A DNA stretch of 64,000 nt, from NCBI RefSeq assembly GCF_016313185.1, contig NZ_CP066218.1, forward strand, positions 496,001 through 560,000. Direction: 5' to 3'. The stretch is from Mycolicibacterium baixiangningiae (lineage in GTDB: Bacteria > Actinomycetota > Actinomycetes > Mycobacteriales > Mycobacteriaceae). A model generated the notes under the pieces. That model saw only the letters and a program-made list of their open reading frames with translations. It was not told where the DNA came from and did no database searches. Shown here piece after piece: positions 1-64,000 of this stretch (position 1 is the first letter of the stretch; each line of letters opens with the position of its first letter). Position numbers and translations under genes: made by a program.

Positions 1-590
1 CCGGACCGGTAAAACCAGGGCAGCGACAGGAATTGGCCGTTGAACAGGTATGCCGACCCCATGAACCCGTGGATGACGCACAGCGTCGGACGCGGTCCGT
101 CGTCATGGCGCCAGTGCTGCGCGTGAACGACGTTGTTTCGCGTGAAACCACGGCACTGGTCACGCAGCGCCGGGTTGACCGCCTCGAAACCGCTGCGGAA
201 CCGGATGTTGTGGACGCGGCCGTGCGCCGTCCACTCGGCGACCGGGTTGGCCGGCCGCGAGGAGATGCGGGGCGGCTCGGTCGGCGCCGGATACGACAGT
301 TCCGGATCCTGGGCGGCGGCCAGTTCGCCGTAGAACCGCAAGCGGTCGGCCTCGGCCCGGGTGGTGGACGGCCGCAGCGCGGAGGCGATGACCGACGGCA
401 GCATCGCCGCCCCCACCATCGAGGCGACACCGGTGCGCAAGACGATGTCGGCGGCGGCAGAGGAGTCGACGATCAGGCGCTGGCGCAGCGTGAGGTCGCC
501 GCGTCGCGGCAGCCCGCGCCCACCGGCATCGCCGCCGGCCACGTCGGGCAGTGGGACGGGTGGGTCGACCGGGTCGGCGGATGGTGTCAT
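1..590 (-). CDS. alpha/beta hydrolase-fold protein, C-terminus beyond window edge
   Basis: The 196 visible residues are the N-terminal part of an alpha/beta-hydrolase protein. A long N-terminal extension (about residues 1-160) leads to a beta strand and the turn HGFMGS at residues 174-179, typical of the oxyanion region. The nucleophile elbow and catalytic His lie outside the window, so the reaction is unknown. No signal peptide is seen. ATG at 590 is the start; a possible -10 TACCAT sits eight bases before it. The gene is divergent from the methyltransferase gene, the order I recall around Rv0293c-Rv0294 in M. tuberculosis. The fold is fairly sure, the substrate unknown. Confidence 0.75.
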   Translation of the reverse strand, partial: MTPSADPVDPPVPLPDVAGGDAGGRGLPRRGDLTLRQRLIVDSSAAADIVLRTGVASMVGAAMLPSVIASALRPSTTRAEADRLRFYGELAAAQDPELSYPAPTEPPRISSRPANPVAEWTAHGRVHNIRFRSGFEAVNPALRDQCRGFTRNNVVHAQHWRHDDGPRPTLCVIHGFMGSAYLFNGQFLSLPWFYRS

Positions 591-716
591 CGGAGCCGAT
601 GGTAGCCCGCGAGGACTGCGTCGAGTGTGTACTCGGGGCGGGAACAAGCGCCGGATCGCACGCTGATCACACACTCGACGCCGGCGACACCCAGTCGGCG
701 GTGCAAGACTGGCGGT

Positions 717-1478
717 ATGTGGAACCCCGAGGTGTATCTCGAATTCGCCGACCACCGCGGCAGGCCGTTCTTCGACCTCCTGGCCCGCATCGGTGCGGCG
801 GCGCCCCGGCGGGTGGTCGACCTCGGCTGCGGCCCAGGCAATCTCACGGCGACGCTGCACGGCAGGTGGCCGTCGGCAGTGGTGGAGGCGTGGGACAACT
901 CGCCGGAGATGGTGGCGGCCGCCCGTGAGCACGGGGTGGAGGCGAACGTCGGCGACGTGCGCGACTGGTCACCGCGACCCGACACCGACGTGGTACTGAG
1001 CAACGCCACGCTGCACTGGGTGCCCGAACATCGCGAGCTGCTGACGCGGTGGGCCGGTGCGCTGGCGCCCGGATCGTGGCTGGCCATGCAGGTGCCGGGA
1101 AACTTCGACGCCCCGTCGCACGACGCGGTGCGGCGGTTGGCAGGTCAGGAGCCGTGGGCGGCCCCGCTGCAAGACATCTTCGCGGCGGACGACGTCGTCG
1201 ACACGCCGGCGGCCTACGCCGAATTGCTCACCGGCGCGGGCTGCACCGTCGACGCCTGGGAGACCACCTACATCCACGAACTGACCGGTGAGCACCCGGT
1301 GCTCGACTGGATCACCGGCACCGCGCTGCGGCCGGTGCGGAGCCGGTTGACCGACGAGCAGTGGGACCGGTTCCGCGACGAGCTGATCCCGCTGCTCGAC
1401 GAGGCCTACCCGCCGCGGCCCGACGGGCGGACCTTCTTCCCGTTCCGCCGGGTGTTCGTGGTGGCGCGGACCGGTTGA
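717..1478 (+). CDS. tam: trans-aconitate 2-methyltransferase
   Basis: This is a class I SAM-dependent methyltransferase of 253 residues; E. coli Tam has 252. The family methylates trans-aconitate, a spontaneous isomerisation product of cis-aconitate that inhibits aconitase, in the cytoplasm. SAM-binding motif I is DLGCGPG at residues 35-41, preceded by the family N-terminus [10 protein letters not shown]. The frame is open further upstream to 627, but ATG 717 gives the family start. It converges on the amidase gene 12 bp downstream. Closest remembered relative: Rv0294 of M. tuberculosis. Confidence 0.88.
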
Positions 1479-1490
1479 AATCGGGAGTGC

Positions 1491-2759
1491 TCACGATCCG
1501 TTCACGCGCAGCGCCGCGAGCGCACGGTCCGAATTGCGTGGCCCGACAGCGCAAATACCGATGGGTGGTCCGGCCACCGGCAGCGGGCTGCTGACCGCGG
1601 GCCGTCCGGTGATTCCGGCCAGGCATGTCAGCTGGAAGGTGCGGGCGCGGATGTCCTCGATCACCTCGCCGCCCAGCGCGGCGCTGTCTCGCGGAGGTGC
1701 CACCGATGACGCCGACGGCAGGATCAGCACCGCATCGCCGAGCGCCCCGTCGATCGTGGCGCGCGCGCTCGCCAGGACCGCGTCCGCGTCAGACAGCTCT
1801 TCTGCGCTGCGCTTGGCCGCCGCTTCGAAGCGTGACCGCACATCGGGGTTCAGCGACTCCCAGTGCAGGTCGATCCACGCGCCGTGCGCCCGCCACGCCT
1901 CCCAGCCCTGACGAGTCTGGAAGGCCTTGACCCACAGCGCCAGCTGGCCGGCGTCGAACTCGATCCGTTCGATCGGCAACTCCACCGACCAGTTGGCAAT
2001 CGCGCCGCGCACCGCAGAGCCCACGTCCGGATCTGCCAGAGCGATCAGCGACTCAGCGTACACCGCACGCGGGAACGGCACCGCCGCAGGAAGATTCGGC
2101 TCCAGAACGTCTGCCACCTTGACCAGCTCGGCGCGGTCGCGCGTCATCCAGCCGACGGTGTCGAACGACGGCGCCAGCGGGATCAGCCCGTCGGCCGAGA
2201 TCGCACCGTGCGTGGTGCGGATGCCGTACAGCCCCTGATAGGACGAGGGGATCCGGATAGAACCTCCGGTGTCGGTGCCCAGGCCGATCGTCGCCTGCCC
2301 GAGTGCGACAGCACTGGCCGGACCCGACGATGATCCACCCGGGATGCGATCCGGGGCGGCGGGATTGGGCGGGGTGCCGTAGTGGCCGTTCGTCCCGGCC
2401 AGGCTGTAGGCGAACTCGTCGGTGCGACTGATGCCGGCGATCGCCGCGCCGCCCGCCAACAACGCGGCCACCGCGGGCGCGGTCGATGTCTCGACCGGCG
2501 CCTGGGCAAGCCACACCTCGTTGCCTGCCCCGACCTTGTGACCGGCGACGTCGTAGAGGTCTTTGACCGCAACGGTACCGCCGGTGAGCGGCCCGGAACC
2601 GGTGGGTCCGACCAGGGGTGTGCCGTATTCACGCCACACGGTGCTGTCGAAGTCGGAGTCGGGCGCCGCCCACGAGGTCGCCGTGGCGGCGAGGCCGAAC
2701 GCTCCCACCGTCGCAGTACTTGTCACTGCCAAGAACCGCCGTCGAGTGATCGCTTCCAT
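1491..2759 (-). CDS. Tat-exported amidase-signature hydrolase
   Basis: This 422-residue amidase-signature (AS) family protein hydrolyses an unknown amide C-N bond. The triad of the family is visible: Lys66 in VKDLYD, the cis-Ser in GGSSSG (141-146) and the nucleophile Ser167 in DTGGSIRIPSS. The N-terminus MEAITRRRFLAV is a twin-arginine signal followed by a hydrophobic Ala-rich segment, so the enzyme is predicted to be exported folded, which is less usual for this mostly cytoplasmic family. ATG 2759 places the RRRF motif at residues 6-9; the frame extends to 2807 but the longer version would bury the signal. It lies 52 bp downstream of cysNC on the same strand. Confidence 0.85.
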   Translation of the reverse strand: MEAITRRRFLAVTSTATVGAFGLAATATSWAAPDSDFDSTVWREYGTPLVGPTGSGPLTGGTVAVKDLYDVAGHKVGAGNEVWLAQAPVETSTAPAVAALLAGGAAIAGISRTDEFAYSLAGTNGHYGTPPNPAAPDRIPGGSSSGPASAVALGQATIGLGTDTGGSIRIPSSYQGLYGIRTTHGAISADGLIPLAPSFDTVGWMTRDRAELVKVADVLEPNLPAAVPFPRAVYAESLIALADPDVGSAVRGAIANWSVELPIERIEFDAGQLALWVKAFQTRQGWEAWRAHGAWIDLHWESLNPDVRSRFEAAAKRSAEELSDADAVLASARATIDGALGDAVLILPSASSVAPPRDSAALGGEVIEDIRARTFQLTCLAGITGRPAVSSPLPVAGPPIGICAVGPRNSDRALAALRVNGS

Positions 2760-2811
2760 CGTCCGCCTTTCGGGAGCCGGGTTGCCTGTCCGAGACTGTA
2801 GGGGCACCCTG

Positions 2812-4698
2812 TTACCCAGGCGTAAAACGCTGCCTGCTGTCGAGTAGGTCGATCACTTGCGCGACGAGGGCGGGGATGTCCGCGCCCGTGGTGTCGAGGA
2901 CCAGGTCGGGATCATCCGGCGGCTCATACGGCGCGTCCACCCCCGTCAGACCCTTCAGCTCGCCGGCGCGGGCGCGGGCGTAAAGCCTCTTCGGGTCGCG
3001 CTTTTCGCACTCCTCGACCGGGGTGGCCACGTAGACCTCGATGAACGGCAGCTTCGCCGCGTGGTTGAGGGTGCGCGCGATCTCCCGGTCGGATTTCAGC
3101 GGCGATACCAGCGACGCCAGCGCGACGACACCCGCATCGGCGAACAGGCGGGTCAGATGCCCGACTCGGCGGATGTTCTCGGCCCGGTCACCCGCGGAGA
3201 AGCCGAGGTCGTCGGACAGCCCGTGGCGGATGTTGTCGCCGTCGAGCAGATACGCCACCTGTCCCGACTCGACGAGCGCACGTTCGACCGCGACCGCGAT
3301 CGTCGACTTGCCGGAGGCGGGCAGCCCGGTGAACCAGATCGTCGCACCGCGCTGGCCTGTCGACGTCCACCGGTGGGTGCGGTCGAGTGACGAAGGGTGC
3401 CAACGGATGTCGTTGCGTGTCTGCGCCCCGGGGGTGACCTCGCGCGGCTCGAGGATAGTGCCGGCGCCGACGGTGTCGTTACTCGACTCGTCGATGAGGA
3501 TGAACGCGCCGCTGTCGCGGTTGTCGGCGTACGCGTCGGTCACCACCACCGAACTGGTGCGCAGCGTCACCGAACCGATGTCGTTGAGCACCAACTCCAC
3601 CGGGTTGTCGAGCTCGTCGAGCGTCTCGGGATCGAGACGGCTGTGCAGGGCCTGGACCGTCGCGCGCACCGTGCTGGTGCCCTGTTTGAGCGAGAGCCGG
3701 TCACCGGCGCGCAGCGGGGCGTCGGTGAACCAGCACACCGTCGCATCGAGTTCGCGGGCCATCACCGGCAGGGCGGCGTCCTCGGTGCCGCTGACGAAGA
3801 CATCGCCCCGGCCGACGTCGATGTCGTCGGCCAGTTCGATCGACACGGACAGTGGGGCGACGGCGGTGGGCCGGTCGTCGTCGAGGGTGTCGACCACCGT
3901 GACGGTCGAGCGGGTGCCGGCCGGCAGGCTCACGACGGTGTCGCCGACGCTCAGGGTGCCCGCCGACAGCCGTCCGGTGTAGCGGCGGCGTTGCTCGGCC
4001 GTCGGCCGCGACACCCACTGCACCGGCAACCGGAGCTTGGCCGGCTCCGGGTGCGGTGGGATGAGTTCGACGGCCTCGAGGTACTCCAGCAGCGTCGGCC
4101 CGTCATACCAGGGCGTGCGCCCCGACCGGTGCACGACGTTGTCGCCCTGTTTGGCCGCGATCGGGATGACCGTGAGGTCGAGGCCGCCGAGCCGTGCCGA
4201 CATCTGGCGCAGTTCGCCGTGCACCCGGGCGAAGCGGTCCGCGTCGAAGTCGACCAGATCGATCTTGTTCACTGCCGCGACGAAGTGCTTGATGCCCAAC
4301 AGCTTTGCGATGCGGGCGTGCCGATTGGTCTGGCGCAGCACACCGGCCCGCGCGTCGACCAACAGCACCGCCACGTGGGCGTTGGAGGCGCCGGTGAACA
4401 TGTTGCGGGTGTAGCGCTCGTGGCCGGGGGTGTCGGCCAGGATGTAGCTGCGGTTGGCCGTGGAGAAGAACCGGTAGGCGACGTCGATCGTGATGCCCTG
4501 CTCGCGTTCTGCGCGCAGACCGTCCGACAGCGCGGCGAGGTCGGCGATGCCCTCTTCGTCGGTCACGGCCTCGAGGTGGTCGAGCGGCAGGCTGTCGGTG
4601 TCGTGCAGCAACCGGCCGATCAGCGTGTTCTTGCCGTCGTCGACGGAACCGGCGGTGGCGATGCGGAGCAGTTGGCGGGTCGTCTTCTGAGATGACAT
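2812..4698 (-). CDS. cysNC: bifunctional sulfate adenylyltransferase GTPase subunit / APS kinase
   Basis: This 628-residue fusion makes APS with CysD and phosphorylates it to PAPS. The N-terminal EF-Tu-like GTPase has G1 GSVDDGKNT (17-25), G3 DTPGH (90-94) and G4 NKID (145-148), followed by beta-barrel domains to about 425. The C-terminal APS kinase has its own P-loop GLPASGKST (459-467) and the DGDN and GFS motifs. The G1 motif reads GKNT where GKST is usual; codon AAC is clear at this position. The start ATG overlaps the cysD stop as TGATG, so translation is coupled. PAPS made here presumably feeds the sulfotransferase encoded first in the operon. Confidence 0.92.
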   Translation of the reverse strand: MSSQKTTRQLLRIATAGSVDDGKNTLIGRLLHDTDSLPLDHLEAVTDEEGIADLAALSDGLRAEREQGITIDVAYRFFSTANRSYILADTPGHERYTRNMFTGASNAHVAVLLVDARAGVLRQTNRHARIAKLLGIKHFVAAVNKIDLVDFDADRFARVHGELRQMSARLGGLDLTVIPIAAKQGDNVVHRSGRTPWYDGPTLLEYLEAVELIPPHPEPAKLRLPVQWVSRPTAEQRRRYTGRLSAGTLSVGDTVVSLPAGTRSTVTVVDTLDDDRPTAVAPLSVSIELADDIDVGRGDVFVSGTEDAALPVMARELDATVCWFTDAPLRAGDRLSLKQGTSTVRATVQALHSRLDPETLDELDNPVELVLNDIGSVTLRTSSVVVTDAYADNRDSGAFILIDESSNDTVGAGTILEPREVTPGAQTRNDIRWHPSSLDRTHRWTSTGQRGATIWFTGLPASGKSTIAVAVERALVESGQVAYLLDGDNIRHGLSDDLGFSAGDRAENIRRVGHLTRLFADAGVVALASLVSPLKSDREIARTLNHAAKLPFIEVYVATPVEECEKRDPKRLYARARAGELKGLTGVDAPYEPPDDPDLVLDTTGADIPALVAQVIDLLDSRQRFTPG

Positions 4699-5618
4699 CA
4701 GAAATACCCTTCGCGTTTCCGGTCCTCCATGGCCGCAACGGAAGTGCGGTCATCCGCGCGGGTCTCACCGCGTTCGGACACCGTCGCCGCGGAGATCTCG
4801 GAGATGACGCGCTCGATGTCGGTGGCCTGCGAGCGGACCGCGCCGGTGATGGTCAGGTCGCCGACCGTGCGGTAGCGCACCCACTCCACTGCGGCGGTCT
4901 CGCCGTCGGCGGGCTGCGTGTATTCCGACACCGCGAGCAGGATGCCGTCACGGGCGAAAACCTCACGCCGATGGGCGAAGTAGATCGACGGCAGCTCGAG
5001 ATCCTCCAGTTGGATGTAGCGCCAGACGTCGAGTTCGGTCCAGTTGCTCAGCGGGAACACCCGGACCTGTTCGCCCTTCTTGATGCGTCCGTTGTAGAGC
5101 GACCACGGCTCCGGGCGCTGTGCGCGCGGATCCCACTGCCCGAACTCGTCACGGAAACTCAGGATGCGCTCCTTGGCGCGGGCCCGCTCCTCGTCGCGGC
5201 GGGCGCCACCGAAGGCCGCGTCGAAGCCCCCCTCGTCCAGCGCGTCGAGCAGGGTGCGGGTCTGTTGCCGGTTGCGCGACGCCCCCGGACCCGGATCCGC
5301 CACGCGCCCTGTGTCGATGGACTCCTGCACCGAGGCGACGATGAGTCTGTGGCCGTGTCCGGTGACGCGGCGATCGCGGAACTCGATCACCTCGTCGAAG
5401 TTGTGCCCGGTGTCGACGTGCATGACGGGGAACGGCAGCGGGGCAGGACGGAACGCCTTCTCCGCCAACCTCAGCAGAACAATCGAATCCTTACCGGCGC
5501 TGAACAGCAGGACGGGGCGTTCGAGTTCGGCGACCACCTCACGGATGATGTGGACGGCTTCGGCTTCCAGGAGCCGCAGTTCGTCGACCCGCAGGGCGTC
5601 GAGGTCGGCGGTCGTCAT
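4698..5618 (-). CDS. cysD: sulfate adenylyltransferase small subunit
   Basis: This 306-residue CysD is the catalytic half of ATP sulfurylase, which joins sulfate and ATP to give APS while CysN hydrolyses GTP. The PP-loop SAGKDS (residues 40-45) binds ATP, and the C-terminal region with ERGETRADD and REGYF is characteristic. The frame is open to 5666, but ATG 5618 gives the family length and forms a four-base ATGA overlap with the sulfotransferase stop. The order stf0-cysD-cysNC therefore has no intergenic space and should be one transcript with coupled translation. Confidence 0.93.
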
Positions 5619-6418
5619 GTCGGCAGACCGTTCCGCTCCGCATCGGCGCGGTAGCGGTCCACCCACTCATCGGAGCGCTGGTCGGCCTGGCGTTCGAGCA
5701 CCGGGGACGGCGCCAGGCGGGGGTCCTGGCCGAGTCTCTCGAGGACGTCGGCGACCACCTCGGTGAGGTTGCGCCACAGCACCGGGTAGGGCACGTCGAT
5801 CGGCTCGACGTTCTCCTCGGCGAACCAGGTGCGCCAGCCTTCCTCCTGTGCGCGAAGCATTTTCACGACGTGGGCGATGGCGCCGGCGTGATACTCCGCC
5901 CGGGCGTCGCGCCCCGGGTCCGGGCGGCCGCGCCACACCCGGGTCTGCACGGCACGCCAGAACGAGACCGCCTGCGAGATCACGTCGGGCCGGTACACGT
6001 GCACCAGCACCGGATCGCTGCCCACGACGTCGCGGATGGCGGCGAGCAGTCCGTCGCCGGAGCGGTCCGGCAGGTCCTTGGCCCGGTCGAGCAGCAGCGG
6101 CGTCTGGTTCCACATCAGCTTGCCGCCCCAGATGCCGTTGGGGGTGCGGCCCACCGTGCGGATGTAGTCCCGCCAGATGGTCGCGGGCGCCAGATCCGGT
6201 GTCCCGGCGTCGAGGGGATCCAGAAGACGCAGGATCGATTCGTCGTCCACGTCGGCGAACCATTCCCGCGGCTGGGGCGCCTGACTGGTCTTGGGCAGGT
6301 ACTGGAAGAACTCCTGCGGTTCACCGGCGACACCGGTGGCGCGCAGGGATTCCACCAGTAGCGTGCTGCCACTGCGCTGCGACGCGAGGACCAGATATGC
6401 CGTGGGCTGAGAAGGCAT
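5615..6418 (-). CDS. stf0: Stf0-type trehalose 2-sulfotransferase
   Basis: This 267-residue PAPS-dependent sulfotransferase matches mycobacterial Stf0, which sulfates trehalose at the 2-position, the first step towards sulfolipids where these are made. The 5'-phosphosulfate loop SQRSGSTLL is at residues 13-21, and Glu36 falls in GEPQEFF, the position of the catalytic Glu reported for Stf0. The 3'-phosphate region is around [17 protein letters not shown]. It opens the stf0-cysD-cysNC operon. A sulfatase gene follows upstream on the same strand, as in the Rv0295c-Rv0296c pair. A TAGGCT -10 box lies seven bases before the ATG. Trehalose as acceptor is inferred from the family. Confidence 0.88.
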
Positions 6419-6425
6419 GGGCGTG

Positions 6426-6431
6426 AGCCTA
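6426..6431 (-). promoter_or_regulatory. candidate -10 box of the stf0-cysD-cysNC operon
   Basis: TAGGCT on the minus strand lies seven bases before the stf0 ATG and there is no Shine-Dalgarno sequence, so a leaderless or near-leaderless transcript is likely. No good -35 hexamer is seen. Confidence 0.45.
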
Positions 6432-6484
6432 ACCGCACCGCAATTCGGCTGCCTACCCGGCAGTTACGTTCACGGTGAGTAAAT

Positions 6485-7882
6485 TCATTGCGCTGTCCGG
6501 CGCTCGTCTTCGATGCCGCGGTCGGCGGCGATGGCCGAACGACTGGTGACGTCGCGCCCGTGAATGCGCAGATACGTCTCGGTGTATCGGTCGGATATTC
6601 GCGTACCCGCGAAATCCGACGGGATGACGTCATTGGTTTTCACGCGCCAGTCGTCCAGGAGCAGCGCGAGATCACCCGCGACCGTCTCGGCGTTGATCTT
6701 GTTCTCCGACGTCAGCAGGTTGCGCTGCTCGGTCGGGTCGGCGCGGAGGTCGTAGAGCTCCCGCGCGGGGCGTTCCGTGCGTGCGCGCGGTCCGACGATG
6801 CGTCCGGGGGCGCTTTCGGCGATGTCCCAGGGCAGGTCCAGCAACGGTCGATTCGCGTAATTCTCGATGTAGCTGTATTTCTTGGTGCGGATCGCCCGGA
6901 TGGGGTCGAAGGAATCGTGATAGGTCTTTGTCGTGTACACCGCGGTGCGCACCTCCCGTGTGTTTTCGGGGCCGCCCAGCAAATTGTCGGCATGCGAAAG
7001 ACCGTCGACTTCTCCGGGAATGTCGACGCCGAGCACGTCGAGCAGCGTGGGCAGTAGGTCGACACCGCTGAACAGATCGTCGTAGACGCCGGGGGAGATG
7101 CCCGCGTCACGCGGTGGCCGGATGATCATCGCGATGCCGGTACCAGCGTCATAGAGCGTGGACTTCGCCCGCGGCAGCGCCGGGCCGTGGTCGGTCATGA
7201 ACACCACCCAGGTGCTGCGGTCCAGACCGGTGGCCTCCAACGTGTCGAGCAGCGTTCCGACCGCGGCGTCCGCGACCGTGATCGACCCGTAGAAGTCGGC
7301 AAGATCCTGGCGTACCGCGTCGTCGTCGGGGAGATAGTCCGGCAGCTCCACGGCGTCGGCGTCGGCCGGTTCGTAGCGTTCCCGCGGGTAGGGGCGGTGG
7401 GTTTCGAAGAAGCCCGCAGTCAGCAGGAACGGTTGCCGAGGTGCGTTCTGCAGCCAGTCGGTGGCGTGTGCGACGACGTATTCGCAGTAGGAATTGGACA
7501 CGTCGAATTCGGCGAAACCCAACTTCGCCGGATACGACGTCTCGTGTTGCATGCCGAAAAGAGCCGTGTGCCAACCGTTCTCGGAGAGCACATGCGGAAG
7601 GGTGCGGACACCGGCGCGATACTCCCAGCCGTGGTGCGCCAACCCGACCAGGCCGTTGCCCTGCGGGTAGCGGCCCGTGAACAGCGACCCTCGCGACGGT
7701 GAGCACAGCGGTGCGGTGGCGTGGGCGCGGGTGAACAGGATGCTCTCGGCGGCGAAGCGGTCGAGGCGGGGGCTGTGCACATCCGCGTGCCCGTAGGCGC
7801 CGAGGTAGCGGCCGAGGTCGTGCCAGTGGACGATCAGCACGTTGGCGCGCTGCGAGGGTGTCACGTGTTCTTGTCCGGTCAC
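6485..7882 (-). CDS. type I (formylglycine) sulfatase
   Basis: This 465-residue sulfatase hydrolyses an unknown sulfate ester. The modification motif CSPSR, with Cys60 to be oxidised to formylglycine, is intact and followed by GSLFTGRYPQGNG. The first metal-ligand region reads HWHDLG rather than the common DD pair, as in the Rv0296c-like branch. A second metal site is likely around MTDHGP. No signal peptide is present, so it is probably cytoplasmic. Start is GTG 7882 with a GGAG four bases upstream; an in-frame GTG at 7864 is possible. It precedes stf0 by 66 bp, and together they suggest turnover of a sulfated metabolite. Confidence 0.85.
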   Translation of the reverse strand: MTGQEHVTPSQRANVLIVHWHDLGRYLGAYGHADVHSPRLDRFAAESILFTRAHATAPLCSPSRGSLFTGRYPQGNGLVGLAHHGWEYRAGVRTLPHVLSENGWHTALFGMQHETSYPAKLGFAEFDVSNSYCEYVVAHATDWLQNAPRQPFLLTAGFFETHRPYPRERYEPADADAVELPDYLPDDDAVRQDLADFYGSITVADAAVGTLLDTLEATGLDRSTWVVFMTDHGPALPRAKSTLYDAGTGIAMIIRPPRDAGISPGVYDDLFSGVDLLPTLLDVLGVDIPGEVDGLSHADNLLGGPENTREVRTAVYTTKTYHDSFDPIRAIRTKKYSYIENYANRPLLDLPWDIAESAPGRIVGPRARTERPARELYDLRADPTEQRNLLTSENKINAETVAGDLALLLDDWRVKTNDVIPSDFAGTRISDRYTETYLRIHGRDVTSRSAIAADRGIEDERRTAQ

Positions 7883-7972
7883 GCTGCTCCACAGAAGCGG
7901 TTCGCGGTCTGTTCGGCAAGTGTTCGGCTCATTCGAAGCAACTTATCCGCGACCGCCGGCCGTCCGCAGATC

Positions 7973-7978
7973 TAGGCT
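7973..7978 (+). promoter_or_regulatory. candidate -10 box for a leaderless transcript
   Basis: TAGGCT ends six bases before ATG 7985 and no Shine-Dalgarno is present. The predicted start of transcription coincides with the A of the ATG. Confidence 0.5.
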
Positions 7979-7984
7979 CATCGC

Positions 7985-8407
7985 ATGGACGAGTTCTCCG
8001 ACGACGTGGTCGCGTTCCTGTCCGGGGGCACGCGAACCGCCAAGCTCGGCTACGTCGCATCCGACGGCAGGCCACTTGTGGCGCCGGTGTGGTTCGTGGT
8101 CGACGGCAACCAGCTGGTCTTCAACACCGGGCGCGACACAGCGAAGGGGCGTGCGTTACGCCGCGACCCCCGGGTGGTCATCTGCGTCGACGATCAGCAT
8201 CCGCCCTACTCGTTCGTCCAGGTGCAGGGCATCGCGTCGGCGATCGAAGATCCCGAAGAGGTGCTCGACACCGCGACGCGTATCGGCGGGCGGTACATGG
8301 GGCAGGACCGCGCGGAGGAGTTCGGTCGCCGTAACGGGGTGCCGGGCGAACTGGTCGTCCGCGTCACGCCGACGAAGGTCATCGCAGCGTTCGATCTCGC
8401 CGACTGA
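7985..8407 (+). CDS. PPOX-class, probably F420-dependent, oxidoreductase
   Basis: This 140-residue single-domain split-barrel protein belongs to the pyridoxamine-phosphate-oxidase-like family. The pattern RTAKLGYVASDGRPLVAPVWF, then NTGRDTAKGRALRRDPRV and a closing TKVIAAFDL, matches the mycobacterial Rv1155-type group, which mostly binds F420 and acts on quinone-like or biliverdin-like substrates. No partner gene suggests the substrate. It is divergent from the sulfatase gene and ends five bases before the convergent hypothetical gene. The start is likely leaderless. Confidence 0.8.
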   Translation: MDEFSDDVVAFLSGGTRTAKLGYVASDGRPLVAPVWFVVDGNQLVFNTGRDTAKGRALRRDPRVVICVDDQHPPYSFVQVQGIASAIEDPEEVLDTATRIGGRYMGQDRAEEFGRRNGVPGELVVRVTPTKVIAAFDLAD

Positions 8408-8413
8408 CCGGTC

Positions 8414-8896
8414 TTACGGCCGGTAGGGCACCCCGACCGCCCGGAAGACCCACTCCGGGGGAACGCTGTAGGCCAGCGAACAGGTGGGCAGTCCCAGCAG
8501 GATGTCCTCGGGGATGTCGTTCTTGTAGTGCAGCGTCAACTGGCCTTTGCAGCGTGGATCCACCGCGGAGACGTCGACCTCGATGTGTAGGCCCGTCGCG
8601 GACAGTTCAGCGGTGACCGGCCCGTCGGCCGGCGCGTCCCAGCGCTGGTCGATGGTCCGGCCGGCCAACCCCGGGACGGTCGACAGAGTGGCGAGCACAC
8701 GGTGATTGGTGAGCACGAGTGCGCCGGTGTATCCCGACACGCTGCCGGCGGAGCGTTTACCCGGGATCGACCCGGTGAACCTGCGGGTGACGGGGACGAA
8801 CTCCGCCAGGTGCAGGACACCCTCGGCCTGCACCTGGGTACGCATCTCCTCGGGCAGCTTGCCGATACGGAGCAGCTTGCGAAGGAGTAGCGCCAT
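8414..8896 (-). CDS. conserved mycobacterial hypothetical protein
   Basis: I do not recognise a characterised function. The 160-residue protein has a basic N-terminus, then a beta-rich middle (GYTGALVLTNHRVLATLSTVPG) reminiscent of small PH-like or GRAM-like barrels, and ends in hydrophobic strands with Pro residues. No signal peptide or membrane span is seen. ATG 8896 has TACCCT eight bases upstream and no Shine-Dalgarno. It is divergent from the ArsP-like permease gene, with 62 bp between starts, and convergent with the PPOX gene. Confidence 0.75.
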   Translation of the reverse strand: MALLLRKLLRIGKLPEEMRTQVQAEGVLHLAEFVPVTRRFTGSIPGKRSAGSVSGYTGALVLTNHRVLATLSTVPGLAGRTIDQRWDAPADGPVTAELSATGLHIEVDVSAVDPRCKGQLTLHYKNDIPEDILLGLPTCSLAYSVPPEWVFRAVGVPYRP

Positions 8897-8958
8897 GTGA
8901 AGTGAGGGTAATCGCCGGACCGGTATCGCGATCGGGGCGTCGGTTACCGTTTCCCGAT

Positions 8959-10035
8959 ATGGTCGCCCACCCGAACAACGTGGTCGCGTCTCGCCGGGCC
9001 GTCACGGCGGGCGTCGCGATCACCGTCGGAGTGCTCGTGGCCGGGCTGTGCTGGGCGAAGTGGACGCCCTACCTCGGCAAGGCGATGACGGCCGCACGCA
9101 CCCACGAGTGGTCGGGCAAAGACATCCTCGGCGTCGGAGGTGTCCGCGCGGGTGACGCCCCGACGTGGTCTGCCGCCACGTCGTTCGTCGAGGCCTACGT
9201 GCTGTCGATCTGGCCCGCCCTGGTGGTGGCTCTGCTGCTCAGCGCCTGCGTGCAGGCATTCGTACCGCGCGCCTGGCTGCCGCGGCTGCTGAACCGCCGG
9301 CGTCTCGTCTCGACCGCACTGGCCGGCGGCGCGGCGAGCATGCCGTCGATGATGTGCACGTGCTGCGCGGCGCCCGTGGCGGTGACGCTGCGGCGCAGCG
9401 GCGTCACCAGGGCGGCGGCGGTCGCGTACTGGCTGGGCAATCCGCTGCTCAACCCCGCGGTGCTGGTGTTCCTCCTCTTCGTCGCACCGTGGCAATGGAC
9501 GGTGACCCGGCTGGTGGTCGGCGCCGCGGCGGTCGTGGGGATCGCCGCCCTGGTGGGCCTGCTCACGCGGCGAGACGACGTCCCCGCACCGTCGAGCACC
9601 GCAGGCGCATGGGCGGGTGACGGCGGAGCAGCGGAATCCGCACCCAAACGATTAGTCACGGCGCTGCTGCGGCTCTGCCTCGTTCTCCTGCCCGAGTACC
9701 TCGTCGTCGTGCTGGTGATCGGCGCGACCAGGGGTTGGCTGCTGTCGCTGATCGAGCCGGAGCACCAGGGACTGCTGGTCGTGGTCGTCGCGGCGGTGCT
9801 CGGCACGCTGCTGGTCATCCCCACCGCCGGGGAGATCCCGATCCTGCAGGGCCTTGCGCTGCTGGGGCTTTCGTCGGGGGTGCTCGGCGCCCTCCTGATC
9901 ACCCTTCCGGCGGTCAGCCTTCCCGGCGTCGCGATGGTCGTCCGCGCGTTCGGATGGAAGACGGTCAGCGTCACCGCCGTCATGGTCGTGCTGGCTGGGC
10001 TGGTCGGGGCAGCGGTGCTGACCCTGCTGCTGTGA
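8959..10035 (+). CDS. ArsP/DUF318-like membrane permease
   Basis: This 358-residue membrane protein has about ten hydrophobic segments in two halves joined by a hydrophilic loop near residues 205-235. The conserved segment MCTCCAAPV, with three cysteines, lies inside the first half, and a related glycine/proline-rich motif (IPTAGEIPILQ) in the second half, as in COG0701 permeases. Some members export organoarsenicals; others have unknown substrates, often metals or thiol compounds. There is no ArsR gene nearby to fix arsenic as substrate. ATG 8959 follows TACCGT by eight bases, suggesting a short or absent leader. Confidence 0.75.
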   Translation: MVAHPNNVVASRRAVTAGVAITVGVLVAGLCWAKWTPYLGKAMTAARTHEWSGKDILGVGGVRAGDAPTWSAATSFVEAYVLSIWPALVVALLLSACVQAFVPRAWLPRLLNRRRLVSTALAGGAASMPSMMCTCCAAPVAVTLRRSGVTRAAAVAYWLGNPLLNPAVLVFLLFVAPWQWTVTRLVVGAAAVVGIAALVGLLTRRDDVPAPSSTAGAWAGDGGAAESAPKRLVTALLRLCLVLLPEYLVVVLVIGATRGWLLSLIEPEHQGLLVVVVAAVLGTLLVIPTAGEIPILQGLALLGLSSGVLGALLITLPAVSLPGVAMVVRAFGWKTVSVTAVMVVLAGLVGAAVLTLLL

Positions 10036-10051
10036 CGGGTAGACAGGCGTG

Positions 10052-10714
10052 ATGCCCCACCGCGCATGGCTCGTCGGTTCGGCGGTGTTCGCGGTCGGGG
10101 TGTTCGCCCTCATGTGGGTCGGTTATTCGCAGCAGTGGCCGTGGCTCGCCCGTGCCGACCTGGCCGCCCTCGAACCGCTCGACCGCTACGGCGCCGCCCA
10201 CCCCGGGTGGGTGACCGCGTGGGATCTGTACTGCACGGTGCTGGGGCCGACGGTGTTGCGGCTCGCGGGCCTGGTCGTCATCGCCGTGGCGCTGGTTCGG
10301 CGCCGGGTCAGGACCGCGGTGTTCCTCGTGCTGACCGTCGAGCTGTCCGGCCTGCTTCTGGTGACCGCCAAGGCGATCGCCGACCGGCCACGCCCGGCCA
10401 CCGCCTTGGTGCTCGCACAGTCGACGTCTTTTCCGTCCGGCCACGCCCTGGGTCTGATGGTATGCGTGCTGGCGTTTCTCACCGTGCTGCTGCCCATGCT
10501 GCCCTCCGCCGCACGCGGCTGGGCGATCGCGGCGGGGGTGGTGCTCATCGCGTCGATCGGGGTGGGCCGGGTCGTCCTCAACGTCCACCACCCCTCCGAC
10601 GTCGTGGCCGGGTGGGCGTTGGGCTATGCCTACTTCATCGTCTGCCTGCTGCTGTACCCACCGCGTGTCAGTCCAGGGGACGGAACACCGGCAGCACCCG
10701 GTACTGCGCGCTGA
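10052..10714 (+). CDS. PAP2-family membrane phosphatase
   Basis: This 220-residue phosphatidic-acid-phosphatase type 2 protein has five or six membrane spans. The three motifs are present: KAIADRPRP (from Lys107), FPSGHA (from Phe127) and GRVVLNVHHPSD (172-183). The family dephosphorylates lipid phosphates such as undecaprenyl, decaprenyl or phosphatidyl phosphates at the membrane. A GTG directly before the ATG could also start it. Its 3' end overlaps the convergent PAP2-lipid kinase gene by 47 bp, so two genes with the same domain face each other. Confidence 0.85.
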   Translation: MPHRAWLVGSAVFAVGVFALMWVGYSQQWPWLARADLAALEPLDRYGAAHPGWVTAWDLYCTVLGPTVLRLAGLVVIAVALVRRRVRTAVFLVLTVELSGLLLVTAKAIADRPRPATALVLAQSTSFPSGHALGLMVCVLAFLTVLLPMLPSAARGWAIAAGVVLIASIGVGRVVLNVHHPSDVVAGWALGYAYFIVCLLLYPPRVSPGDGTPAAPGTAR

Positions 10715-12158
10715 AGCTCGCGGTCTCGACCTCCAGGCCGACTTCGCCGTCGCACGCCAGCACGGTGGGTCCGTCAACGGCGGTGAAGGTGAACTGCGGC
10801 ACCCGCATTTCGTGGTAGAGCGGGCTGCGCGTCAACCGGCCGAGCATCAGCGCGGTGAGTATCCGCACCCGGCTGAACCGCCGCCCGGTCTCCAGGATGC
10901 GCACATCGAGGAGCCCGTCGTCCATGCGGTGCCGTTGCGCCGGTGCGAAACCCGACGGCAGGTAGGTCGAGTTGCCCAGGAAGAACAGCGGCGTCTCCAG
11001 CGTCTGGTTGTCGTACTGGATGCGCACCGATTCGCCACGGCGCAGCGTGTGGAACATCGCGTACAGGCCCGCCAGCGGTTTGCCGACCTTGTGCTCCAAC
11101 TTTTCGCGGGTCTGCACGAACTGCGGGTAGGCGCCGATGCTGGCGGTGTTGATCACCATGTGGTCCTCGTTGAGGCATACGAGGTCGACGCATGCCACGG
11201 TGCCGCGCCGGATGGCCTCGACCGTCCTGGCCACCGAATCGCAGCCGATGTCCTTCGCGAAGTGGTTGAACGTGCCACCCGGGAACACCGCGAGCGGTAG
11301 CCCCGCCTGCAGCGCGATACCGGCCGCGGACGCCACGGTGCCGTCCCCCCCGCCGACGGCCAGCACCTCGGCGCGGCCGGCAGCCTCCCGCAGCACCGCC
11401 TTGAGGTCGGCGCCCTCGCCCAACTCGACGATCTCGGTACGTGGCAACGCCTTACGAACGTCCTCGACCACCCGCGCGCCGTTCCCGCCGCCGCTGGCCG
11501 GGTTGATCACCAGCACCACTCCGGCGCCGTCGGGCCGCGGCGGCGTGGGCACGCGCAGGGGGGCGGCCGTCGGCAGCTTCGTCGGCGTGGTCGGCGGAAC
11601 CACCCGGGCGCCGAGCACCGCGATGCCCGCGCCGAGACCGAACCCGGCGAAAACGTCGCCGGGATAGTGCGCACCTGTCGCCACCCGGGACAGCCCGACG
11701 AGTCCGGCCAGTAGCGAAACCGCCAAACCTACTGGGGGACTTTCCAATCCGACACCGACCGCGAATGCCGCCGCACTCGCCGAGTGGCCCGACGGCAGTG
11801 AGTTCGACGTCGGGAAGCGCCGACCCCGCCGGGCCAGCGGCACCAACGCATAACTGGGCCGCGGGCGCTTCCAGATGCGCTTGGCGCCCTGGTTGGCGAC
11901 CAGGCTGGTGATTCCCAGTGTCATCACTCCGCGCGCGGCGCCGCGCCGCGTCCGCGGCCCGCCGACCGCCATCAACCCGGCGGCGAGGGCGAACCAGAGC
12001 TTCGAATGGTCGGCCGCCCTGGTGAGCCGGGGCATCGTCGCGTCGAGCAGCGGACTTGGCGAGTTCGCGACCGCCTCGAAGACCTCACGGTCGAGGCTGC
12101 CGAGGCCCTTACCGATCTGTCGGAGGCTGTTACCGCGGCGCCGGATACGCAGGTCCAT
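10668..12158 (-). CDS. PAP2 phosphatase / diacylglycerol kinase-like fusion
   Basis: This 496-residue fusion has an N-terminal PAP2 domain with KRIWKRPRP (93-101), PSGHS (122-126) and SRVATGAHYPGD (157-168). A Pro-rich linker around 186-210 leads to a DAGK/LCB5-like catalytic domain with GGGDGT (269-274) and PGGTFNHFAKDIG. Such fusions are common in actinobacteria and probably interconvert lipid phosphates, but the exact lipid is unknown. A leaderless start is likely: TAGGTT lies exactly six bases before the ATG. The 3' end overlaps the neighbouring PAP2 gene. Confidence 0.87.
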   Translation of the reverse strand: MDLRIRRRGNSLRQIGKGLGSLDREVFEAVANSPSPLLDATMPRLTRAADHSKLWFALAAGLMAVGGPRTRRGAARGVMTLGITSLVANQGAKRIWKRPRPSYALVPLARRGRRFPTSNSLPSGHSASAAAFAVGVGLESPPVGLAVSLLAGLVGLSRVATGAHYPGDVFAGFGLGAGIAVLGARVVPPTTPTKLPTAAPLRVPTPPRPDGAGVVLVINPASGGGNGARVVEDVRKALPRTEIVELGEGADLKAVLREAAGRAEVLAVGGGDGTVASAAGIALQAGLPLAVFPGGTFNHFAKDIGCDSVARTVEAIRRGTVACVDLVCLNEDHMVINTASIGAYPQFVQTREKLEHKVGKPLAGLYAMFHTLRRGESVRIQYDNQTLETPLFFLGNSTYLPSGFAPAQRHRMDDGLLDVRILETGRRFSRVRILTALMLGRLTRSPLYHEMRVPQFTFTAVDGPTVLACDGEVGLEVETASFSAQYRVLPVFRPLD

Positions 12159-12164
12159 ACGGCC

Positions 12165-12170
12165 AACCTA
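12165..12170 (-). promoter_or_regulatory. candidate -10 box of the PAP2-kinase gene
   Basis: TAGGTT on the minus strand, six bases before ATG 12158, with no ribosome binding site; predicts leaderless translation. Confidence 0.45.
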
Positions 12171-12275
12171 GCGGGCGCACTGTCGGCACGCGTTCACCTG
12201 GGACGTTCTCGGTCGCGACCCGATCGTGTCCCGACGTTGACGTAACCGAGAAGTGGCCCGCCCAAGATGGGTGGG

Positions 12276-12929
12276 ATGCGCCGACTGTTCACCTTGCTGT
12301 GCGTGGTCGCGGTGCTCCTGGTCGCCGGGGCGCCGGCCGCACCCGCCGCCGCGCCGTGGTTCGCGTCGTCGGTCGGTGCGGCCACACAGGTGATATCCGT
12401 TGTCGGCGTGGGGGGTTCCTCGGCGAAGATGGACGTGTACCAACGCGGCGCGGCCGGTTGGCAGCCGATCGGCGTCGGAATCCCCGCATTCATCGGCGCC
12501 AAGGGGATGGCGCCGCAGACCCACGACGGCCAGATGAAGACGCCGATGGGGGTGTTCACCCTCGACTTCGCGTTCGGCACCGCCCCCAGCCCCGGCGGGG
12601 GTCTGCCCTACGTCCAGGTCGGGCCCGACCACTGGTGGGACGGCGATATGAAGAGCCCCACCTACAACACCATGCAGGTGTGCAAGAAAGACCAGTGCCG
12701 CTTCGACACGTCGCTGAGCGCAGGGACCGAGAACCTCGACATCCCGCAGTACAAGCACGCGGTGGTGATGGGGGTGAACAAGGCGCGCGTGCCCGGCAAC
12801 GGCGGCGCGTTCTTCGTGCACTCCACCGGGGGCGGACCGACCGCCGGCTGCGTGGCCATCGACGACGGCACACTGGTCGAGGTCATGCGGTGGCTGAGGC
12901 CCGGTGCGCTGATCGCGATCTCGCAGTAA
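12276..12929 (+). CDS. secreted L,D-transpeptidase-like (YkuD) protein
   Basis: This 217-residue protein has an N-terminal signal peptide (MRRLFTLLCVVAVLLVAG, Ala-rich cleavage region near 25-35) and a YkuD-like domain. The active-site block is HSTGGGPTAGC with His182 and Cys192; the usual SHGC is TAGC here, as in a subgroup of L,D-transpeptidase relatives. Upstream blocks KTPMGVF and the HWW segment fit the fold. It would act on peptidoglycan outside the membrane, but cross-linking activity is inferred. An ATG at 12267 is also possible; 12276 gives the cleaner signal peptide. Confidence 0.8.
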   Translation: MRRLFTLLCVVAVLLVAGAPAAPAAAPWFASSVGAATQVISVVGVGGSSAKMDVYQRGAAGWQPIGVGIPAFIGAKGMAPQTHDGQMKTPMGVFTLDFAFGTAPSPGGGLPYVQVGPDHWWDGDMKSPTYNTMQVCKKDQCRFDTSLSAGTENLDIPQYKHAVVMGVNKARVPGNGGAFFVHSTGGGPTAGCVAIDDGTLVEVMRWLRPGALIAISQ

Positions 12930-12932
12930 ATG

Positions 12933-13391
12933 TCAGATATGCAGTGCGCGACCACGTTTGAGCTTGAAGTTCAGGTTCTCCAACGACATGCTCGCGTCGT
13001 AGGTCCGGTCGTATCCGGTGGCGCAGATCTTCCAGCCCTCAGGTGTGCGGCGGTACCGGTCGCGGTAGAACGCCGCGCCGATCAACATGAAATTGAAGTC
13101 CGGTGCGATCACCCGGTCCTGTAGATACCAGGTGCCCGCAGCCTCGTCGCCGTCCACCGTGATCTCCGGGTGGTCGACGCGGTGCTCGGTGACCACCTCG
13201 GGCCCCAGCGACGTCCGCATGAACGAGACGAGCGCGTCGCGGTCGGTGAACCGGTGGTCCTCACCGAGCGACTCCCCGTAGTCACCGACGACATCCTCGG
13301 TCAGCGTATCGGCGAACTCCGCCCAGTCCTTGGTGTCGAGCGCACGCAGATACCGGTACTTGACGTGTTTGATCTCGTCGATGTCGCCCAT
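12933..13391 (-). CDS. SnoaL-like / NTF2-fold protein
   Basis: This 152-residue single-domain protein of the SnoaL-like or NTF2-like type begins with the typical helix (MGDIDEIKHVKYRYLRALDTKDWAEFADTL), then WYLQD and GWKICATGYDRTY strands. The family includes cyclases, dehydratases and scytalone-dehydratase-like enzymes as well as non-enzymes. No substrate can be named. ATG 13391 was chosen at the family N-terminus; an ATG at 13400 and a longer frame to 13439 exist. It is divergent from the membrane protein gene at 13438. Confidence 0.7.
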   Translation of the reverse strand: MGDIDEIKHVKYRYLRALDTKDWAEFADTLTEDVVGDYGESLGEDHRFTDRDALVSFMRTSLGPEVVTEHRVDHPEITVDGDEAAGTWYLQDRVIAPDFNFMLIGAAFYRDRYRRTPEGWKICATGYDRTYDASMSLENLNFKLKRGRALHI

Positions 13392-13425
13392 GGACCACAT
13401 TGCAACACAACAGGCGGGGACCGCA

Positions 13426-13431
13426 TAGGCT
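13426..13431 (+). promoter_or_regulatory. candidate -10 box for a leaderless transcript
   Basis: TAGGCT ends six bases before ATG 13438, without a Shine-Dalgarno sequence. This is the same spacing and hexamer as before the PPOX gene at 7985. Confidence 0.5.
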
Positions 13432-13437
13432 TCGATC

Positions 13438-14205
13438 ATGAAATTGATTGACGGCTACGTCAGATCCCCGTTGGCAGGCCTTGCGCCGTGGATCCTCATG
13501 GCGGTCGTCAACGGTCCTGGCCGTTTCGAGGAGGCGGTCTCCGCCGCGCTGGGACTCGCCCTGCTGACGCTGTGGATCGGTAAGCGTCACGGCGTCGCGG
13601 TGCACGCACTGGAAGCGTTCAGTGTCGCGTTCTTCGCGGTGCTGGCGGTCCTCGGACTCACCGCTCCGCCGGACGCCATCCGGTGGATCGAGATGTGGGC
13701 CGGCGAGCTGAGCAACATCGCCCTGGCGAGCTTCGCGATCATCACCTTGCTGATCCGCCGCCCGTTCACCCTGGCGTACGCGAAAGACACTGCACCGCCG
13801 GAACTTTGGGACAACCCCGTCTTCCTGCGAATCAACTACGTCATCTCGGCGGTGTGGGCGGGCGCCTTCCTGGTGTCCGCGGCGGCAGGTGGGTACGAGG
13901 ACGCGGTCCTGCACGACAACGGCAACTTCTGGTTCGGGTGGATCCTGCCGCTCGCGGCCCTGATCTTCGCCGGCGCGTTCACCGACTACTACCCGGACCG
14001 GGCGACGGGGGAGAGCACCGCCCCGTGGGCGCGGGTGTTCGACTGGCTACCGGTCTTCGTCGTGATCACCGGCGTGGTCGGCTGGGTGTCCGACGAGATT
14101 CCCGACGCCCTCGGCATCGCGCTGATCGTCGTCGGTGCCGTGGGTTCGGCTGTCATGCGCAAGGTCTTCCCGGACGAGCCGGCGAAAGTCCCCGAGCTGT
14201 CGTAG
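13438..14205 (+). CDS. multi-span membrane protein of unknown function
   Basis: This 255-residue protein has about seven hydrophobic segments, with charged loops RRPFTLAYAKDTAPPELWDNPVF in the middle and TDYYPDRATGES near residue 185. No transporter or enzyme signature is recognised. The repeated W/F-rich helices resemble small conserved actinobacterial membrane proteins. It is preceded by a leaderless-type promoter and followed immediately by the convergent Rieske-FAD gene, with stops adjacent. Confidence 0.75.
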   Translation: MKLIDGYVRSPLAGLAPWILMAVVNGPGRFEEAVSAALGLALLTLWIGKRHGVAVHALEAFSVAFFAVLAVLGLTAPPDAIRWIEMWAGELSNIALASFAIITLLIRRPFTLAYAKDTAPPELWDNPVFLRINYVISAVWAGAFLVSAAAGGYEDAVLHDNGNFWFGWILPLAALIFAGAFTDYYPDRATGESTAPWARVFDWLPVFVVITGVVGWVSDEIPDALGIALIVVGAVGSAVMRKVFPDEPAKVPELS

Positions 14206-15711
14206 TCACTGGGAGCGCGTGAGATCGCGCGTCGCCGGACCCTCGAGCAGGGTGCCGTCCGGTGCGAAACGCGAGCCGTGCAGCGGGCACTCCCACGCCT
14301 CATCGGAGTCGTTCCAATTCACGACGCCCCCGAGATGCGTGCACACCGGCGACACCCGGTGCTCCACGCCGTCGACCACGCAGCGCGCCTCCAGCGCCCA
14401 CGGCGGACCGCTGACCACTCCACCGGAGCGCGGGGTGCGGTCGGCGATCCGCGTGGCCGGGGTGACCCAGCCCTTGGCGAGGTCGAAGCCGACCTCGAGG
14501 TTGTAGTACACCGCCGTCGGGATCCCCGACACCTCGTGCGGACTCCAGCTCGCGAACGCCTCGGCCCAGTCCATGCGCCCGCCCAGGATGCGACTGGACA
14601 GGGCGAGAGCGGCGGCGGTGCCGTTGGACATGCCCCACTTGTCGAAACCCGTTGCCACGAAGATGCTGTCGTGCCCGGGCAGGATGGGTCCGACATAGGG
14701 CAGTTGGTCGGCCGGGGTGTAGTCCTGCGCCGACCAGTAGTGGGTCCGCACCGCACCCGGATAGTGCAGTTTGGCCCACTCGTCGAGCTCCCGGACCGAC
14801 GACGCCGGACTCTTCTTGCGTCCGACGGTGTGCCCGGCGCCGCCGACGATGAGCCGGTCACCGTCGGGGGTGGGCGCGTAGCGCACCGAACGCGTCGGTG
14901 AGTCGGTCGAGAGGTACATGCCCCGGGTGACGGTGCCGGGCACCTGGTAGGCCATGCAGTAGGACCGGCTGGGCTTGACCCGGGCGAAGAACCCGCCGCG
15001 GTCGAGAATCGGTATACCCGTTGCCAATACGCACTGGCGAGTGCCCACGTCGAACTCGTGACCCTCCGACGTGCGCACGTGGAGCGTCAGCCCATCGTCC
15101 GCGCCGGAGACCCGCTGCACCCGCACGCCCTGCACCAGTCGGCCACCACGCTCGTCGAGTTCCACGATCAGGCTGTCCAACAACGGCATCGGATCGAACT
15201 GGGCCTGATCGGCCAGCCGCACCGCGCCGTGGAAGGGGAATGGCACATCGGCATCGTCGACCCACTCGGCGGGCAGTCCCGCGGCCTGGCAGGCCTCCAG
15301 TTCGGCGCGCGCGGAGGGGACGCCGCGGGGGGACTGCGCGAACGTGAAGGCGTCTTCGCGCTGCACCGAGATGCCGTGTGCCTCGCAGCGCTGGATCAGC
15401 CATTCCTGACCTTCGAGGTTGCCCTCGACGTACTGCTTCGCGACTCCCGCGCCGTGTTTGCCGACGATCTTCGACAGCTTCGTCCCCTGCAGGAGGCTGA
15501 TCTTCGCGGTTGTGTTGCCCGTCGCGCCCGCCCCCGCCCGGAACGCCTCGAGCACCATCACGTCGCGGCCGGCGCGAGCCAGCAGCACCGCGGTGGTCAA
15601 CCCGGTGATCCCGGCGCCGACGACAACCACGTCGGCGGAGCGGTTGGATTCGTCGAGCGGGTTCGGTGGCAGGGCCTGCTCAGGGCGGCCCGCCAGCCAC
15701 AGAGACGTCAT
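14206..15711 (-). CDS. FAD-dependent oxidoreductase with C-terminal Rieske domain
   Basis: This 501-residue protein fuses a DAO-type FAD domain to a Rieske [2Fe-2S] domain. The dinucleotide motif VGAGITGLTTA is at residues 31-41. The Rieske ligands are Cys457 and His459 in CTHLGG and Cys475 and His478 in CPLHG, all present. Such fusions occur in actinobacteria and cyanobacteria; the physiological substrate is not known. It is likely cytoplasmic. A TAAAGC element six bases before the ATG may be the -10. The gene is divergent from the Hsp70-like gene. Confidence 0.85.
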   Translation of the reverse strand: MTSLWLAGRPEQALPPNPLDESNRSADVVVVGAGITGLTTAVLLARAGRDVMVLEAFRAGAGATGNTTAKISLLQGTKLSKIVGKHGAGVAKQYVEGNLEGQEWLIQRCEAHGISVQREDAFTFAQSPRGVPSARAELEACQAAGLPAEWVDDADVPFPFHGAVRLADQAQFDPMPLLDSLIVELDERGGRLVQGVRVQRVSGADDGLTLHVRTSEGHEFDVGTRQCVLATGIPILDRGGFFARVKPSRSYCMAYQVPGTVTRGMYLSTDSPTRSVRYAPTPDGDRLIVGGAGHTVGRKKSPASSVRELDEWAKLHYPGAVRTHYWSAQDYTPADQLPYVGPILPGHDSIFVATGFDKWGMSNGTAAALALSSRILGGRMDWAEAFASWSPHEVSGIPTAVYYNLEVGFDLAKGWVTPATRIADRTPRSGGVVSGPPWALEARCVVDGVEHRVSPVCTHLGGVVNWNDSDEAWECPLHGSRFAPDGTLLEGPATRDLTRSQ

Positions 15712-15793
15712 GAGGTGGCTTTACCCCCGGAGAACCCGCCGAAACGAGGGGTAGACGGCGCCAGCCCCTCGGTGCCGTTAGGGTAGTGACCCG

Positions 15794-17578
15794 ATGAGCG
15801 ACCCGTTGGGCTTGTCGATCGGGACCACCAACCTGGTTGCGGCACGAGTCGGCAATGAACCTGTGACACGGCGTTCGACGCTGAGTTTGTTCGGCGATCG
15901 CACGCCGCAGGTCGGCGTGCCCGAACGTTCCGCCGGCCTGGTGCTCACCGGCTTCGTCGAGAGGGTCGGCGACCCCGTACCCCTGGTCGCCGCGGACGGT
16001 ACGTCCTACCGCGCCGAGGCGCTGCTCGTCGAGGCGCTCGACGCGATGACCGAGGCCACGGGTGCGGCGCCCATCGGCGACATCGCCATCGCCGTGCCCG
16101 CGCACTGGAGTACCTCGACGGTCTACACGCTGCGCAACGCACTGCGCACCAACCCGTTGTTCGCGCCGAACGGCACCCCCGCACGGCTGGTGTCCGATGC
16201 GGTGGCCTCACTGACCGCCCTGCACGCCAACCCCGGCCTGCCCACCACCGGTGTGGTCGCGTTGCTCGACTTCGGGGGCAGCGGGACGAGCATCACGCTC
16301 GCCGACGCGGCGGCCGGATTCGAACCGGTCGACGAGACCACCCGGTTCACCGAGTTCTCCGGTGACCTCATCGACCAGGCGCTGCTCACCCACGTGCTGT
16401 CCGGCATCACCGAAGCCGGTGGAGTGGACCCGGCCGGCACCGCGGCCGTCGGCTCGCTGGCGCGGCTGCGGGAGCAGTGCCGCAACGCCAAGGAGCGCCT
16501 GTCCGCCGTCACCGTCGCCGACGTGGCGGCCGAGCTGCCCGGCTACCGCTCCACCGTCCGGATCACGCGCACCGAACTCGAGGAGCTGCTGTCGCGGCCG
16601 CTGGCCGGGGTGCTGGCCGCGCTCGACTCGGTACTGGAGCGCACCCGCATCGGGTGGGCGGGCGTTTCGGCGGTCGTGACGATCGGCGGCGGGGCGAGCA
16701 TCCCGCTGATCACCCAACAGCTCTCCGCGCACACCCGTGTCCCGGTGGTCACCACCCGGCAGCCGGCGCTGGATGCCGCGGTGGGCGCGGCGCTGTTCGC
16801 CGCCTACAGCGCGGCGGCCGAGGCGCCGACGGGGATGGCCGCCGCAGCGCCCGTCACGGCGATGATCGACGACGCACCGGGTTCGGCGACCTTCCGCGCA
16901 CTGGCCTGGTCGCAGGACGACACCACGTCGGACGAGCCGGTGCCCTACACCGGTGACGACGCCTACAACCCGTATGGCCCGTATCCCGCCGAGGCCACCG
17001 GGGTGCGACCGGCCGTGCAGTATCTGCCCGCCGACGAACCGGTCGACGAGCGCCGCGGCTGGCATCTCCCGCAGCTGGCCGTCGCCGCAGCGGCGGTGGT
17101 CGCCGCGATCGCCGTCGGTGGAGTCGCCTACGCGCTGACCGGAACGTCGACCGACAGCACACCCGTCACCGAGATCGAGACCACGCGACTGCCTGCCAGC
17201 GCGCCCATCCCCGAGCCGTCGGCCGCGCCGCCGCCCCCGGTCCTCACCGTCACCACGGCACCACCCGCCCCACCTCCACCTCCGGAGCCGCCCGCGCCCG
17301 CACCACCACCCGAAACGGTGACCACGACGACGACGACGACGCCGACCACCACGACCACCACAACCACAACCACGACGACGACCACCACCACCACGACCAC
17401 TACGACAACGCCGCCGACGACCACCACCACTCAGCCGACGACGACCCAGCCGACAACGACCCGGCCGACGACGACCCAGCCACCGCGGACCACGACGACG
17501 AGGCCACCGCTGACGACCACCTACGTCACCGTGCCGTTCGTGCCGATTCCCATTCCGATCCAGGTGCCCAACAATTGA
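15794..17578 (+). CDS. membrane-anchored Hsp70-like protein with Thr/Pro-rich tail
   Basis: The 594-residue protein has an N-terminal actin/Hsp70-like ATPase fold: LGLSIGTTN (5-13), LLDFGGSGTS (phosphate 2 region) and VVTIGGGASIP (adenosine region). It has no substrate-binding domain of DnaK. One transmembrane helix follows at about 427-450, and then an extracytoplasmic tail of about 140 residues dominated by Thr and Pro, including a run of more than twenty Thr. The likely orientation is ATPase inside, tail in the envelope. Chaperone function cannot be assumed; the tail looks like a mannosylation target or wall spacer. No Shine-Dalgarno; TAGGGT lies nine bases before the ATG. Confidence 0.82.
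   Translation: MSDPLGLSIGTTNLVAARVGNEPVTRRSTLSLFGDRTPQVGVPERSAGLVLTGFVERVGDPVPLVAADGTSYRAEALLVEALDAMTEATGAAPIGDIAIAVPAHWSTSTVYTLRNALRTNPLFAPNGTPARLVSDAVASLTALHANPGLPTTGVVALLDFGGSGTSITLADAAAGFEPVDETTRFTEFSGDLIDQALLTHVLSGITEAGGVDPAGTAAVGSLARLREQCRNAKERLSAVTVADVAAELPGYRSTVRITRTELEELLSRPLAGVLAALDSVLERTRIGWAGVSAVVTIGGGASIPLITQQLSAHTRVPVVTTRQPALDAAVGAALFAAYSAAAEAPTGMAAAAPVTAMIDDAPGSATFRALAWSQDDTTSDEPVPYTGDDAYNPYGPYPAEATGVRPAVQYLPADEPVDERRGWHLPQLAVAAAAVVAAIAVGGVAYALTGTSTDSTPVTEIETTRLPASAPIPEPSAAPPPPVLTVTTAPPAPPPPPEPPAPAPPPETVTTTTTTTPTTTTTTTTTTTTTTTTTTTTTTPPTTTTTQPTTTQPTTTRPTTTQPPRTTTTRPPLTTTYVTVPFVPIPIPIQVPNN
17317..17515 (+). repeat. low-complexity ACN/GAC trinucleotide tract coding for poly-Thr
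   Basis: About 200 bp of imperfect trinucleotide repeats (mixed ACC, ACG, ACA) encode the Thr-rich tail. Codons are mixed, so slippage is limited, but length variation between strains in steps of three bases would be expected. Confidence 0.85.
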
Positions 17579-17713
17579 CATACATCACTAAAGGCGTTGC
17601 CCGACAAGGGTTATACGCTAGTAACGCATTGGCGGGTTTCCGCCCGCGTGATCGGGGTACCCCGGTGGAAAGCTCCCGCGCGGACGGGTGCGCTCGACCG
17701 ACGACGTAGTCGT

Positions 17714-17733
17714 GTTGTGTCGCACACCACAAC
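17714..17733. promoter_or_regulatory. inverted repeat in the desaturase leader
   Basis: GTTGTG and CACAAC arms separated by eight bases lie about 85 bp before the desaturase ATG, just after a smaller ACGAC-GTA-GTCGT repeat at 17701-17713. They could be an operator or an mRNA hairpin in the roughly 240-bp leader region 17579-17818. Confidence 0.3.
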
Positions 17734-17818
17734 CCGCCTCCACCCGGGAAGGCTCAGGTGCCCAAAAAGCGCGGCACCGTGCTCTCGACACGCTCTTTCA
17801 CACGTACAAGGACACACC

Positions 17819-18946
17819 ATGGCTATTTCAGACGTCGCGCAGTACGCGCATCTGAACAGAACCGACATCGAATCGCTCGGGGCTGAACTCGATGCGATCC
17901 GCAGCGAGATCGAAGAATCCCTCGGCGCTCGCGACGCCGCCTACATCCGTCGCACCATCGCGTTTCAACGGACGCTCGAAGTCGCCGCGCGGCTGCTCAT
18001 CGCCGCCGGCCGCTCGAAGGTGAGCTGGGTCGCGGGAACCGCGGCGCTGGCGTTCGCCAAGAGCGTCGAGAACATGGAGATCGGCCATAACGTCGGGCAC
18101 GGTCAGTGGGACTGGATGAACGATCCCGAGATCCACTCGAATACGTGGGAGTGGGATATGGCCGGGCTGTCCGCCCAGTGGCGGTATTCGCACAACTACG
18201 AACACCACGTGTTCACCAACGTCATCGACATGGATCACGATCTCGGCTTCGGTGTGATGCGAATGACCAGCGATCAGCCGTGGGAACCGCGTCATCGGAT
18301 GCAGCCGCTCCGCAATCTCCTCCTGGCGCTCGGATTCGAATGGGGAATCGCCCTGCACGGCGTCCACGCGGCCCAGGATCGCGTGCAGTCCGATGGTGAG
18401 AAGAAAGCACAGTCACGCGCGGTCGTGAAGAAGATCGGCCGCCAGATGGTCAAGGACTACGTGGTGTTTCCGGCGCTGAGCCGGTCGCGGTGGCGCAGGA
18501 CCCTGGGCGCCAACTTCACCGCGAACATCGCGCGCAACTTGTGGGCCTACGTGGTGATCTTCTGCGGCCACTTCCCCGACGGTGCGGAGAAGTTCGCCGC
18601 CGAGGTCGTCGAGGAGGAAAGCAAGGCGGAATGGTATCTCCGCCAGATGCTCGGCACCGCGAACTTCGATGCCGGCCCGCTGATGGCGTTCGCCAGCGGA
18701 CACCTGTGCTACCAGGTCGAACATCACCTGTTCCCCGACCTGCCCAGCAACCGTCTCCCCCAGGTCGCGCTGCGCGTGCGGGCACTGTGTGAGAAGTTCG
18801 ACCTGCCCTACACCAGCGGTTCGTTGTCGAGCCAGTATCTGCAGACGCTGCGCACCATTCACCGGCTCGCGCGACCCGACGGTGATGACGGTCACCGCCG
18901 CGGCACGTTTCTCCGACGGAACCGCGGTGAACACCTAGTCGACTGA
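17819..18946 (+). CDS. DesA3-like membrane acyl desaturase
   Basis: This 375-residue membrane fatty-acid desaturase closely follows mycobacterial DesA3 (Rv3229c), the stearoyl-CoA delta-9 desaturase, for example in the segment EIGHNVGHGQWDWMNDPEIH. The three di-iron histidine boxes are H90/H94 (HNVGHG), HNYEHH (125-130) and QVEHH (299-303). It is shorter than DesA3 and lacks the long C-terminal part. No dedicated DesB-type reductase gene is adjacent. ATG 17819 is chosen because homology begins at MAISDV; the frame is open upstream. A hydrolase gene follows 21 bp downstream. Confidence 0.87.
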   Translation: MAISDVAQYAHLNRTDIESLGAELDAIRSEIEESLGARDAAYIRRTIAFQRTLEVAARLLIAAGRSKVSWVAGTAALAFAKSVENMEIGHNVGHGQWDWMNDPEIHSNTWEWDMAGLSAQWRYSHNYEHHVFTNVIDMDHDLGFGVMRMTSDQPWEPRHRMQPLRNLLLALGFEWGIALHGVHAAQDRVQSDGEKKAQSRAVVKKIGRQMVKDYVVFPALSRSRWRRTLGANFTANIARNLWAYVVIFCGHFPDGAEKFAAEVVEEESKAEWYLRQMLGTANFDAGPLMAFASGHLCYQVEHHLFPDLPSNRLPQVALRVRALCEKFDLPYTSGSLSSQYLQTLRTIHRLARPDGDDGHRRGTFLRRNRGEHLVD

Positions 18947-18967
18947 CCATCGTGGGAAGAGTTGTCG

Positions 18968-19867
18968 ATGAGTGACGTCGAATATGTCGAACTGCACGGT
19001 GAGCGTGTCGCATACCGGGATGCCGGCAGCGGCGAGGTCATCCTGCTCATCCACGGTATGGCCGGCAGTTCGGACACCTGGAACGCGATCCTGCCCCTGC
19101 TGGCCGAGAACTACCGGGTGATCGCGCCCGATCTGCTCGGACACGGCCGGTCGGCCAAACCGCGCACCGACTACTCGCTCGGTGCCTTCGCCGCCGGTCT
19201 GCGGGATCTGCTCGACGAGTTGGGGGTCAGCCGGGCCACGATCATCGGGCAGTCCCTCGGTGGCGGGGTCGCGATGCAGTTCCTCTATCAACACCCGGAG
19301 TACTGCCGGCGGCTGATTCTCATCGGCAGCGGCGGGCTCGGTCCCGATGTGGGTTTGGTCCTGCGACTGCTGGCCGCACCGGGAGCCGAGTTCCTGCTTC
19401 CTGTCATCGCCCCCAACGTGGTGGTCGCACTCGGCAACCGGTTGCGGCCGTGGTTGAGCGCGGCGGGCCTCGGCTCACCACAGGCCGGACAGATGTGGCA
19501 GTCCTACAGTTCGCTGTCCGATCCGCCCACGCGCGCGGCGTTCATGCGCACCCTGCGGTCCGTGGTCGATTACCGCGGTCAGTCCGTCAGCGCGCTGAAG
19601 CGCCTGGGCATGCACCTCGAGGTGCCCAGCCTGGTGATCTGGGGGGATCGGGACCCGATCATCCCCGTCGCGCACGCCTACTCGGTGCAGACGGCCCGGC
19701 CGGGCAGCAAGCTCAAGGTGCTGCCGGGTCTCGGGCACTACCCGCACGTCGAGGCCCCCGCCGAGGTTGCCGCCGCGATCCACGAGTTCTTCCTCGACAC
19801 CGAGCACGAGGCGGCCCCACACGGTTCGCCCGCAGCCCGTGACGGGGGCTATAAGCCCGTCAGATAA
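18968..19867 (+). CDS. alpha/beta hydrolase
   Basis: This 299-residue alpha/beta hydrolase has the oxyanion turn HGMAGSSDTW (29-38), nucleophile Ser96 in GQSLGGG, an acid region GDRDPIIP near 225-232 and a catalytic His in GHYPHVE near 257. It resembles MhpC/BphD-like hydrolases and mycobacterial lipases in layout. The substrate is unknown. It lies directly after the desaturase gene and is likely co-transcribed, which points to a lipid ester. The last 19 bases overlap the convergent TetR gene. Confidence 0.8.
   Translation: MSDVEYVELHGERVAYRDAGSGEVILLIHGMAGSSDTWNAILPLLAENYRVIAPDLLGHGRSAKPRTDYSLGAFAAGLRDLLDELGVSRATIIGQSLGGGVAMQFLYQHPEYCRRLILIGSGGLGPDVGLVLRLLAAPGAEFLLPVIAPNVVVALGNRLRPWLSAAGLGSPQAGQMWQSYSSLSDPPTRAAFMRTLRSVVDYRGQSVSALKRLGMHLEVPSLVIWGDRDPIIPVAHAYSVQTARPGSKLKVLPGLGHYPHVEAPAEVAAAIHEFFLDTEHEAAPHGSPAARDGGYKPVR
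19840..19862. terminator. hairpin at the convergent gene ends
   Basis: TGACGGG and CCCGTCA arms with a nine-base loop sit inside the overlapping 3' ends of the hydrolase and TetR genes and could stop transcription in both directions. There is no U-tract. Confidence 0.35.
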
Positions 19868-20391
19868 CGCTGGACGGTCGGTCCCAGCCAGCGCTCGATC
19901 TCGTCGCACGACATCGTCGCGACGGGCGGCAACGCCAGCACATAGCGACACAGTGCCAGGCCCAGCATCTGGGTGGCGATCAGGCCCGCCCGCCTCTGCG
20001 GGTCGGGCCCACCCGCCGCGGTGACGGCCGGCAGTAACTGGGTGCTGAAGATGTCGGCCATCTTCTGCGCGGCGACGGCGTTGGTTCCGGCCGCACGCAG
20101 GAGGACGACGAGTGCCTCGTCGCGTTCCCACCGTTCGAGGAAGTGCGCGACCAGCCGCCGCCCGACGTCCTCGCGGGCGACCGAGTGCACGTCGGGGAGC
20201 TCCAGGTCGAAATGCGCTGCCGCAGCGAACAATTCCTCTTTGCTCCCGAAGTACCGCATGACCATCGACGGGTCGATACCCGCATCCGCGGCGATCGCGC
20301 GGATGGTCGCTCGGTCGTAGCCGGCCTTCCCGAACCGGTCGCGTGCGGCGGCGAGGATGAGCGCCTTGGTGTGTTCGGAGGACCGCCGCAT
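19849..20391 (-). CDS. TetR-family repressor of the adjacent monooxygenase
   Basis: This 180-residue TetR regulator has its helix-turn-helix at about residues 24-47 (DRATIRAIAADAGIDPSMVMRYFGSKEELF) and a C-terminal ligand domain of unknown specificity. ATG 20391 is chosen because the TetR N-terminus starts there, although the frame is open to 20565. It is divergent from a FAD monooxygenase gene, and a perfect 9+4+9 palindrome lies between them, so autoregulation and repression of the monooxygenase are likely. Confidence 0.85.
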   Translation of the reverse strand: MRRSSEHTKALILAAARDRFGKAGYDRATIRAIAADAGIDPSMVMRYFGSKEELFAAAAHFDLELPDVHSVAREDVGRRLVAHFLERWERDEALVVLLRAAGTNAVAAQKMADIFSTQLLPAVTAAGGPDPQRRAGLIATQMLGLALCRYVLALPPVATMSCDEIERWLGPTVQRYLTGL

Positions 20392-20450
20392 GCCAACAAG
20401 GGTAGGCCAACAACTGTTGACTTCCGCGTATGCCGGGCGCACCCTGGACG

Positions 20451-20472
20451 TATGCCAACAAGCGTTGGCATA
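20451..20472. promoter_or_regulatory. palindromic operator between TetR and monooxygenase genes
   Basis: TATGCCAAC-N4-GTTGGCATA is a perfect inverted repeat centred about 30 bp before the monooxygenase ATG. A weaker related element, CCAACAACTGTTGA at 20407-20420, lies nearer the tetR start. TGCCAAC also recurs at the tetR start codon (20390-20396). Confidence 0.7.
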
Positions 20473-20493
20473 ACCGCTCCGGAAGGGTTCGTC

Positions 20494-21621
20494 ATGGATG
20501 ACACCGACGTCCTGGTCGTGGGCGCCGGCCCCACCGGGCTGACGCTGGCGTGTGCGCTCACCCACCGCGGCGTCACGGCCACCCTGGTGGACCGCGAGCC
20601 CGCCGGGGTCAACACCTCACGTGCCGCGGTGGTGAACGCCCGCAGCCTGGAGGTGCTCGAAAGCCTCGATGTGACAGAACGATTGGTCGACGAGGGGGTG
20701 CGGGCGCCGCGGTTCACCATCCGCGACCGGGCGCGAACGCTGATCACCGTCGACTTCGGCGGGTTGCCGACGAACTACCCCTACAGCCTGATGCTTCCGC
20801 AGTCGTCGACCGAAGCGATACTGCTCACCCGGTTGGAGGAACTGGGCGCCACGGTGGTCCGGCCCAAGACCGTCACCGCGGTGACACCGGATTCCGGCGG
20901 CGTGACAACCGAATTCGACGACGGCGACACGGTGCGGTCGCGTTACGTCGTCGGTGCCGACGGCGTCCACAGCACGGTGCGCCGGCAGGCGGGCATCGGG
21001 TTCGACGGCGGCGAGTACGAGGACTCGTTCCTGCTGGCCGACGTGCGACTGACCGGAGAGGCGCCCGACGACGAGGTGATCCTGTTCTGGGCCAGGGCGG
21101 GGCTCACCGTCGTGGCGCCGCTACCGGGCGGAGTGCACCGGATCGTCGCGCCGATCGCCGACGCCCCCGAACAACCGTCGATTGCGCTCGTGCAGAACAT
21201 CATCGACAACCGTGGATCGGGTCCCGGACGGATCGAGGTGACCGAGCTGATCTGGGGTTCCCGGTTCCGGATCCATCACCGCATCGCGGACACCTATCGC
21301 GCGGGACGTCTGGTGCTGGCCGGCGATGCCGCCCACGTCCACAGCCCCGCCGGTGGTCAGGGGATGAACCTCGGCATCCAGGACGCAGTCGTGCTGGCCG
21401 AGGCGTTGACGGCACCGGACGAATTGCTCGACGACTACGTCCGCGCGCGACGGCCCGTCGCGGAGGGCGTGGTGGCGATGACGGACCGTCTGACCAGGCT
21501 GGCTACCCTCCCGCGCGCGTTACGGCCGTTGCGTAACACCGCAATCGGCGCCGTCGGCCGACTCCCCGCCGTCCGCGCCGGTCTGGGGTGGCGGCTCAGC
21601 GGCCTCGCATATCGAACCTGA
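20494..21621 (+). CDS. FAD-dependent aromatic-type monooxygenase
   Basis: This 375-residue class A flavin monooxygenase has GAGPTG (10-15), the DG motif in VVGADGVHSTVRRQ and the GD motif in LAGDAAHVHSPAGGQGMN. Relatives hydroxylate phenols, polyketides or antibiotics such as rifampicin or tetracycline with NAD(P)H and O2. It lacks the long C-terminal thioredoxin-like domain of phenol hydroxylases. ATG 20494 has GGAAGG seven bases upstream. Its regulation by the divergent TetR suggests induction by its substrate or a related xenobiotic. Confidence 0.85.
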   Translation: MDDTDVLVVGAGPTGLTLACALTHRGVTATLVDREPAGVNTSRAAVVNARSLEVLESLDVTERLVDEGVRAPRFTIRDRARTLITVDFGGLPTNYPYSLMLPQSSTEAILLTRLEELGATVVRPKTVTAVTPDSGGVTTEFDDGDTVRSRYVVGADGVHSTVRRQAGIGFDGGEYEDSFLLADVRLTGEAPDDEVILFWARAGLTVVAPLPGGVHRIVAPIADAPEQPSIALVQNIIDNRGSGPGRIEVTELIWGSRFRIHHRIADTYRAGRLVLAGDAAHVHSPAGGQGMNLGIQDAVVLAEALTAPDELLDDYVRARRPVAEGVVAMTDRLTRLATLPRALRPLRNTAIGAVGRLPAVRAGLGWRLSGLAYRT

Positions 21622-21645
21622 ACCGGTCGCCGGATCTGCGACAAT
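21618..21645 (+). promoter_or_regulatory. candidate promoter, leaderless
   Basis: CTGAAC-N16-GACAAT, with the -10 ending six bases before ATG 21652. It lies at the 3' end of the monooxygenase gene, so the following TetR gene may have its own promoter. Confidence 0.35.
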
Positions 21646-21651
21646 CGTGCG

Positions 21652-22230
21652 ATGTCGGTGCCGGGGAAGCCTGAAGGGCTGCGGGAGCGAAAGAAACTCA
21701 AGACCCGTGCGACGATCCGGCGCGAGGCATTCCGGCTGATCCAGGCGCAGGGTTACCACAACACGACCGTCGAGCAGATCTCGGCCGCCGCCGACATCTC
21801 GCCGCGGACCTTCTCCCGGTACTTCCCCACCAAGGAAGCAGTCCTGTTGTCCGGCGACCATATTGACCCAATCGTCAGCGCGTTCATCGAAGCCCCCGAC
21901 GAGCTGTCGGTCATCGACGCGTACCGCCATGCGGTGGAGACGACGTTCGGCGCGTTGACCGACGCTCAGCGGGCCGAAGCGGTCGTCGGTCAACGGCTGA
22001 TGTACGCCGTACCCGAGGCCCGCGGACTGCTCTACACCGAGTACGTCCGGCTGATCGACCTGATCACCGAGGCACTGACGAAACGTCCCGGCCAGCCGGC
22101 TGACGCTCAGGAACGTCGGGTGCTGGCCGGGGCGATCGTCGGTGTCCTGATCGCGGCCTCCCACAACACCCCCATGCCGGATGACCCGATCTCCCACTAC
22201 CTTCGGCTGCTCGACGAGAAGCTGAAGTAG
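21652..22230 (+). CDS. TetR-family regulator
   Basis: This 192-residue TetR protein has its DNA-binding domain at about residues 14-62 (REAFRLIQAQGYHNTTVEQISAAADISPRTFSRYFPTKEAVL), of the AcrR type with Phe in the recognition helix. The ligand domain is not assignable. It sits 30 bp after the monooxygenase gene on the same strand and converges with an NTF2-like gene six bases away. Its target is not evident: I see no palindrome directly upstream. Confidence 0.82.
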   Translation: MSVPGKPEGLRERKKLKTRATIRREAFRLIQAQGYHNTTVEQISAAADISPRTFSRYFPTKEAVLLSGDHIDPIVSAFIEAPDELSVIDAYRHAVETTFGALTDAQRAEAVVGQRLMYAVPEARGLLYTEYVRLIDLITEALTKRPGQPADAQERRVLAGAIVGVLIAASHNTPMPDDPISHYLRLLDEKLK

Positions 22231-22236
22231 GCGCCG

Positions 22237-22644
22237 TTAGGAGAGGCGTTTGGACAGTTCCCAGGAGGACCGCTCCACCCAGTTGGTCGTCAGTCTCCCG
22301 TCCTCCCGCACCGCCCACACGGCAGTTCCGGTCAGCGCGATGTCCCGCTGATCGGGCTCTGTGCCCAGCACTCCGTTGTTTCTGCCCGTGAGCAGCCACC
22401 GCGACGCCACCCGGGTGCCGTCCTCGTTCTGAAAAGACTCGCTGACCTCCAGACGCAGATCATCGACGCTGGCCAGGAACCCGCGAATCCAGTCCTTGAA
22501 GTTCTCGCGCCCGGTGATCGTCTCGCCGCCGCTGACGATGACGAAGTCGTCGACGACGAACCGGTCCACCGCGTCCGGGTCGTGGGCGTTCCACACCTCG
22601 TCCCAGAACGCGTGCACGATGCCGATCGAATCCATGTCCTTCAT
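22237..22644 (-). CDS. SnoaL-like polyketide-cyclase/NTF2-fold protein
   Basis: This 135-residue SnoaL-like protein has the standard helix HAFWDEVWNAHDPDAVDRFV, then GRENFKDWIRGFLASVDDLRLEV and the W-R-x-T strand SRWLLTG. It may be an isomerase or cyclase or a non-catalytic ligand binder. It is the last gene of the minus-strand run catalase-SDR-SDR-sigma-cupin, 42 bp after the cupin gene, so it may belong to that operon. No catalytic residues can be assigned. Confidence 0.75.
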   Translation of the reverse strand: MKDMDSIGIVHAFWDEVWNAHDPDAVDRFVVDDFVIVSGGETITGRENFKDWIRGFLASVDDLRLEVSESFQNEDGTRVASRWLLTGRNNGVLGTEPDQRDIALTGTAVWAVREDGRLTTNWVERSSWELSKRLS

Positions 22645-22686
22645 GTCTTGCAGAACGTCCCCGCTATTGCGGGTATGCCCAAAGAA

Positions 22687-23202
22687 TCAACCGGCCGGGA
22701 GCTCGATTCCGACGGCCGCATTCTCTTCGGGTGTGCCCAGCCGCATCCCGTACCGCAAAGCTGTCTCGACGAAAACGCCCAACCGTTGCTGCGGTGTGTG
22801 CCATCCGACTTCGTCGATAGGGACACCGATCTCGCGGAAGAACGCACCCATCCGGGGAGTGGTGATGATCAGGTCGACGGCATCCTCGTCTGAGACGTTT
22901 CGGTGGGCGTGCAGGGCGCCGCCCGCGAGGTATACGAAGTCACCGGCGCGCGCGACCCGCCACTGCAGTCCGTCTTCCCCGGGTGCCAACACCTCCTGGG
23001 CACCGGACACGATGTAGAACGCCTCGACATCGTCATGACTGTGCAGAGGTACCGTCGCGCCGGGCGGTACCACGGCGCGCATCAGGCAGAACTGTTCGTA
23101 CTGCCCGTGCGACACATTGAGGAATTCCACGGTCGGACCGAGGACGTCGAGCACTTCGCCGCCGGTGCCCTCGGTGAGGCGGGGAAAGGAGCAGTGAGCC
23201 AT
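22687..23202 (-). CDS. single-domain cupin protein
   Basis: This 171-residue cupin has metal-binding motif 1 in PLHSHDDVEAFYIVSG (two His and a Glu) and motif 2 in GDFVYLAGGALHAHRN (His), so a mononuclear metal site is likely. The C-terminus forms an extra helical segment. It could be a dioxygenase, isomerase or sensor. ATG 23202 marks the start of homology; the upstream extension of the frame is Arg/Ser-rich and not convincing. It follows the ECF sigma gene by 40 bp, which makes a sensory or anti-sigma-like role conceivable but unproven; no zinc-binding anti-sigma domain is visible. Confidence 0.8.
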   Translation of the reverse strand: MAHCSFPRLTEGTGGEVLDVLGPTVEFLNVSHGQYEQFCLMRAVVPPGATVPLHSHDDVEAFYIVSGAQEVLAPGEDGLQWRVARAGDFVYLAGGALHAHRNVSDEDAVDLIITTPRMGAFFREIGVPIDEVGWHTPQQRLGVFVETALRYGMRLGTPEENAAVGIELPAG

Positions 23203-23242
23203 TGTGTTTCTCCCTCCGGCTGCTTCGAGAACAACCGCGTTG

Positions 23243-23809
23243 TCAGGCGGGGATGTCAAATCCTCGTGTGCCGGCAGTGTCGGCAAGCAGCAGGCGCAGC
23301 TTCGCGCGCCCGCGATGGAGCCGGGACGACACCGTCCCAATCGGTGTGCCGAGCAGACCGGCGATCTCCGCGATGGGATAACCGTGGACATCGGCAAGGT
23401 AGACAACAGCCCGGAAGTTCTGCGGCAGTCGGCGTAGCGCATCAGCGGTGTCGTCGTCGGGCAGCGCGTCGAGCACCTGGTCCTCCGCCGAACAAAGGCG
23501 CAGTATGCGCTGCGGATGGCGACCCGCGATCTGGCCGTCGGAGAACTCTCCGGTCAGCACTTCGGTCGGCCGGGACCGGCCGGCGCGGTACGTGTCGATC
23601 CACGTGGTGAACATGATCCGGAACAGCCACGCCCGCAGCTTGTTCTCTTCGCAATACCTGTCGTACCTGGTGAAGGCCTTCGCCAGGGTCTCCTGCACGA
23701 GGTCTTCCGCGTCGTGCCGATTTCCGGTCATGTGCCGTGCACGTCGGTACAAGTCGTCGTAGTAGGGAAGTGCCTCACTGCAGAATCGTCGTGCGGTGGT
23801 GCTCGTCAT
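23243..23809 (-). CDS. ECF-type RNA polymerase sigma factor
   Basis: This 188-residue extracytoplasmic-function sigma factor has region 2 around DAEDLVQETLAKAFTRYDRY and RAWLFRIMFTTWIDTYRAG, and region 4 around LPQNFRAVVYLADVHGYPIAEIAGLLGTPIGTVSSRLHRGR. It resembles the SigH/SigE-like branch. No anti-sigma gene with an HxxxCxxC motif is adjacent, unlike sigH-rshA. The start ATG 23809 lies four bases after the stop of the preceding SDR gene, so it is embedded in an operon behind catalase and two SDRs, suggesting oxidative or electrophile stress and perhaps self-activation. Confidence 0.9.
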   Translation of the reverse strand: MTSTTARRFCSEALPYYDDLYRRARHMTGNRHDAEDLVQETLAKAFTRYDRYCEENKLRAWLFRIMFTTWIDTYRAGRSRPTEVLTGEFSDGQIAGRHPQRILRLCSAEDQVLDALPDDDTADALRRLPQNFRAVVYLADVHGYPIAEIAGLLGTPIGTVSSRLHRGRAKLRLLLADTAGTRGFDIPA

Positions 23810-23813
23810 GGTC

Positions 23814-24719
23814 TCAGTTCGCCGCGCGCAGGAGTTCACTCAGCCCGGTGCGGTGGAGCATTTCGGCCTTCAGCCGATCCAGCACCGCGAACCCGACGTC
23901 CGCGCCGTCCTGGGTGGGGTCGACGTGTACGCGGAAAGGCCGCGACCCGATCGGTGCTTCCACTACGGCGACGACCGCTTCGGCGACCGCGGCAGCATCG
24001 GCGTTCGCAGGTACGATCGCGTCGAAGGCTTTCTGAACGCGCTCGGCGTATCCGGCGTATGGACCGGCCTCATACGCATCGACCACCCCTGGATCGTCCG
24101 GACGCGCGGCATGGGCGAAGTGGTTGGTGCCGTTGGTGAAAGCACCCGGTACAACGATCGACGTCTCGATGCCCCACAGTGTGAGTTCCCGGGCGTAGGA
24201 GACTGCCAGTGCGTCGAAAGCCGCCTTCGCGGCGAAGTAGGGACCGAGGTAAGGCGGCGTTCCACCGGCGACGCTGCTACTCGACATCCACAACACCAGC
24301 CCGCGTCGGTTCGCCCGCAGATGGGGCAGAATCGCCTTGTTGACACGTTGTGCACCAAGCACATTCACGTCGTAGAGCGCCGCAAGCTGCTGCGGGCTGA
24401 AGGCCTCGGCCGGTCCGTATGACATGTGGCCGGCGTTGTGCACCACGACGTCGATGTGGCCTACCTCCCCGATGACGTGTTCGACAGCCGCATCGGCCGA
24501 CTGCTGAGACCCCACGTCCAGCTCGACCGTGCGCAGGTCCGCCCCGTTGACTCGGGCGAACTCCGACATGGCGGCCACCTGTGCCACGTTGTGTCCGGTG
24601 GTGCCGCGCATCGAGGCATAGACGGTGTGTCCGGCTCTGGCCAGCGCCTCGGCGGAAAGCCGTCCGAAGCCACTCGAGGCACCGGTGATCAAAACGACAT
24701 ATTCCATCTTCGTACTCAC
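23814..24719 (-). CDS. short-chain dehydrogenase/reductase
   Basis: This 301-residue classical SDR has cofactor motif TGASSGFG (12-19), HNAG in the beta4 region, Ser in WMSSSSVAG and the YFAAK active site. Charged residues after the glycine motif (MRGTTG) do not settle NADH versus NADPH. The substrate is unknown. The ATG overlaps the stop of the previous SDR gene by four bases (ATGA), so the two SDRs are translated together. They lie downstream of catalase and upstream of the ECF sigma gene. Confidence 0.85.
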   Translation of the reverse strand: MSTKMEYVVLITGASSGFGRLSAEALARAGHTVYASMRGTTGHNVAQVAAMSEFARVNGADLRTVELDVGSQQSADAAVEHVIGEVGHIDVVVHNAGHMSYGPAEAFSPQQLAALYDVNVLGAQRVNKAILPHLRANRRGLVLWMSSSSVAGGTPPYLGPYFAAKAAFDALAVSYARELTLWGIETSIVVPGAFTNGTNHFAHAARPDDPGVVDAYEAGPYAGYAERVQKAFDAIVPANADAAAVAEAVVAVVEAPIGSRPFRVHVDPTQDGADVGFAVLDRLKAEMLHRTGLSELLRAAN

Positions 24720-25480
24720 TTCCCGTGTGGGTCGGCAGCGTTGAGCTGCACGACGACGTCGTCGTAGTCCCCCCGCGCCTCGCCGTAGCGCAGGAACTTC
24801 ACGCGATCGACGAGGATTTCGCGGGCTTCAGGTTCTGCTTCGAGGAGCGCGAGGACTTCACCGACGAAGTCGTCGAGCGGCATGGCGAACTCGCTTGTCT
24901 CCTGACCCGGCATCAGGCGGGTCCGCACCGGGGGCGGCACGAGTTCGACGACCTTGACGCTGGTGTCGGCCAGCTGCAACCGGATCGATTCGCTGAGCAT
25001 GTGAATTGCCGCCTTGGAGGCGTTGTAGGCGGGGGTGACCCGCAACGGTGCGAACGCCAGTCCCGACGACACGGTGACGATGGTCGAGTCCGGCTGCTGC
25101 TGAAGATGCTCGATGAACGCCGCGATCAGCCGGATGGGTCCGAGCACGTTCGTCTCGACTACGGCCGTGGCGGTATCGAGGAAGGTGTCGGGGTGATGCC
25201 AGTCTTCGATCCGCATGATGCCGGCCATGGCGATCACCACGTTGAGATCGGGATACTCGGTGAGCGTTTGGGCCGCGGCCCGCTGGATGCTGGCGGGGTC
25301 GGTCGTGTCGATGGCGACCGCGCCCAGTTCGGGGTGCTCGGTGGTGATCTTCTCCAGTTCCTCGACGCGCCGTCCACCGACGATGACGGTGTTGCCCCTG
25401 GCTTGCAGGGCGAGGGCGAGCGCCAATCCGATACCGCTGGTGGAGCCGGGGATGAAGATGGTGTTACCGGAGATCTTCAC
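24716..25480 (-). CDS. DltE-like short-chain dehydrogenase/reductase
   Basis: This 254-residue SDR starts KISGNTIFIPGSTSGIGLAL, the N-terminus typical of DltE-like SDRs, with active-site YNASK and MAGI at beta4. I place the start at GTG 25480, which has AGAAAGG seven bases upstream and matches the family start. A longer frame to 25585 would add 35 residues and overlap the catalase stop by 17 bases, so a coupled longer product cannot be excluded. The substrate is unknown; it is co-transcribed with the next SDR. Confidence 0.82.
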   Translation of the reverse strand: MKISGNTIFIPGSTSGIGLALALALQARGNTVIVGGRRVEELEKITTEHPELGAVAIDTTDPASIQRAAAQTLTEYPDLNVVIAMAGIMRIEDWHHPDTFLDTATAVVETNVLGPIRLIAAFIEHLQQQPDSTIVTVSSGLAFAPLRVTPAYNASKAAIHMLSESIRLQLADTSVKVVELVPPPVRTRLMPGQETSEFAMPLDDFVGEVLALLEAEPEAREILVDRVKFLRYGEARGDYDDVVVQLNAADPHGK

Positions 25481-25568
25481 TGCTGCGCCTTTCTTGTCCG
25501 TGTTTTCGAGGGGTTCGGTTCCGAGCAGCGTTGCTGCAAGACTCTGCTCGACGGTCGGCCGTCTGTCG

Positions 25569-27122
25569 TCATTGCTGACTGCCATCCGCAGGGGGGTACT
25601 GCCCGTCAGAAGTACTACCGGCTAGCAGGGGTACATCCCTTCTCTCGAGCTCTTCGATCGCCCGCGCCACGCCGGCGCCGTACGCGGGATCGGCTCGGCC
25701 GCAGAGGGAAATCCACCGCTGCTGGATCTCGTGGGGGACGCCTCGCATGGCGCGGGCGGTGTTGGCGAACAGGCGGTCCTGTTCGTCGGCGGTCATCAGG
25801 CGGAACAGGGCGCGCGGTTGCGTGAAGTAGGCATCGTCGTCGTCGCGGTGATTCCAGTGCCCTGCGGCGACGAAGCCGAGCTCTTCCGGCGGATGACCGT
25901 AGCCCGGCTGTTCCTGCCACTCGCCGTAGCTGTTGGGTTCATAGGGCAGCGTGCCGCCGTAGTTGCCGTCGACGCGCATGGCGCCGTCACGGTGGTAGGC
26001 GTGCACGGGGCAACGGGCCGCGTTGACCGGTATCTGATGATGGTTGACGCCCAACCGGTAGTTCTGGGCGTCGTTGTAGGAAAACAGTCGTCCCTGAAGC
26101 ATCTTGTCCGGCGAGAATCCGATGCCGGGGACGATTCGCGCGGGTGAGAAGGCTGCCTGCTCGACCTCGGCGAAGTAGTTGTCCGGGTTGCGGTTGAGTT
26201 CCCATACACCGACTTCGATGAGGGGGTGGGCGCCGTGCGGCCAGACCTTCGTGAGGTCGAACGGGTTGTAGGGCAGCGCCGCCGCCTCGTACTCGGACAT
26301 GATCTGCACGAACAACTTCCAACGCGGGAACTCGCCGTGTTCGATCGACTCGTACAGATCCCGCTGGTGACTCTCACGGTCCCTGCCTACGAGCGCCTCC
26401 GCCTCGGCGTCGGTCAGGAACTCGATACCCTGCTGGCAGACGTGGTGGAACTTCACCCAGTTCCGAACTCCCTCAGCGTTGACGAAGCTGTACGTGTGTG
26501 AACCGAATCCGTGCATGTGGCGGTAGGACTTCGGGATGCCGCGGTCGCTCATCGTGATGGTGACCTGGTGCAGGGACTCGGGCAGCAGACTCCACCAGTC
26601 CCAGTTGTTCCGCGGGCTGTGCAGATTGGTGCGGGGGTCCCGCTTGACGACATGGTTGAGGTCGGTGAACTTGAGCGGGTCGCGGTGGAAGAACACCGGG
26701 GTGTTGTTGCCGACCAGGTCCCAGTTGCCCTCCTCGGTGTAGAACTTCACCGCGAAACCACGGATGTCCCGGGTGGCCTCTGCGGCGCCACGTTCACCTG
26801 CCACCGTGGAGAACCTGACGAAGAGTTGGGTCTGCATCCCCACCTCCGAGAACAACTTGGCGCGGGTGTATTGCGTGATGTCGTTGGTGACGGTGAAGGT
26901 GCCGTATGCCCCGGAACCCTTTGCGTGCATCCGCCGTTCGGGGATCACCTCGCGGTCGAAGTGTGCGAGCTTCTCGAGGAACCAGACGTCCTGCAGCAGC
27001 ATCGGTCCCCGGGGCCCGGCGGTCGCCACGTTGTTGTTGTCGACCACCGGCGCCCCGGCGACGGTGGTGAGTTTTCCGGCGCGCAGATCGGCGCTTCCGT
27101 TCGCCTGTCCGTTGGCAGTCAC
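25569..27122 (-). CDS. katA: monofunctional haem catalase
   Basis: This 517-residue small-subunit (clade 3-like) catalase has active-site His66 in [12 protein letters not shown], the Asn pair in GNNTPVFF (139-140), and the proximal haem ligand Tyr in [14 protein letters not shown] near 344. It disproportionates hydrogen peroxide in the cytoplasm. GTG start at 27122 with GAGGAG five bases upstream. It opens the run catalase-SDR-SDR-sigma-cupin on the minus strand. The symbol is by family; mycobacteria also have KatG, which is a different fold. Confidence 0.93.
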
Positions 27123-27180
27123 GGGTTCTCCTCGATCGGCCTGTTGGGGGTTGAGATGGACTCAATCACCGACAGACCGG

Positions 27181-27230
27181 CCCGGGCGCCCGGGTGAACC
27201 ACGGGTCCGCAAACCCCGGGCCCCCGGGGT
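27181..27230. terminator. two GC-rich palindromes between the LuxR and catalase genes
   Basis: CCCGGGCGCCCGGG (27181-27194, perfect) and ACCCCGGG-CC-CCCGGGGT (27213-27230, perfect) follow the LuxR-type gene stop at 27236. They can form stable hairpins and probably separate the LuxR transcript from the catalase operon. There is no U-tract, as is common for mycobacterial terminators. Confidence 0.45.
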
Positions 27231-27235
27231 ACGGG

Positions 27236-29986
27236 TCACTCGACGGGCAGCGCCATGCTGCGAAGCTCCTTGCGCGAAGTGACGCCGAGCTTCGTGAAGA
27301 TCTTGCCCATGTGCCACTCCACGGTGCGGGGGCTGATGAACAGGTGCGCGGCGATCTCGGAATTGGTGTGGCCCCGGCGGGCCAGTTGAGTGATGTGGCT
27401 TTCCTGGGTCGTGAGCTCGACGGGAACGGTGGCGCCGCGCTTGCGCACCGTCTCCCCGGTGGCCTCCAACTCCCGGCGTGCGCGCCCGGCGAAGCCGTCG
27501 GCACCCATGGCGGTGAAAGCGTCTAGCGATGTGCGCAGTTGGGTCCGGGCATCTACCCGGCGCCCCTGTCGGCGTAGCCATTCGCCGTACACGAGTTGGG
27601 TCCGCGCCAGGTACACCGCGGCGGGACTCTCCTCGAGGTGTGCCAGCGCGGTGAGGTACTCGGCCTCCGCAGCAGGCCCGTCACTGCTCAGCGCGCGCGA
27701 CCGAGCCGCCAGGCCCAGTGCGGTGCGGGTCCCGCCGGCATCCGCGCGTTCGATCAGCCGGGCCAGCGCGGAGCTGGCCGCCGCATGCTCGCCACAACGT
27801 GTCGCGGCCTCGACCATCTCCGGCAACGTCAGCCCGCCGATGACGAAATCGGCGTTCTCCATCGCTTGTTCACATGCCGAAAGCGCCTCGGTGTAGTGGC
27901 CGAGGCTGTTGTGCAGCACCGCTAGCGAGAACCATGCGGCGCCGACGAAGAACCCTTGGCCCGGCGCAATCGCTGCGTCTTCGGTGATCGCGGCGGTCAA
28001 CTCATGGCTGAGTGTCTCCTGACCACGGAACGCGGCCAGCAGCGCGACGGCGGGGTGCTCGTCGTGGCCGCCGATCGCGGTGGCGATCGCCTCAGCCTCC
28101 GAAAGCGCCGCGGCCGCCTCCGGGAAGCGCCCACGGAAGATGTCGGCCACTGCGAGGAGGTCGAGGGCACGCGCGAGGGAGCCCAGCGCTCCCGCTGCGC
28201 GGAGCGCGGCGAGCTGACGTTCAGCGATCGCGTAAAGCGCCTCGAAGTCGAGCAGATCGACAGTGACCCGGGTGATCACGCCGTAGAACCACGGTTCGGC
28301 CACCTCGGTCGCATCCAGATCGAGAAATGCGTCCACTGCTCGTTTGAGCAACGGCGCGGCGACGACGTAGCCGTCGACGACCCTGGCGATCAGGGCGTCC
28401 AGCATGAGGTCCACGGCTCGCGCCGGTTTCACGACCGGCGCACTCGCCCGGGCCGCCAAGCCCACGGTCATGGCCGACGTCTCTGTTGATGCCGACCGCC
28501 CGGCCAGCACGGCCGCTGTGAGTGCCTCCAGGTAGATGTCTCGGGCGAGGACCGGGTCGAGATCGCGCACGCGCCGGGCGCTTACCGCCAGACGAGAGAT
28601 CGCGTCGCCCACGTGGCCCGTCGCGAGCGCGCATCTGGCGCGCACACGATCGATCCTGGTGCTCAGCCGTTCATCGTCGGTGGGGTGCGGGGCTCGGATG
28701 AGGAGCTGGGCTGCGGATTCCGGTGCGCCGGCGTCCAGCTTCGCCCGTGCGGCCGCGAGCGCACGCTGGGCACGGCGGTGCGGGTCCGGGGTCAGATCGG
28801 CCGCGAACTCCAGGAAGGCCGCGCCTGCCGCGATACCGCTGCGGCTGCGGGCCTGCTCCGCCGAACGCTCGAGATGTTCGGCGACCTGCTCGTCGGGTCC
28901 GGTCGCGGCATGTCCGAGGTGCCACGCGCGGTGCTCATCGGACGCCGGTCCATCGATGACGTCGGCCAGCGCTCGATGAACGCGTCGTCTCTCCGATGGT
29001 GAGGCACTGCGATACACGGCCGACCGGATCAGCGGATGCCGAAAGCGCACGCGGGTGCCGATCGAGATGAGCTCGGCGGCTTCGGCCGTATCGGCTGCGC
29101 TTTCCGGGATGCCGAGGACTTCGGCGGCTCCGCGCAGCCAACGCGGGTCACCGGTGGGGTCCGACGCGGCGAGCAACAGCAGCGTCTTGGTCTGTGGCGA
29201 GAGTTCCGTAACCTGTTGGCCGAAGCCTCGCTCGAGACGGTTGGTCAGCTGGTCAGCTTCGGCCAAGCCGAAGCCACCGGCCAACTCGGCCGGGGAGAGC
29301 ACGCGGTGTAATTCCAGAAGCGCCAACGGGTTACCGCGGGCCTCGGCGATGATGTTCTCGCGTACCTGTTCGTCGAGCTGGCCCGGCAGACTTCGGTCGA
29401 GCAACATGCGCGCGTCGTGGTCGTCGAGCCCGCGGATCTGGAGTTCGGGAAGATCGGACAGGAGACGATCCTCCCTCCGTTTACACGCGGCGAAGACGAT
29501 CACGATGTGGTCGGCGATCACTCGCCTCGCCACGAACGCCAGCGCTTGCAGTGACGCCGCGTCGACCCACTGCGCATCGTCGACCAGGCAGAGCGTGGGC
29601 CGCTCACTGGATACCCCGGCAAGCAGGGTGAGGACCGCAAGCCCGACCATCAACCGGTCCGGCGGGTCGCCGTCGGCCAGACCGAGGGCCACCCGCAATG
29701 CCCGCTGCTGTGGCGCGGGCAGTCGGTCGAGCCGGCCGAGTAGCGGCGCACACAACTGGTGCAGTCCGGCGTAGGCCAGTTCCATCTCGGATTCGGAGCC
29801 TCCGATACGGAGTGCTCGGAAGTCCGCGGCGCGGGCCAGGAGGTACTCCAGCAGCGAAGTTTTTCCGACACCGGCATCTCCACGGAGGACGACCACCCTG
29901 CTGTGCCCACCCCGCGCGTCGGCAAGCAGTCGCACCAGCTCCTGCTGTTCGCGCTGCCGGCCCACCAAACGGCGCGGATTGACCAT
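27236..29986 (-). CDS. large ATP-binding LuxR-family (LAL) regulator
   Basis: This 916-residue MalT/LAL-like regulator has an N-terminal AAA-type ATPase with Walker A GDAGVGKT (36-43) and Walker B LCLVDDAQW, a long helical TPR-like middle, and a C-terminal LuxR helix-turn-helix (LTTQESHITQLARRGHTNSE and the ISPRTVEWHMGKIF segment). Such proteins activate transcription when a ligand or partner protein binds. It is paralogous to the gene directly upstream, with matching blocks throughout (for example NPLALLELHRVLSPAELAGG). It lies 19 bp after that gene and is likely co-transcribed. Its targets are unknown; the catalase operon is the nearest candidate. Confidence 0.87.
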   Translation of the reverse strand: MVNPRRLVGRQREQQELVRLLADARGGHSRVVVLRGDAGVGKTSLLEYLLARAADFRALRIGGSESEMELAYAGLHQLCAPLLGRLDRLPAPQQRALRVALGLADGDPPDRLMVGLAVLTLLAGVSSERPTLCLVDDAQWVDAASLQALAFVARRVIADHIVIVFAACKRREDRLLSDLPELQIRGLDDHDARMLLDRSLPGQLDEQVRENIIAEARGNPLALLELHRVLSPAELAGGFGLAEADQLTNRLERGFGQQVTELSPQTKTLLLLAASDPTGDPRWLRGAAEVLGIPESAADTAEAAELISIGTRVRFRHPLIRSAVYRSASPSERRRVHRALADVIDGPASDEHRAWHLGHAATGPDEQVAEHLERSAEQARSRSGIAAGAAFLEFAADLTPDPHRRAQRALAAARAKLDAGAPESAAQLLIRAPHPTDDERLSTRIDRVRARCALATGHVGDAISRLAVSARRVRDLDPVLARDIYLEALTAAVLAGRSASTETSAMTVGLAARASAPVVKPARAVDLMLDALIARVVDGYVVAAPLLKRAVDAFLDLDATEVAEPWFYGVITRVTVDLLDFEALYAIAERQLAALRAAGALGSLARALDLLAVADIFRGRFPEAAAALSEAEAIATAIGGHDEHPAVALLAAFRGQETLSHELTAAITEDAAIAPGQGFFVGAAWFSLAVLHNSLGHYTEALSACEQAMENADFVIGGLTLPEMVEAATRCGEHAAASSALARLIERADAGGTRTALGLAARSRALSSDGPAAEAEYLTALAHLEESPAAVYLARTQLVYGEWLRRQGRRVDARTQLRTSLDAFTAMGADGFAGRARRELEATGETVRKRGATVPVELTTQESHITQLARRGHTNSEIAAHLFISPRTVEWHMGKIFTKLGVTSRKELRSMALPVE

Positions 29987-30005
29987 GCCCGAAATCGTTC
30001 CTGCG

Positions 30006-32822
30006 TTATGCGGTATCCGTCAGGGCGGCGCGGAGGCCGTGCCGTGACGTGATACTCAGCTTGCCGAAGATCCTGGTCATATGCCACTCAACGGTCCGTG
30101 GACTGATGAACAGTTGGGCGGCGATCTCGGTGTTGGTCTGACCGCTGCGCGCCATGCGGGCGATGGTGAGTTCCTGTCGGCTCAACTCGTCGGCCAACCC
30201 GGTGTCCGGCACCGGCATGGCCTGGCCGAGATCGGACAATCCGCGCCGCGCCCGGCCGGCGAAGCCGTCGGCACGCATTCTGCTGAAGATGCCGTGGGCG
30301 CGCCGTAACTGGGTGGCCGCGGCATCCTGCCTGCCCCGGTCGCGCAACCACTCGCCGTACAGCAGGTGGACCCGGGCGAGCAGCACGTCGACGTCGCAGC
30401 GCTTCAAGTGGGTGATCGACGCGATGAACAGCTCCTCCGCGCAGCCGTCGTTCGCGAGCAGTGCCTGCGAGCGAGCTGCCATCCCCAGCGCCATCTCGGT
30501 GCCGGTCGCGGCGGTGCGTTCGAGCAGCTGATCAAGCGCCTGGTGCGCAGCCGCCGTATCGCCGCCGAGCGCACCGGCCTCGACCCGTTCCAGTAGGCCG
30601 TAACCGCACATTCCGAGATCGTCGTAGTCGACTGCCCACTTGGTAGCCGCCAGAGCCGCGCCGTAATCGCCGAAGGTGTTGTGCAGCACGCCTGCGGCGT
30701 ATCCGACCAGGGGGATGACCCGTCCTTCTCCGCGTGCGGTCGCGCTGGCGATGCCGGCATCCACCAGTTCCATGGTGCGCTCCGGTTGCCCGCGGAATGC
30801 GGCGAGCACCGGTTCGATGTACCCGGGCGACGGCACGCCTATCGCCGCGGAGATCGCCTGTGCCTCTTCGATGAAGCCATCCGCTTCGGCGAACCGACCG
30901 CTGTGCACAGACACTCCGGCGCGGTGGGCGAGTGCTACGGGAAGCAGCGTGAGGACGCCGCCGCGGCGGAGTAGGTCGATCTGCTGCTGCGCGATCGCCG
31001 CCCAGTCGGCTTGTTCCCAGAGGTCCAGTGCGACGCGTCCGGCGAGCCCGTACCACTGCGCATCGGCCGTACCCGCGGCCGCTTCGTCACGGAACACGCG
31101 CAACGCCCGCCGCAACACGGGCGCGGCCTCGCCGTAGCCGGCGGTGAACCGCTTCACCAAGCCGGTCAACAGGAGATCCGCGGCGCCCGGCGCCGCGGTG
31201 GGCGCGGGTGCGGCGGCACACGCCGTCGCGATCGCGGCCGGATCCGCAGCGTCCGCACCCGAGAGCCGGGCCGAGAAGATCGACGCCATCATCGCCTTGA
31301 GGTAGGTCTGCCGCGACAGTGCGACGTCGACCGGTGCGAGCCGTTCGGCGCAGGCGAGCAGGTGGATCGGGGCGTCGCCGCCGCGGCGCGTCGCGAAGGC
31401 GATCTCAGACCGGAGTACCTCGACGTGGATGCCGTCGAGGTCCGCCGCGGATTCGGCGTGGGCGAGCAGTTGCAGGGCGGCGTCGGGTGCCCCGGCGTCG
31501 AGCATGTCACGGGCCGCGGCGACGGCGCGTCGCCCACATTCGGCTCGGTCAGGGGACAACTCTGCCGCGGCCGACAGGAAGGCGGCCGCCGCTGCGGCGC
31601 CGCCACGTGCCCTGGCCTGGTCGGCCGACGCCTCCAGGTCATGCGCGACGGATTCGTCTGGTTCGGCTGCGGCATGGGCGCGATGCCATGCGCGGCGGGA
31701 CTCCTCGCCGCGGCCGACCATCACTTCGGCCAGTGCCCGGTGCACGCTGCGCCGTTCGTCCTGCGAAGCGCTCTGGTAGATGGCGGACCGAACCAAGGGG
31801 TGGCGGAACTGGATTCGCCTGCCGATCGTCAACAAACCGGCCTCTTCGGCGGGGCCGGCGGCGTCAACGCCGACTCCCAGCAGGGCGGCGGTCGCCCACA
31901 CGTCCATGGGCTGGCCCGCAGGCTCCGACGCCGCGATCAACAGCAGGGTCCGTGTCGGCTCTGGCAGCCCGGGTAGGAGTCTGGAGTACACCGACTCGAC
32001 GCGTTCGGCGGGAAGGCGCGCCTTGGCCCACCCGTAACCCCCTGCGAGCTCTGCCGGCGTCAGTACGCGGTGAAGCTCCAAGAGCGCCAACGGATTCCCT
32101 GCTGCTTCGGCGAGAATGCCGGCCTGTGTCCGCTCATCGACGCGACCGGGCAGTGATCTGGCCAGCAGCGCACGGGCGGCGCGGTCGTCCAGCCGCTCCA
32201 ACCACATCTCCGGAAGGCCGGCCAGTTCGCTGTCACTGTCGAACGGCCGCGCGGCGAAGATCATCACGACAGGGTCCGCGGCCAGCCGCCGCGCCACGAA
32301 TCCGAACACCTGCAGGGAGGCCTTGTCCAGCCACTGCGCGTCGTCGATGGCGCACACGATGGGCGTGGTTCGGGCCGCCTCGCCGAGCAGGGTCAGCACG
32401 GCCAGCGCGACGCGGAACCGGTCGGGCGCATCCCCGTCGCTGAGCCCCAGGACGACGAGCAGCGCGTCTCGCTGCGGCGGCAGAAGGTCCCCGAACTGAC
32501 CCGTCAACGGCTGGCAGACTTGTTGCACACCGGAGTACGCCAATTCCGACTCGTATTCGACACCGCTGACACAGAGGTGTCGCATATGGGTGGCGCGTGT
32601 CAGCGCGGAGGTGAGCAGAGCGGTCTTCCCGATCCCGGCCTCGCCCCGGATGACCAGCGCACCGCTTCGACTCTGCCGGGCGCCGTCGATGAGCCGGGAC
32701 AACGTCTCCTGCTCACGGTGGCGGCCGAGGAGTTCGGGCTGAGCGGACACACGCAACATCCTGGCACCCCCGGCCGGGGCGCCGGGTGGTTTGCTCAAAC
32801 GGTCCGCCTCGGCGAGAGTCAC
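30006..32822 (-). CDS. large ATP-binding LuxR-family (LAL) regulator, paralogue
   Basis: This 938-residue LAL regulator has the same plan as its neighbour: Walker A GEAGIGKT (60-67), Walker B VCAIDDAQW, a helical repeat region, and a C-terminal LuxR domain with ISPRTVEWHMTRIFGKL. The tandem pair probably arose by duplication. The start is uncertain: GTG 32822 lies 12 bp after the HD-protein stop but has a poor ribosome binding site, while ATG 32759 (residue 22 here) would begin MLRVSAQPELLGR closer to the conserved region. Ligand and targets are unknown. Confidence 0.85.
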   Translation of the reverse strand: MTLAEADRLSKPPGAPAGGARMLRVSAQPELLGRHREQETLSRLIDGARQSRSGALVIRGEAGIGKTALLTSALTRATHMRHLCVSGVEYESELAYSGVQQVCQPLTGQFGDLLPPQRDALLVVLGLSDGDAPDRFRVALAVLTLLGEAARTTPIVCAIDDAQWLDKASLQVFGFVARRLAADPVVMIFAARPFDSDSELAGLPEMWLERLDDRAARALLARSLPGRVDERTQAGILAEAAGNPLALLELHRVLTPAELAGGYGWAKARLPAERVESVYSRLLPGLPEPTRTLLLIAASEPAGQPMDVWATAALLGVGVDAAGPAEEAGLLTIGRRIQFRHPLVRSAIYQSASQDERRSVHRALAEVMVGRGEESRRAWHRAHAAAEPDESVAHDLEASADQARARGGAAAAAAFLSAAAELSPDRAECGRRAVAAARDMLDAGAPDAALQLLAHAESAADLDGIHVEVLRSEIAFATRRGGDAPIHLLACAERLAPVDVALSRQTYLKAMMASIFSARLSGADAADPAAIATACAAAPAPTAAPGAADLLLTGLVKRFTAGYGEAAPVLRRALRVFRDEAAAGTADAQWYGLAGRVALDLWEQADWAAIAQQQIDLLRRGGVLTLLPVALAHRAGVSVHSGRFAEADGFIEEAQAISAAIGVPSPGYIEPVLAAFRGQPERTMELVDAGIASATARGEGRVIPLVGYAAGVLHNTFGDYGAALAATKWAVDYDDLGMCGYGLLERVEAGALGGDTAAAHQALDQLLERTAATGTEMALGMAARSQALLANDGCAEELFIASITHLKRCDVDVLLARVHLLYGEWLRDRGRQDAAATQLRRAHGIFSRMRADGFAGRARRGLSDLGQAMPVPDTGLADELSRQELTIARMARSGQTNTEIAAQLFISPRTVEWHMTRIFGKLSITSRHGLRAALTDTA

Positions 32823-32834
32823 CGCCGCGCCCCG

Positions 32835-33473
32835 TCAGCCCGGTAGGACATTGCGCGTGATCAGGCTGACGAAGTCGGTACGGGCGAAGGAAGGGTCGAA
32901 GTGGGCGAGCACGTCGTCGTTCATCGTGCCGAACGTGGTGTCCGGCCGCCGCTTCATGCCGTTGTGAAACGCGCGCAGGATGCCGGCCTTGAAGTCGACG
33001 CGCGGATGGGCGGCGATGACCTCCTGGATCTCCGCCGAGGTGAGCGCGTCCAGGCCGAGACCGAGGACATCGGTCTCGACGCCTGCGGTCACCAAAGCCA
33101 CATCCGGTTCCAAGCGGTCCGGAATGCCCGGGGTGGTGTGTAAGGCGATGCCGAGCCAAACCCTCATGGCCTCCTCATGGGACACACCGTGGCCGATTAG
33201 GAAGGTTCGCGCCGCGTCTGCCCCGTCCAGTTCGAATCGCTGGTCGGTGCTGCCGTACTCGTCGGTCAGTCCGAGGTCGTGAAACATCGCGCCGACGTAG
33301 AGCAGTTCCGGGTCGGGGACCAGGCCGCGGCGCGCTCCCTGCAGGCTTCCCCAGAGGAACACGCGCCGGGAATGGTGGAACACCAGATCGTCGGTGACGT
33401 CGCGAACGAACTCCGTGGCCTCGCGCACCAATACGGAATCCGGGATCAGTACACCGGCAATTGACTGGGTCAT
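32835..33473 (-). CDS. HD-domain phosphohydrolase-like protein
   Basis: This 212-residue HD-superfamily protein has metal ligands likely at His33 or His34 (VFHHSRR) and His65-Asp66 (MFHDLG), in the arrangement seen in cyanamide hydratase-like and nucleotide phosphohydrolase-like HD proteins. ATG 33473 has AAGGAG eight bases upstream, which decides the start although the frame runs on to 33830. It opens an operon with the two LAL regulators (12 bp to the next gene). It may produce or remove the small-molecule signal they sense; this is inference. Confidence 0.8.
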   Translation of the reverse strand: MTQSIAGVLIPDSVLVREATEFVRDVTDDLVFHHSRRVFLWGSLQGARRGLVPDPELLYVGAMFHDLGLTDEYGSTDQRFELDGADAARTFLIGHGVSHEEAMRVWLGIALHTTPGIPDRLEPDVALVTAGVETDVLGLGLDALTSAEIQEVIAAHPRVDFKAGILRAFHNGMKRRPDTTFGTMNDDVLAHFDPSFARTDFVSLITRNVLPG

Positions 33474-34013
33474 CTTTGTCTCTCCTTCGTGACGCCCTTC
33501 GGCGTTGTCGGTGCATCCAGGTTCGGTCAAGCCGCCCCCGGTCGCGCCCGTGAAACCCCCGGGGCGTGCCACTGGAGGTGACAGGGGCCTGGAAGTTAGC
33601 CGGTAGTGCCGGTGCCCGGACGCCGCTGCATCGAATTGGGGGTCAGCAGCACCGACAACGTCGTAGAGATTCGGAAGGGTGCAGTCCATGAACGCGGCAC
33701 CCTTCCCCCAGACGCGACATATCCCCGGCCCCGCCGCGGCGATCGAAGTACATTTCATGGGCTTCACCTGGAGCGCGGCGTATCGCCGGAACCACCGACG
33801 CGTCAGCATTCGTCTGTCACCGCATCGCACGCATGGTTGATGTGCTCGTCCTCGTCATTCTCGCTGGACTGGCGACGTCACTCGCCGTGGCGAAGTACTT
33901 CCTCAAACGGTCGGCCGGGATCCGGTGATCGAGGCGCGCCGGGGATCGGTATGTCGTCGGGATGCGTTGAGTCTCACGACGTCACCGCCCCGGGGGCGTG
34001 CCAGGAGGAGTCG
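33474..34013. other. divergent intergenic region of 540 bp
   Basis: This region separates the HD-protein operon (minus) from the response regulator (plus). It contains one candidate micro-gene at 33833 and a strong AGGAGG just before 34014. I find no clear -35/-10 pair or palindrome. Confidence 0.5.
33833..33928 (+). CDS. putative 31-residue single-span membrane peptide
   Basis: The frame [20 protein letters not shown] followed by [11 protein letters not shown] has one strongly hydrophobic segment of about 17 residues and a basic C-terminus, the usual look of a small membrane peptide. It lies in the 540-bp gap before the response regulator gene. There is no clear ribosome binding site and no recognised family, so it may be chance. 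Confidence 0.3.
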
Positions 34014-34667
34014 GTGTCCGGTATTCGGGTGGTCGTGGCCGAAGACGAAGTCTTGCTGCGAGAAGGTCTGTGCAGTCTGCTTGTTCGATCGGGGTTGGAG
34101 GTGGTGGGCCGAGCCGGTGACGCGGACGAAGCGCTCGCTTTTGTGCGGCAGGCGAAGCCCGATCTGGCGTTGCTCGACATCCGCATGCCGCCCCATCACC
34201 ACACCGACGGTATCGACGTGGCGCGGGTCATCCAACAGGAATTGCCCGATACCGCGATCCTGGTGCTGTCAGCACATGTCGATGTCCATCACGCGAAAGA
34301 GCTTCTCCGCGAGGGCAAGCCGATCGGTTACCTGCTGAAGAGCCGTGTCACCGAAGTGGCTAGTTTCCTCCAGGCGATCGACCGGGTCGCCCACGGGGAA
34401 TCGGTGCTGGACCCGGTCTTCATACGGGAGTTGGTGGACACTCCCCACCCGAGTGATCCCTTGGAGCGGTTGAGCCGCCGTGAACGCGAGGTGCTCGTGT
34501 TGATGGCCGAAGGGCTTTCGAATGCGGGTATCGCCCGGCGCCTGTACCTCGCCGAGGCCACCGTCGAGAAGCACGTCCGAAATGTGCTGGCGAAGCTAGA
34601 CCTTCCGGACATCGGCGATCAACACCGACGGGTGCAAGCGGTGATCATCTACCTGGAGAGTCGCTGA
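34014..34667 (+). CDS. NarL/FixJ-family response regulator
   Basis: This 217-residue two-component response regulator has acidic residues EDE (10-12), phospho-acceptor Asp55 in [10 protein letters not shown], Lys109 in YLLKSR, and a LuxR-type helix-turn-helix at about 147-195 ([20 protein letters not shown] and [16 protein letters not shown]). GTG 34014 with AGGAGG five bases upstream is the clear start although the frame is open to 33606. The histidine kinase gene at 34702-36036 converges on it and is the probable partner, since NarL regulators pair with HisKA_3 kinases. Confidence 0.9.
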
Positions 34668-34701
34668 GGGCGGCGCCGGGAGGTGGTGCGGTCTGAGAGG
34701 T

Positions 34702-36036
34702 TCACAGCGGCTTGTCGCCACGCTTCGCTGTTGGAATCTCGCAGTGGATCCGCGTTCCTGCGCCGAGTGGGCTGTCGATCAGCAACCGGCCACCGAGGGC
34801 TTCCACCCTGTCCTGCAGACCGATCAGACCAGACCCTACCCGGCCGACGGCACCCCCGACCCCGTCGTCGGCCACGCTGACACACAACACGTCGTTCGCC
34901 AGCGTGGCCGTGACCTCGGCGTGAGTCGCCCTGGCATGTTTGATCGCGTTGGTCAGCGACTCCGCGACGACGTAGTACGCGCCGACCTCGACCGGCGAGG
35001 CCAACCGCGCGGGAACGTCGACCCGAACCCGAAGAGGAAGCGCTGATCTGGATGCGAGTGACCGCAAAGCGGGTCCTAGGCCGGCGTCGGACAGCACCGC
35101 CGGGTGGATGCCGCGCGCGATCTCCCGCAGCTCTGTGAGCACCGTCCGAAGACCCGACAAAACCTTCTGCAACTCGCACCGCGCGCTCGCACTGAGGTCG
35201 GGACACTCCGCCAGTGTCGCGATCTGCAAACCCAAAGTGACGAGATGCTGTTGAGCGCCGTCGTGGAGGTTCCGCTCGATGCGCGCACGCGCCTCATCGG
35301 CTGCGGCGACGATCCTTGCGCGCGACGCGATCAGCTCAGCGCGGCTCTGTGCAGTGGCGATCGCGGTGGCGGTCAGGTCGGTGAACTCGCTGAGCCGCTC
35401 CTCGGCGTCGGTCGGAAGCGGACCGGTCCCCGAGCCGATCGCGATCAAACCCCAGAGACTTCCGCTGACGAAGATCGGCACCGCCACCGCGCTGACCAGA
35501 CCCTCAGCGCGGTAGGGTTCGCCACCGGGGATTTCTCGATAGTCATCGACACGCGCCGGTCGGCCAGTACGCCACACAGTGCCGGTGAGACCGTGCTCCG
35601 GAAAGTTCGTCCACTCCTCACCGACGCGGACGTGCGGGCCCGCGGTGCCCTCGTTCGCCACGATCGTGGCAGTACCCTGGCTCTCGAAACGGATCATCCT
35701 CGCGGTCAACGACCCGAACCGGTGGCGGATCTCTTTCGTCACCGCGGCAAAGACCTCCGCGTGGGAGACGTTCTGAGCGCTCAGCAAGGCGAGACGTCGA
35801 AGGGCGGCCTGCGTCTCGGCCAGGTCGCGGAGTCGTTGCAGGCGTTCGGTTTCGACGATGAGTGTTCCTCCGTGCGCTGCGATCTTTTCGTGTGCCGGTC
35901 CGGAATGGAGTCGGCCAATATCGATGATAACTGAACAGTGATACCGGTGGAAACATGAAATCGGTTCGATCCAGCGCGGCAGGCCCAGCCACTTGTTATC
36001 GTCGGAAACATGGTTGACGGACGGAAAGGCGGACAA
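34702..36036 (-). CDS. cytoplasmic GAF-domain histidine kinase (HisKA_3)
   Basis: This 444-codon frame encodes a soluble sensor kinase with a GAF domain at about 85-235, a HisKA_3 dimerisation domain with phospho-acceptor His258 in RNLHDGAQQHL, and a HATPase domain with NAIKHA, DDGVGG and GSGLIGLQDR. No membrane span is seen, so it senses an internal signal. The start is odd: in frame there is no ATG or GTG before the GAF domain. TTG 36036 has no ribosome binding site and would overlap the divergent tetR start; GGAGG stands seven bases before an ATC codon at 35859. The kinase assignment is sure, the N-terminus is not. Confidence 0.85.
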   Translation of the reverse strand: MSAFPSVNHVSDDNKWLGLPRWIEPISCFHRYHCSVIIDIGRLHSGPAHEKIAAHGGTLIVETERLQRLRDLAETQAALRRLALLSAQNVSHAEVFAAVTKEIRHRFGSLTARMIRFESQGTATIVANEGTAGPHVRVGEEWTNFPEHGLTGTVWRTGRPARVDDYREIPGGEPYRAEGLVSAVAVPIFVSGSLWGLIAIGSGTGPLPTDAEERLSEFTDLTATAIATAQSRAELIASRARIVAAADEARARIERNLHDGAQQHLVTLGLQIATLAECPDLSASARCELQKVLSGLRTVLTELREIARGIHPAVLSDAGLGPALRSLASRSALPLRVRVDVPARLASPVEVGAYYVVAESLTNAIKHARATHAEVTATLANDVLCVSVADDGVGGAVGRVGSGLIGLQDRVEALGGRLLIDSPLGAGTRIHCEIPTAKRGDKPL

Positions 36037-36744
36037 CGGCTGAGCACTGCCGAGAACCTCCTGAAGGCGGCGGCGGAACTCCTGGAGTCAGGAGGTGTCG
36101 ATGCGGTGTCCACCAGAGCCGTCGCTGCTGCCGCCGGTGTTCAACCTCCGGTCATCTACCGGCGGTTCGGGGACAAGGACGGACTGCTCGACGCGCTGAC
36201 GCACTATCTGCTCCAGGAGTATGTGAAGGCCAAGCGTCAGCTCATGGACGCCAGCGACAACCCGATCGATCAGATGCGCGAAGCGTGGGATCTGCACGTG
36301 GAGTTCGGGTTGCGCCATCCCGACGCCTACGTGCTCGCCTATGCCACCCCGCGCCCGCCAGGCCAGCTGGGCGCGGCGGCGAAGCGGGAAACCGTCAGCC
36401 TGCTCCGCGGAATGGTCGCCCGGTTGGGGGATCAGGGCAAGCTCTCCATGAGTGTCGACCGCGCCACGCACTACGTCTTCGCCGCCGGACTGGGGACCAC
36501 CCTGGCCCTGATGCAGGAGCCGCCCGAGGAGCGGGATTTCGAAGTGTCCGCGCTCGCCCGGGAGAACTCGCTGTCGGCGATCCTGCACCGCAAGCCGAGA
36601 ACGCCGGCACGCAACACCAGGCTTCCGGCGCGTGCGGTGGCGCTCGCCGAGGCACTCCGCAGTGCCGATGATCTGCCGATGAGCTCTGCGGAGCGGGCCC
36701 TGCTCGACGAATGGCTGGGCCGCCTCGCCGACCAGAGCGGCTGA
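36010..36744 (+). CDS. TetR-family regulator
   Basis: This 244-residue TetR protein has its helix-turn-helix at about 28-50 (VSTRAVAAAAGVQPPVIYRRFGDKDGLLDAL) and a long C-terminal ligand domain containing HPDAYVLAYATPRPPG. It converges with the GMC oxidoreductase gene 12 bp away and is the nearest candidate to bind the repeated TATC-GTGGTACCAC-GATA elements at 38285-38337. That link is inferred. The start at ATG 36010 overlaps the longest version of the kinase frame on the other strand. Confidence 0.82.
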   Translation: MVDGRKGGQRLSTAENLLKAAAELLESGGVDAVSTRAVAAAAGVQPPVIYRRFGDKDGLLDALTHYLLQEYVKAKRQLMDASDNPIDQMREAWDLHVEFGLRHPDAYVLAYATPRPPGQLGAAAKRETVSLLRGMVARLGDQGKLSMSVDRATHYVFAAGLGTTLALMQEPPEERDFEVSALARENSLSAILHRKPRTPARNTRLPARAVALAEALRSADDLPMSSAERALLDEWLGRLADQSG

Positions 36745-36756
36745 ACATCGGCCTGG

Positions 36757-38256
36757 TCACGGCTTTCGGATCAACGCTGCTGCCCGCTCGGCGATCCCGT
36801 ACACGGTCGCCATCGGATTGTTCGATGGCAGCGACGGCATGACCGACGCATCGGCGACGCGCAGCCCCGAGATATCGTGTACGCGCAGCTTCACATCGAC
36901 GACTGACTCGTCGGAGTCGCCCATCGCGCACGTCCCCGCCGGATGGAAGTATGTGCCGAGAGCCTCCTTGAGGTACTGGCGCAACGAGTCTTCGTTGACG
37001 ACGACCGGGCCGGGAGCCAATTCCTCGCCGAGCCACGGGCTGAACGCGGGAGCCGCACCGATCTCACGTGCGATTCGGAAGCCTTCGAGCATCGTCTTCC
37101 AGTCGCGCTCGTCGCCCAGATAGTTCGGATCGACGAGAGGCGGCTGCTCGATGTTCGCAGTGGCTAACCGGACGCTGCCGCGGCTGTGCGGTTGGATGGC
37201 CGACACGCCGATCAGGTAGGTGTCAGGCGCATCGAGTCCGACCACCGCGGCCGTGTCGGCCATGACGATCTGCAAGTCGGGCGCCCCTCCGGAGGAAGAT
37301 GTGTCGATCAGACCCATCACCTCGCCGTGATTGTGGCGCGGTGTCGGGATCGGTTTCGCCGAACGGTAGATGAGGCCGCTCAGAGGGTGGTCCTGCAGAT
37401 TTGAACCAACTCCCGGCAGGTCCCTGACGACATCGATCCCGAGATCACGCAGATGGGCCTGCGGGCCGATGCCCGACACCATGAGCAGTTGAGGTGACCT
37501 GATGGCGCCGGCGGCCAGCACGACCTCGTTCCCGTAGCGGACCGAGGTCACCGATGACGCATCGTGGATCTCGACGCCGACGCAGCGTCCGCTCAGTATC
37601 GCCAGTCGATGAACGACGGCGTCGGTGATGACGTCGAGGTTGGGCCGGTCGAGAGCCGGGATCAGGTAGGCATCCGCGGCGCTCTGCCGGCGTCCGTCGG
37701 CAAGCGTCAGATCCGCGGCGCCGAAACCGATTTCGCATCCGCTGCTGATGTCGCTCGCCGCGCGGTAACCGCATTGCACCGCGGCCTCCAGTCCCGCTGC
37801 GAGGACTTCGTTCACGGGATCGGCCGGGCCCACCGTGAGCGGGCCGTCGGCTCCGCGCAGCGCGGGGTTACCTTTGCGGGCCGTCTCACTTCGCTTGAAG
37901 TAGGGCAGCAGGTTGTCGAAGCGCCAACCGGCGGGCCAGCCGGCGTAGCTTTCGCGATGCCCACGCGCGAACATCATCGCGTTGATCGCCGACGATCCGC
38001 CGATACCGCGTCCGAGCGGCAGATGGACCGCCTTGCCCGTGGCGGCCTGGACGGTCGTGAGGAAACCACCGTCGGCCGGTCCACCCGTGAGTGTGTGCCA
38101 CTCCGGCGGTATCGCACTCGCCGGTGGCAGCACCGCGCTGCCGGCCTCGATGAGTAGTACCCGGGCGTCAGGGTTTTCGCTCAGGCGGGCGGCAAGTACC
38201 GAACCCGCTGTGCCCGCACCGACGATGACGAAGTCGTAGACCTGAGCCTGTGACAT
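36757..38256 (-). CDS. GMC-family FAD oxidoreductase
   Basis: This 499-residue glucose-methanol-choline oxidoreductase has the FAD motif VGAGTAGSVLAARLSE (12-27), GMC signature GRGIGGSSAINAM and the C-terminal HPAGTCAMG and NPMATVYGIAERAA blocks with the active-site His/Asn. Relatives include choline dehydrogenase and alcohol or PEG dehydrogenases; the substrate is unknown. ATG 38256 has GGAG six bases upstream. It is divergent from an F420-type oxidoreductase gene, with two operator-like palindromes between them, suggesting joint control and a shared pathway. Confidence 0.87.
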   Translation of the reverse strand: MSQAQVYDFVIVGAGTAGSVLAARLSENPDARVLLIEAGSAVLPPASAIPPEWHTLTGGPADGGFLTTVQAATGKAVHLPLGRGIGGSSAINAMMFARGHRESYAGWPAGWRFDNLLPYFKRSETARKGNPALRGADGPLTVGPADPVNEVLAAGLEAAVQCGYRAASDISSGCEIGFGAADLTLADGRRQSAADAYLIPALDRPNLDVITDAVVHRLAILSGRCVGVEIHDASSVTSVRYGNEVVLAAGAIRSPQLLMVSGIGPQAHLRDLGIDVVRDLPGVGSNLQDHPLSGLIYRSAKPIPTPRHNHGEVMGLIDTSSSGGAPDLQIVMADTAAVVGLDAPDTYLIGVSAIQPHSRGSVRLATANIEQPPLVDPNYLGDERDWKTMLEGFRIAREIGAAPAFSPWLGEELAPGPVVVNEDSLRQYLKEALGTYFHPAGTCAMGDSDESVVDVKLRVHDISGLRVADASVMPSLPSNNPMATVYGIAERAAALIRKP

Positions 38257-38284
38257 GAAGTACTCCGTTTCCACTGGTAACATA

Positions 38285-38302
38285 TATCAGGTACCACCGA
38301 TA
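38285..38302. promoter_or_regulatory. operator-like element, copy 1
   Basis: TATCAG-GTACCACCGATA matches copy 2 on the opposite strand except for a missing two bases in the centre. The 13-bp block GGTACCACCGATA (38290-38302) is an exact inverted copy of 38318-38330. Confidence 0.5.
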
Positions 38303-38317
38303 GTTCCGACGGAAGCG

Positions 38318-38337
38318 TATCGGTGGTACCACTGATA
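38318..38337. promoter_or_regulatory. operator-like palindrome, copy 2
   Basis: TATCGGTGGT/ACCACTGATA is a 20-bp inverted repeat with one mismatched pair, centred between the GMC and F420-type oxidoreductase genes. It is probably bound by a dimeric repressor such as the TetR at 36010; the TGGTACCA core also resembles GntR/FadR-type sites. Confidence 0.6.
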
Positions 38338-38388
38338 ACGATTGAATCGACCGGCATAATCCATCGTTCGCCTGAGGGGGTTACTCGC

Positions 38389-39378
38389 ATGGAAATCTCT
38401 TGTGCGTTCGCCACGGCGTCGAATACGCCGGCCCATGTACGGTTGGCCGAGTCACTCGGGTATGAGCGCGCATGGCTCTACGAGTCGCCTGCCGTCGTCA
38501 CCGATGTGTGGATGGTCCTCAGCCGGTGCGCCGAGCAGACCACCCGCATCGGAATCGGCCCCGGCGTCCTGGTGCCGAGCCTGCGTCACCCGATGGTCAA
38601 TGCCTCCGCAATCGCAGAACTCGTGAATCAAGCCCCCGGTCGGGTCGCGGTCGCGGTCGGCGCGGGCTTCACCGGCCGGTTGGCCTTGGGCGAGCGGCCG
38701 ATGCGGTGGCAGCACGTCGCTGACTACGTTCGTTGCCTGCGGGCGTTGCTGGCCGGCGAAACCGCCGAGTGGCAGGGCGCGAGACTGCGGATGATGCAGT
38801 TGCTGGGCTTCGGCGCTCCGCGACCCATCGACGTGCCGATTCTGGTGGCCGCTGACGGGCCGAAGGGGCTGGCGGTGGCAACAGAGTTGGGAGACGGACT
38901 GTTCTCCGTCGCGCCACCCGGATCCGCTGCGGCGGCGGATTTGAGCTGGCGTGCGCAGTTGTGTTTCGGCACGGTGCTCGACGACGGGGAAGAGGTGACG
39001 TCGCCGCGGGCGGTCGGCGCCGTCGCTGCCGCGGCGGTGCTGCACTATCACGCCGTCTACGAGCGTTTGGGAGCCGTCGCCGTCGATGCCCTGCCGGGCG
39101 GGCCCTCCTGGCGCGCCGAGCTGGAGGCCCGCCCCCGCGGTGAGAGGCATCTGGCCATCCACCTCGTCGAACCCGGGCCTCAGGTGGGTCTCGATCGACT
39201 CGTAAGATGCAGCGGTGCAGTAGGTTTGACGGGGACCGCCGCTCAGGTAGCGGATGAAGTCGCCCGATATGCCGCCGCCGGGGTCACGGAACTGGTGTAT
39301 CAGCCGGCCGGCCCGGACATCGAACGTGAATTGGATGCCTTTGCCCGTGCGGCAGGGCTCACGCGCCAGCTCCCGTGA
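38389..39378 (+). CDS. LLM-class, probably F420-dependent, oxidoreductase
   Basis: This 329-residue luciferase-like monooxygenase fold protein has blocks GYERAWLYESPAVVTDVWMVL, GIGPGVLVPSLRHPMVNA and VAVGAGFTGRLALG that match the mycobacterial F420-dependent class (related to G6PD/Mer-like reductases). The substrate is unknown. ATG 38389 has GAGGGG about nine bases upstream. It is divergent from the GMC oxidoreductase gene and probably co-regulated through the shared palindromes. Confidence 0.85.
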   Translation: MEISCAFATASNTPAHVRLAESLGYERAWLYESPAVVTDVWMVLSRCAEQTTRIGIGPGVLVPSLRHPMVNASAIAELVNQAPGRVAVAVGAGFTGRLALGERPMRWQHVADYVRCLRALLAGETAEWQGARLRMMQLLGFGAPRPIDVPILVAADGPKGLAVATELGDGLFSVAPPGSAAAADLSWRAQLCFGTVLDDGEEVTSPRAVGAVAAAAVLHYHAVYERLGAVAVDALPGGPSWRAELEARPRGERHLAIHLVEPGPQVGLDRLVRCSGAVGLTGTAAQVADEVARYAAAGVTELVYQPAGPDIERELDAFARAAGLTRQLP

Positions 39379-39387
39379 CCCGACGGT

Positions 39388-39636
39388 TCAGCGGACGTCG
39401 ACGTAGACGATGCGGTCGTGGTTGTCGTACCGCACCGACACGATGCTCGACTGGTCGAGTGGCTTGACCGCACCGTGGTGGTTGACGCGAATCGCGTAGC
39501 CGCGGTCTTCGAGACGGTCGATGACATCCTGCGCGTTGCCCGAGCCCGCGGGTGCGGCCTGAGCAGGAGTTGCGACGATGCCGAGGATCGCGGCGGCCAG
39601 TCCGCTGGCAATGGTGGCGATTCCGAAAGTGTTCAT
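39388..39636 (-). CDS. small secreted protein
   Basis: This 82-residue protein has a signal peptide (MNTFGIATIASGLAAAILGIVATPAQA, cleavage after AQA likely) and a mature part of about 55 residues with alternating strands RGYAIRVNHHG and SSIVSVRYDNHDRIVYVDVR, suggesting a small PepSY-like or beta-rich exported domain. No family is recognised with confidence. It lies three bases after the stop of a possible small upstream gene and converges with the F420-type gene. Confidence 0.7.
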   Translation of the reverse strand: MNTFGIATIASGLAAAILGIVATPAQAAPAGSGNAQDVIDRLEDRGYAIRVNHHGAVKPLDQSSIVSVRYDNHDRIVYVDVR

Positions 39637-39639
39637 GTC

Positions 39640-39816
39640 CTACTTCTCTCTTCCTCGTTTTTCGGGGGTGTGGTCGTCCGTCACTCGTCGGTGTCCCCGG
39701 TTCGGGTCGACCCCTTCAGGTCCGCGGTCCGCCGCCCGCCCCGATCGGCCCGCGTCCACGCAGGCGGTGAAGCAGGCGTAAGCCTTCAGTAGCGCTTCCT
39801 GGATCCGGTACCCCAT
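39640..39816 (-). CDS. putative 58-residue protein
   Basis: ATG 39816 is preceded by GGAGG at good distance and the frame ends three bases before the ATG of the small secreted protein, so the two could form a two-gene operon. The N-terminus MGYRIQEALLKAYACFTACVDAG is helical; the remainder is charged and probably disordered. No relative is recognised. It may be real because of the ribosome binding site and spacing. Confidence 0.4.
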   Translation of the reverse strand: MGYRIQEALLKAYACFTACVDAGRSGRAADRGPEGVDPNRGHRRVTDDHTPEKRGREK

Positions 39817-40015
39817 GACGCCTCCGTCTGTTATCGATGTTCCGTATAACGCCGATATCGACGGAAACGGTCCCGGCGCTGGTCGCGAAACGAAGATCTT
39901 TAACGGAAGTTGCAATATCCAGGGTTTTTGCGGCTATCGTCAGGGGACCAACGGCCGGAGCGCCGGGTGGAAATTTCAGATTGGCGTCGGGGGATGCATC
40001 TTCAAGGGGAGAGCA

Positions 40016-42169
40016 ATGGATGCTTCGGCGTACATTGGGCGCGTCGGTGGCTTGGCGGTGGCGCTGGGCGTAGGCGCCGCCGTGATGCTCGGGAGCCCCG
40101 GCACGGCCTTCGCGGAGACCACCGACACCGATCCGACATCGCAGGCGGACCCCGGTGAACCATCGGAACCCGCTGCAGAAGAGAAGGATTCGCCGGAGCT
40201 GTCGGAGGACGAGGAGGCCGTTGAGGGCCCGTCCGACGAGCCTGCCGACGACCCGGAGGAAGCGGACGAGCTCGAGGGCCTTGATGAGCCCGCCATCGAT
40301 GAGCCTGTCGTCGTCGAGGAACCCAAGGTCGAGGAACCCAAGGTCGTCGAGGAACCCAAGGTCGAGGAACCCAAGGTCGAGGAACCCAAGGTCGAGGAAC
40401 CCAAGGTCGAGGTAGCGAAGGTCGAGCCAGCGCTCGTGCCCGAAGCGCCGGCCACCGGCCAGCGCTCCGCGCGGCCGCGCTCGAAGGAGGGGCCAGCGGA
40501 CCCGCCCACCGTGGCACTGGATAAGGCCGAAACCCTCTCCGTCACTGTCGAAGACGCCCGCTCCATAAACGCCACCGAGATCACCCGCCAGGCCGAACAG
40601 CCGACCGCGGCGGTGGAGTCCGTCGTCGAGAGTCTCACGGAGGTGGTGCAGACGGTGGTGCCTCAGACGGCGGCCGTGGTCAGCGCGATGACCGCACCCA
40701 CCGCGGCCCGGTCATCGGCGCCGGTGATCAACCGTCTGCTCGCCGCGTTCGGACTGGGCTCGCTGCGCAACCTGCCGTCGCTGCCCAGCCCGGCATGGGC
40801 GCTCAGCGCTCTGATGACGCTGACCTCGCGGCGCGAGTTCGAGCGGTCACTGGCATCCCGGTCGGTCACGACGAGCCAGCCCGCCGTGGCCCTTGCCGCA
40901 GCGGCGGCTCCCTACGACCCGGCCAAGGACTATCAGGTGACCCCGGTGTCGGTGAGCGCCAACACCGTTCGCGTCACCAACGTCACCGGGCCCGGCGGCC
41001 TGAACAACACCACCACCCGCTTCGGTATCGGTGGCACGGACCTGGGAATCATGTGGGACAACGGGATTCCCGACAACCCCAATACCGCGGTCAACGAACA
41101 CCAGGTGCTCGTCGCCTTCGGTGACACGTTCAGCAACCGCACCCCGGTGCGCACCGGGGTGTGGCGGATGAACACGCTGTTCCGCAGCACCGACACCGTG
41201 CTGTCCAATGGGATGTACGTCAAGGACGGGATAGTCCACGATCCCGGGATGTACAGCGGTTCACCGATGAGCGACCCCAACTTCTCCCGCGAGATCATCG
41301 GCAACTACCACTACGGCATCGGAACGGAAGTGACGATGATCCCGACGGCGGCCATCTCGGTGCCCGGCGCGGGAAAGAACGGCGCGACGCGCCAGTACAT
41401 CAACTACATGGCCGTCAAGTCCTGGGATACGCCGGGCCGTTGGACGACGAACTACTCGGCCATCGCGTATTCCGATGACAACGGCCAGAACTGGACCGTG
41501 GTGCCGCCGTCGTCGGTGCGACCGGCAGCCGCCGGGCGTTCGACCCTGCCATTCGTCAACGGCGAGCAGAACTTCCAGCAGGGCGCGTACACCCGGAAGT
41601 ACACGGTCGACCCCGTCACCGGTAAGCCGATGAAGGATGCGTCGGGACGCGAGATCACCGACGGCTACATCTACTCCTACGGCACCCCGGCGGGCCGGGC
41701 CGGCACCGCGTACGTATCCCGGGTGGCTGAAGCCGACATCCTCGACAAGACGAAATACCAGTACTGGAACGGAACTTCGTGGACGCCGGGCAATCCGGCC
41801 GCCGCAAAGCCGATCCTGCCGGGCACCACCACCTCGAGCTTCTTCGGACTGATCAAGACCACCACGCATCCGGCGGTCAGCGAGATGTCAGTGCAGTACA
41901 ACAGCTACGAGAAGAAATACATCATGTTGTACGGCGACAAGAACAACAACATCGTCATGCGCAAGGCCGATTCGCCGGAGGGGCCGTGGTCGACACCGGT
42001 GACGCTGGTGGCGGCGTCGAAGATGCCGGGGTTGTACGCGCCGATGATCCACCCGTGGTCCTCGACGGACAATCTGACGGCTGAGGAGCAGAAGTACCTC
42101 TACTGGAACCTGTCCACCTGGGACGACTACCAGGTGAAGCTCATGCGCACCGATCTGACGAAGGTGTAG
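40016..42169 (+). CDS. exported DUF4185 protein with VEEPK repeats
   Basis: This 717-residue exported protein starts with a signal peptide (GGLAVALGVGAAVMLGSPGTAFAE). A very acidic linker follows, with repeated VEEPK units at about residues 100-135, then a Pro/Val-rich spacer to about 300. A C-terminal DUF4185 domain (about 310-717) contains LVAFGDTFSN, NYSAIAYSDDNGQNW and MSVQYNSYEKKYIMLYGD, the look of a five-bladed propeller-type carbohydrate-active or binding module. AGGGGAGAG precedes ATG 40016. It probably acts in the cell envelope; its enzymatic activity is unknown. Confidence 0.85.
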   Translation: MDASAYIGRVGGLAVALGVGAAVMLGSPGTAFAETTDTDPTSQADPGEPSEPAAEEKDSPELSEDEEAVEGPSDEPADDPEEADELEGLDEPAIDEPVVVEEPKVEEPKVVEEPKVEEPKVEEPKVEEPKVEVAKVEPALVPEAPATGQRSARPRSKEGPADPPTVALDKAETLSVTVEDARSINATEITRQAEQPTAAVESVVESLTEVVQTVVPQTAAVVSAMTAPTAARSSAPVINRLLAAFGLGSLRNLPSLPSPAWALSALMTLTSRREFERSLASRSVTTSQPAVALAAAAAPYDPAKDYQVTPVSVSANTVRVTNVTGPGGLNNTTTRFGIGGTDLGIMWDNGIPDNPNTAVNEHQVLVAFGDTFSNRTPVRTGVWRMNTLFRSTDTVLSNGMYVKDGIVHDPGMYSGSPMSDPNFSREIIGNYHYGIGTEVTMIPTAAISVPGAGKNGATRQYINYMAVKSWDTPGRWTTNYSAIAYSDDNGQNWTVVPPSSVRPAAAGRSTLPFVNGEQNFQQGAYTRKYTVDPVTGKPMKDASGREITDGYIYSYGTPAGRAGTAYVSRVAEADILDKTKYQYWNGTSWTPGNPAAAKPILPGTTTSSFFGLIKTTTHPAVSEMSVQYNSYEKKYIMLYGDKNNNIVMRKADSPEGPWSTPVTLVAASKMPGLYAPMIHPWSSTDNLTAEEQKYLYWNLSTWDDYQVKLMRTDLTKV
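40313..40405 (+). repeat. six near-tandem copies of a 15-bp unit
   Basis: GTCGAGGAACCCAAG occurs six times in register, with one extra GTC codon after copy 2 and a degenerate seventh unit to 40420. It encodes VEEPK repeats. Copies are identical at DNA level, so expansion or contraction by recombination or slippage keeps the frame. Confidence 0.95.
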
Positions 42170-42200
42170 CGCCGCGGCCCCCGCGGACGACAATCGGAAT

Positions 42201-42677
42201 ATGAAGCGAAGCACGGTGGCCGCGTCGGCCGTCAGCGCTGCGGTCCTCAGCCTCTCGGCCACGGCCGTGGGACACGCCGCGCCGGTGACGACGCAACCGG
42301 GGACGCCCTGCCCACCGGCCGTGGATCGCGCCCTGTCCGACACCGCGGATGGCGCCGTCGTGCAGTGCAGCGGCGGCCGGTGGGAGGTCTACGCGGGGCC
42401 GTACCCGTCCAGCGACCGCTGGCTGTCGCACGGTGACGGCCTCGACCTGCACGGCCAGGGCATGCGCAACCCGGAGATGCTGTCCGGTCCGTGGACGGGG
42501 ATCCCGCAGGATCCGGCCGACCGGTGCCGCGCCGAGCAGACCGCCGTGGTGAGCGCCGGTGAGGTGGGCCCGCCGCAGGTGGCCGAAGGCGAGCCGGGGC
42601 AACCGCTGCGGTTCGACGTGCTGCCGGTGATGTTCTCCATTCACCTCAGCGGCGACTGCCTCTGGCAGGCGAACTGA
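42201..42677 (+). CDS. small secreted protein
   Basis: This 158-residue exported protein has a signal peptide ending at AVGHA-APVTT (residues 1-27). The mature domain contains four Cys (CPP, CSGGRW, RCRAE, DCLWQ), probably two disulfides, and Trp/Gly-rich turns SGGRWEVYAGPYPSSDRW. I do not recognise the family beyond a mycobacterial conserved exported protein. It follows the DUF4185 gene by 31 bp and may be co-transcribed. Confidence 0.7.
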   Translation: MKRSTVAASAVSAAVLSLSATAVGHAAPVTTQPGTPCPPAVDRALSDTADGAVVQCSGGRWEVYAGPYPSSDRWLSHGDGLDLHGQGMRNPEMLSGPWTGIPQDPADRCRAEQTAVVSAGEVGPPQVAEGEPGQPLRFDVLPVMFSIHLSGDCLWQAN

Positions 42678-42711
42678 TCCGCTGGTCACGGGTCGTTGCA
42701 CCCGGGCGGAC

Positions 42712-42739
42712 TTGAACCACGCCCGCACACCGGTAGGGT
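42712..42739 (+). promoter_or_regulatory. SigA-type promoter of the DUF7159-like gene
   Basis: TTGAAC-N16-TAGGGT, with the -10 ending 35 bases before GTG 42775. Good match to mycobacterial housekeeping promoters. Confidence 0.55.
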
Positions 42740-42774
42740 CAGTCCGAATTGTGCAACCAGAGCGGGATCGATCA

Positions 42775-44064
42775 GTGGACCTAGTACTCGGCGTGTCGGT
42801 GACATCGACGGCGCTTCGCTTCGTGCTCGTCGAAGGCGCGACCGGCGACGGCGCAACCGTCGACAGCGGAACGCTCGACATGCCGGTCTCCGGCGCCAGT
42901 GCCGACGCACTGGTCAGCGCCGTGCTCGGTGAGGGCCCGTACGCGGCCGTCCCCGGACAGCGGCCGGGCGCCATCGGTGTGACGTGGACGGACGCCGCCA
43001 CGGACCAGGCCGCCGCCCTGCTGACCGCCCTGACAGGCAGCGACGTGCACACCGTCGTCGCCCTCACGCCGGCGGAAGCCGCCGCCGCGCTGGCCGCAGG
43101 CCTCGGTGACCTCGCCGCGCAGGACGACATGGCGGTCTGTCTGGCCGAACCCGACGTCGCGCTCGTCGCGGTCGTCACCGCCGACAACGTGCTCGTCGAC
43201 CAGATCGCGCGCGACGAACCCGACGCGCTCGCGCGCCGCGTGCAGGAGACGGTCGATTCGACCGACGCGCACCCCGAGGCGCTGTACGTGCTGGGCTCGG
43301 CCGACGACGTCGACGCCGTGGTCGCTGCGCTCGACGGGCGCGTGGCGGTGCCGGTGCTCTCCGCCGCCGAGGCGGACCTGGCGTTGGCCCGCGGTGCGGC
43401 ACTGGCGGCGGCGCAGGGCTCGGTGGGCGTCGACGCGCCCATGGTTCTGGCCCAGGTGGCCAGTGACGAGCCGCAGTCGTGGCTGACGTGGCGGATTCCG
43501 GCACTGACGTCCGTGCTGGTCGCCGCCGTGGTCACGTTCGTCGTCTCGCTGTCGGTCGCCCTCGGTCTGCAGTTGACGCCGCAGATGCGCTCGGACGATG
43601 AGGCGACCCGCCAGGTCGCCAGCGCCTCGGATCAGCCCAAGGTCGCCGTTGCACCCGTCGCCGAGGCACTCCCCGAAGCGCCGAAACCCGCCGCCCCGCC
43701 ACCTCCTCCTCCGGAGGCTCCGCCGGCACCCCCGCCCGAGGTCGTCCCGGTTGTCGACGTTCCCGCGGCCCCGGCCCCCCAGCCCGAGGTGGCGCCGGTG
43801 TACGACGCACCCGAGGTCGCACCGCCACCCGCGCCCGTCTACGTGCCGCCGGCCCCGCCGGTGTACGTGCCGCCCGCGCCGGCCTATGTCGCCCCGCAGC
43901 CGGGTTACGTGCCGCCCGCCCCCGTCGCCCCGGCGTACACGGCGCCGCAAGCCCCCGGTTACGTACCGCCCGTCGCCCCGCAGCAGCCACGGTTGCGCGA
44001 CCGGATCATCGAGCGCCTTCCGCTCATCAACCGCTTCCACGAACCGCAATATCAGGTTCCGTAG
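42775..44064 (+). CDS. DUF7159-like membrane protein with Pro-rich tail
   Basis: This 429-residue protein starts at GTG 42775 (MDLVLGVSVTSTALRFVLVEG), the N-terminus of the mycobacterial DUF7159 type. The N-terminal 225 residues look like a degenerate actin/Hsp70-like fold. One transmembrane helix follows at about 240-265 (LTSVLVAAVVTFVVSLSVALGL), then a Pro/Val/Tyr-rich tail with YVPPAP repeats and a final basic RLRDRIIERLPLINRF segment. It is probably an inner-membrane protein with an external Pro-rich arm. Function unknown. It parallels the Hsp70-like protein at 15794 in layout. Confidence 0.75.
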   Translation: MDLVLGVSVTSTALRFVLVEGATGDGATVDSGTLDMPVSGASADALVSAVLGEGPYAAVPGQRPGAIGVTWTDAATDQAAALLTALTGSDVHTVVALTPAEAAAALAAGLGDLAAQDDMAVCLAEPDVALVAVVTADNVLVDQIARDEPDALARRVQETVDSTDAHPEALYVLGSADDVDAVVAALDGRVAVPVLSAAEADLALARGAALAAAQGSVGVDAPMVLAQVASDEPQSWLTWRIPALTSVLVAAVVTFVVSLSVALGLQLTPQMRSDDEATRQVASASDQPKVAVAPVAEALPEAPKPAAPPPPPPEAPPAPPPEVVPVVDVPAAPAPQPEVAPVYDAPEVAPPPAPVYVPPAPPVYVPPAPAYVAPQPGYVPPAPVAPAYTAPQAPGYVPPVAPQQPRLRDRIIERLPLINRFHEPQYQVP

Positions 44065-44067
44065 GAA

Positions 44068-44286
44068 CTACGCGCCCTCACCGCGGTCGTGGCGGCTCAG
44101 CACCAGTCCGGCGCCCGCGCACACCAGGGCAACCGCCAGCGCCACTGTGGCGATGGTCAGCCCGGCGTGACCGGCGGGTGCTTCGATGCCCAGCATCTGC
44201 GCGCGTCCCCAGGTGACCCACCCGATCAGGATGGCCTTCACGATCAGGATGGCCGAGACGATGCTCAAGGCAGTGGCGGGCCGCAC
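44068..44286 (-). CDS. small two-span membrane protein
   Basis: This 72-residue protein has two hydrophobic segments (ALSIVSAILIVKAILIGWV and LTIATVALAVALVCAGAGLVL) joined by a short polar loop and ends in RHDRGEGA. It converges with the DUF7159-like gene three bases away. No family or function is recognised. Confidence 0.6.
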   Translation of the reverse strand: MRPATALSIVSAILIVKAILIGWVTWGRAQMLGIEAPAGHAGLTIATVALAVALVCAGAGLVLSRHDRGEGA

Positions 44287-44463
44287 GAATTCGAGAGTAG
44301 GCGCGGCTCGAGAAGATCCCGGGGCCGTTCTACGGCGTCCCGCCGGGCCACTGGGGCCGATGACACTGTTGACGTGACGGCCCCTCGCTCCTGGCGAAGC
44401 GGTCCCTGCGCGGCCGGCGATAGCCCCCTGAACCCCGCTTCGTCACCATTCCGTGACCCCCCC

Positions 44464-44492
44464 GTGACATAACGCGAGTTATTTCGTAGAGT
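44464..44492 (+). promoter_or_regulatory. promoter for a leaderless transcript
   Basis: GTGACA-N17-TAGAGT with the -10 ending six bases before GTG 44499, so transcription should start at the start codon itself. An ATAAC-GCGA-GTTAT inverted repeat lies in the spacer (44469-44482) and may be an operator. Confidence 0.6.
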
Positions 44493-44498
44493 GCTCGC

Positions 44499-45173
44499 GT
44501 GGGTAGGCACTCCAAGCCCAGTGAGCAGCGGCGGATCTCGTCGTCATCGCTCGTGCTCGCACTGCTGGCCGCCCCCGCGGCCGTGGTGCTGGCAGCCGGG
44601 GCAGACGTACACCGGGACACCGAACCCGTTGCTGCGCCCGCGCCGACCCCACCGCCCGTGCCGGAGGTTCTGCCGTACAACCTCGAGGTCGTGGCCTCGG
44701 GATCGGTCGGCGGGCCGGCCGACCTGAAAGTGGCGCCGGCCCGGACGGTGTCCGTCGCGAGCTGGAAGGTGGCGGACCGCGCCTCGTACCGGGCTCTGCC
44801 GGTCGGGGTGGCCCCGGAACGGGGTCTGCAGGTCAAGACGATCCTCGCCGCCCGCGCGATCAGCGCAGTGTTCCCCGAGATCCAGCAGATCGGCGGCGTG
44901 CGTTCCGACGCGCTCCGGTGGCACCCGAACGGTCTGGCACTCGACGTGATGATTCCCAATCCCGGCAGCGCCGAGGGCATCGCGATCGGCAACCAGATCG
45001 TCGCGTACGTGATCAAGAACGCCGAGCGCTTCGGGATGCAGGACGCGATCTGGCGGGGCGTCTACTACACGCCCAACGGTCCGCGAGGCTCGGGTAACGG
45101 GCACTTCGACCACGTCCACATCACCACGACCGGCGGCGGATACCCCACCGGTTCGGAAATGTACTTCCGCTGA
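44499..45173 (+). CDS. exported M15-like / ARB_07466-type cell-wall protein
   Basis: This 224-residue protein has an N-terminal MGRHSK start and a signal or anchor segment (SSLVLALLAAPAAVVLAAGA), then a Pro-rich linker and a C-terminal domain with HPNGLALDVMIPN and GHFDHVHITTTGG. The H-x(6)-D and HxH residues match the zinc-site pattern of D-Ala-D-Ala carboxypeptidase-like (M15) and ARB_07466-like domains seen in mycobacterial wall proteins. Peptidase activity is unproven. It starts with GTG directly at the predicted transcription start. Confidence 0.75.
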   Translation: MGRHSKPSEQRRISSSSLVLALLAAPAAVVLAAGADVHRDTEPVAAPAPTPPPVPEVLPYNLEVVASGSVGGPADLKVAPARTVSVASWKVADRASYRALPVGVAPERGLQVKTILAARAISAVFPEIQQIGGVRSDALRWHPNGLALDVMIPNPGSAEGIAIGNQIVAYVIKNAERFGMQDAIWRGVYYTPNGPRGSGNGHFDHVHITTTGGGYPTGSEMYFR

Positions 45174-45207
45174 TTCGGTGGGGTTCCGCCGCAGGAAACA
45201 CCTAGCG

Positions 45208-45543
45208 CTAGCCGACGACGACCTTGTCCTCAGGTGGGTCGAGCACGGTGATGTCGGTGGCCACGTCCAGCGGTGAGTCCCAATCGATGTCGAGGTAGAA
45301 CTCCACACCCCCGGTGATCGTGTCCCCCGGGTTGGGGCCATGCGGATGGACATTCTTCACGTAGATGGGCGCGGCGCCCCGGAACCGGAATGCGCCCTCG
45401 GCGCCGAAGAGGTTGTTCTCGGGAAAGCCGGCTTCGCACGCTGAAATGTGAACCACGGACTGCGGCGTGATGACACCGTTCCAGTTGAAGTTGAACCACC
45501 CTGACTTCTGGTCGCGCCAGAAAACTCGAATCGTCCTTGCCAT
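45208..45543 (-). CDS. hypothetical protein, beta-rich
   Basis: This 111-residue protein, with a strong AGGAG ribosome binding site before ATG 45543, is beta-rich and aromatic (RVFWRDQKSGWFNFNWNG). It has no signal peptide or recognised motif. It may be a small jelly-roll or Ig-like domain. It is divergent from the GH16 gene and convergent with the M15-like gene. Function unknown. Confidence 0.65.
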   Translation of the reverse strand: MARTIRVFWRDQKSGWFNFNWNGVITPQSVVHISACEAGFPENNLFGAEGAFRFRGAAPIYVKNVHPHGPNPGDTITGGVEFYLDIDWDSPLDVATDITVLDPPEDKVVVG

Positions 45544-45843
45544 GTTCCTGCTCCTTCGGTGTTGGTGGCATGACCTTGAGGTCTGCGGTCGCAATGTTGG
45601 CCGACACCATGGACCCTTGGCGTGAGTAGTCGGCTACTCGAATCGTCCGTCGCTGAACGCAATGGCTGTGGTGGGCGACCACTCCGGTCAGTCCTCACCG
45701 AGGAGTCGAGCGAAGCGCCCGTCGTCTGGAATCTCCAACAGTGGATGTGGCCCTTGACCGCCGTCGTCGAGTATCCGAGAGAGATCGGCGGGTTTGGCAC
45801 CCGAAAGCATGCCCCCTCCGTTTACGGTTTGAGGGTGCCAAGC
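45544..45843. other. 300-bp divergent intergenic region
   Basis: Lies between the beta-rich hypothetical gene and the GH16 gene. The GH16 frame is open upstream, but homology starts at ATG 45844. I see no convincing promoter or repeat. Confidence 0.4.
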
Positions 45844-46725
45844 ATGGATCGTCGCCGCGCAATGTTGATGTTGGGGTTCGGAGTGGCGGCTGCCGCCCTG
45901 CCACTTCCGAAGGCCGGGGCCCAGCCGGTGATCGGGGATGCGCCACCGGGACCGCCTCCCGGACCAGGTGTGCTGGGGGAGCCCGCTGCCGTCGCGCAGC
46001 CCGGAGCTGGACTGTTGTTCGCCGACGAGTTCAACGGCCCGGCAGGTTCGCCGCCGGACCCGGCGTCGTGGTTCATCGTCCCGGCCCGCGAGACCATCCG
46101 GAACCCTCACGAATGGGACAAGCCCTTCAACATGGGCCGCTATGTCACCGACCAGGAGCACGTCTTCCAGGACGGCAACGGCAATCTCGTCATCCGCGCC
46201 ACCCGCGGTGAGGGCGCGAACATCCAGGAGAAGTACGCCAGCGCGAAGATCATCGGCAACTGGCGCGGTGGCGTCGGGACGACATGGGAAGCGCGCATCA
46301 AGCTGAACTGCCTGACCGACGGCGCCTGGCCGGCGTTCTGGTTGGTCAACGAGAACCCCGTGCGTGGCGGTGAAGTCGACCTCGTGGAGTGGTACGGCAA
46401 CCGGGACTGGCCGTCGGGCACCACCGTGCACGCGCGGTTGGACGGCACGCAGTTCCAGACCAACAAACACCCGGTCGACGGGGATTGGCATACCTGGCGT
46501 ATGACCTGGCAGCCGGCAGGCATGTACTTCTGGAAGGACTACCAGCCGGGGATGGAGCCGTTCTTCACGGTGGCGTCGAACTCCTTGCCCGACTGGCCGT
46601 TCAACGATCCGGGCTACACGATGGCCCCGGTGTTCAACATCGCCGTCGGTGGCTCCGGCGGCCGTGAGCCCGCCGGAGGTAACTACCCGGCGGAGATGCT
46701 GGTCGACTGGATCAGGGTCTTCTAG
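45844..46725 (+). CDS. secreted GH16 beta-glucanase-like enzyme
   Basis: This 293-residue family 16 glycoside hydrolase is closely similar to M. tuberculosis Rv0315. A Tat-type signal (MDRRRAMLMLGFGVAAAALP) is followed by a Pro-rich linker and the jelly-roll domain. The catalytic motif ExDxxE is EVDLVE with Glu177, Asp179 and Glu182. The family cleaves beta-1,3 or mixed-linkage glucans by a retaining mechanism; the mycobacterial substrate is uncertain. A membrane protein gene follows after 28 bp. Confidence 0.88.
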   Translation: MDRRRAMLMLGFGVAAAALPLPKAGAQPVIGDAPPGPPPGPGVLGEPAAVAQPGAGLLFADEFNGPAGSPPDPASWFIVPARETIRNPHEWDKPFNMGRYVTDQEHVFQDGNGNLVIRATRGEGANIQEKYASAKIIGNWRGGVGTTWEARIKLNCLTDGAWPAFWLVNENPVRGGEVDLVEWYGNRDWPSGTTVHARLDGTQFQTNKHPVDGDWHTWRMTWQPAGMYFWKDYQPGMEPFFTVASNSLPDWPFNDPGYTMAPVFNIAVGGSGGREPAGGNYPAEMLVDWIRVF

Positions 46726-46753
46726 CCCGACCCCACAACAGCATCGGAGTCCC

Positions 46754-47212
46754 ATGTCCAACTTCGGCCCGCCGGATGACCGCGGCTACTATTCCGATCC
46801 CGCAGGGGGCTATGGCGGCCAGCCTCGACCACCCGGCCCCCCTCCGGAGGAGCGCGTGCCGTGGTACCGCGCACCGGCGGCGATGTTCGCCGCGGGAGTG
46901 TTGGTCACGCTGCTGCTGGTGTTGATCGTCTGGGCCGTCTTCGGTTCGGATTCAGAAGACGCCGACGGCACCCCGACGGCCACGCTCACGCCTATCACCC
47001 CGACGGCGACGACTGCACCGGCGACAACTCAAACGCCGGCCGAGACCGAGACCGAGACGGTGACGATCACCGAGACCAGCACGCCACCGCCGACCACGGC
47101 GACCACGACGGCCGAGCCGAGCACGTCGACCAGCGTGGTCACGAGCACGACGACCAGCACCATCACGAGTACGACGACGGTGACGGTGACGGCTCCGCCA
47201 CCGGCGCCGTAG
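46754..47212 (+). CDS. single-span membrane protein with Thr-rich tail
   Basis: This 152-residue protein has a Gly/Pro-rich cytoplasmic N-terminus (about 1-40), one transmembrane helix (AAMFAAGVLVTLLLVLIVWAVF, about 43-64) and an extracytoplasmic Thr/Glu/Pro tail of about 85 residues. It resembles other mycobacterial Thr-rich anchored proteins; the tail may be O-mannosylated. It probably shares a transcript with the GH16 gene. Function unknown. Confidence 0.7.
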   Translation: MSNFGPPDDRGYYSDPAGGYGGQPRPPGPPPEERVPWYRAPAAMFAAGVLVTLLLVLIVWAVFGSDSEDADGTPTATLTPITPTATTAPATTQTPAETETETVTITETSTPPPTTATTTAEPSTSTSVVTSTTTSTITSTTTVTVTAPPPAP

Positions 47213-47291
47213 TCGGGGCTCTTGCCGAGGGTTTGGTGATTCGCACCGCGGGTAAGCGGCGCCACCCGGCAAGAACGGAAGTCCTGGCCAC

Positions 47292-48692
47292 ATGTCAGCT
47301 GAACCTTCGCGATTAGTGGTGACCGGTGCGTCGGGCAATGTGGGAACAGGCGTCCTGCGCGCGCTTGCATCGAAGCTGCCGGACACCGAGGTCGTCGGAG
47401 TGTGCCGGCGCCCTCCCACCCACGGCCAGCCCTACGAGCGGGTCCGTTGGCACGCCGTCGATTTGTCCGCACCGAACGCCGACGCGGACCTGGGTGCCGC
47501 CCTGCGAGGCGCGGACGCCGTCATCCATCTGGCCTTGGCCGTCCAGCCGGTGCGCGACGAGAACTACCTGTACCGGGCGAATGTGGTTGGCACACAAGCA
47601 CTGTTGACAGCCATGACGGCTGCCGGGGTGCGGCAGCTGGTCTACGCGTCCAGTCTGGGCATCTACGCGCCCGGATCAGGGGAACCGGTCACCGAGGACT
47701 GGCCCACCACCGGCCAGCCCACCTCGGTCTACAGCCGGCACAAGGTGATGGTGGAGCGGATTCTCGACGACTTCGAGCGCGACCACCCCGACGTCACCGT
47801 CTCGCGGTTCCGTCCGACCGTCGTGGTGCAGCGCGAGGCGGCGTGGCTGATCAAGTCGTTGTACCTGGGCCCCGTGGTACCGAGGTCCGCTCTGGAGCTG
47901 CTCCGTCGCCGGGAGCTGCCCGTCCTGCCGCTGCCCGCGCGGCTGAAACTGCAGTTCGTCCACGCCGACGACGTCGGCGACGCGGTGGTCCGGCTGACCA
48001 CGCAGCAGGCCCGGGGATCGTTCAACATCGCGGCCGACGTGCTGGACACCGCCGCGCTCGCCGGCCTCGTCGGCGCACGTCCGGTCAATGTTCCCCCGCA
48101 GGCGGTGCGGACCGTCATCGCTGCCTTGAGCGCTGTCCGTGTGGTGGCGCTGACCCCGGGGTGGTACGACGTGGCGTTCACGAGTCCGCTGATGGATACG
48201 TCCAAGGCTCGCCGGACATTGGGCTGGGCGCCGGCGCGGTCCTCGACCGAGAGCGCGCGGGAGTTGATCGAAGGGCTGGCCGACGGCGCAGTCGGCACCA
48301 GCGCTGCCATGGGATGGCAGTTGCGGCCTCGCAAGGACGTCCGCGGCGCGATCGATCGTGCGCACGACGTCACCCTTGCACTGTGGGGTGCCCTGGCGTT
48401 GGTGCGCGCCACCGGCACGCACCACGCACGCGCGGTGGATGCAGTGGTGGTGGTGACCAACCTCGCCACCGGTACTCCGATGGCGCTGGACCGGGTGCTG
48501 GAGCGGCGCTCCGATCCGGTTGCGTTGCTCGCGCCGGTCGCCGTCATCGCCGCGCTGGGCGCCACGCTGCGCGGTGGTTGGCCGGCTGTTGCCGCCACCG
48601 GCGTCTTGCAGGTGCTGCGCATGTCTGAAAGCACCCGGCGCAAAGCGAAATTGGTTAGCAATGCGGAGTTTTCGGCAGCTGCCCGGGGGTAA
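47292..48692 (+). CDS. NAD-dependent epimerase/dehydratase-like protein, extended
   Basis: This 466-residue protein is an extended SDR with TGASGNVGTGVL (11-22) and active-site YSRHK. The N-terminal 330 residues form the epimerase-type domain; the C-terminal 130 residues (from about 340) add an unrelated helical, partly hydrophobic domain with ALWGALALVRATGTHHARAVDA. Nucleotide-sugar specificity cannot be inferred. The next SDR gene starts nine bases after its stop, so the two are probably co-transcribed. Confidence 0.8.
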   Translation: MSAEPSRLVVTGASGNVGTGVLRALASKLPDTEVVGVCRRPPTHGQPYERVRWHAVDLSAPNADADLGAALRGADAVIHLALAVQPVRDENYLYRANVVGTQALLTAMTAAGVRQLVYASSLGIYAPGSGEPVTEDWPTTGQPTSVYSRHKVMVERILDDFERDHPDVTVSRFRPTVVVQREAAWLIKSLYLGPVVPRSALELLRRRELPVLPLPARLKLQFVHADDVGDAVVRLTTQQARGSFNIAADVLDTAALAGLVGARPVNVPPQAVRTVIAALSAVRVVALTPGWYDVAFTSPLMDTSKARRTLGWAPARSSTESARELIEGLADGAVGTSAAMGWQLRPRKDVRGAIDRAHDVTLALWGALALVRATGTHHARAVDAVVVVTNLATGTPMALDRVLERRSDPVALLAPVAVIAALGATLRGGWPAVAATGVLQVLRMSESTRRKAKLVSNAEFSAAARG

Positions 48693-48701
48693 TGCCCCAC
48701 G

Positions 48702-49592
48702 ATGGATGATTCTGCGGCGGCGTCCCAAGTGGTCGTGGTGACAGGCGCCTCCAGCGGCATCGGCGAGGAGACGGCCATCCGCTACGCAGGCCGTGGGGCG
48801 CGACTGGTGCTGGCCGCACGCAACGATGACACGTTGCAGCGAGTCGCGGACGAGTGCCGCACGGCGGGGGCCGAGGCGGTGCTGGTCCAACCCACCGATA
48901 TCGCCGACTCCGGCGAGGTGGAGGAGTTGTTCGATCTCGCCGCTCGCCGTTTCGGCCGGATCGACATCGCGGTGCAGTCGGCCGGGATCACCGCCTTCGG
49001 CCGGTTCGAGGACGTGCCCGCCGAAGTCTTCGACAGCATCATTCGGACGAACCTCATCGGGGCCGCGAATGTGGCGAGATGTGCTCTGAGCTGCTTCCAC
49101 ACGAGCGGCAGCGGGCACCTGGTGCTGATCGGCTCTCTGCTCGGAACCACCGCTGTCCCGTACCAATCTGCCTATGTGGCAAGTAAATTCGCGCTCAACG
49201 GGCTGGTTCGGGCGTTGCGTCAGGAGAATCGCCACCTGCCTGGCGTCAAGATCCATGGCGTCTACCCGGGACCGGTCGACACCCCGGTCTTCCGCACTGC
49301 GAGCAACTACTACGGCCGCACGCCGCAGGTCCCGCCGTTGGCGGTCAAGCCGTCGACCGTCGTGTCGGCGATCGTGCGTGCCACCGATCGTCAACGCTCC
49401 AGTGAGCGGCAGGTGGGGTTGGCCAACCGGCCCGCCATCGCGATGTACCGCCTGTTTCCGTCGCTCTACGACGCTCTGGTCGGACCGTTCCTGCGTGCCG
49501 TCGCTTTCACGTCCGAGTCGACGGAGGCGACCGAGGGCAACGCGTTCGCGCGGGATCTGCGCATGGCGGCCGATGAGAGTCGGCCCAGGTAG
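48702..49592 (+). CDS. short-chain dehydrogenase/reductase
   Basis: This 296-residue SDR has TGASSGIG (14-21), QSAG, GSLLG and active-site YVASK. The C-terminal region (about 225-296) contains a hydrophobic stretch MYRLFPSLYDALVGPFLRAVAF, which suggests membrane association, as in SDRs acting on lipids. It follows the epimerase-like gene in an apparent operon. Substrate unknown. Confidence 0.82.
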   Translation: MDDSAAASQVVVVTGASSGIGEETAIRYAGRGARLVLAARNDDTLQRVADECRTAGAEAVLVQPTDIADSGEVEELFDLAARRFGRIDIAVQSAGITAFGRFEDVPAEVFDSIIRTNLIGAANVARCALSCFHTSGSGHLVLIGSLLGTTAVPYQSAYVASKFALNGLVRALRQENRHLPGVKIHGVYPGPVDTPVFRTASNYYGRTPQVPPLAVKPSTVVSAIVRATDRQRSSERQVGLANRPAIAMYRLFPSLYDALVGPFLRAVAFTSESTEATEGNAFARDLRMAADESRPR

Positions 49593-49690
49593 GCCTGTTG
49601 ACTCTCGCGGTTCCCGGATCCCTCGTCGTATTCGCCACCGACGCATCGCGGGTGGCCGCGTCGGGCGGTGTCGACGGATTGCTGCCCTGA

Positions 49691-49990
49691 TTGCTGCACG
49701 CATTTGATTGGACCCACCACGCACCGACTGTCGCGGTCGCGGGGCTCTGTGGCGTCACGTTCGTCATGGTTGCCGTCGCGATGCTCGCCAGCACCGAGGG
49801 ATTCTTCGAGACCCGTGTCGCCTTCGCCCAGATGGCCGGTCTGGCATGGTTGATCGCGTACGTCGCCACCGTGCGAATGCGGCATGGATCGCTGTATCAG
49901 CTGGGCCGACGGGACGACAAATATCTTCTGGACGTGGGAGTCGCCCTGCCCGCCGGCAAGGTTGGCTCCGTTGGATCGAACGACCGGTAA
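49691..49990 (+). CDS. putative small membrane protein, possibly interrupted gene
   Basis: From TTG 49691 this frame gives 99 residues with two hydrophobic segments (APTVAVAGLCGVTFVMVAVAML and AFAQMAGLAWLIAYVATV). No good start or ribosome binding site exists; ATG 49766 would remove part of the first span. Immediately upstream the same frame (49598-49687) reads a plausible hydrophobic segment LLTLAVPGSLVVFATDASRVA and is closed by TGA at 49688. Either this is a pseudogene with a nonsense codon or the upstream part is chance. Confidence 0.35.
   Translation: MLHAFDWTHHAPTVAVAGLCGVTFVMVAVAMLASTEGFFETRVAFAQMAGLAWLIAYVATVRMRHGSLYQLGRRDDKYLLDVGVALPAGKVGSVGSNDR
49972..49987. promoter_or_regulatory. 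degenerate TCGATCG-NN-CGATCGA site before tetR at 50025
   Basis: TGGATCGAACGACCGG matches 13 of 16 positions of the cluster palindrome and ends 37 bp before the TetR ATG, between possible -35 and -10 elements (TAACAT at 49988). It suggests autoregulation. Confidence 0.45.
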
Positions 49991-50024
49991 CATGGGCCGG
50001 GACCCACAGGAAGGCAGCCCGAGT

Positions 50025-50642
50025 ATGCCACCAGCAAAGACCGCCGCGGTACCCGATACTTCCACCCGGTCCCGGATCACGGCAGCCGCCGTCGACCTGT
50101 GGTCGGAGCGCGGCTATCACGGCGCCAGTTTGCGAGATATCGCCCGTGTGGTCGGCGTCCAGATGTCAACGCTCTACCACTATCACCCCAGTAAGCAATC
50201 GCTACTTGTGGAACTCATGTCCGCGACAATGGATGAGCTCACCGAACAGGTCACCGCAGCGGTCTACTCCGCCAGGTCTACGAGGGAAAAACTTCTCGCC
50301 GGAGTTCGAGCGCACGTGATGTATCACGCTGAGCGGAGCAAAGAAATCTTCATCACGGACTCGGAGCTGAGATCACTCGAGCCGCTCGGGCGAGAGTTGA
50401 TCGTCGGCAAACGCGACGCGTATAGCCAGATGTTCGCGGTGCTCTACAAGCAAGGGGTCGCGGACGGCGACTTCGCAATCAAGGACGTGCCCGTGGCTAT
50501 GTCGGCGATGTTCGGCATGATCAACTCCGTACCGCTGTGGTACCGGCCTGAAGGCCGTCTGACATTGAGTGCCATCGCCGATTACATCGGCGAACTGGTC
50601 ATCAACGGCATCGGAGCGCCTCAGGCGAAGCAGAGTCGCTGA
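50025..50642 (+). CDS. TetR-family regulator, sister of the one at 53231
   Basis: This 205-residue TetR protein has a helix-turn-helix at about 32-62 (GYHGASLRDIARVVGVQMSTLYHYHPSKQSLL). Its ligand domain shares long blocks with the TetR at 53231 (RAHVM.H, KEI.ITD.E.RSLEP, FGM.NSV..WY.P.GR), so they are recent paralogues or two regulators of one system. ATG 50025 is chosen at the start of similarity, with AGGAAGG eleven bases upstream. It is the best candidate, with its sister, to bind the TCGATCG-NN-CGATCGA palindromes. Confidence 0.85.
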   Translation: MPPAKTAAVPDTSTRSRITAAAVDLWSERGYHGASLRDIARVVGVQMSTLYHYHPSKQSLLVELMSATMDELTEQVTAAVYSARSTREKLLAGVRAHVMYHAERSKEIFITDSELRSLEPLGRELIVGKRDAYSQMFAVLYKQGVADGDFAIKDVPVAMSAMFGMINSVPLWYRPEGRLTLSAIADYIGELVINGIGAPQAKQSR

Positions 50643-50872
50643 GTACTGCGATGTTCGGGTGATACCAAGAGTGTTCCCGGGCAGCAAGACAGCAGACCAC
50701 AACTTCGTCCAGTTCGGGCAAGTCGAGGCGTGGCGCGGCAATGAAACGTTCTCCCCTCCAGCGCATTCGAGTGACCCCGGGCGCGGTTGCTGTGCATCTC
50801 CGTCGCAGTGCCGATTAAATCGCGTCGGCGAATGTGGCTGGCCGGTAGGGAAGATCGCTTCACTCCCAGCCG

Positions 50873-50902
50873 TTGACTGAGGCGCGCGGGCCGTCGTAGG
50901 CT
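50873..50902 (+). promoter_or_regulatory. strong SigA-type promoter
   Basis: TTGACT-N18-TAGGCT, followed six bases on by ATG 50908 and by a degenerate cluster palindrome at 50915. What it transcribes is unclear. Confidence 0.5.
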
Positions 50903-50907
50903 CAGAC

Positions 50908-51297
50908 ATGCCTATCGAACGAACGATTGGGTGTTGTCAGTTGGCCGGCACCCGGAACTCGCTGTCGATGCGCTACCGACGGGGTGGATCGGAGGGACCG
51001 AGACCGGTGCAAGGGAACCGCACTGCCTCAGCGCCCACCGTCACGCGCTCGCCGTCGAACCCCTTTTCGACACGTTCGGGACTGGTGACAGTGGAGCTCT
51101 GGCTGCCCCTGCGCACCCAACCCATCACTGTCTCGCTATGGGTTCCCCGCATACGCCGCCCGCAGACACCCAGGCGTGGCAGATCCGTGTTCGGAGTGAC
51201 GCAGCCGCGTGTCCGAATCAGACCATCGGCGAACAGGTACGGCGACGGCTCGCTGGAGGGCATTGCTGCAGGCATGGGGCCCAATCTCCGCGATTGA
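50908..51297 (+). CDS. candidate leaderless open frame, unknown or decayed
   Basis: ATG 50908 starts about where transcription from the promoter at 50873-50902 should begin. The 129-residue translation is rich in Arg, Pro and Ser, has no recognised domain and does not look like a folded protein, so it may be a decayed gene kept behind a live promoter. I include it because promoter and operator are so good. Confidence 0.25.
   Translation: MPIERTIGCCQLAGTRNSLSMRYRRGGSEGPRPVQGNRTASAPTVTRSPSNPFSTRSGLVTVELWLPLRTQPITVSLWVPRIRRPQTPRRGRSVFGVTQPRVRIRPSANRYGDGSLEGIAAGMGPNLRD
50915..50930. promoter_or_regulatory. degenerate TCGATCG-NN-CGATCGA site
   Basis: TCGAACGAACGATTGG matches 13 of 16 positions and begins a few bases after the predicted transcription start of the promoter at 50873-50902. 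Confidence 0.4.
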
Positions 51298-51323
51298 CCA
51301 CCTGCCACCCGACGAGCTAGAGT
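51294..51323 (+). promoter_or_regulatory. promoter of the acuI-like/maoC operon
   Basis: TTGACC-N18-TAGAGT; the -10 overlaps the first base of a perfect cluster palindrome. The predicted leader to GTG 51576 is about 245 nt. Confidence 0.6.
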
Positions 51324-51338
51324 CGATCGAACGATCGA
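51323..51338. promoter_or_regulatory. operator palindrome TCGATCG-AA-CGATCGA
   Basis: Perfect 7+2+7 inverted repeat covering the predicted transcription start, the position for steric repression. Exact reverse complement of the site at 56442. Confidence 0.75.
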
Positions 51339-51575
51339 ATGGACACGATCAGGGGTGCGCGGCATACCCGTTCGCGTGATGCCAAGACGACCTCGAGGTC
51401 CATGCCAACGTCGAGCTCCTTAAGGCAAAGCCATCGAGACCATTCGGTTGCCCACTAACCGCCACGAATCAGCCTGTTTCCGTAACCATCACGACCATAT
51501 CGCGGGCACGAGGACCGAACCTCTCGCGCCATATCCGGGCTCCCCACGCCGCCCGCACCCAGTAAGGAGAAATAC

Positions 51576-52577
51576 GTGAGCACCACCGCCAGCTACAAGG
51601 CGTTTCAAGTTGGCAAGGACGACTCCGGCGAGTTCTATCGTGACACCCGTGAGGTCACGGCCGAACCCCTCGCAGATGGCGAGGTGCGTGTTCGCGTCGC
51701 ATGGTCGAGCATCAACTACAAGGACGGCTTGGCGTCGACCGCCGAGGGCCGAGTTGCCCGAATCTCGCCCCTCATCCCCGGGATTGACCTCGCCGGCGAA
51801 GTGGTCGACCCGGGAAGTTCTGGGCTGACCGTTGGCGACCAAGTACTCGCGCACGGGTACGAACTGGGAGTCGCCCGTCACGGTGGCTTCTCGCAGTACG
51901 CCACGGTGCCCGCTGGGTGGGTTGTTCCACGTCCGGCGGCTCTCGACGCCCGACACGCCATGGTCACCGGAACCGCAGGTTTCACCGCAGCGCTGTCGGT
52001 GGCTGCATTGCGTGACGGCGGCATCAGCCCTGACCTGGGCCCTGTCCTGGTCACCGGAGCGACCGGGGGAGTTGGCAGCTTCGCGGTAACCCTGCTTTCC
52101 AATCTCGGCTACGACGTCGTGGCAAGCACCGGTCGTCGCGACCGCGAAGACTGGCTGAAGTCTCTCGGCGCGGGAACTGTCATTGACCGACTGCCGGCCG
52201 ATGCCAAACCGCTCGGTAAGGAGACCTGGGCCGGGGTAGTCGACAGCGTTGGCGGGTCCACGCTGCATGCCGCGCTGGCGAGCACCTGCTACGGGGGCAT
52301 CGTCGCCGCCAGCGGCAACACTGGTGGACCCAAGCTCGGCACGACGGTGTTTCCCTTCATTTTGCGCGGGGTCCGGCTCCACGGCATTGATTCGGTCGCA
52401 TGTGACATCGACCGCCGCCGCACCATCTGGCACTGGATCGCTGACACCATGCACGCTCAGCAGTTCGACGCGCTGGCCGGGCGAGTCGTCGGTCTCAGCG
52501 AGCTACCTGAGGCGCTCGATGCCGTCCTGGCGGGTCGCGCGCTCGGTCGCACACTCGTTCAGCTCGAGCGGGTTTGA
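51576..52577 (+). CDS. AcuI/YhdH-type NADPH-dependent enoyl-CoA or quinone reductase
   Basis: This 333-residue zinc-free medium-chain dehydrogenase/reductase belongs to the YhdH/AcuI group: INYKDGLA, PGIDLAGEV, nucleotide motif TGATGGVGS and FILRGVRLHGIDSV. AcuI reduces acryloyl-CoA to propionyl-CoA with NADPH; other members reduce 2-enoyl thioesters or quinones. GTG 51576 has AAGGAGA six bases upstream. The MaoC-like gene follows two bases after its stop, so both are co-translated. Here it probably reduces an unsaturated CoA intermediate. Confidence 0.85.
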   Translation: MSTTASYKAFQVGKDDSGEFYRDTREVTAEPLADGEVRVRVAWSSINYKDGLASTAEGRVARISPLIPGIDLAGEVVDPGSSGLTVGDQVLAHGYELGVARHGGFSQYATVPAGWVVPRPAALDARHAMVTGTAGFTAALSVAALRDGGISPDLGPVLVTGATGGVGSFAVTLLSNLGYDVVASTGRRDREDWLKSLGAGTVIDRLPADAKPLGKETWAGVVDSVGGSTLHAALASTCYGGIVAASGNTGGPKLGTTVFPFILRGVRLHGIDSVACDIDRRRTIWHWIADTMHAQQFDALAGRVVGLSELPEALDAVLAGRALGRTLVQLERV

Positions 52578-52579
52578 CG

Positions 52580-53074
52580 ATGAGAAGGTTTCCCACCGTC
52601 ACGGCGCTCGCACAAGTAGTCGGGGAAGAGATTGGTGTCAGCGGCTGGCATACGATCACCCAAGCCGACATCGACAAGTTCGCCGACGCCACTGGCGACC
52701 ACCAGTGGATCCACGTCGACCCTCACCGCGCGAAGGACGGCCCGTTCGGCACCACCATCGCCCACGGGTACTTGACGCTCTCCCTTATCGCCGGGCTCGA
52801 AGAGCAGATCTACGTTGTCGAAGACCTCGAGATGGGCATCAACTACGGCTCCGAGCGAGTGCGCTTCCTCGAGCCGGTGCCGTCAGGTACGCGGGTCCGC
52901 ATGCGCGCGGAGCTCCTCAGCGCCGAGTCTGCACCGACGGGATTGCGCACCGTCATCAAAGCAACGGTCGAGATCGAGGGAAGCGCCAAACCGGCGTGCG
53001 TCGCAGAGGTCGTGTCGATCTTGGTTCCACGCGAAGACGGCACCGCTCGTGCACGAGCCGGCGGTGTCCACTAA
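52580..53074 (+). CDS. MaoC-like (R)-specific enoyl-CoA hydratase
   Basis: This 164-residue hot-dog-fold hydratase has the catalytic Asp/His motif FADATGDHQWIHVDP with PFGTTIAHGYLTLSL, as in NodN/MaoC hydratases of mycobacteria. It would add water to a trans-2-enoyl-CoA. ATG 52580 stands two bases after the stop of the reductase gene. Together with two crotonases in the cluster, it gives three possible hydration activities, so one may act on a branched or ring intermediate. Confidence 0.85.
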   Translation: MRRFPTVTALAQVVGEEIGVSGWHTITQADIDKFADATGDHQWIHVDPHRAKDGPFGTTIAHGYLTLSLIAGLEEQIYVVEDLEMGINYGSERVRFLEPVPSGTRVRMRAELLSAESAPTGLRTVIKATVEIEGSAKPACVAEVVSILVPREDGTARARAGGVH

Positions 53075-53230
53075 CGACATGACAGCTCATCTGTCTCCGG
53101 AAGCTCTGCGCCATAACGCCTTTGCCACTTCCGGCCGGAGACTGAACGCCCTGTCAGCGCGCGAGCAGGACCGCAGTCGGGGACGGCCACACATGGTGGC
53201 CGGCCGACCCACGACAGCTTGCCCTTGTCG

Positions 53231-53923
53231 ATGACAGCAAACGAAACGACGGCACCCGGCCCGGGCGCTCGCGAAACCGCCAGGCGAGCAGGCGACACTT
53301 CCAAAGGAACCGGAGCAAGCGTGCGGTTGGCTTGTGTCGACTTACTCTTCGAGCGGGGTTTTCACGGAACGTCGTTGCGCCACATCGCCGATACTGTCGG
53401 GGTTCAGATGTCCACGCTGTACTACTACTATCCCAGCAAGCAGGCCGTCCTGGTCGATATCGCTGAATCCACGCTAACGGAACTCATCGACCTCGTCGGC
53501 GCCGCAGTAGCGCAACATGAGTCACCCGCAGATCAGTTGAGGGCAACAATCCGTGCCCACGTCATGTTCCACGGCCGGCGTCGCAAAGAGATACTCATCA
53601 CCGACACCGAAATCCGCTCCTTGGAACCGGATCCACGCAGAAGGATCATCGGACTGCGCGACGCGTACACGAGGCTGTTCTGCGCCGTCCTCGATGCGGG
53701 GAAGAAATCAGGGGAGTTCTCCTTCCAGGACCGTTCCGTCACTGGAAACGCCTTGTTCGGGATGACGAACAGCGTCGCGACCTGGTACGACCCTCACGGC
53801 CGGTGCGATCTCAGTGATATCGCCGACAGCCTGTCGGCTACATTTCTTCACGGTATCGCCAACGACCGAGGACGGCACCGTAGTGGTTCGCCGCAACGTC
53901 GATCAGATGCGGCGAACCAATGA
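53231..53923 (+). CDS. TetR-family regulator, sister of the one at 50025
   Basis: This 230-residue TetR protein has a helix-turn-helix at about 48-78 (GFHGTSLRHIADTVGVQMSTLYYYYPSKQAVL). The recognition helix is nearly identical to that of the TetR at 50025, so both may read the same DNA sequence. The C-terminus ends in a short basic tail. I see no cluster palindrome directly upstream, so it may be constitutive or read from the acuI-maoC transcript. A heterodimer or two-signal control is possible. Confidence 0.85.
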   Translation: MTANETTAPGPGARETARRAGDTSKGTGASVRLACVDLLFERGFHGTSLRHIADTVGVQMSTLYYYYPSKQAVLVDIAESTLTELIDLVGAAVAQHESPADQLRATIRAHVMFHGRRRKEILITDTEIRSLEPDPRRRIIGLRDAYTRLFCAVLDAGKKSGEFSFQDRSVTGNALFGMTNSVATWYDPHGRCDLSDIADSLSATFLHGIANDRGRHRSGSPQRRSDAANQ

Positions 53924-53959
53924 TCGAGGGCACTAGTTCTCGTGTTGATTGGAGTGTGA

Positions 53960-54391
53960 ATGACGTTGTACGAGTTGCCAGTCACTGGTGCGGTTTTCGA
54001 TCATGTGGCGATCGCCGCGCCGCGGATCGCAGATCTGACACCGCTCTACATCGAAGTGCTGGGCGGCCAGATCATCTACACCGGTGAAGACGATCCCGAC
54101 TACGGCTTTCGGGTAATCCACGTAGGTTTCAAGGACGGAACCAAAGTCGAATTGATGGAGCCCTCAACGCAATCGACGTTCTTCGACTCCTTCTTCCGTC
54201 GAAACCCCGAGGGCGGACTCCACCACGTGACGTTTCTGGTCGATGACGTCAACGTGGCCGCGGCGGCCTGCTCAGCGGCCGGCTACCAAGTCTTCGGAGT
54301 GCGCAGGCAATCCGGTTGGAACGAGTGCTTTCTACATCCGCGGAGCACGTGCGGCACACTCGTGCAGCTCGCCGACATGGCCACGTCGTAG
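53960..54391 (+). CDS. VOC-superfamily protein, methylmalonyl-CoA epimerase-like
   Basis: This 143-residue vicinal-oxygen-chelate protein has two paired beta-alpha-beta units. Metal ligands are likely His in FDHVAIA, Glu in VELMEP, His in LHHVTFLVDD, and Gln in GTLVQLAD where epimerases usually have Glu. Members epimerise methylmalonyl-CoA or open and isomerise ring compounds. GGAGTG precedes ATG 53960. Its place in a CoA cluster fits an epimerase of a branched acyl-CoA. Confidence 0.75.
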   Translation: MTLYELPVTGAVFDHVAIAAPRIADLTPLYIEVLGGQIIYTGEDDPDYGFRVIHVGFKDGTKVELMEPSTQSTFFDSFFRRNPEGGLHHVTFLVDDVNVAAAACSAAGYQVFGVRRQSGWNECFLHPRSTCGTLVQLADMATS

Positions 54392-54730
54392 ATTGTCAGA
54401 GGCCGGCTACGCCTCAGCCGCTGCGCCGGTAGTGAGGTGAAGACTGCGCCGTACTCGCATGCGCAGCCGCGAATGCCCCGTACGCTGCCTGGTGCCGGCG
54501 CCGATGAGGTCGCATCGTCTCGATCGGCTGGGCGCGACGATGTTCCACTCGCCTCACGGACGCACGTATGGACCACTGGTCCAGCGCACTGAACGCCGAG
54601 TTCAACCAGTGCGCGACGGGCGACTACTCGATCCGGCCCGGCGCTGGCGTCGTTGGCAGACACGTGAGCCGGATACGAGTAGCCGCCCGTGGCGCTGGAC
54701 GCACCAGCGCCACTGCGAAAGGCGGTCCAG
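54392..54730. other. 339-bp gap between convergent genes
   Basis: Lies between the VOC gene and the end of the crotonase operon. I find no gene, repeat or clear hairpin. Confidence 0.5.
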
Positions 54731-55564
54731 CTATGCGGTTGTCCCGTAACGCTTGTCGCGCCACTTCAAGGCTGCGCCGAGACCATCCTGTTCGACGATG
54801 CGGAAGAACTCCGCGCCCTCTTCGGTGACGGCCTTGTTGAGGATGGCCGATAGATCAAGATTCGCCTGGACTCCCTGGCGCAGGCCCATTGACTCGTACG
54901 CTCGGAGCAGGCCCAGCTTGGTAAACTTCAGGATTGGCAGCGGCGTCGGGACGATCTTTGCTGCGAGCTCGTTGACCGCCTTCTGCAGCTCATCATCGGC
55001 CACGACACGATTCACCAATCCCATGTCCTTGGCCTGTGAGGCGGTGAACGAGTCACCGGTGAAGAAGATCTCGTTGGATAGCTTCTGGCCGACCATGTAC
55101 GGCAATAGCAGAGTGACTGGCCCGGAGCCGTAACGGATCTCGGGCATGCCGAACTGGGCGCGCTCGCTGGCGACGACGATGTCACATGCGAGGACAGTGT
55201 CGAATCCGCCGGCGAGGCACCATCCGTCCACCGCAGCGATCGTCGGCTTAGCCAAGCCCCACAACTGCATCGTAAGAGCGGCCTCAGCGGACAGGTAATG
55301 ATGAGCAGTGGCGGCGTCGGGTGAGGCGACGACCGAGCTGTTGGCGATGTCGTAGCCGGCCGAAAAGTTCCCGCCGGCACCGGTGATCACCACCACCCGG
55401 ACATCGTCGTCCGCCTCCGCCTGCCGCAACGCGTCACCCAGAGAGGTGATCACCGCCTTGTTGATGGCGTTCAGTTTCCGTGGTCGGTTCAGCGTGATGG
55501 TCGCGATGTGGTTGCTGACGTCGACGAGGACCGCGTTCTCGTCGACGGCTAGTTGCGTGGTCAT
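54731..55564 (-). CDS. enoyl-CoA hydratase/isomerase (crotonase)
   Basis: This 277-residue crotonase has oxyanion-hole regions GGNFSAGYDIAN and AVDGWCLAGGFDTVLACD and a Glu in MPEIRYG; the second catalytic Glu of true hydratases is not evident, so isomerase or other crotonase chemistry is possible. AAAGG six bases before ATG 55564. It follows the BadI-like gene by 21 bp and shares its operator at 56442. Candidate for the ring-enoyl-CoA hydratase (BadK-like) step. Confidence 0.85.
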   Translation of the reverse strand: MTTQLAVDENAVLVDVSNHIATITLNRPRKLNAINKAVITSLGDALRQAEADDDVRVVVITGAGGNFSAGYDIANSSVVASPDAATAHHYLSAEAALTMQLWGLAKPTIAAVDGWCLAGGFDTVLACDIVVASERAQFGMPEIRYGSGPVTLLLPYMVGQKLSNEIFFTGDSFTASQAKDMGLVNRVVADDELQKAVNELAAKIVPTPLPILKFTKLGLLRAYESMGLRQGVQANLDLSAILNKAVTEEGAEFFRIVEQDGLGAALKWRDKRYGTTA

Positions 55565-55585
55565 GTTTTGCCTTTTCTCGGTTGA

Positions 55586-56383
55586 TCAGCGTCGGTAAGG
55601 CGCGTAGTCGACCGGTCGCTTCTCGTTGAAGGCACGGTTACCTTCTGTCGCTTCATCTGTCATCTGGTAGAGCTCCAGAGCAGCAAAAGCCATCGCGGAG
55701 GTGCCTGTGGCACTCGCGGTGTCGGAATTGAACGAGTGCTTCAGGAACCGAATGGCCGTCGGGCTCTTCTCCACGATTTCTGCAGCCCACGCGCGCGCTT
55801 CATCCATCAGGCTTTCGAGCGGCACGACCTTGTTCACCAGGTTCATGTCCAGTGCTTCTTGTGCGCTGTATCGACGGCACAGGTACCACATTTCGCGGGC
55901 ACGCTTTTCACCGACGACACGCGCGAGATAGATGGTCCCCAAGCCCGCATCGAAACTGCCAACCTTCGGCCCGACCTGGCCGAAGATTGCGTTCTCGGAC
56001 GCGATACTCAGGTCGCAGAGCACGTGCAGTACGTGGCCGCCCCCAATCGCGTATCCGTTCACCGCAGCGATGACAGGCTTGCCCGCGCCTCGGATTGCGG
56101 CATGAAGATCTTGGTCGCGTGCCAGCTCACCGGTCTCTACGTCCCGCTCCTGGCCGGTGTGTTGACGCTCTTTTTGATCGCCACCCGCGGAGAAGGCTCG
56201 ATCGCCGGCGCCCGTCAAGATGATGGCACCGACACGGGGATCGCTGTCAGCAAGTCGGAATGCGCTGATCAGCTCATTGACTGTCTTGACACGGAAGGCG
56301 TTGAGTACCTCCGGCCGATTGATGGTGATCGTCGCGATTCCGTCTGAGACGTCATACAGCACGTCATCGAAGTTCGGGGCCAT
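55586..56383 (-). CDS. BadI/MenB-type crotonase (ring-cleaving hydrolase candidate)
   Basis: This 265-residue crotonase has GAGDRAFSAGGDQ (58-70), GYAIGGGHVLHVLCDL, FGQVGPKVGSFDAGLGT (134-150), REMWYLCRRYSAQEA and the end EGNRAFNEKRPVDYAPY. These blocks are shared by BadI (2-ketocyclohexanecarboxyl-CoA hydrolase) and MenB; REMWYxCxRYS is closer to BadI as I recall it. BadI opens a beta-keto ring thioester by a retro-Claisen reaction. No menaquinone gene is near and the context is catabolic, so BadI-like chemistry is favoured. ATG 56383 has AAAGG five bases upstream; a GTG precedes it. Confidence 0.82.
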   Translation of the reverse strand: MAPNFDDVLYDVSDGIATITINRPEVLNAFRVKTVNELISAFRLADSDPRVGAIILTGAGDRAFSAGGDQKERQHTGQERDVETGELARDQDLHAAIRGAGKPVIAAVNGYAIGGGHVLHVLCDLSIASENAIFGQVGPKVGSFDAGLGTIYLARVVGEKRAREMWYLCRRYSAQEALDMNLVNKVVPLESLMDEARAWAAEIVEKSPTAIRFLKHSFNSDTASATGTSAMAFAALELYQMTDEATEGNRAFNEKRPVDYAPYRR

Positions 56384-56441
56384 CACAGCCTTTCTTGGTC
56401 TGTCGCCGGCTTTCGCCTGGTCGGAGCGTACGTTCTATCAT

Positions 56442-56457
56442 TCGATCGTTCGATCGA
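56442..56457. promoter_or_regulatory. operator palindrome TCGATCG-TT-CGATCGA
   Basis: Perfect 7+2+7 inverted repeat four bases downstream of the -10 box of the minus-strand crotonase operon; reverse complement of the 51323 site. Confidence 0.75.
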
Positions 56458-56461
56458 CCCC

Positions 56462-56491
56462 ATAGTGCACGGCGCTTGCGGCAAGTGTCAA
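56462..56491 (-). promoter_or_regulatory. promoter of the BadI-like/crotonase operon
   Basis: TTGACA-N18-CACTAT on the minus strand, directly followed by the operator at 56442-56457. The spacer carries CTTGC-G-GCAAG (56475-56485), a second possible protein-binding palindrome. Confidence 0.6.
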
Positions 56492-56740
56492 CCAAGTGAT
56501 GGGGCTTCTACGTGGCCGTCTTGTTCGGATCGACCGGGAGTCGCGGAGGCGATGCAGACCCCAGGTGCTGATCCGGCAGAGCACGCCCGCGCGAAGCGCT
56601 GGCCGTTACTGCCCGCGGGGTCGGGCGATCATTGCGATGGCTCGAGCTCGGAATTGGGACGAACACGACGCGCGCGCACCGGCCTGGAAAGAGGCCCAGG
56701 GCGACGCGCGGAGGGAGGCGGGCGCCGCAACCCCTGCTTG

Positions 56741-56769
56741 TTGACCGGTCTTTTGCAGGCGGTTACAGT
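56741..56769 (+). promoter_or_regulatory. promoter of the acyl-CoA dehydrogenase operon
   Basis: TTGACC-N17-TACAGT; the operator palindrome starts five bases after the -10. Predicted start near 56776, leader about 150 nt. Confidence 0.62.
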
Positions 56770-56774
56770 ATCCA

Positions 56775-56790
56775 TCGATCGCTCGATCGA
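56775..56790. promoter_or_regulatory. operator palindrome TCGATCG-CT-CGATCGA
   Basis: Perfect 7+2+7 inverted repeat over the predicted transcription start of the dehydrogenase operon. Confidence 0.75.
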
Positions 56791-56924
56791 GAGCGGAAGG
56801 GTCAGGGGCGCCCACCGACAGGGTGACCCCGCCGGATCCGGTCTGACAAATGCGCAATCGCAGTTGGAGCCGTCGGTCGACACTCAACTGAGGCGTCCAT
56901 GGAACAAGTGGAAGGAATGGGCGG

Positions 56925-58091
56925 ATGCAATTCGAACTGAGCGAGGAGCAGCTAGAGCTCCAGCGGTCCATCCGAGCCTTCGTCGAAAGGTATGCGAGTC
57001 CGCTCGACGTGCTATCCCAGATTGAGAGCGACGCCGGGTTCAGCAAGGAGCTGTGGAACGCGGCCGCCGCGAAGCTCGGGCTGCAAAGCCTGAACGTGCC
57101 CGAAGACTTCGGTGGCATGGGCGCAAGCAACCTCGAACTAATGGCAGCGATCGAAGAGCTCGGCGCGGGCGCCGTGCCCGGCCCACTGGCTCCGTGTATC
57201 GGGCTGGCGGTGCCCATCCTCGACGCGGCCAAGACCTCGCCGTTGGCCGCCCAGCTACTGGGCTCCATCGCGGACGGCACGGAAATCGTAGCGGTGGCTC
57301 CAGACATTTTCGATGGCCACCAGGGGCGACCGAGTGTCGAAGCAACTGAAGACGACCAGGGAAAGGTGCGGCTGAACGGGACCGCGCATCGGATCCTGAC
57401 CCCGCAACATGCGACCACCTTGCTCGTGCTGGCCGGAATCGGCGAGAGCGTCGCCGTGGTGGCCGCCCCCGCCGATGCACTCGGTGTGCGCCTCAAAATG
57501 CACGCAATGTTGGACCCGACCCGCCGCGAGGGCGATGTCGAGTTCTCCGACGTGCGCGCGCGCGTGGTCGTCAGGGGCGATGACGCTACTGCCGTGAGCC
57601 GAACAGCGCGTCGATACGCGCTGCTGTTCGCCGCCGCAGAGGCAGTCGGCGGTGCACAGCGCGCGCTTGACCTCTCGGTGCAGTACGCCAAGGAGCGCAA
57701 GGCGTTCGGCAAGGTCATCGGCACCTTCCAAGCGCTGAAGCACCGGATGGCCGACATGTACACCGAACTGGAGATCTCCCGGTCGTTGCTGTGGTATGCG
57801 GCATGGTTGTCTACGCAGGAATCTGCCTCTGTTGATGACGTGGAATCGACATTGCTCGAAGCAAAGCTGGTCGCCACGGAAAGCTATCTTCAGTCCACGC
57901 GATCCGCGATCAGCATCTTCGGTGGGATCGGATACACCTGGGAACACCCGATCCACCTTTACTTCAAGCGTGCGACGAGCCTGCGGTACTTCGGTCAGAG
58001 CAACGATTCGATTCGCGACGAGATTGCTTCCCGCACGTTCGCCAGCAGGCGACGTAATTCGGAAGCCGCACGCCAGAACGCCCACTCGTAA
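56925..58091 (+). CDS. acyl-CoA dehydrogenase, first of an adjacent pair
   Basis: This 388-residue FAD acyl-CoA dehydrogenase has the N-terminal helical domain with LNVPEDFGGMGASNLE, a divergent middle domain lacking the usual FAD-contact loop (no CxTEPxAGSD), and a C-terminal domain with RKAFGKVIGTFQALKH and FGGIGYTWEHPIHLYFKR, where the Glu in TWEHP is the likely catalytic base. The next gene encodes a dehydrogenase with the complementary motifs, as in heterotetrameric FadE pairs of steroid catabolism. It heads the operon behind the operator at 56775. Confidence 0.87.
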   Translation: MQFELSEEQLELQRSIRAFVERYASPLDVLSQIESDAGFSKELWNAAAAKLGLQSLNVPEDFGGMGASNLELMAAIEELGAGAVPGPLAPCIGLAVPILDAAKTSPLAAQLLGSIADGTEIVAVAPDIFDGHQGRPSVEATEDDQGKVRLNGTAHRILTPQHATTLLVLAGIGESVAVVAAPADALGVRLKMHAMLDPTRREGDVEFSDVRARVVVRGDDATAVSRTARRYALLFAAAEAVGGAQRALDLSVQYAKERKAFGKVIGTFQALKHRMADMYTELEISRSLLWYAAWLSTQESASVDDVESTLLEAKLVATESYLQSTRSAISIFGGIGYTWEHPIHLYFKRATSLRYFGQSNDSIRDEIASRTFASRRRNSEAARQNAHS

Positions 58092-58100
58092 AGGACCGAC

Positions 58101-59309
58101 ATGGATATCACCTTCAGCGCAGAAGCCGAGGCGTACCGCGAACAGGTGCGCGAATTCCTGAAAGACAACGTCCCGCAAGATTGGCGCGGGATCGGCGCTC
58201 TCGCCGGCGACACGCACACATCGTTCCTCAAGGACTGGACAGCGCTGCTGTCGAAGCACAAGCTGCTCGCGCCGGCATGGCCCACGGAGTACGGCGGCGC
58301 GGGTCTGAGCCCGGAGGAACGCGTCGTCCTGGCCGAAGAATTCGCCCTGGCGGGCGTTCCCACCGGGGACGCGAACGACGAATTTTCCGTGGACATGCTC
58401 GGAAACACACTGCTCGAGCACGGCACACCCGAGCAGAAGGATTACTTCCTGCCGCGAATCCTGAGCAAAGAGATCGTGTTCTGTCAGGGATTCTCGGAGC
58501 CCGACGCCGGCTCGGACCTGTCGAATGTCCGGACGAAGGCCACCTTGGAGGGCGACCACTGGGTGGTCGACGGCCAGAAGATCTGGACGTCCGACGGGTT
58601 GAAGGCGAACTGGATCTTCGCCCTGGTCCGTACTGAACCGGGCAGCGTTCGCCACCATGGCCTCACGATGATGCTGATTCCCATCGACCAGCCGGGCGTC
58701 GAGTTGCGGCCGATCAAGATGATCACAGGCGACAGCGAATTCTGCGAGACCTTCTTCACGCAGGCGGTCACCGAGCGGGGCCACGTCGTCGGCGAGGTCG
58801 GCGACGGCTGGAAAGTTGCGATGAGTCTGCTCGGACACGAGCGTGGCGAAACCGCTGTGGTGCTGCCGCTACGCTTTTCGGCCGAGCTGGATCGCCTGGT
58901 GGCGCTCATCGACGAACGGGGTCTTTCCGATGATCCGAAGGTCCGTGTGGGCGTCGCCGAGTGCCAGGCGCGCCTCAGTGCCATGCGTCTTCTGGGTCTG
59001 CGGAACGTCAGCAGCTGGGTGAAAGGCATGCAGCCCGGGCCGGAGAGTTCTATCGCCAAGCTGGTCTGGTCCGAGTACCACGTGCAGTCCTCGACGCTGG
59101 GAATGGAAGTCCTAGGCAGTGATGGTCTGGTCGCCGAAGGCAGGCCGGGCCCGGCCTACTATTCCGACGAGCCCGGCGCCGATCCCCTGCACACAGCGTC
59201 CTGGCAGACAACGTATTTCACGGCGCTCGGTAGCGTGATCTATGGGGGCACCAGCGAAATCCAGCGCAACATCGTCGCCGAGCGCGTGCTCGGACTGCCG
59301 AGGAGCTAG
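58101..59309 (+). CDS. acyl-CoA dehydrogenase, second of an adjacent pair
   Basis: This 402-residue acyl-CoA dehydrogenase has the complete FAD/substrate loop FCQGFSEPDAGSDLSNVRTKA, KIWTSDGLKANW and the C-terminal YGGTSEIQRNIVAERVLGLPR. Mycobacterial pairs of this sort form alpha2beta2 enzymes that desaturate bulky or ring-bearing acyl-CoAs. It begins nine bases after the first dehydrogenase gene. The CoA synthetase gene starts one base after its stop. Confidence 0.88.
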   Translation: MDITFSAEAEAYREQVREFLKDNVPQDWRGIGALAGDTHTSFLKDWTALLSKHKLLAPAWPTEYGGAGLSPEERVVLAEEFALAGVPTGDANDEFSVDMLGNTLLEHGTPEQKDYFLPRILSKEIVFCQGFSEPDAGSDLSNVRTKATLEGDHWVVDGQKIWTSDGLKANWIFALVRTEPGSVRHHGLTMMLIPIDQPGVELRPIKMITGDSEFCETFFTQAVTERGHVVGEVGDGWKVAMSLLGHERGETAVVLPLRFSAELDRLVALIDERGLSDDPKVRVGVAECQARLSAMRLLGLRNVSSWVKGMQPGPESSIAKLVWSEYHVQSSTLGMEVLGSDGLVAEGRPGPAYYSDEPGADPLHTASWQTTYFTALGSVIYGGTSEIQRNIVAERVLGLPRS

Positions 59310-59310
59310 C

Positions 59311-61404
59311 GTGGTCCATTCCGCCCGTCCAGAGCTGCATCCCGACTTGAAGTGCATCTTCGATCCGGCGTCGGTCGCCGTTGTCGGCGCTTCCTCGGAC
59401 ACCAACAAGTGGGGTGGCCAGCTGGCGCGCGGCGCACTGGTGGGTGAGAAGCGCCGGCCCGTCTACTTCGTCAGCGCGTCTCGCGACGAGGTACACGGCC
59501 GCCCCGCGGTCCGGTCACTGAGCGAGCTGCCCGAGGTGCCCGAACTCGTCGCGCTTGCCGTGCCCCTCAACGCCTTCGAGGGTGTCGTCGGCGAGGCACT
59601 CGACCTGGGCGTTCGCGCGCTGATCGCCGTCAATGCCGGTTTCGCCGAAGCCGGCATTGACGGCCGGCGGCGTCAAGACGACGTCGTCGATCGGCTCCGT
59701 GCCGCCGGAGCGGTGATGGTGGGCCCGAACTGCCTCGGTGTACTCGACCGGCACACCGACCTTGATCTGGTGTACGACCAGGCGGGGCCGGCTGGCATTC
59801 CGGCCGGACCTGTCACCGTGATCTCTCAGAGCGGCAATGTAGGGCTCGAGCTTGTGTTCGGGTTGCGGTCGCGCGGCATAGGCACTGCACGTTTCGTCTC
59901 GGTGGGCAATCAGGCAGACCTGGACATCGGGCACTTCGTCGAGGCGGCGATCACACAGGACGAGACCGAGGTCATCGTGATCTACGCCGAAGAGTTCCGG
60001 CGTGCGCGAAGGCTGCTCAGCGCCATGCGGAAGGCCGGGGCAGCAGGCAAACCTGTCGTCCTGGTGACCCCTCGGGGTGAAGCGGCCGCCCGGGCAGCTC
60101 AGTCACATACCGGGGCCATGGCGTCCAACGCGGCGGTGATTGCAGCCGCGTGCCGCGACGCCGGCGTCATTCTCGCTGACACGTTGGTTGAGGCCTTGGA
60201 CTGCGCCGACATCTTGGTCCGCCAGCCCAGAACGATCGGCCGGCGAGTGGGCGTCATCAGCGACGGCGGCGGGCACTCCGTGCTCGCGTGCGACGCCCTC
60301 GGCGAAAGTAACTTCGAGATCGTCCCCTTCAGTGCGACCTTGCAGACAAAATTGACTGAAGTACTCGACCCTTCGTCATATGTGGCCAATCCAATTGATC
60401 TTGCGGCGGCCAATATTCGAGTAAATGCCTTTGATGACGCTGCCACGGCGGTGGCGGCAAGCGGTGAAGTCGATGTTCTGGTCGTCACCGGTGGGCTGGG
60501 GGCGTTCACCGCTATCGATCCTGCGCTCGAACCGGCCGAGATCGAATCGGTCCACACGATCGGCCAGGTCGCCCAGAAGCACACGCTTCCGCTGATCGTC
60601 CACAGCATGTTCGCCGACTCCGCTGGTGTGGTGATGGAACGCGTTCGCCAGTCGGGCGCCTCGGTGTTCTCCGACTTGGCTGACGGTGTAGTAGCGCTCG
60701 ACAAGGTCCTCGCTGCCCGCGCGACACCGACGCGAGAACTCGCAGTCGACGTGGCGGGTGGGTGTTCGCACGAGCCGGTGACGGGATACTTCCCGGCGCG
60801 GCGTGCGCTCGCTGCCCGCGGAGTGGACTTCGTCGAGGCCGAGCAGGTCCGAACCGCTGAGGAAGCCGTCGTTGCCGCACGTACGATCGGTTATCCCGTC
60901 GTGCTGAAAGCCGTCGACCTGCTTCATAAGTCAGATATGGGCGGGGTCCAGCTCAACATTTCCTCTGATGTCGAGCTGGCGGCGGCCTTTACTTCGATGC
61001 GCGCCGCTACCGGCTCTCAGGAGTATTCGGTGGAATCGATGATCAGTCCGGGGGACAGTGTCGAACTGATCGTCGGCGCTCGGCGCGATCCGGTGTTCGG
61101 CCCCCTCATTATGGTGGGTCTGGGCGGAATCTACGCCGAAATCCTCCGCGACACCGCGCTCACGCTGGCCCCCGCCTCGGCCGACCACGTTGCCGATCTG
61201 TTGCGCTCACTCAACGCTGCGGCGCTGCTACAAGGGGCCAGGGGCAAGGCGCCAGCTGACATCGATGCAGCCGCTCGGGCGGCCGTGGCCGCGGCTGAGT
61301 TGCTGATGTCAAGCGAAGAGATCACCGATGTGGAGATCAATCCGTTGCGGGTCACCGCTGAGGGTGCCCTAGCGCTGGACGCGCGCGTCATCACCGGTGC
61401 CTAA
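59311..61404 (+). CDS. ADP-forming acyl-CoA synthetase (acetate-CoA ligase-like)
   Basis: This 697-residue NDP-forming acyl-CoA synthetase fuses alpha and beta parts. It has a CoA-binding domain with VVGASSDTNKWGG (from about residue 20), succinyl-CoA-ligase-like domains with phospho-His266 in SHTGAMA, and a C-terminal ATP-grasp domain (about 480-697) ending VEINPLRV. It activates a carboxylic acid with CoA and ATP, giving ADP instead of AMP. GTG 59311 directly follows the dehydrogenase stop. It is the only CoA ligase in the cluster and so the likely entry step. Confidence 0.87.
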   Translation: MVHSARPELHPDLKCIFDPASVAVVGASSDTNKWGGQLARGALVGEKRRPVYFVSASRDEVHGRPAVRSLSELPEVPELVALAVPLNAFEGVVGEALDLGVRALIAVNAGFAEAGIDGRRRQDDVVDRLRAAGAVMVGPNCLGVLDRHTDLDLVYDQAGPAGIPAGPVTVISQSGNVGLELVFGLRSRGIGTARFVSVGNQADLDIGHFVEAAITQDETEVIVIYAEEFRRARRLLSAMRKAGAAGKPVVLVTPRGEAAARAAQSHTGAMASNAAVIAAACRDAGVILADTLVEALDCADILVRQPRTIGRRVGVISDGGGHSVLACDALGESNFEIVPFSATLQTKLTEVLDPSSYVANPIDLAAANIRVNAFDDAATAVAASGEVDVLVVTGGLGAFTAIDPALEPAEIESVHTIGQVAQKHTLPLIVHSMFADSAGVVMERVRQSGASVFSDLADGVVALDKVLAARATPTRELAVDVAGGCSHEPVTGYFPARRALAARGVDFVEAEQVRTAEEAVVAARTIGYPVVLKAVDLLHKSDMGGVQLNISSDVELAAAFTSMRAATGSQEYSVESMISPGDSVELIVGARRDPVFGPLIMVGLGGIYAEILRDTALTLAPASADHVADLLRSLNAAALLQGARGKAPADIDAAARAAVAAAELLMSSEEITDVEINPLRVTAEGALALDARVITGA

Positions 61405-61420
61405 AAGACACACGGCGGCC

Positions 61421-61451
61421 ACCGCCCGACGCGCCACAGCAGTCGGGCGGT
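61421..61451 (+). terminator. hairpin after the acyl-CoA synthetase gene
   Basis: ACCGCCCGAC and GTCGGGCGGT arms (perfect 10-bp stem) with an 11-base loop lie 17 bp after the stop. The following bases are only moderately T-rich. Confidence 0.6.
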
Positions 61452-61545
61452 TCCGTCGTTCCGGCGTCGCGTGAGCGCCCGCAGGGATGAAAACGACTGA
61501 ACCGCAAGCGTTAACAGACTGGTAACCGTCGGCACGTCATTCCTC

Positions 61546-61574
61546 TTGTGTGACGGACACGACTCCGATAGTGT
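61546..61574 (+). promoter_or_regulatory. candidate promoter of the APC permease gene
   Basis: TTGTGT-N17-TAGTGT; the operator begins one base after the -10. The -35 is imperfect. Confidence 0.45.
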
Positions 61575-61575
61575 C

Positions 61576-61591
61576 CCGATCGAACGATCGA
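61576..61591. promoter_or_regulatory. operator palindrome CCGATCG-AA-CGATCGA
   Basis: One mismatch from the perfect cluster palindrome, 26 bp before the permease ATG and directly after its -10 box. Confidence 0.7.
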
Positions 61592-61617
61592 GCGGCTACC
61601 GCCTAAAGGGACACAGA

Positions 61618-63096
61618 ATGGAGTTCGTCATGGAGCATTCCAACGACGATTCAGCTCACGAGCTCAAAACAGGTTTGAAGCAGCGCCACTTGACGATGCT
61701 CTCGCTCGGCGGTGTCATCGGCGCGGCCCTGCTTGTGGGGTCAAGCGGGATCATCCACGCCGCGGGTCCACTGGCATTCGTGACCTATGCCGCCACCGGA
61801 CTCATTGTCTTGATGGTCATGCGGATGCTGGGTGAGATGGCCGCTGCCAAGCCGCGTTCCGGTGGTTTCGCGGACTACAACCGGATGGGCCTTGGCGCAT
61901 GGGGCGGGTTCTCGACAGGTTGGCTGTATTGGATGTTTTGGGTCATCGTGGTGGGCTTCGAAGCAGTCGTCGGGGGCCAGATGGTCAACAGCTGGCTGCC
62001 GCAGATACCGGTCTGGGTGGCGGGTTTGGTATTTCTCGCCGTCTTGACCGGGGTGAATCTGCTCTCGGTGGGCAGCTTCGGCGAGGCGGAGTTCTGGTTC
62101 GCCGGGATCAAGGTTGTCGCGATCGTCGCGTTCATCACGATTGCGTCGCTGGTGGCGCTTGGTCTGTGGCCCGGTACCACGATGGACTTCTCCAACCTCA
62201 CCGAACACGGCGGTGTGCTGCCTAACGGCCCGGGTGCCCTGTTGGCCGGGGTCGGCGTTGTCATCTTCGCGATGACCGGTGCCGAGGTAGCCACCATCGC
62301 TGCAGCCGAAACAACCGATCCCGCAAAGGCGATTCGCAAGGCGGTCCTGTCGATTGTGGTCCGGATCATTGCCTTCTTCGTGTTGTCGACGTTGCTGATC
62401 GTCATTGTGCTGCCGTGGACGAGTATCGTTCCCGGCGAATCTCCGTTCGTCGCGGTGTTGGACCACATCGGGGTCCCTGGAACCGCCCTCATGCTCAACT
62501 TTGTGGTACTTGTCGCTGCCCTGTCCGTTCTGAATGCCGGCATGTATACGTGCTCGAGGATGCTGTTCGTCATGGCTCGCCAAGGTGATGCTCCGAAGTG
62601 GATGAGCGAGACTGACTCTCGGGGCGTGCCGGTGAAGGGCACCCTCGCCTGTGCGGCCGGCGGATGCGTGGGCATTCTTCTGGCCGCGCTGTACCCCGAC
62701 ACGGTATTTATGTTCCTTCTCAACGCTTCTGGTGCGCTGGTCCTGTTCGTGTACTTACTCATCTGCATCGCCCAGTACCGCCTTCGCCGCAAATGGGAAC
62801 GAGAAGAGCCGGAGATTTTGACGTTCCGGGTATGGCTGTTTCCTGCGACGACGATTCTGGTCGGGCTGGCGATCGTCGGCGTGCTCATCAGCATGGCGGT
62901 GCGACCGGAATCCCGCATCGAGATCCTCAGCAGCCTGACGATCTGGGCGGTAATCTGCGTCGCCTATCTCGTGAAGTGCCTCCGCGGCCGTCGCAACAAC
63001 TCGGTTTCCGATGATTCAGAGCCTGCCGTCGGGGTGGCCCCAGATGCGCCCGTCGTCGTCGGTGATGCGCCGACTTCGGAAAAGGCTTCCGGATAG
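61618..63096 (+). CDS. APC-superfamily amino acid/amine permease
   Basis: This 492-residue transporter has 12 hydrophobic segments and the family N-terminus LKQRHLTMLSLGGVIGAALLVGSSG with the unwound TM1 motif, plus PAKAIRKAV after TM6 as in GABA/aromatic/basic amino acid permeases. It should import a cationic or zwitterionic compound with protons. AAGGG eight bases before ATG 61618; ATG 61630 is a possible alternative. It carries the cluster operator and so probably imports the substrate of the pathway, which would then contain an amino or related group. Confidence 0.85.
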   Translation: MEFVMEHSNDDSAHELKTGLKQRHLTMLSLGGVIGAALLVGSSGIIHAAGPLAFVTYAATGLIVLMVMRMLGEMAAAKPRSGGFADYNRMGLGAWGGFSTGWLYWMFWVIVVGFEAVVGGQMVNSWLPQIPVWVAGLVFLAVLTGVNLLSVGSFGEAEFWFAGIKVVAIVAFITIASLVALGLWPGTTMDFSNLTEHGGVLPNGPGALLAGVGVVIFAMTGAEVATIAAAETTDPAKAIRKAVLSIVVRIIAFFVLSTLLIVIVLPWTSIVPGESPFVAVLDHIGVPGTALMLNFVVLVAALSVLNAGMYTCSRMLFVMARQGDAPKWMSETDSRGVPVKGTLACAAGGCVGILLAALYPDTVFMFLLNASGALVLFVYLLICIAQYRLRRKWEREEPEILTFRVWLFPATTILVGLAIVGVLISMAVRPESRIEILSSLTIWAVICVAYLVKCLRGRRNNSVSDDSEPAVGVAPDAPVVVGDAPTSEKASG

Positions 63097-64000
63097 GGCG
63101 TTTGCCTCCGGGCCCGAGATCGGAGTCGTGTGACGTCCGATCTCGGGCCCAGCGCCTGAGTCTCCACCCGACCGACAAACGGGCCGCGGATCGGCACATG
63201 GCTTCACTACTTCCGCGGGCATCAATGTGCACCCGCAGGCCGCCAGAGGACCGGCTTCTCCCGACCGGGCATCAGGAATACATGATGACTCAGTAGCGGG
63301 GCTGACCGCTCCGATCTGACCCGAATGCCCATCATGCTCAACGACAAGTACCTGCGCGCGAACATCGCGCAATCGTCGAGAAACTCATCGCAGACCTGCG
63401 CTTGCCCCGGGCATCGGCCTGCTTGGAGAGTTCGGAGACGTCGAGCGCAGCGAATACGAGGCAGGCCGATGGATCGGCAGCCGAGTTCGTCAGCTCAACA
63501 CGAAGTGACAGCCTCAAAGGGCTTGGGAGCAGCCATATTGCGTAGACAATGCCGTCGGCTACCTGGTTGCACGATCTGTATGGCATCAAGCAGCACTACA
63601 TGCCGGACCCTGTTCGGGTCCGTCCGATCAGTACCGTCGTCGACATACGTAAGTGCGTTGTCAGTAGATTCGCTGTGTGGCCGTTCCATCGCGAACTGCC
63701 CCCACTGTGATGGCTGTCGCGGACCGACCGCACTGACGGTCGCAGCAGATCCATCAAACCGGTTGTGGCGCCGGGTTCACATGGACGTCACCAGCGAAGG
63801 ACGGCTGCAACCTTCTTTCGATCCTCGACGGGGACACCCGCAATCGGCCTCGGCAGTCCCCGGTATGGCGACACCCCGACCGCAGTTGGTGCGCTGGAAC
63901 GTCCGTCGCTTCGTGCCGGACCGCTCAACCTATTCCGTCAGGGGCGCATACGGGCGCGGTTGGCACACTTGAGGTCTGCGGATTCAGGCATCTGTAAGGT
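63097..64000. other. right-edge region without a recognisable gene
   Basis: After the permease terminator I recognise no protein on either strand to the end of the window. Several frames of 60-215 codons are open but have no domain, ribosome binding site or consistent composition. The stretch could be decayed coding DNA at the border of the catabolic cluster. Confidence 0.45.
63110..63150 (+). terminator. strong hairpin after the permease gene
   Basis: GGGCCCGAGATCGGA and its exact inverse TCCGATCTCGGGCCC form a perfect 15-bp stem with an 11-base loop, 13 bp after the permease stop. No U-tract follows. Confidence 0.65.

Follow-up and report, generated by a model that had tools for sequence, protein, structure and literature searches.

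Genes of the bad-ali type are regulated in Aromatoleum and R. palustris by BadR, a MarR family protein that is released by CHC-CoA and has the operator CAAN4TTG (PMC9795900). Gram-positive bad-ali or chcpca clusters, as in Rhodococcus, carry TetR-like genes (PMC9795900, PMC5906575), for which the relevant section and passages of PMC9795900 name no operator. In T. thermophilus, a phenylacetate-type cluster is associated with TTHA0973, a member of the TetR family (PMC6651687). EchA20, a crotonase of the MenB clade, opens a ring by a reverse Dieckmann reaction in steroid catabolism (PMC5380842). Here we describe a cluster of related enzymes with two TetR genes and a recurrent palindrome as its candidate operator; no prior description of this operator was found in passages and sections of the open-licence PMC literature.

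The window, the whole 64,000-nucleotide stretch of DNA that was analysed, comprised bases 496001-560000 of the one-contig 6.18-Mb genome of Mycolicibacterium baixiangningiae. Among solved structures, a 606-residue RpoB fragment of this genome scored highest against 5tw1, the RNA polymerase of M. smegmatis (1278 bits; next groups 1254 and 1069), with few alignment differences, consistent with a non-tuberculous mycobacterium. A preliminary description had listed six copies of a 16-letter palindrome, TCGATCG-NN-CGATCGA, and all six were located. The sites and genes in question are given below in window positions, with distances measured to presumed start codons.

49972..49987, palindrome with three mismatches, 53 bp before the TetR1 start, TAACAT box downstream with a poor -35; proposed autoregulatory site
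50025..50642, plus strand, TetR1, 205 aa, PF00440 and PF17932
50915..50930, palindrome with three mismatches, TAGGCT box ending 12 nt upstream, no gene assigned
51294..51323, plus strand, promoter-like TTGACC-N18-TAGAGT, from promoter scan and box inspection
51323..51338, perfect palindrome, its first letter coinciding with the final base of the -10 TAGAGT, 253 bp before the AcuI-like gene
51576..52577, plus strand, YhdH/AcuI (acrylyl-CoA reductase family) enzyme, TIGR02823 at 395.8 bits (cut-off 297)
52574..53074, plus strand, MaoC-like dehydratase
53231..53923, plus strand, TetR2, PF00440
53960..54391, plus strand, VOC protein, methylmalonyl-CoA-epimerase-like, below cut-off
54731..55564, minus strand, enoyl-CoA hydratase (ECHa)
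55586..56386, minus strand, BadI/MenB-like crotonase, scoring under both cut-offs
56442..56457, perfect palindrome, 4 nt after the CACTAT of a minus-strand TTGACA-N18-CACTAT
56741..56769, plus strand, promoter-like TTGACC-N17-TACAGT, from promoter scan and box inspection
56775..56790, perfect palindrome, 5 nt after the TACAGT -10 box, 150 bp to the start codon
56925..58091, plus strand, acyl-CoA dehydrogenase, IpdE2/PimD-like, below cut-offs
58101..59309, plus strand, acyl-CoA dehydrogenase, PimC-like, below cut-off
59242..61404, plus strand, ATP-grasp acyl-CoA synthetase of the ADP-forming type, which probably starts further in
61576..61591, palindrome with one mismatch, TAGTGT 1 nt before it with a poor -35, 42 bp before the permease start
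61618..63096, plus strand, amino-acid permease, GABA-permease-like, below cut-off
L006:6196-6211, window-equivalent 66196, just past the window end, palindrome with one mismatch before a minus-strand thiolase
L006:6432-6447, window-equivalent 66432, just past the window end, palindrome with one mismatch before an SDR/BadH-like/thiolase/acyl-CoA dehydrogenase run

Behind the site at 51323 lay a unit of the AcuI-like reductase, the MaoC-like dehydratase, TetR2 and the VOC protein, all in the same direction, and behind 56442, on the opposite strand, ECHa and the BadI/MenB-like crotonase. The site at 56775 was followed by the two acyl-CoA dehydrogenases (PimC/PimD/IpdE2-like) and the ATP-grasp CoA ligase, and that at 61576 by the GABA-permease-like transporter. 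Beyond the window, 66196 stood at the minus-strand thiolase and 66432 at an SDR, a BadH-like SDR, a thiolase and an acyl-CoA dehydrogenase, with an ECH and a second AcuI-like enzyme still further past the window. The interval of ~930 bp that separates TetR1 from the AcuI-like gene (50643..51575) had no assigned gene, its ORFs being outside the domain search, and the unit downstream of 51323 would carry a leader of ~250 bp.

From its gene content, the cluster probably breaks down ring-shaped acids, an assignment at class level because the BadI, BadH, PimC, PimD, IpdE2 and GABA-permease models all scored below their curated cut-offs. The crotonase reached 326.7 bits against the BadI equivalog model (cut-off 467.6) and 351.1 of 380 and 319.6 of 342.7 bits against the MenB models, and the BadH-like SDR reached 243.9 bits against the BadH equivalog (cut-off 431.2), nonetheless its top-scoring model. 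Ring opening by EchA20, as far as the passages of PMC5380842 describe it, fits a similar role for the BadI/MenB-like crotonase. The 120 BadI homologues listed of 7874 were BadI/MenB-like and added no information on the regulon. Past the cluster, L006:13404-19959 encoded a SurE-like protein, two more amino-acid permeases and two PhyH-type dioxygenases.

TetR1 and TetR2 were 47% identical and had the recognition helix VQMSTLY in common. The helix was also present in P0007 of R. pyridinivorans (43% identical). Both passed the PF00440 (TetR_N helix-turn-helix) cut-off of 24 bits (TetR1 54.3, TetR2 42.5) and the all-helical TetR fold was found, and neither reached the NCBIfam models for FadR (Bacillus equivalog; 73.3 and 71.4 bits, cut-off 200) or KstR (36.7 and 23.6 bits, cut-off 280). 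Among solved structures, the TetR1 model was closest to 3him, AibR, PfmR and KstR2, and the structure of AibR has been solved with isovaleryl-CoA and operator DNA. Judging from the sites, their confinement to the cluster, their overlap with promoters and their pairing with one helix type, all read from the DNA itself, we consider it very probable that TetR1 (50025) and TetR2 (53231), the two TetR repressors of the cluster, use the palindrome as their operator. We infer that a dimer of either would read the core ATCG-NN-CGAT via the shared VQMSTLY helix and, when bound at the -10 box or immediately downstream of it, would block RNA polymerase. TetR2, downstream of the site at 51323, would repress itself, and TetR1, behind that at 49972, would probably do the same. 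After uptake and activation of the substrate, the repressor would be released by the binding of an acyl-CoA intermediate, probably a ring-acid CoA thioester, to its C-terminal domain, so that uptake, CoA ligation, ring dehydrogenation, BadI/BadH-like ring opening and beta-oxidation would be switched on.

Relatives of the regulators were sought with an 11-sequence alignment in one genome from each of 84,980 species, and the best 80 of 265 relatives were analysed together with four later loci, taking one best TetR match per locus. Conservation beside related TetR genes followed the helix type: among these 84 loci, a perfect copy lay near the TetR gene in 5/8 with a QM helix vs 0/76 others, with the same counts for perfect or one-mismatch copies (Fisher 1.8e-6, a value that ignores relatedness; two loci with helices unreadable by pattern were counted as non-QM). 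Copies with two mismatches were near the TetR gene in 6/8 QM loci vs 2/76 others (L066 and L079), and counting them anywhere in the locus discriminated less (7/8 vs 18/76). In L010-L013, L015 and L016, the palindrome lay a short way upstream of the TetR gene, downstream of it, or on both sides. As the TetRs of L010-L013 were 97-100% identical and L011 and L016 were in one genome, the five perfect QM loci represent about two independent lineages. Two-mismatch sites preceded the TetR gene in L015 and a BadH homologue in L014, where a site beside the TetR gene was absent; L017, also of QM type (LQMASLY), had no good site. No copy was found beside the TetR genes of the four later genomes, with helices VQTSSLY, IQPAAIY, IQAGTLY and VRPASLY. 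In some uncultured bacteria that are only distantly related, a repressor of this kind accompanies the same palindrome. Dyads before TetR genes of the Bradyrhizobium, Magnetospirillum, Rhodococcus and Nocardioides groups included no variant of the motif among the matches listed. In seven of eight Bradyrhizobium-group loci (L018-L021, L023, L024, L026), an AAACG-N6-CGTTT dyad was situated 158-184 bp before the TetR start; it is a possible candidate operator of that group's TetR, and conservation alone may explain it because these sequences are related.

TetR1 was detected at E <=1e-36 in 1/397 genomes of the order and 5/396 of the phylum, this genome being counted in both, and at E <=1e-30 in 2/61 relatives, namely this genome and one from another family at 37% identity. 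The BadI-like protein was found at E <=1e-110 in 1/198 genus genomes, the present one. The cluster is therefore accessory. A plasmid collection yielded seven records, at most 36.6% identical. An unlinked transcription factor might instead bind the palindrome while both TetRs act elsewhere, and the weakness of the site upstream of TetR1 would agree with this. We regard it as unlikely, since the palindrome tracks the TetR gene and helix type across distant genomes, and since TetR1 and the cluster were absent together from the other genus genomes searched.

The position of the sites relative to promoters bears on how the proposed operator would act. The preliminary description had a site directly following a -10 box in five cases, which was evident at 51323, 56442 and 56775 and weak at 61576; it did not stand at 50915, where the best -10-like box is 12 nt off. 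At 66432, a TTGACG-N18-TAGTCT overlapped the site, and at 66196 convincing promoter boxes were absent. Sites were 30-92 bp from the start codon, except at 56775 (150) and 51323 (253). The promoter scanner returned three candidates in 12.5 kb vs 1.7 expected, two of the three being those of 51323 and 56775. Behind the TetR gene of all five loci L010-L013 and L016, the palindrome exactly filled the 17-bp spacer of a sigma-70-like promoter, TTGAC[AG]...TAG[AG]GT, which is good anatomical evidence for repression. It is very unlikely that the TetRs bind the site but, with the promoter left unblocked, activate transcription or obstruct it as a roadblock once it has started: some TetR-family proteins do activate (FasR is an activator according to its NCBIfam model name), 56775 sits 5 nt past its box and 66196 is without clear boxes, but the sites lie across the -10 box or close behind it, and in the five MAG loci with a filled spacer a bound dimer would exclude RNA polymerase.

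Perfect copies of the motif numbered three in the 6.18-Mb genome, every one inside the cluster. Allowing one mismatch gave 14 places, six of which were at 547323-562447 (~15 kb), each upstream of genes: window positions 51323, 56442, 56775 and 61576 and window-equivalents 66196 and 66432. The remaining eight, fetched with 2 kb per side, were all within open frames, with a third-position GC in frame of at least 0.77 at seven and an ambiguous 0.74 at L094. For randomly distributed places, the chance of at least 6/14 in one given 15-kb stretch was near 1e-12 by hand calculation, a nominal figure as the stretch was picked afterwards. With A/T at the centre and up to two mismatches, the window had five matches (56771 and 56775 overlap) vs 0.22 expected, a number reached in 0/100 shuffles, and in a motif-free count GATCG-N2-CGATC ranked first among the 231 distinct dyads present in the cluster, with five occurrences there and none in the rest of 80 kb. 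A reversed-word control at up to two mismatches (6 vs 127) was set aside because the reversed word has a different composition. Across 18 sites (seven from this genome and 11 hand-picked from MAG loci so as to keep duplicates few), the inner CG-N2-CG never varied, the flanking T/A and A/T hardly did, and A/T was favoured at the centre, a conservation that is partly circular because the motif served to find the sites.

At up to three mismatches, the window had 15 matches vs 9.87 expected, and 8/100 shuffles reached 15. Three-mismatch copies were rejected as a class and, such copies being near chance level, neither 49972 nor 50915 counts on its own. We found no support for 50915 as an operator, a chance-level match with its best -10-like box 12 nt away; 49972 was retained only because L010-L013, L015 and L016 have a site shortly before the TetR gene. 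The claim that the motif occurs only at or near promoters fails at up to three mismatches, where 3272 and 25654 were far outside the cluster and 60515 was inside the ligase gene. The motif was not scattered randomly and frequently over the genome: perfect copies lay in the cluster alone, and in four MAG genomes solely on contigs with a related gene set. The earlier reading as a regulon was supported, and the set is larger than first proposed, by 66196 and 66432.

Exact copies occurred in 56/198 genus genomes including this one, mostly as a single copy and elsewhere in at most three (G498, across three contigs; G537, in one overlapping run). An AA/TT centre was found in this genome only, among all listed exact places of the 198, and exact copies in the others were not grouped in a gene cluster among the matches listed. 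The view that a CG-rich word simply recurred by chance in a high-GC genome, for which perfect copies in 55/197 other genus genomes and near-expectation three-mismatch copies could be cited, can be dismissed, being contradicted by the genome-wide distribution with 6/14 near-perfect places within 15 kb, by the dyad count, the shuffles and the listed genus copies, unclustered and without AA/TT centre, and by the same palindrome adjoining related regulators.

In the MAG bins, for which the isolate names suggest a lake origin, all ten perfect places in G569-G572 were on contigs with TetR-BadH genes or a closely similar demethylase-unit promoter. G573 and G574 had no perfect places, and G575, home of L017, had two on contigs without matches to cluster proteins. 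BadH homologues (63-71%) were encoded in seven of L010-L017, being absent from L015, and ECHc homologues (38-49%) in all eight; L016 additionally encoded BadI (79%) and ECHa (70%) homologues. Pfam searches of MAG genes covered L016, L011 and L133, with L132 and L134 left out. Sites were located upstream of a GCV_T-type demethylase and formyl-THF deformylase (L133, L016, L011), a PotD/PotB/PotA-like (polyamine-type) ABC importer (L133) and an APC permease (L016), as well as before the TetR gene and its downstream neighbour (an ECH in L016, an amidohydrolase in L011). The palindromes before the demethylase, importer and permease genes were as follows.

L133:6773 and 12793-12816, palindromes before these genes
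L016:2056 and 2174, palindromes before these genes
L011:1871-2021, palindromes before these genes

An intervening run in L016 of an OYE-type flavoenzyme, BadH homologue, PaaK-like ligase and ECH had no copy with up to three mismatches at its head; the L014 site immediately precedes BadH. These demethylase, importer and permease sites, with the GABA-permease-like gene in the window, are the basis for a tentative suggestion, which we hold at low confidence, that this is an unrecognised actinobacterial-type regulon serving a methylated and/or amino-bearing ring acid and not plain cyclohexanecarboxylate; an N- or O-methylated alicyclic or reduced heterocyclic acid would be an example. If so, having two paralogous repressors for one operator would place the same promoters under the control of two different CoA intermediates. 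Away from cluster genes, L135:9001-9040 (G570:C71) contained a short tandem run of TCGATCGT units, like repeated half-sites.

Counting against the operator reading are the few MAG lineages, L014 and L017, L066 and L079, the weak TetR1 site, and the box-poor sites at 61576 and 66196. The locus offers a concrete candidate operator, target gene set and putative recognition-helix rule for one TetR group of bad-ali-like clusters, with which the regulon would be readable in other genomes and the co-regulated genes would point to the substrate. Both repressors are candidate sensors for ring-acid CoA; this is otherwise an ordinary local repressor regulon.

Like the bad-ali/chcpca clusters of Rhodococcus, the cluster has BadI-/BadH-like genes, acyl-CoA dehydrogenases and TetR genes together, and the cluster of Rhodococcus BCP1 likewise contains two tetR-like genes; the passages of these sources give no operator for the chcpca TetRs, whereas one is proposed here (PMC9795900, PMC5906575). 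The Rhodococcus TetR loci that we fetched, which may or may not encode chcpca regulators, had the helix [ILF]TVASIY and no palindrome with up to one mismatch near TetR. BadR serves the same kind of pathway and, as described in PMC9795900, is a repressor released by a ring-acid CoA, but it is a MarR protein with a CAAN4TTG operator, whereas the two regulators found in this cluster, among ORFs with a Pfam match, were TetR proteins and not of MarR type. The homology-derived site of TTHA0973, CNAACGNNCGTTNG, has the CG-N2-CG layout in common with the palindrome but the half-site AACG instead of ATCG, and its selection-derived consensus, AACnAACGTTnGTT, differs further (PMC6651687); the 18 sites compared here were mostly TCGATCG and not the CNAACG half-site of TTHA0973 type. 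AibR, PfmR, KstR2 and FadR have the same fold as TetR1 over nearly the whole chain at 24-28% identity over the aligned chain, and AibR and B. subtilis FadR have been solved with acyl-CoA.
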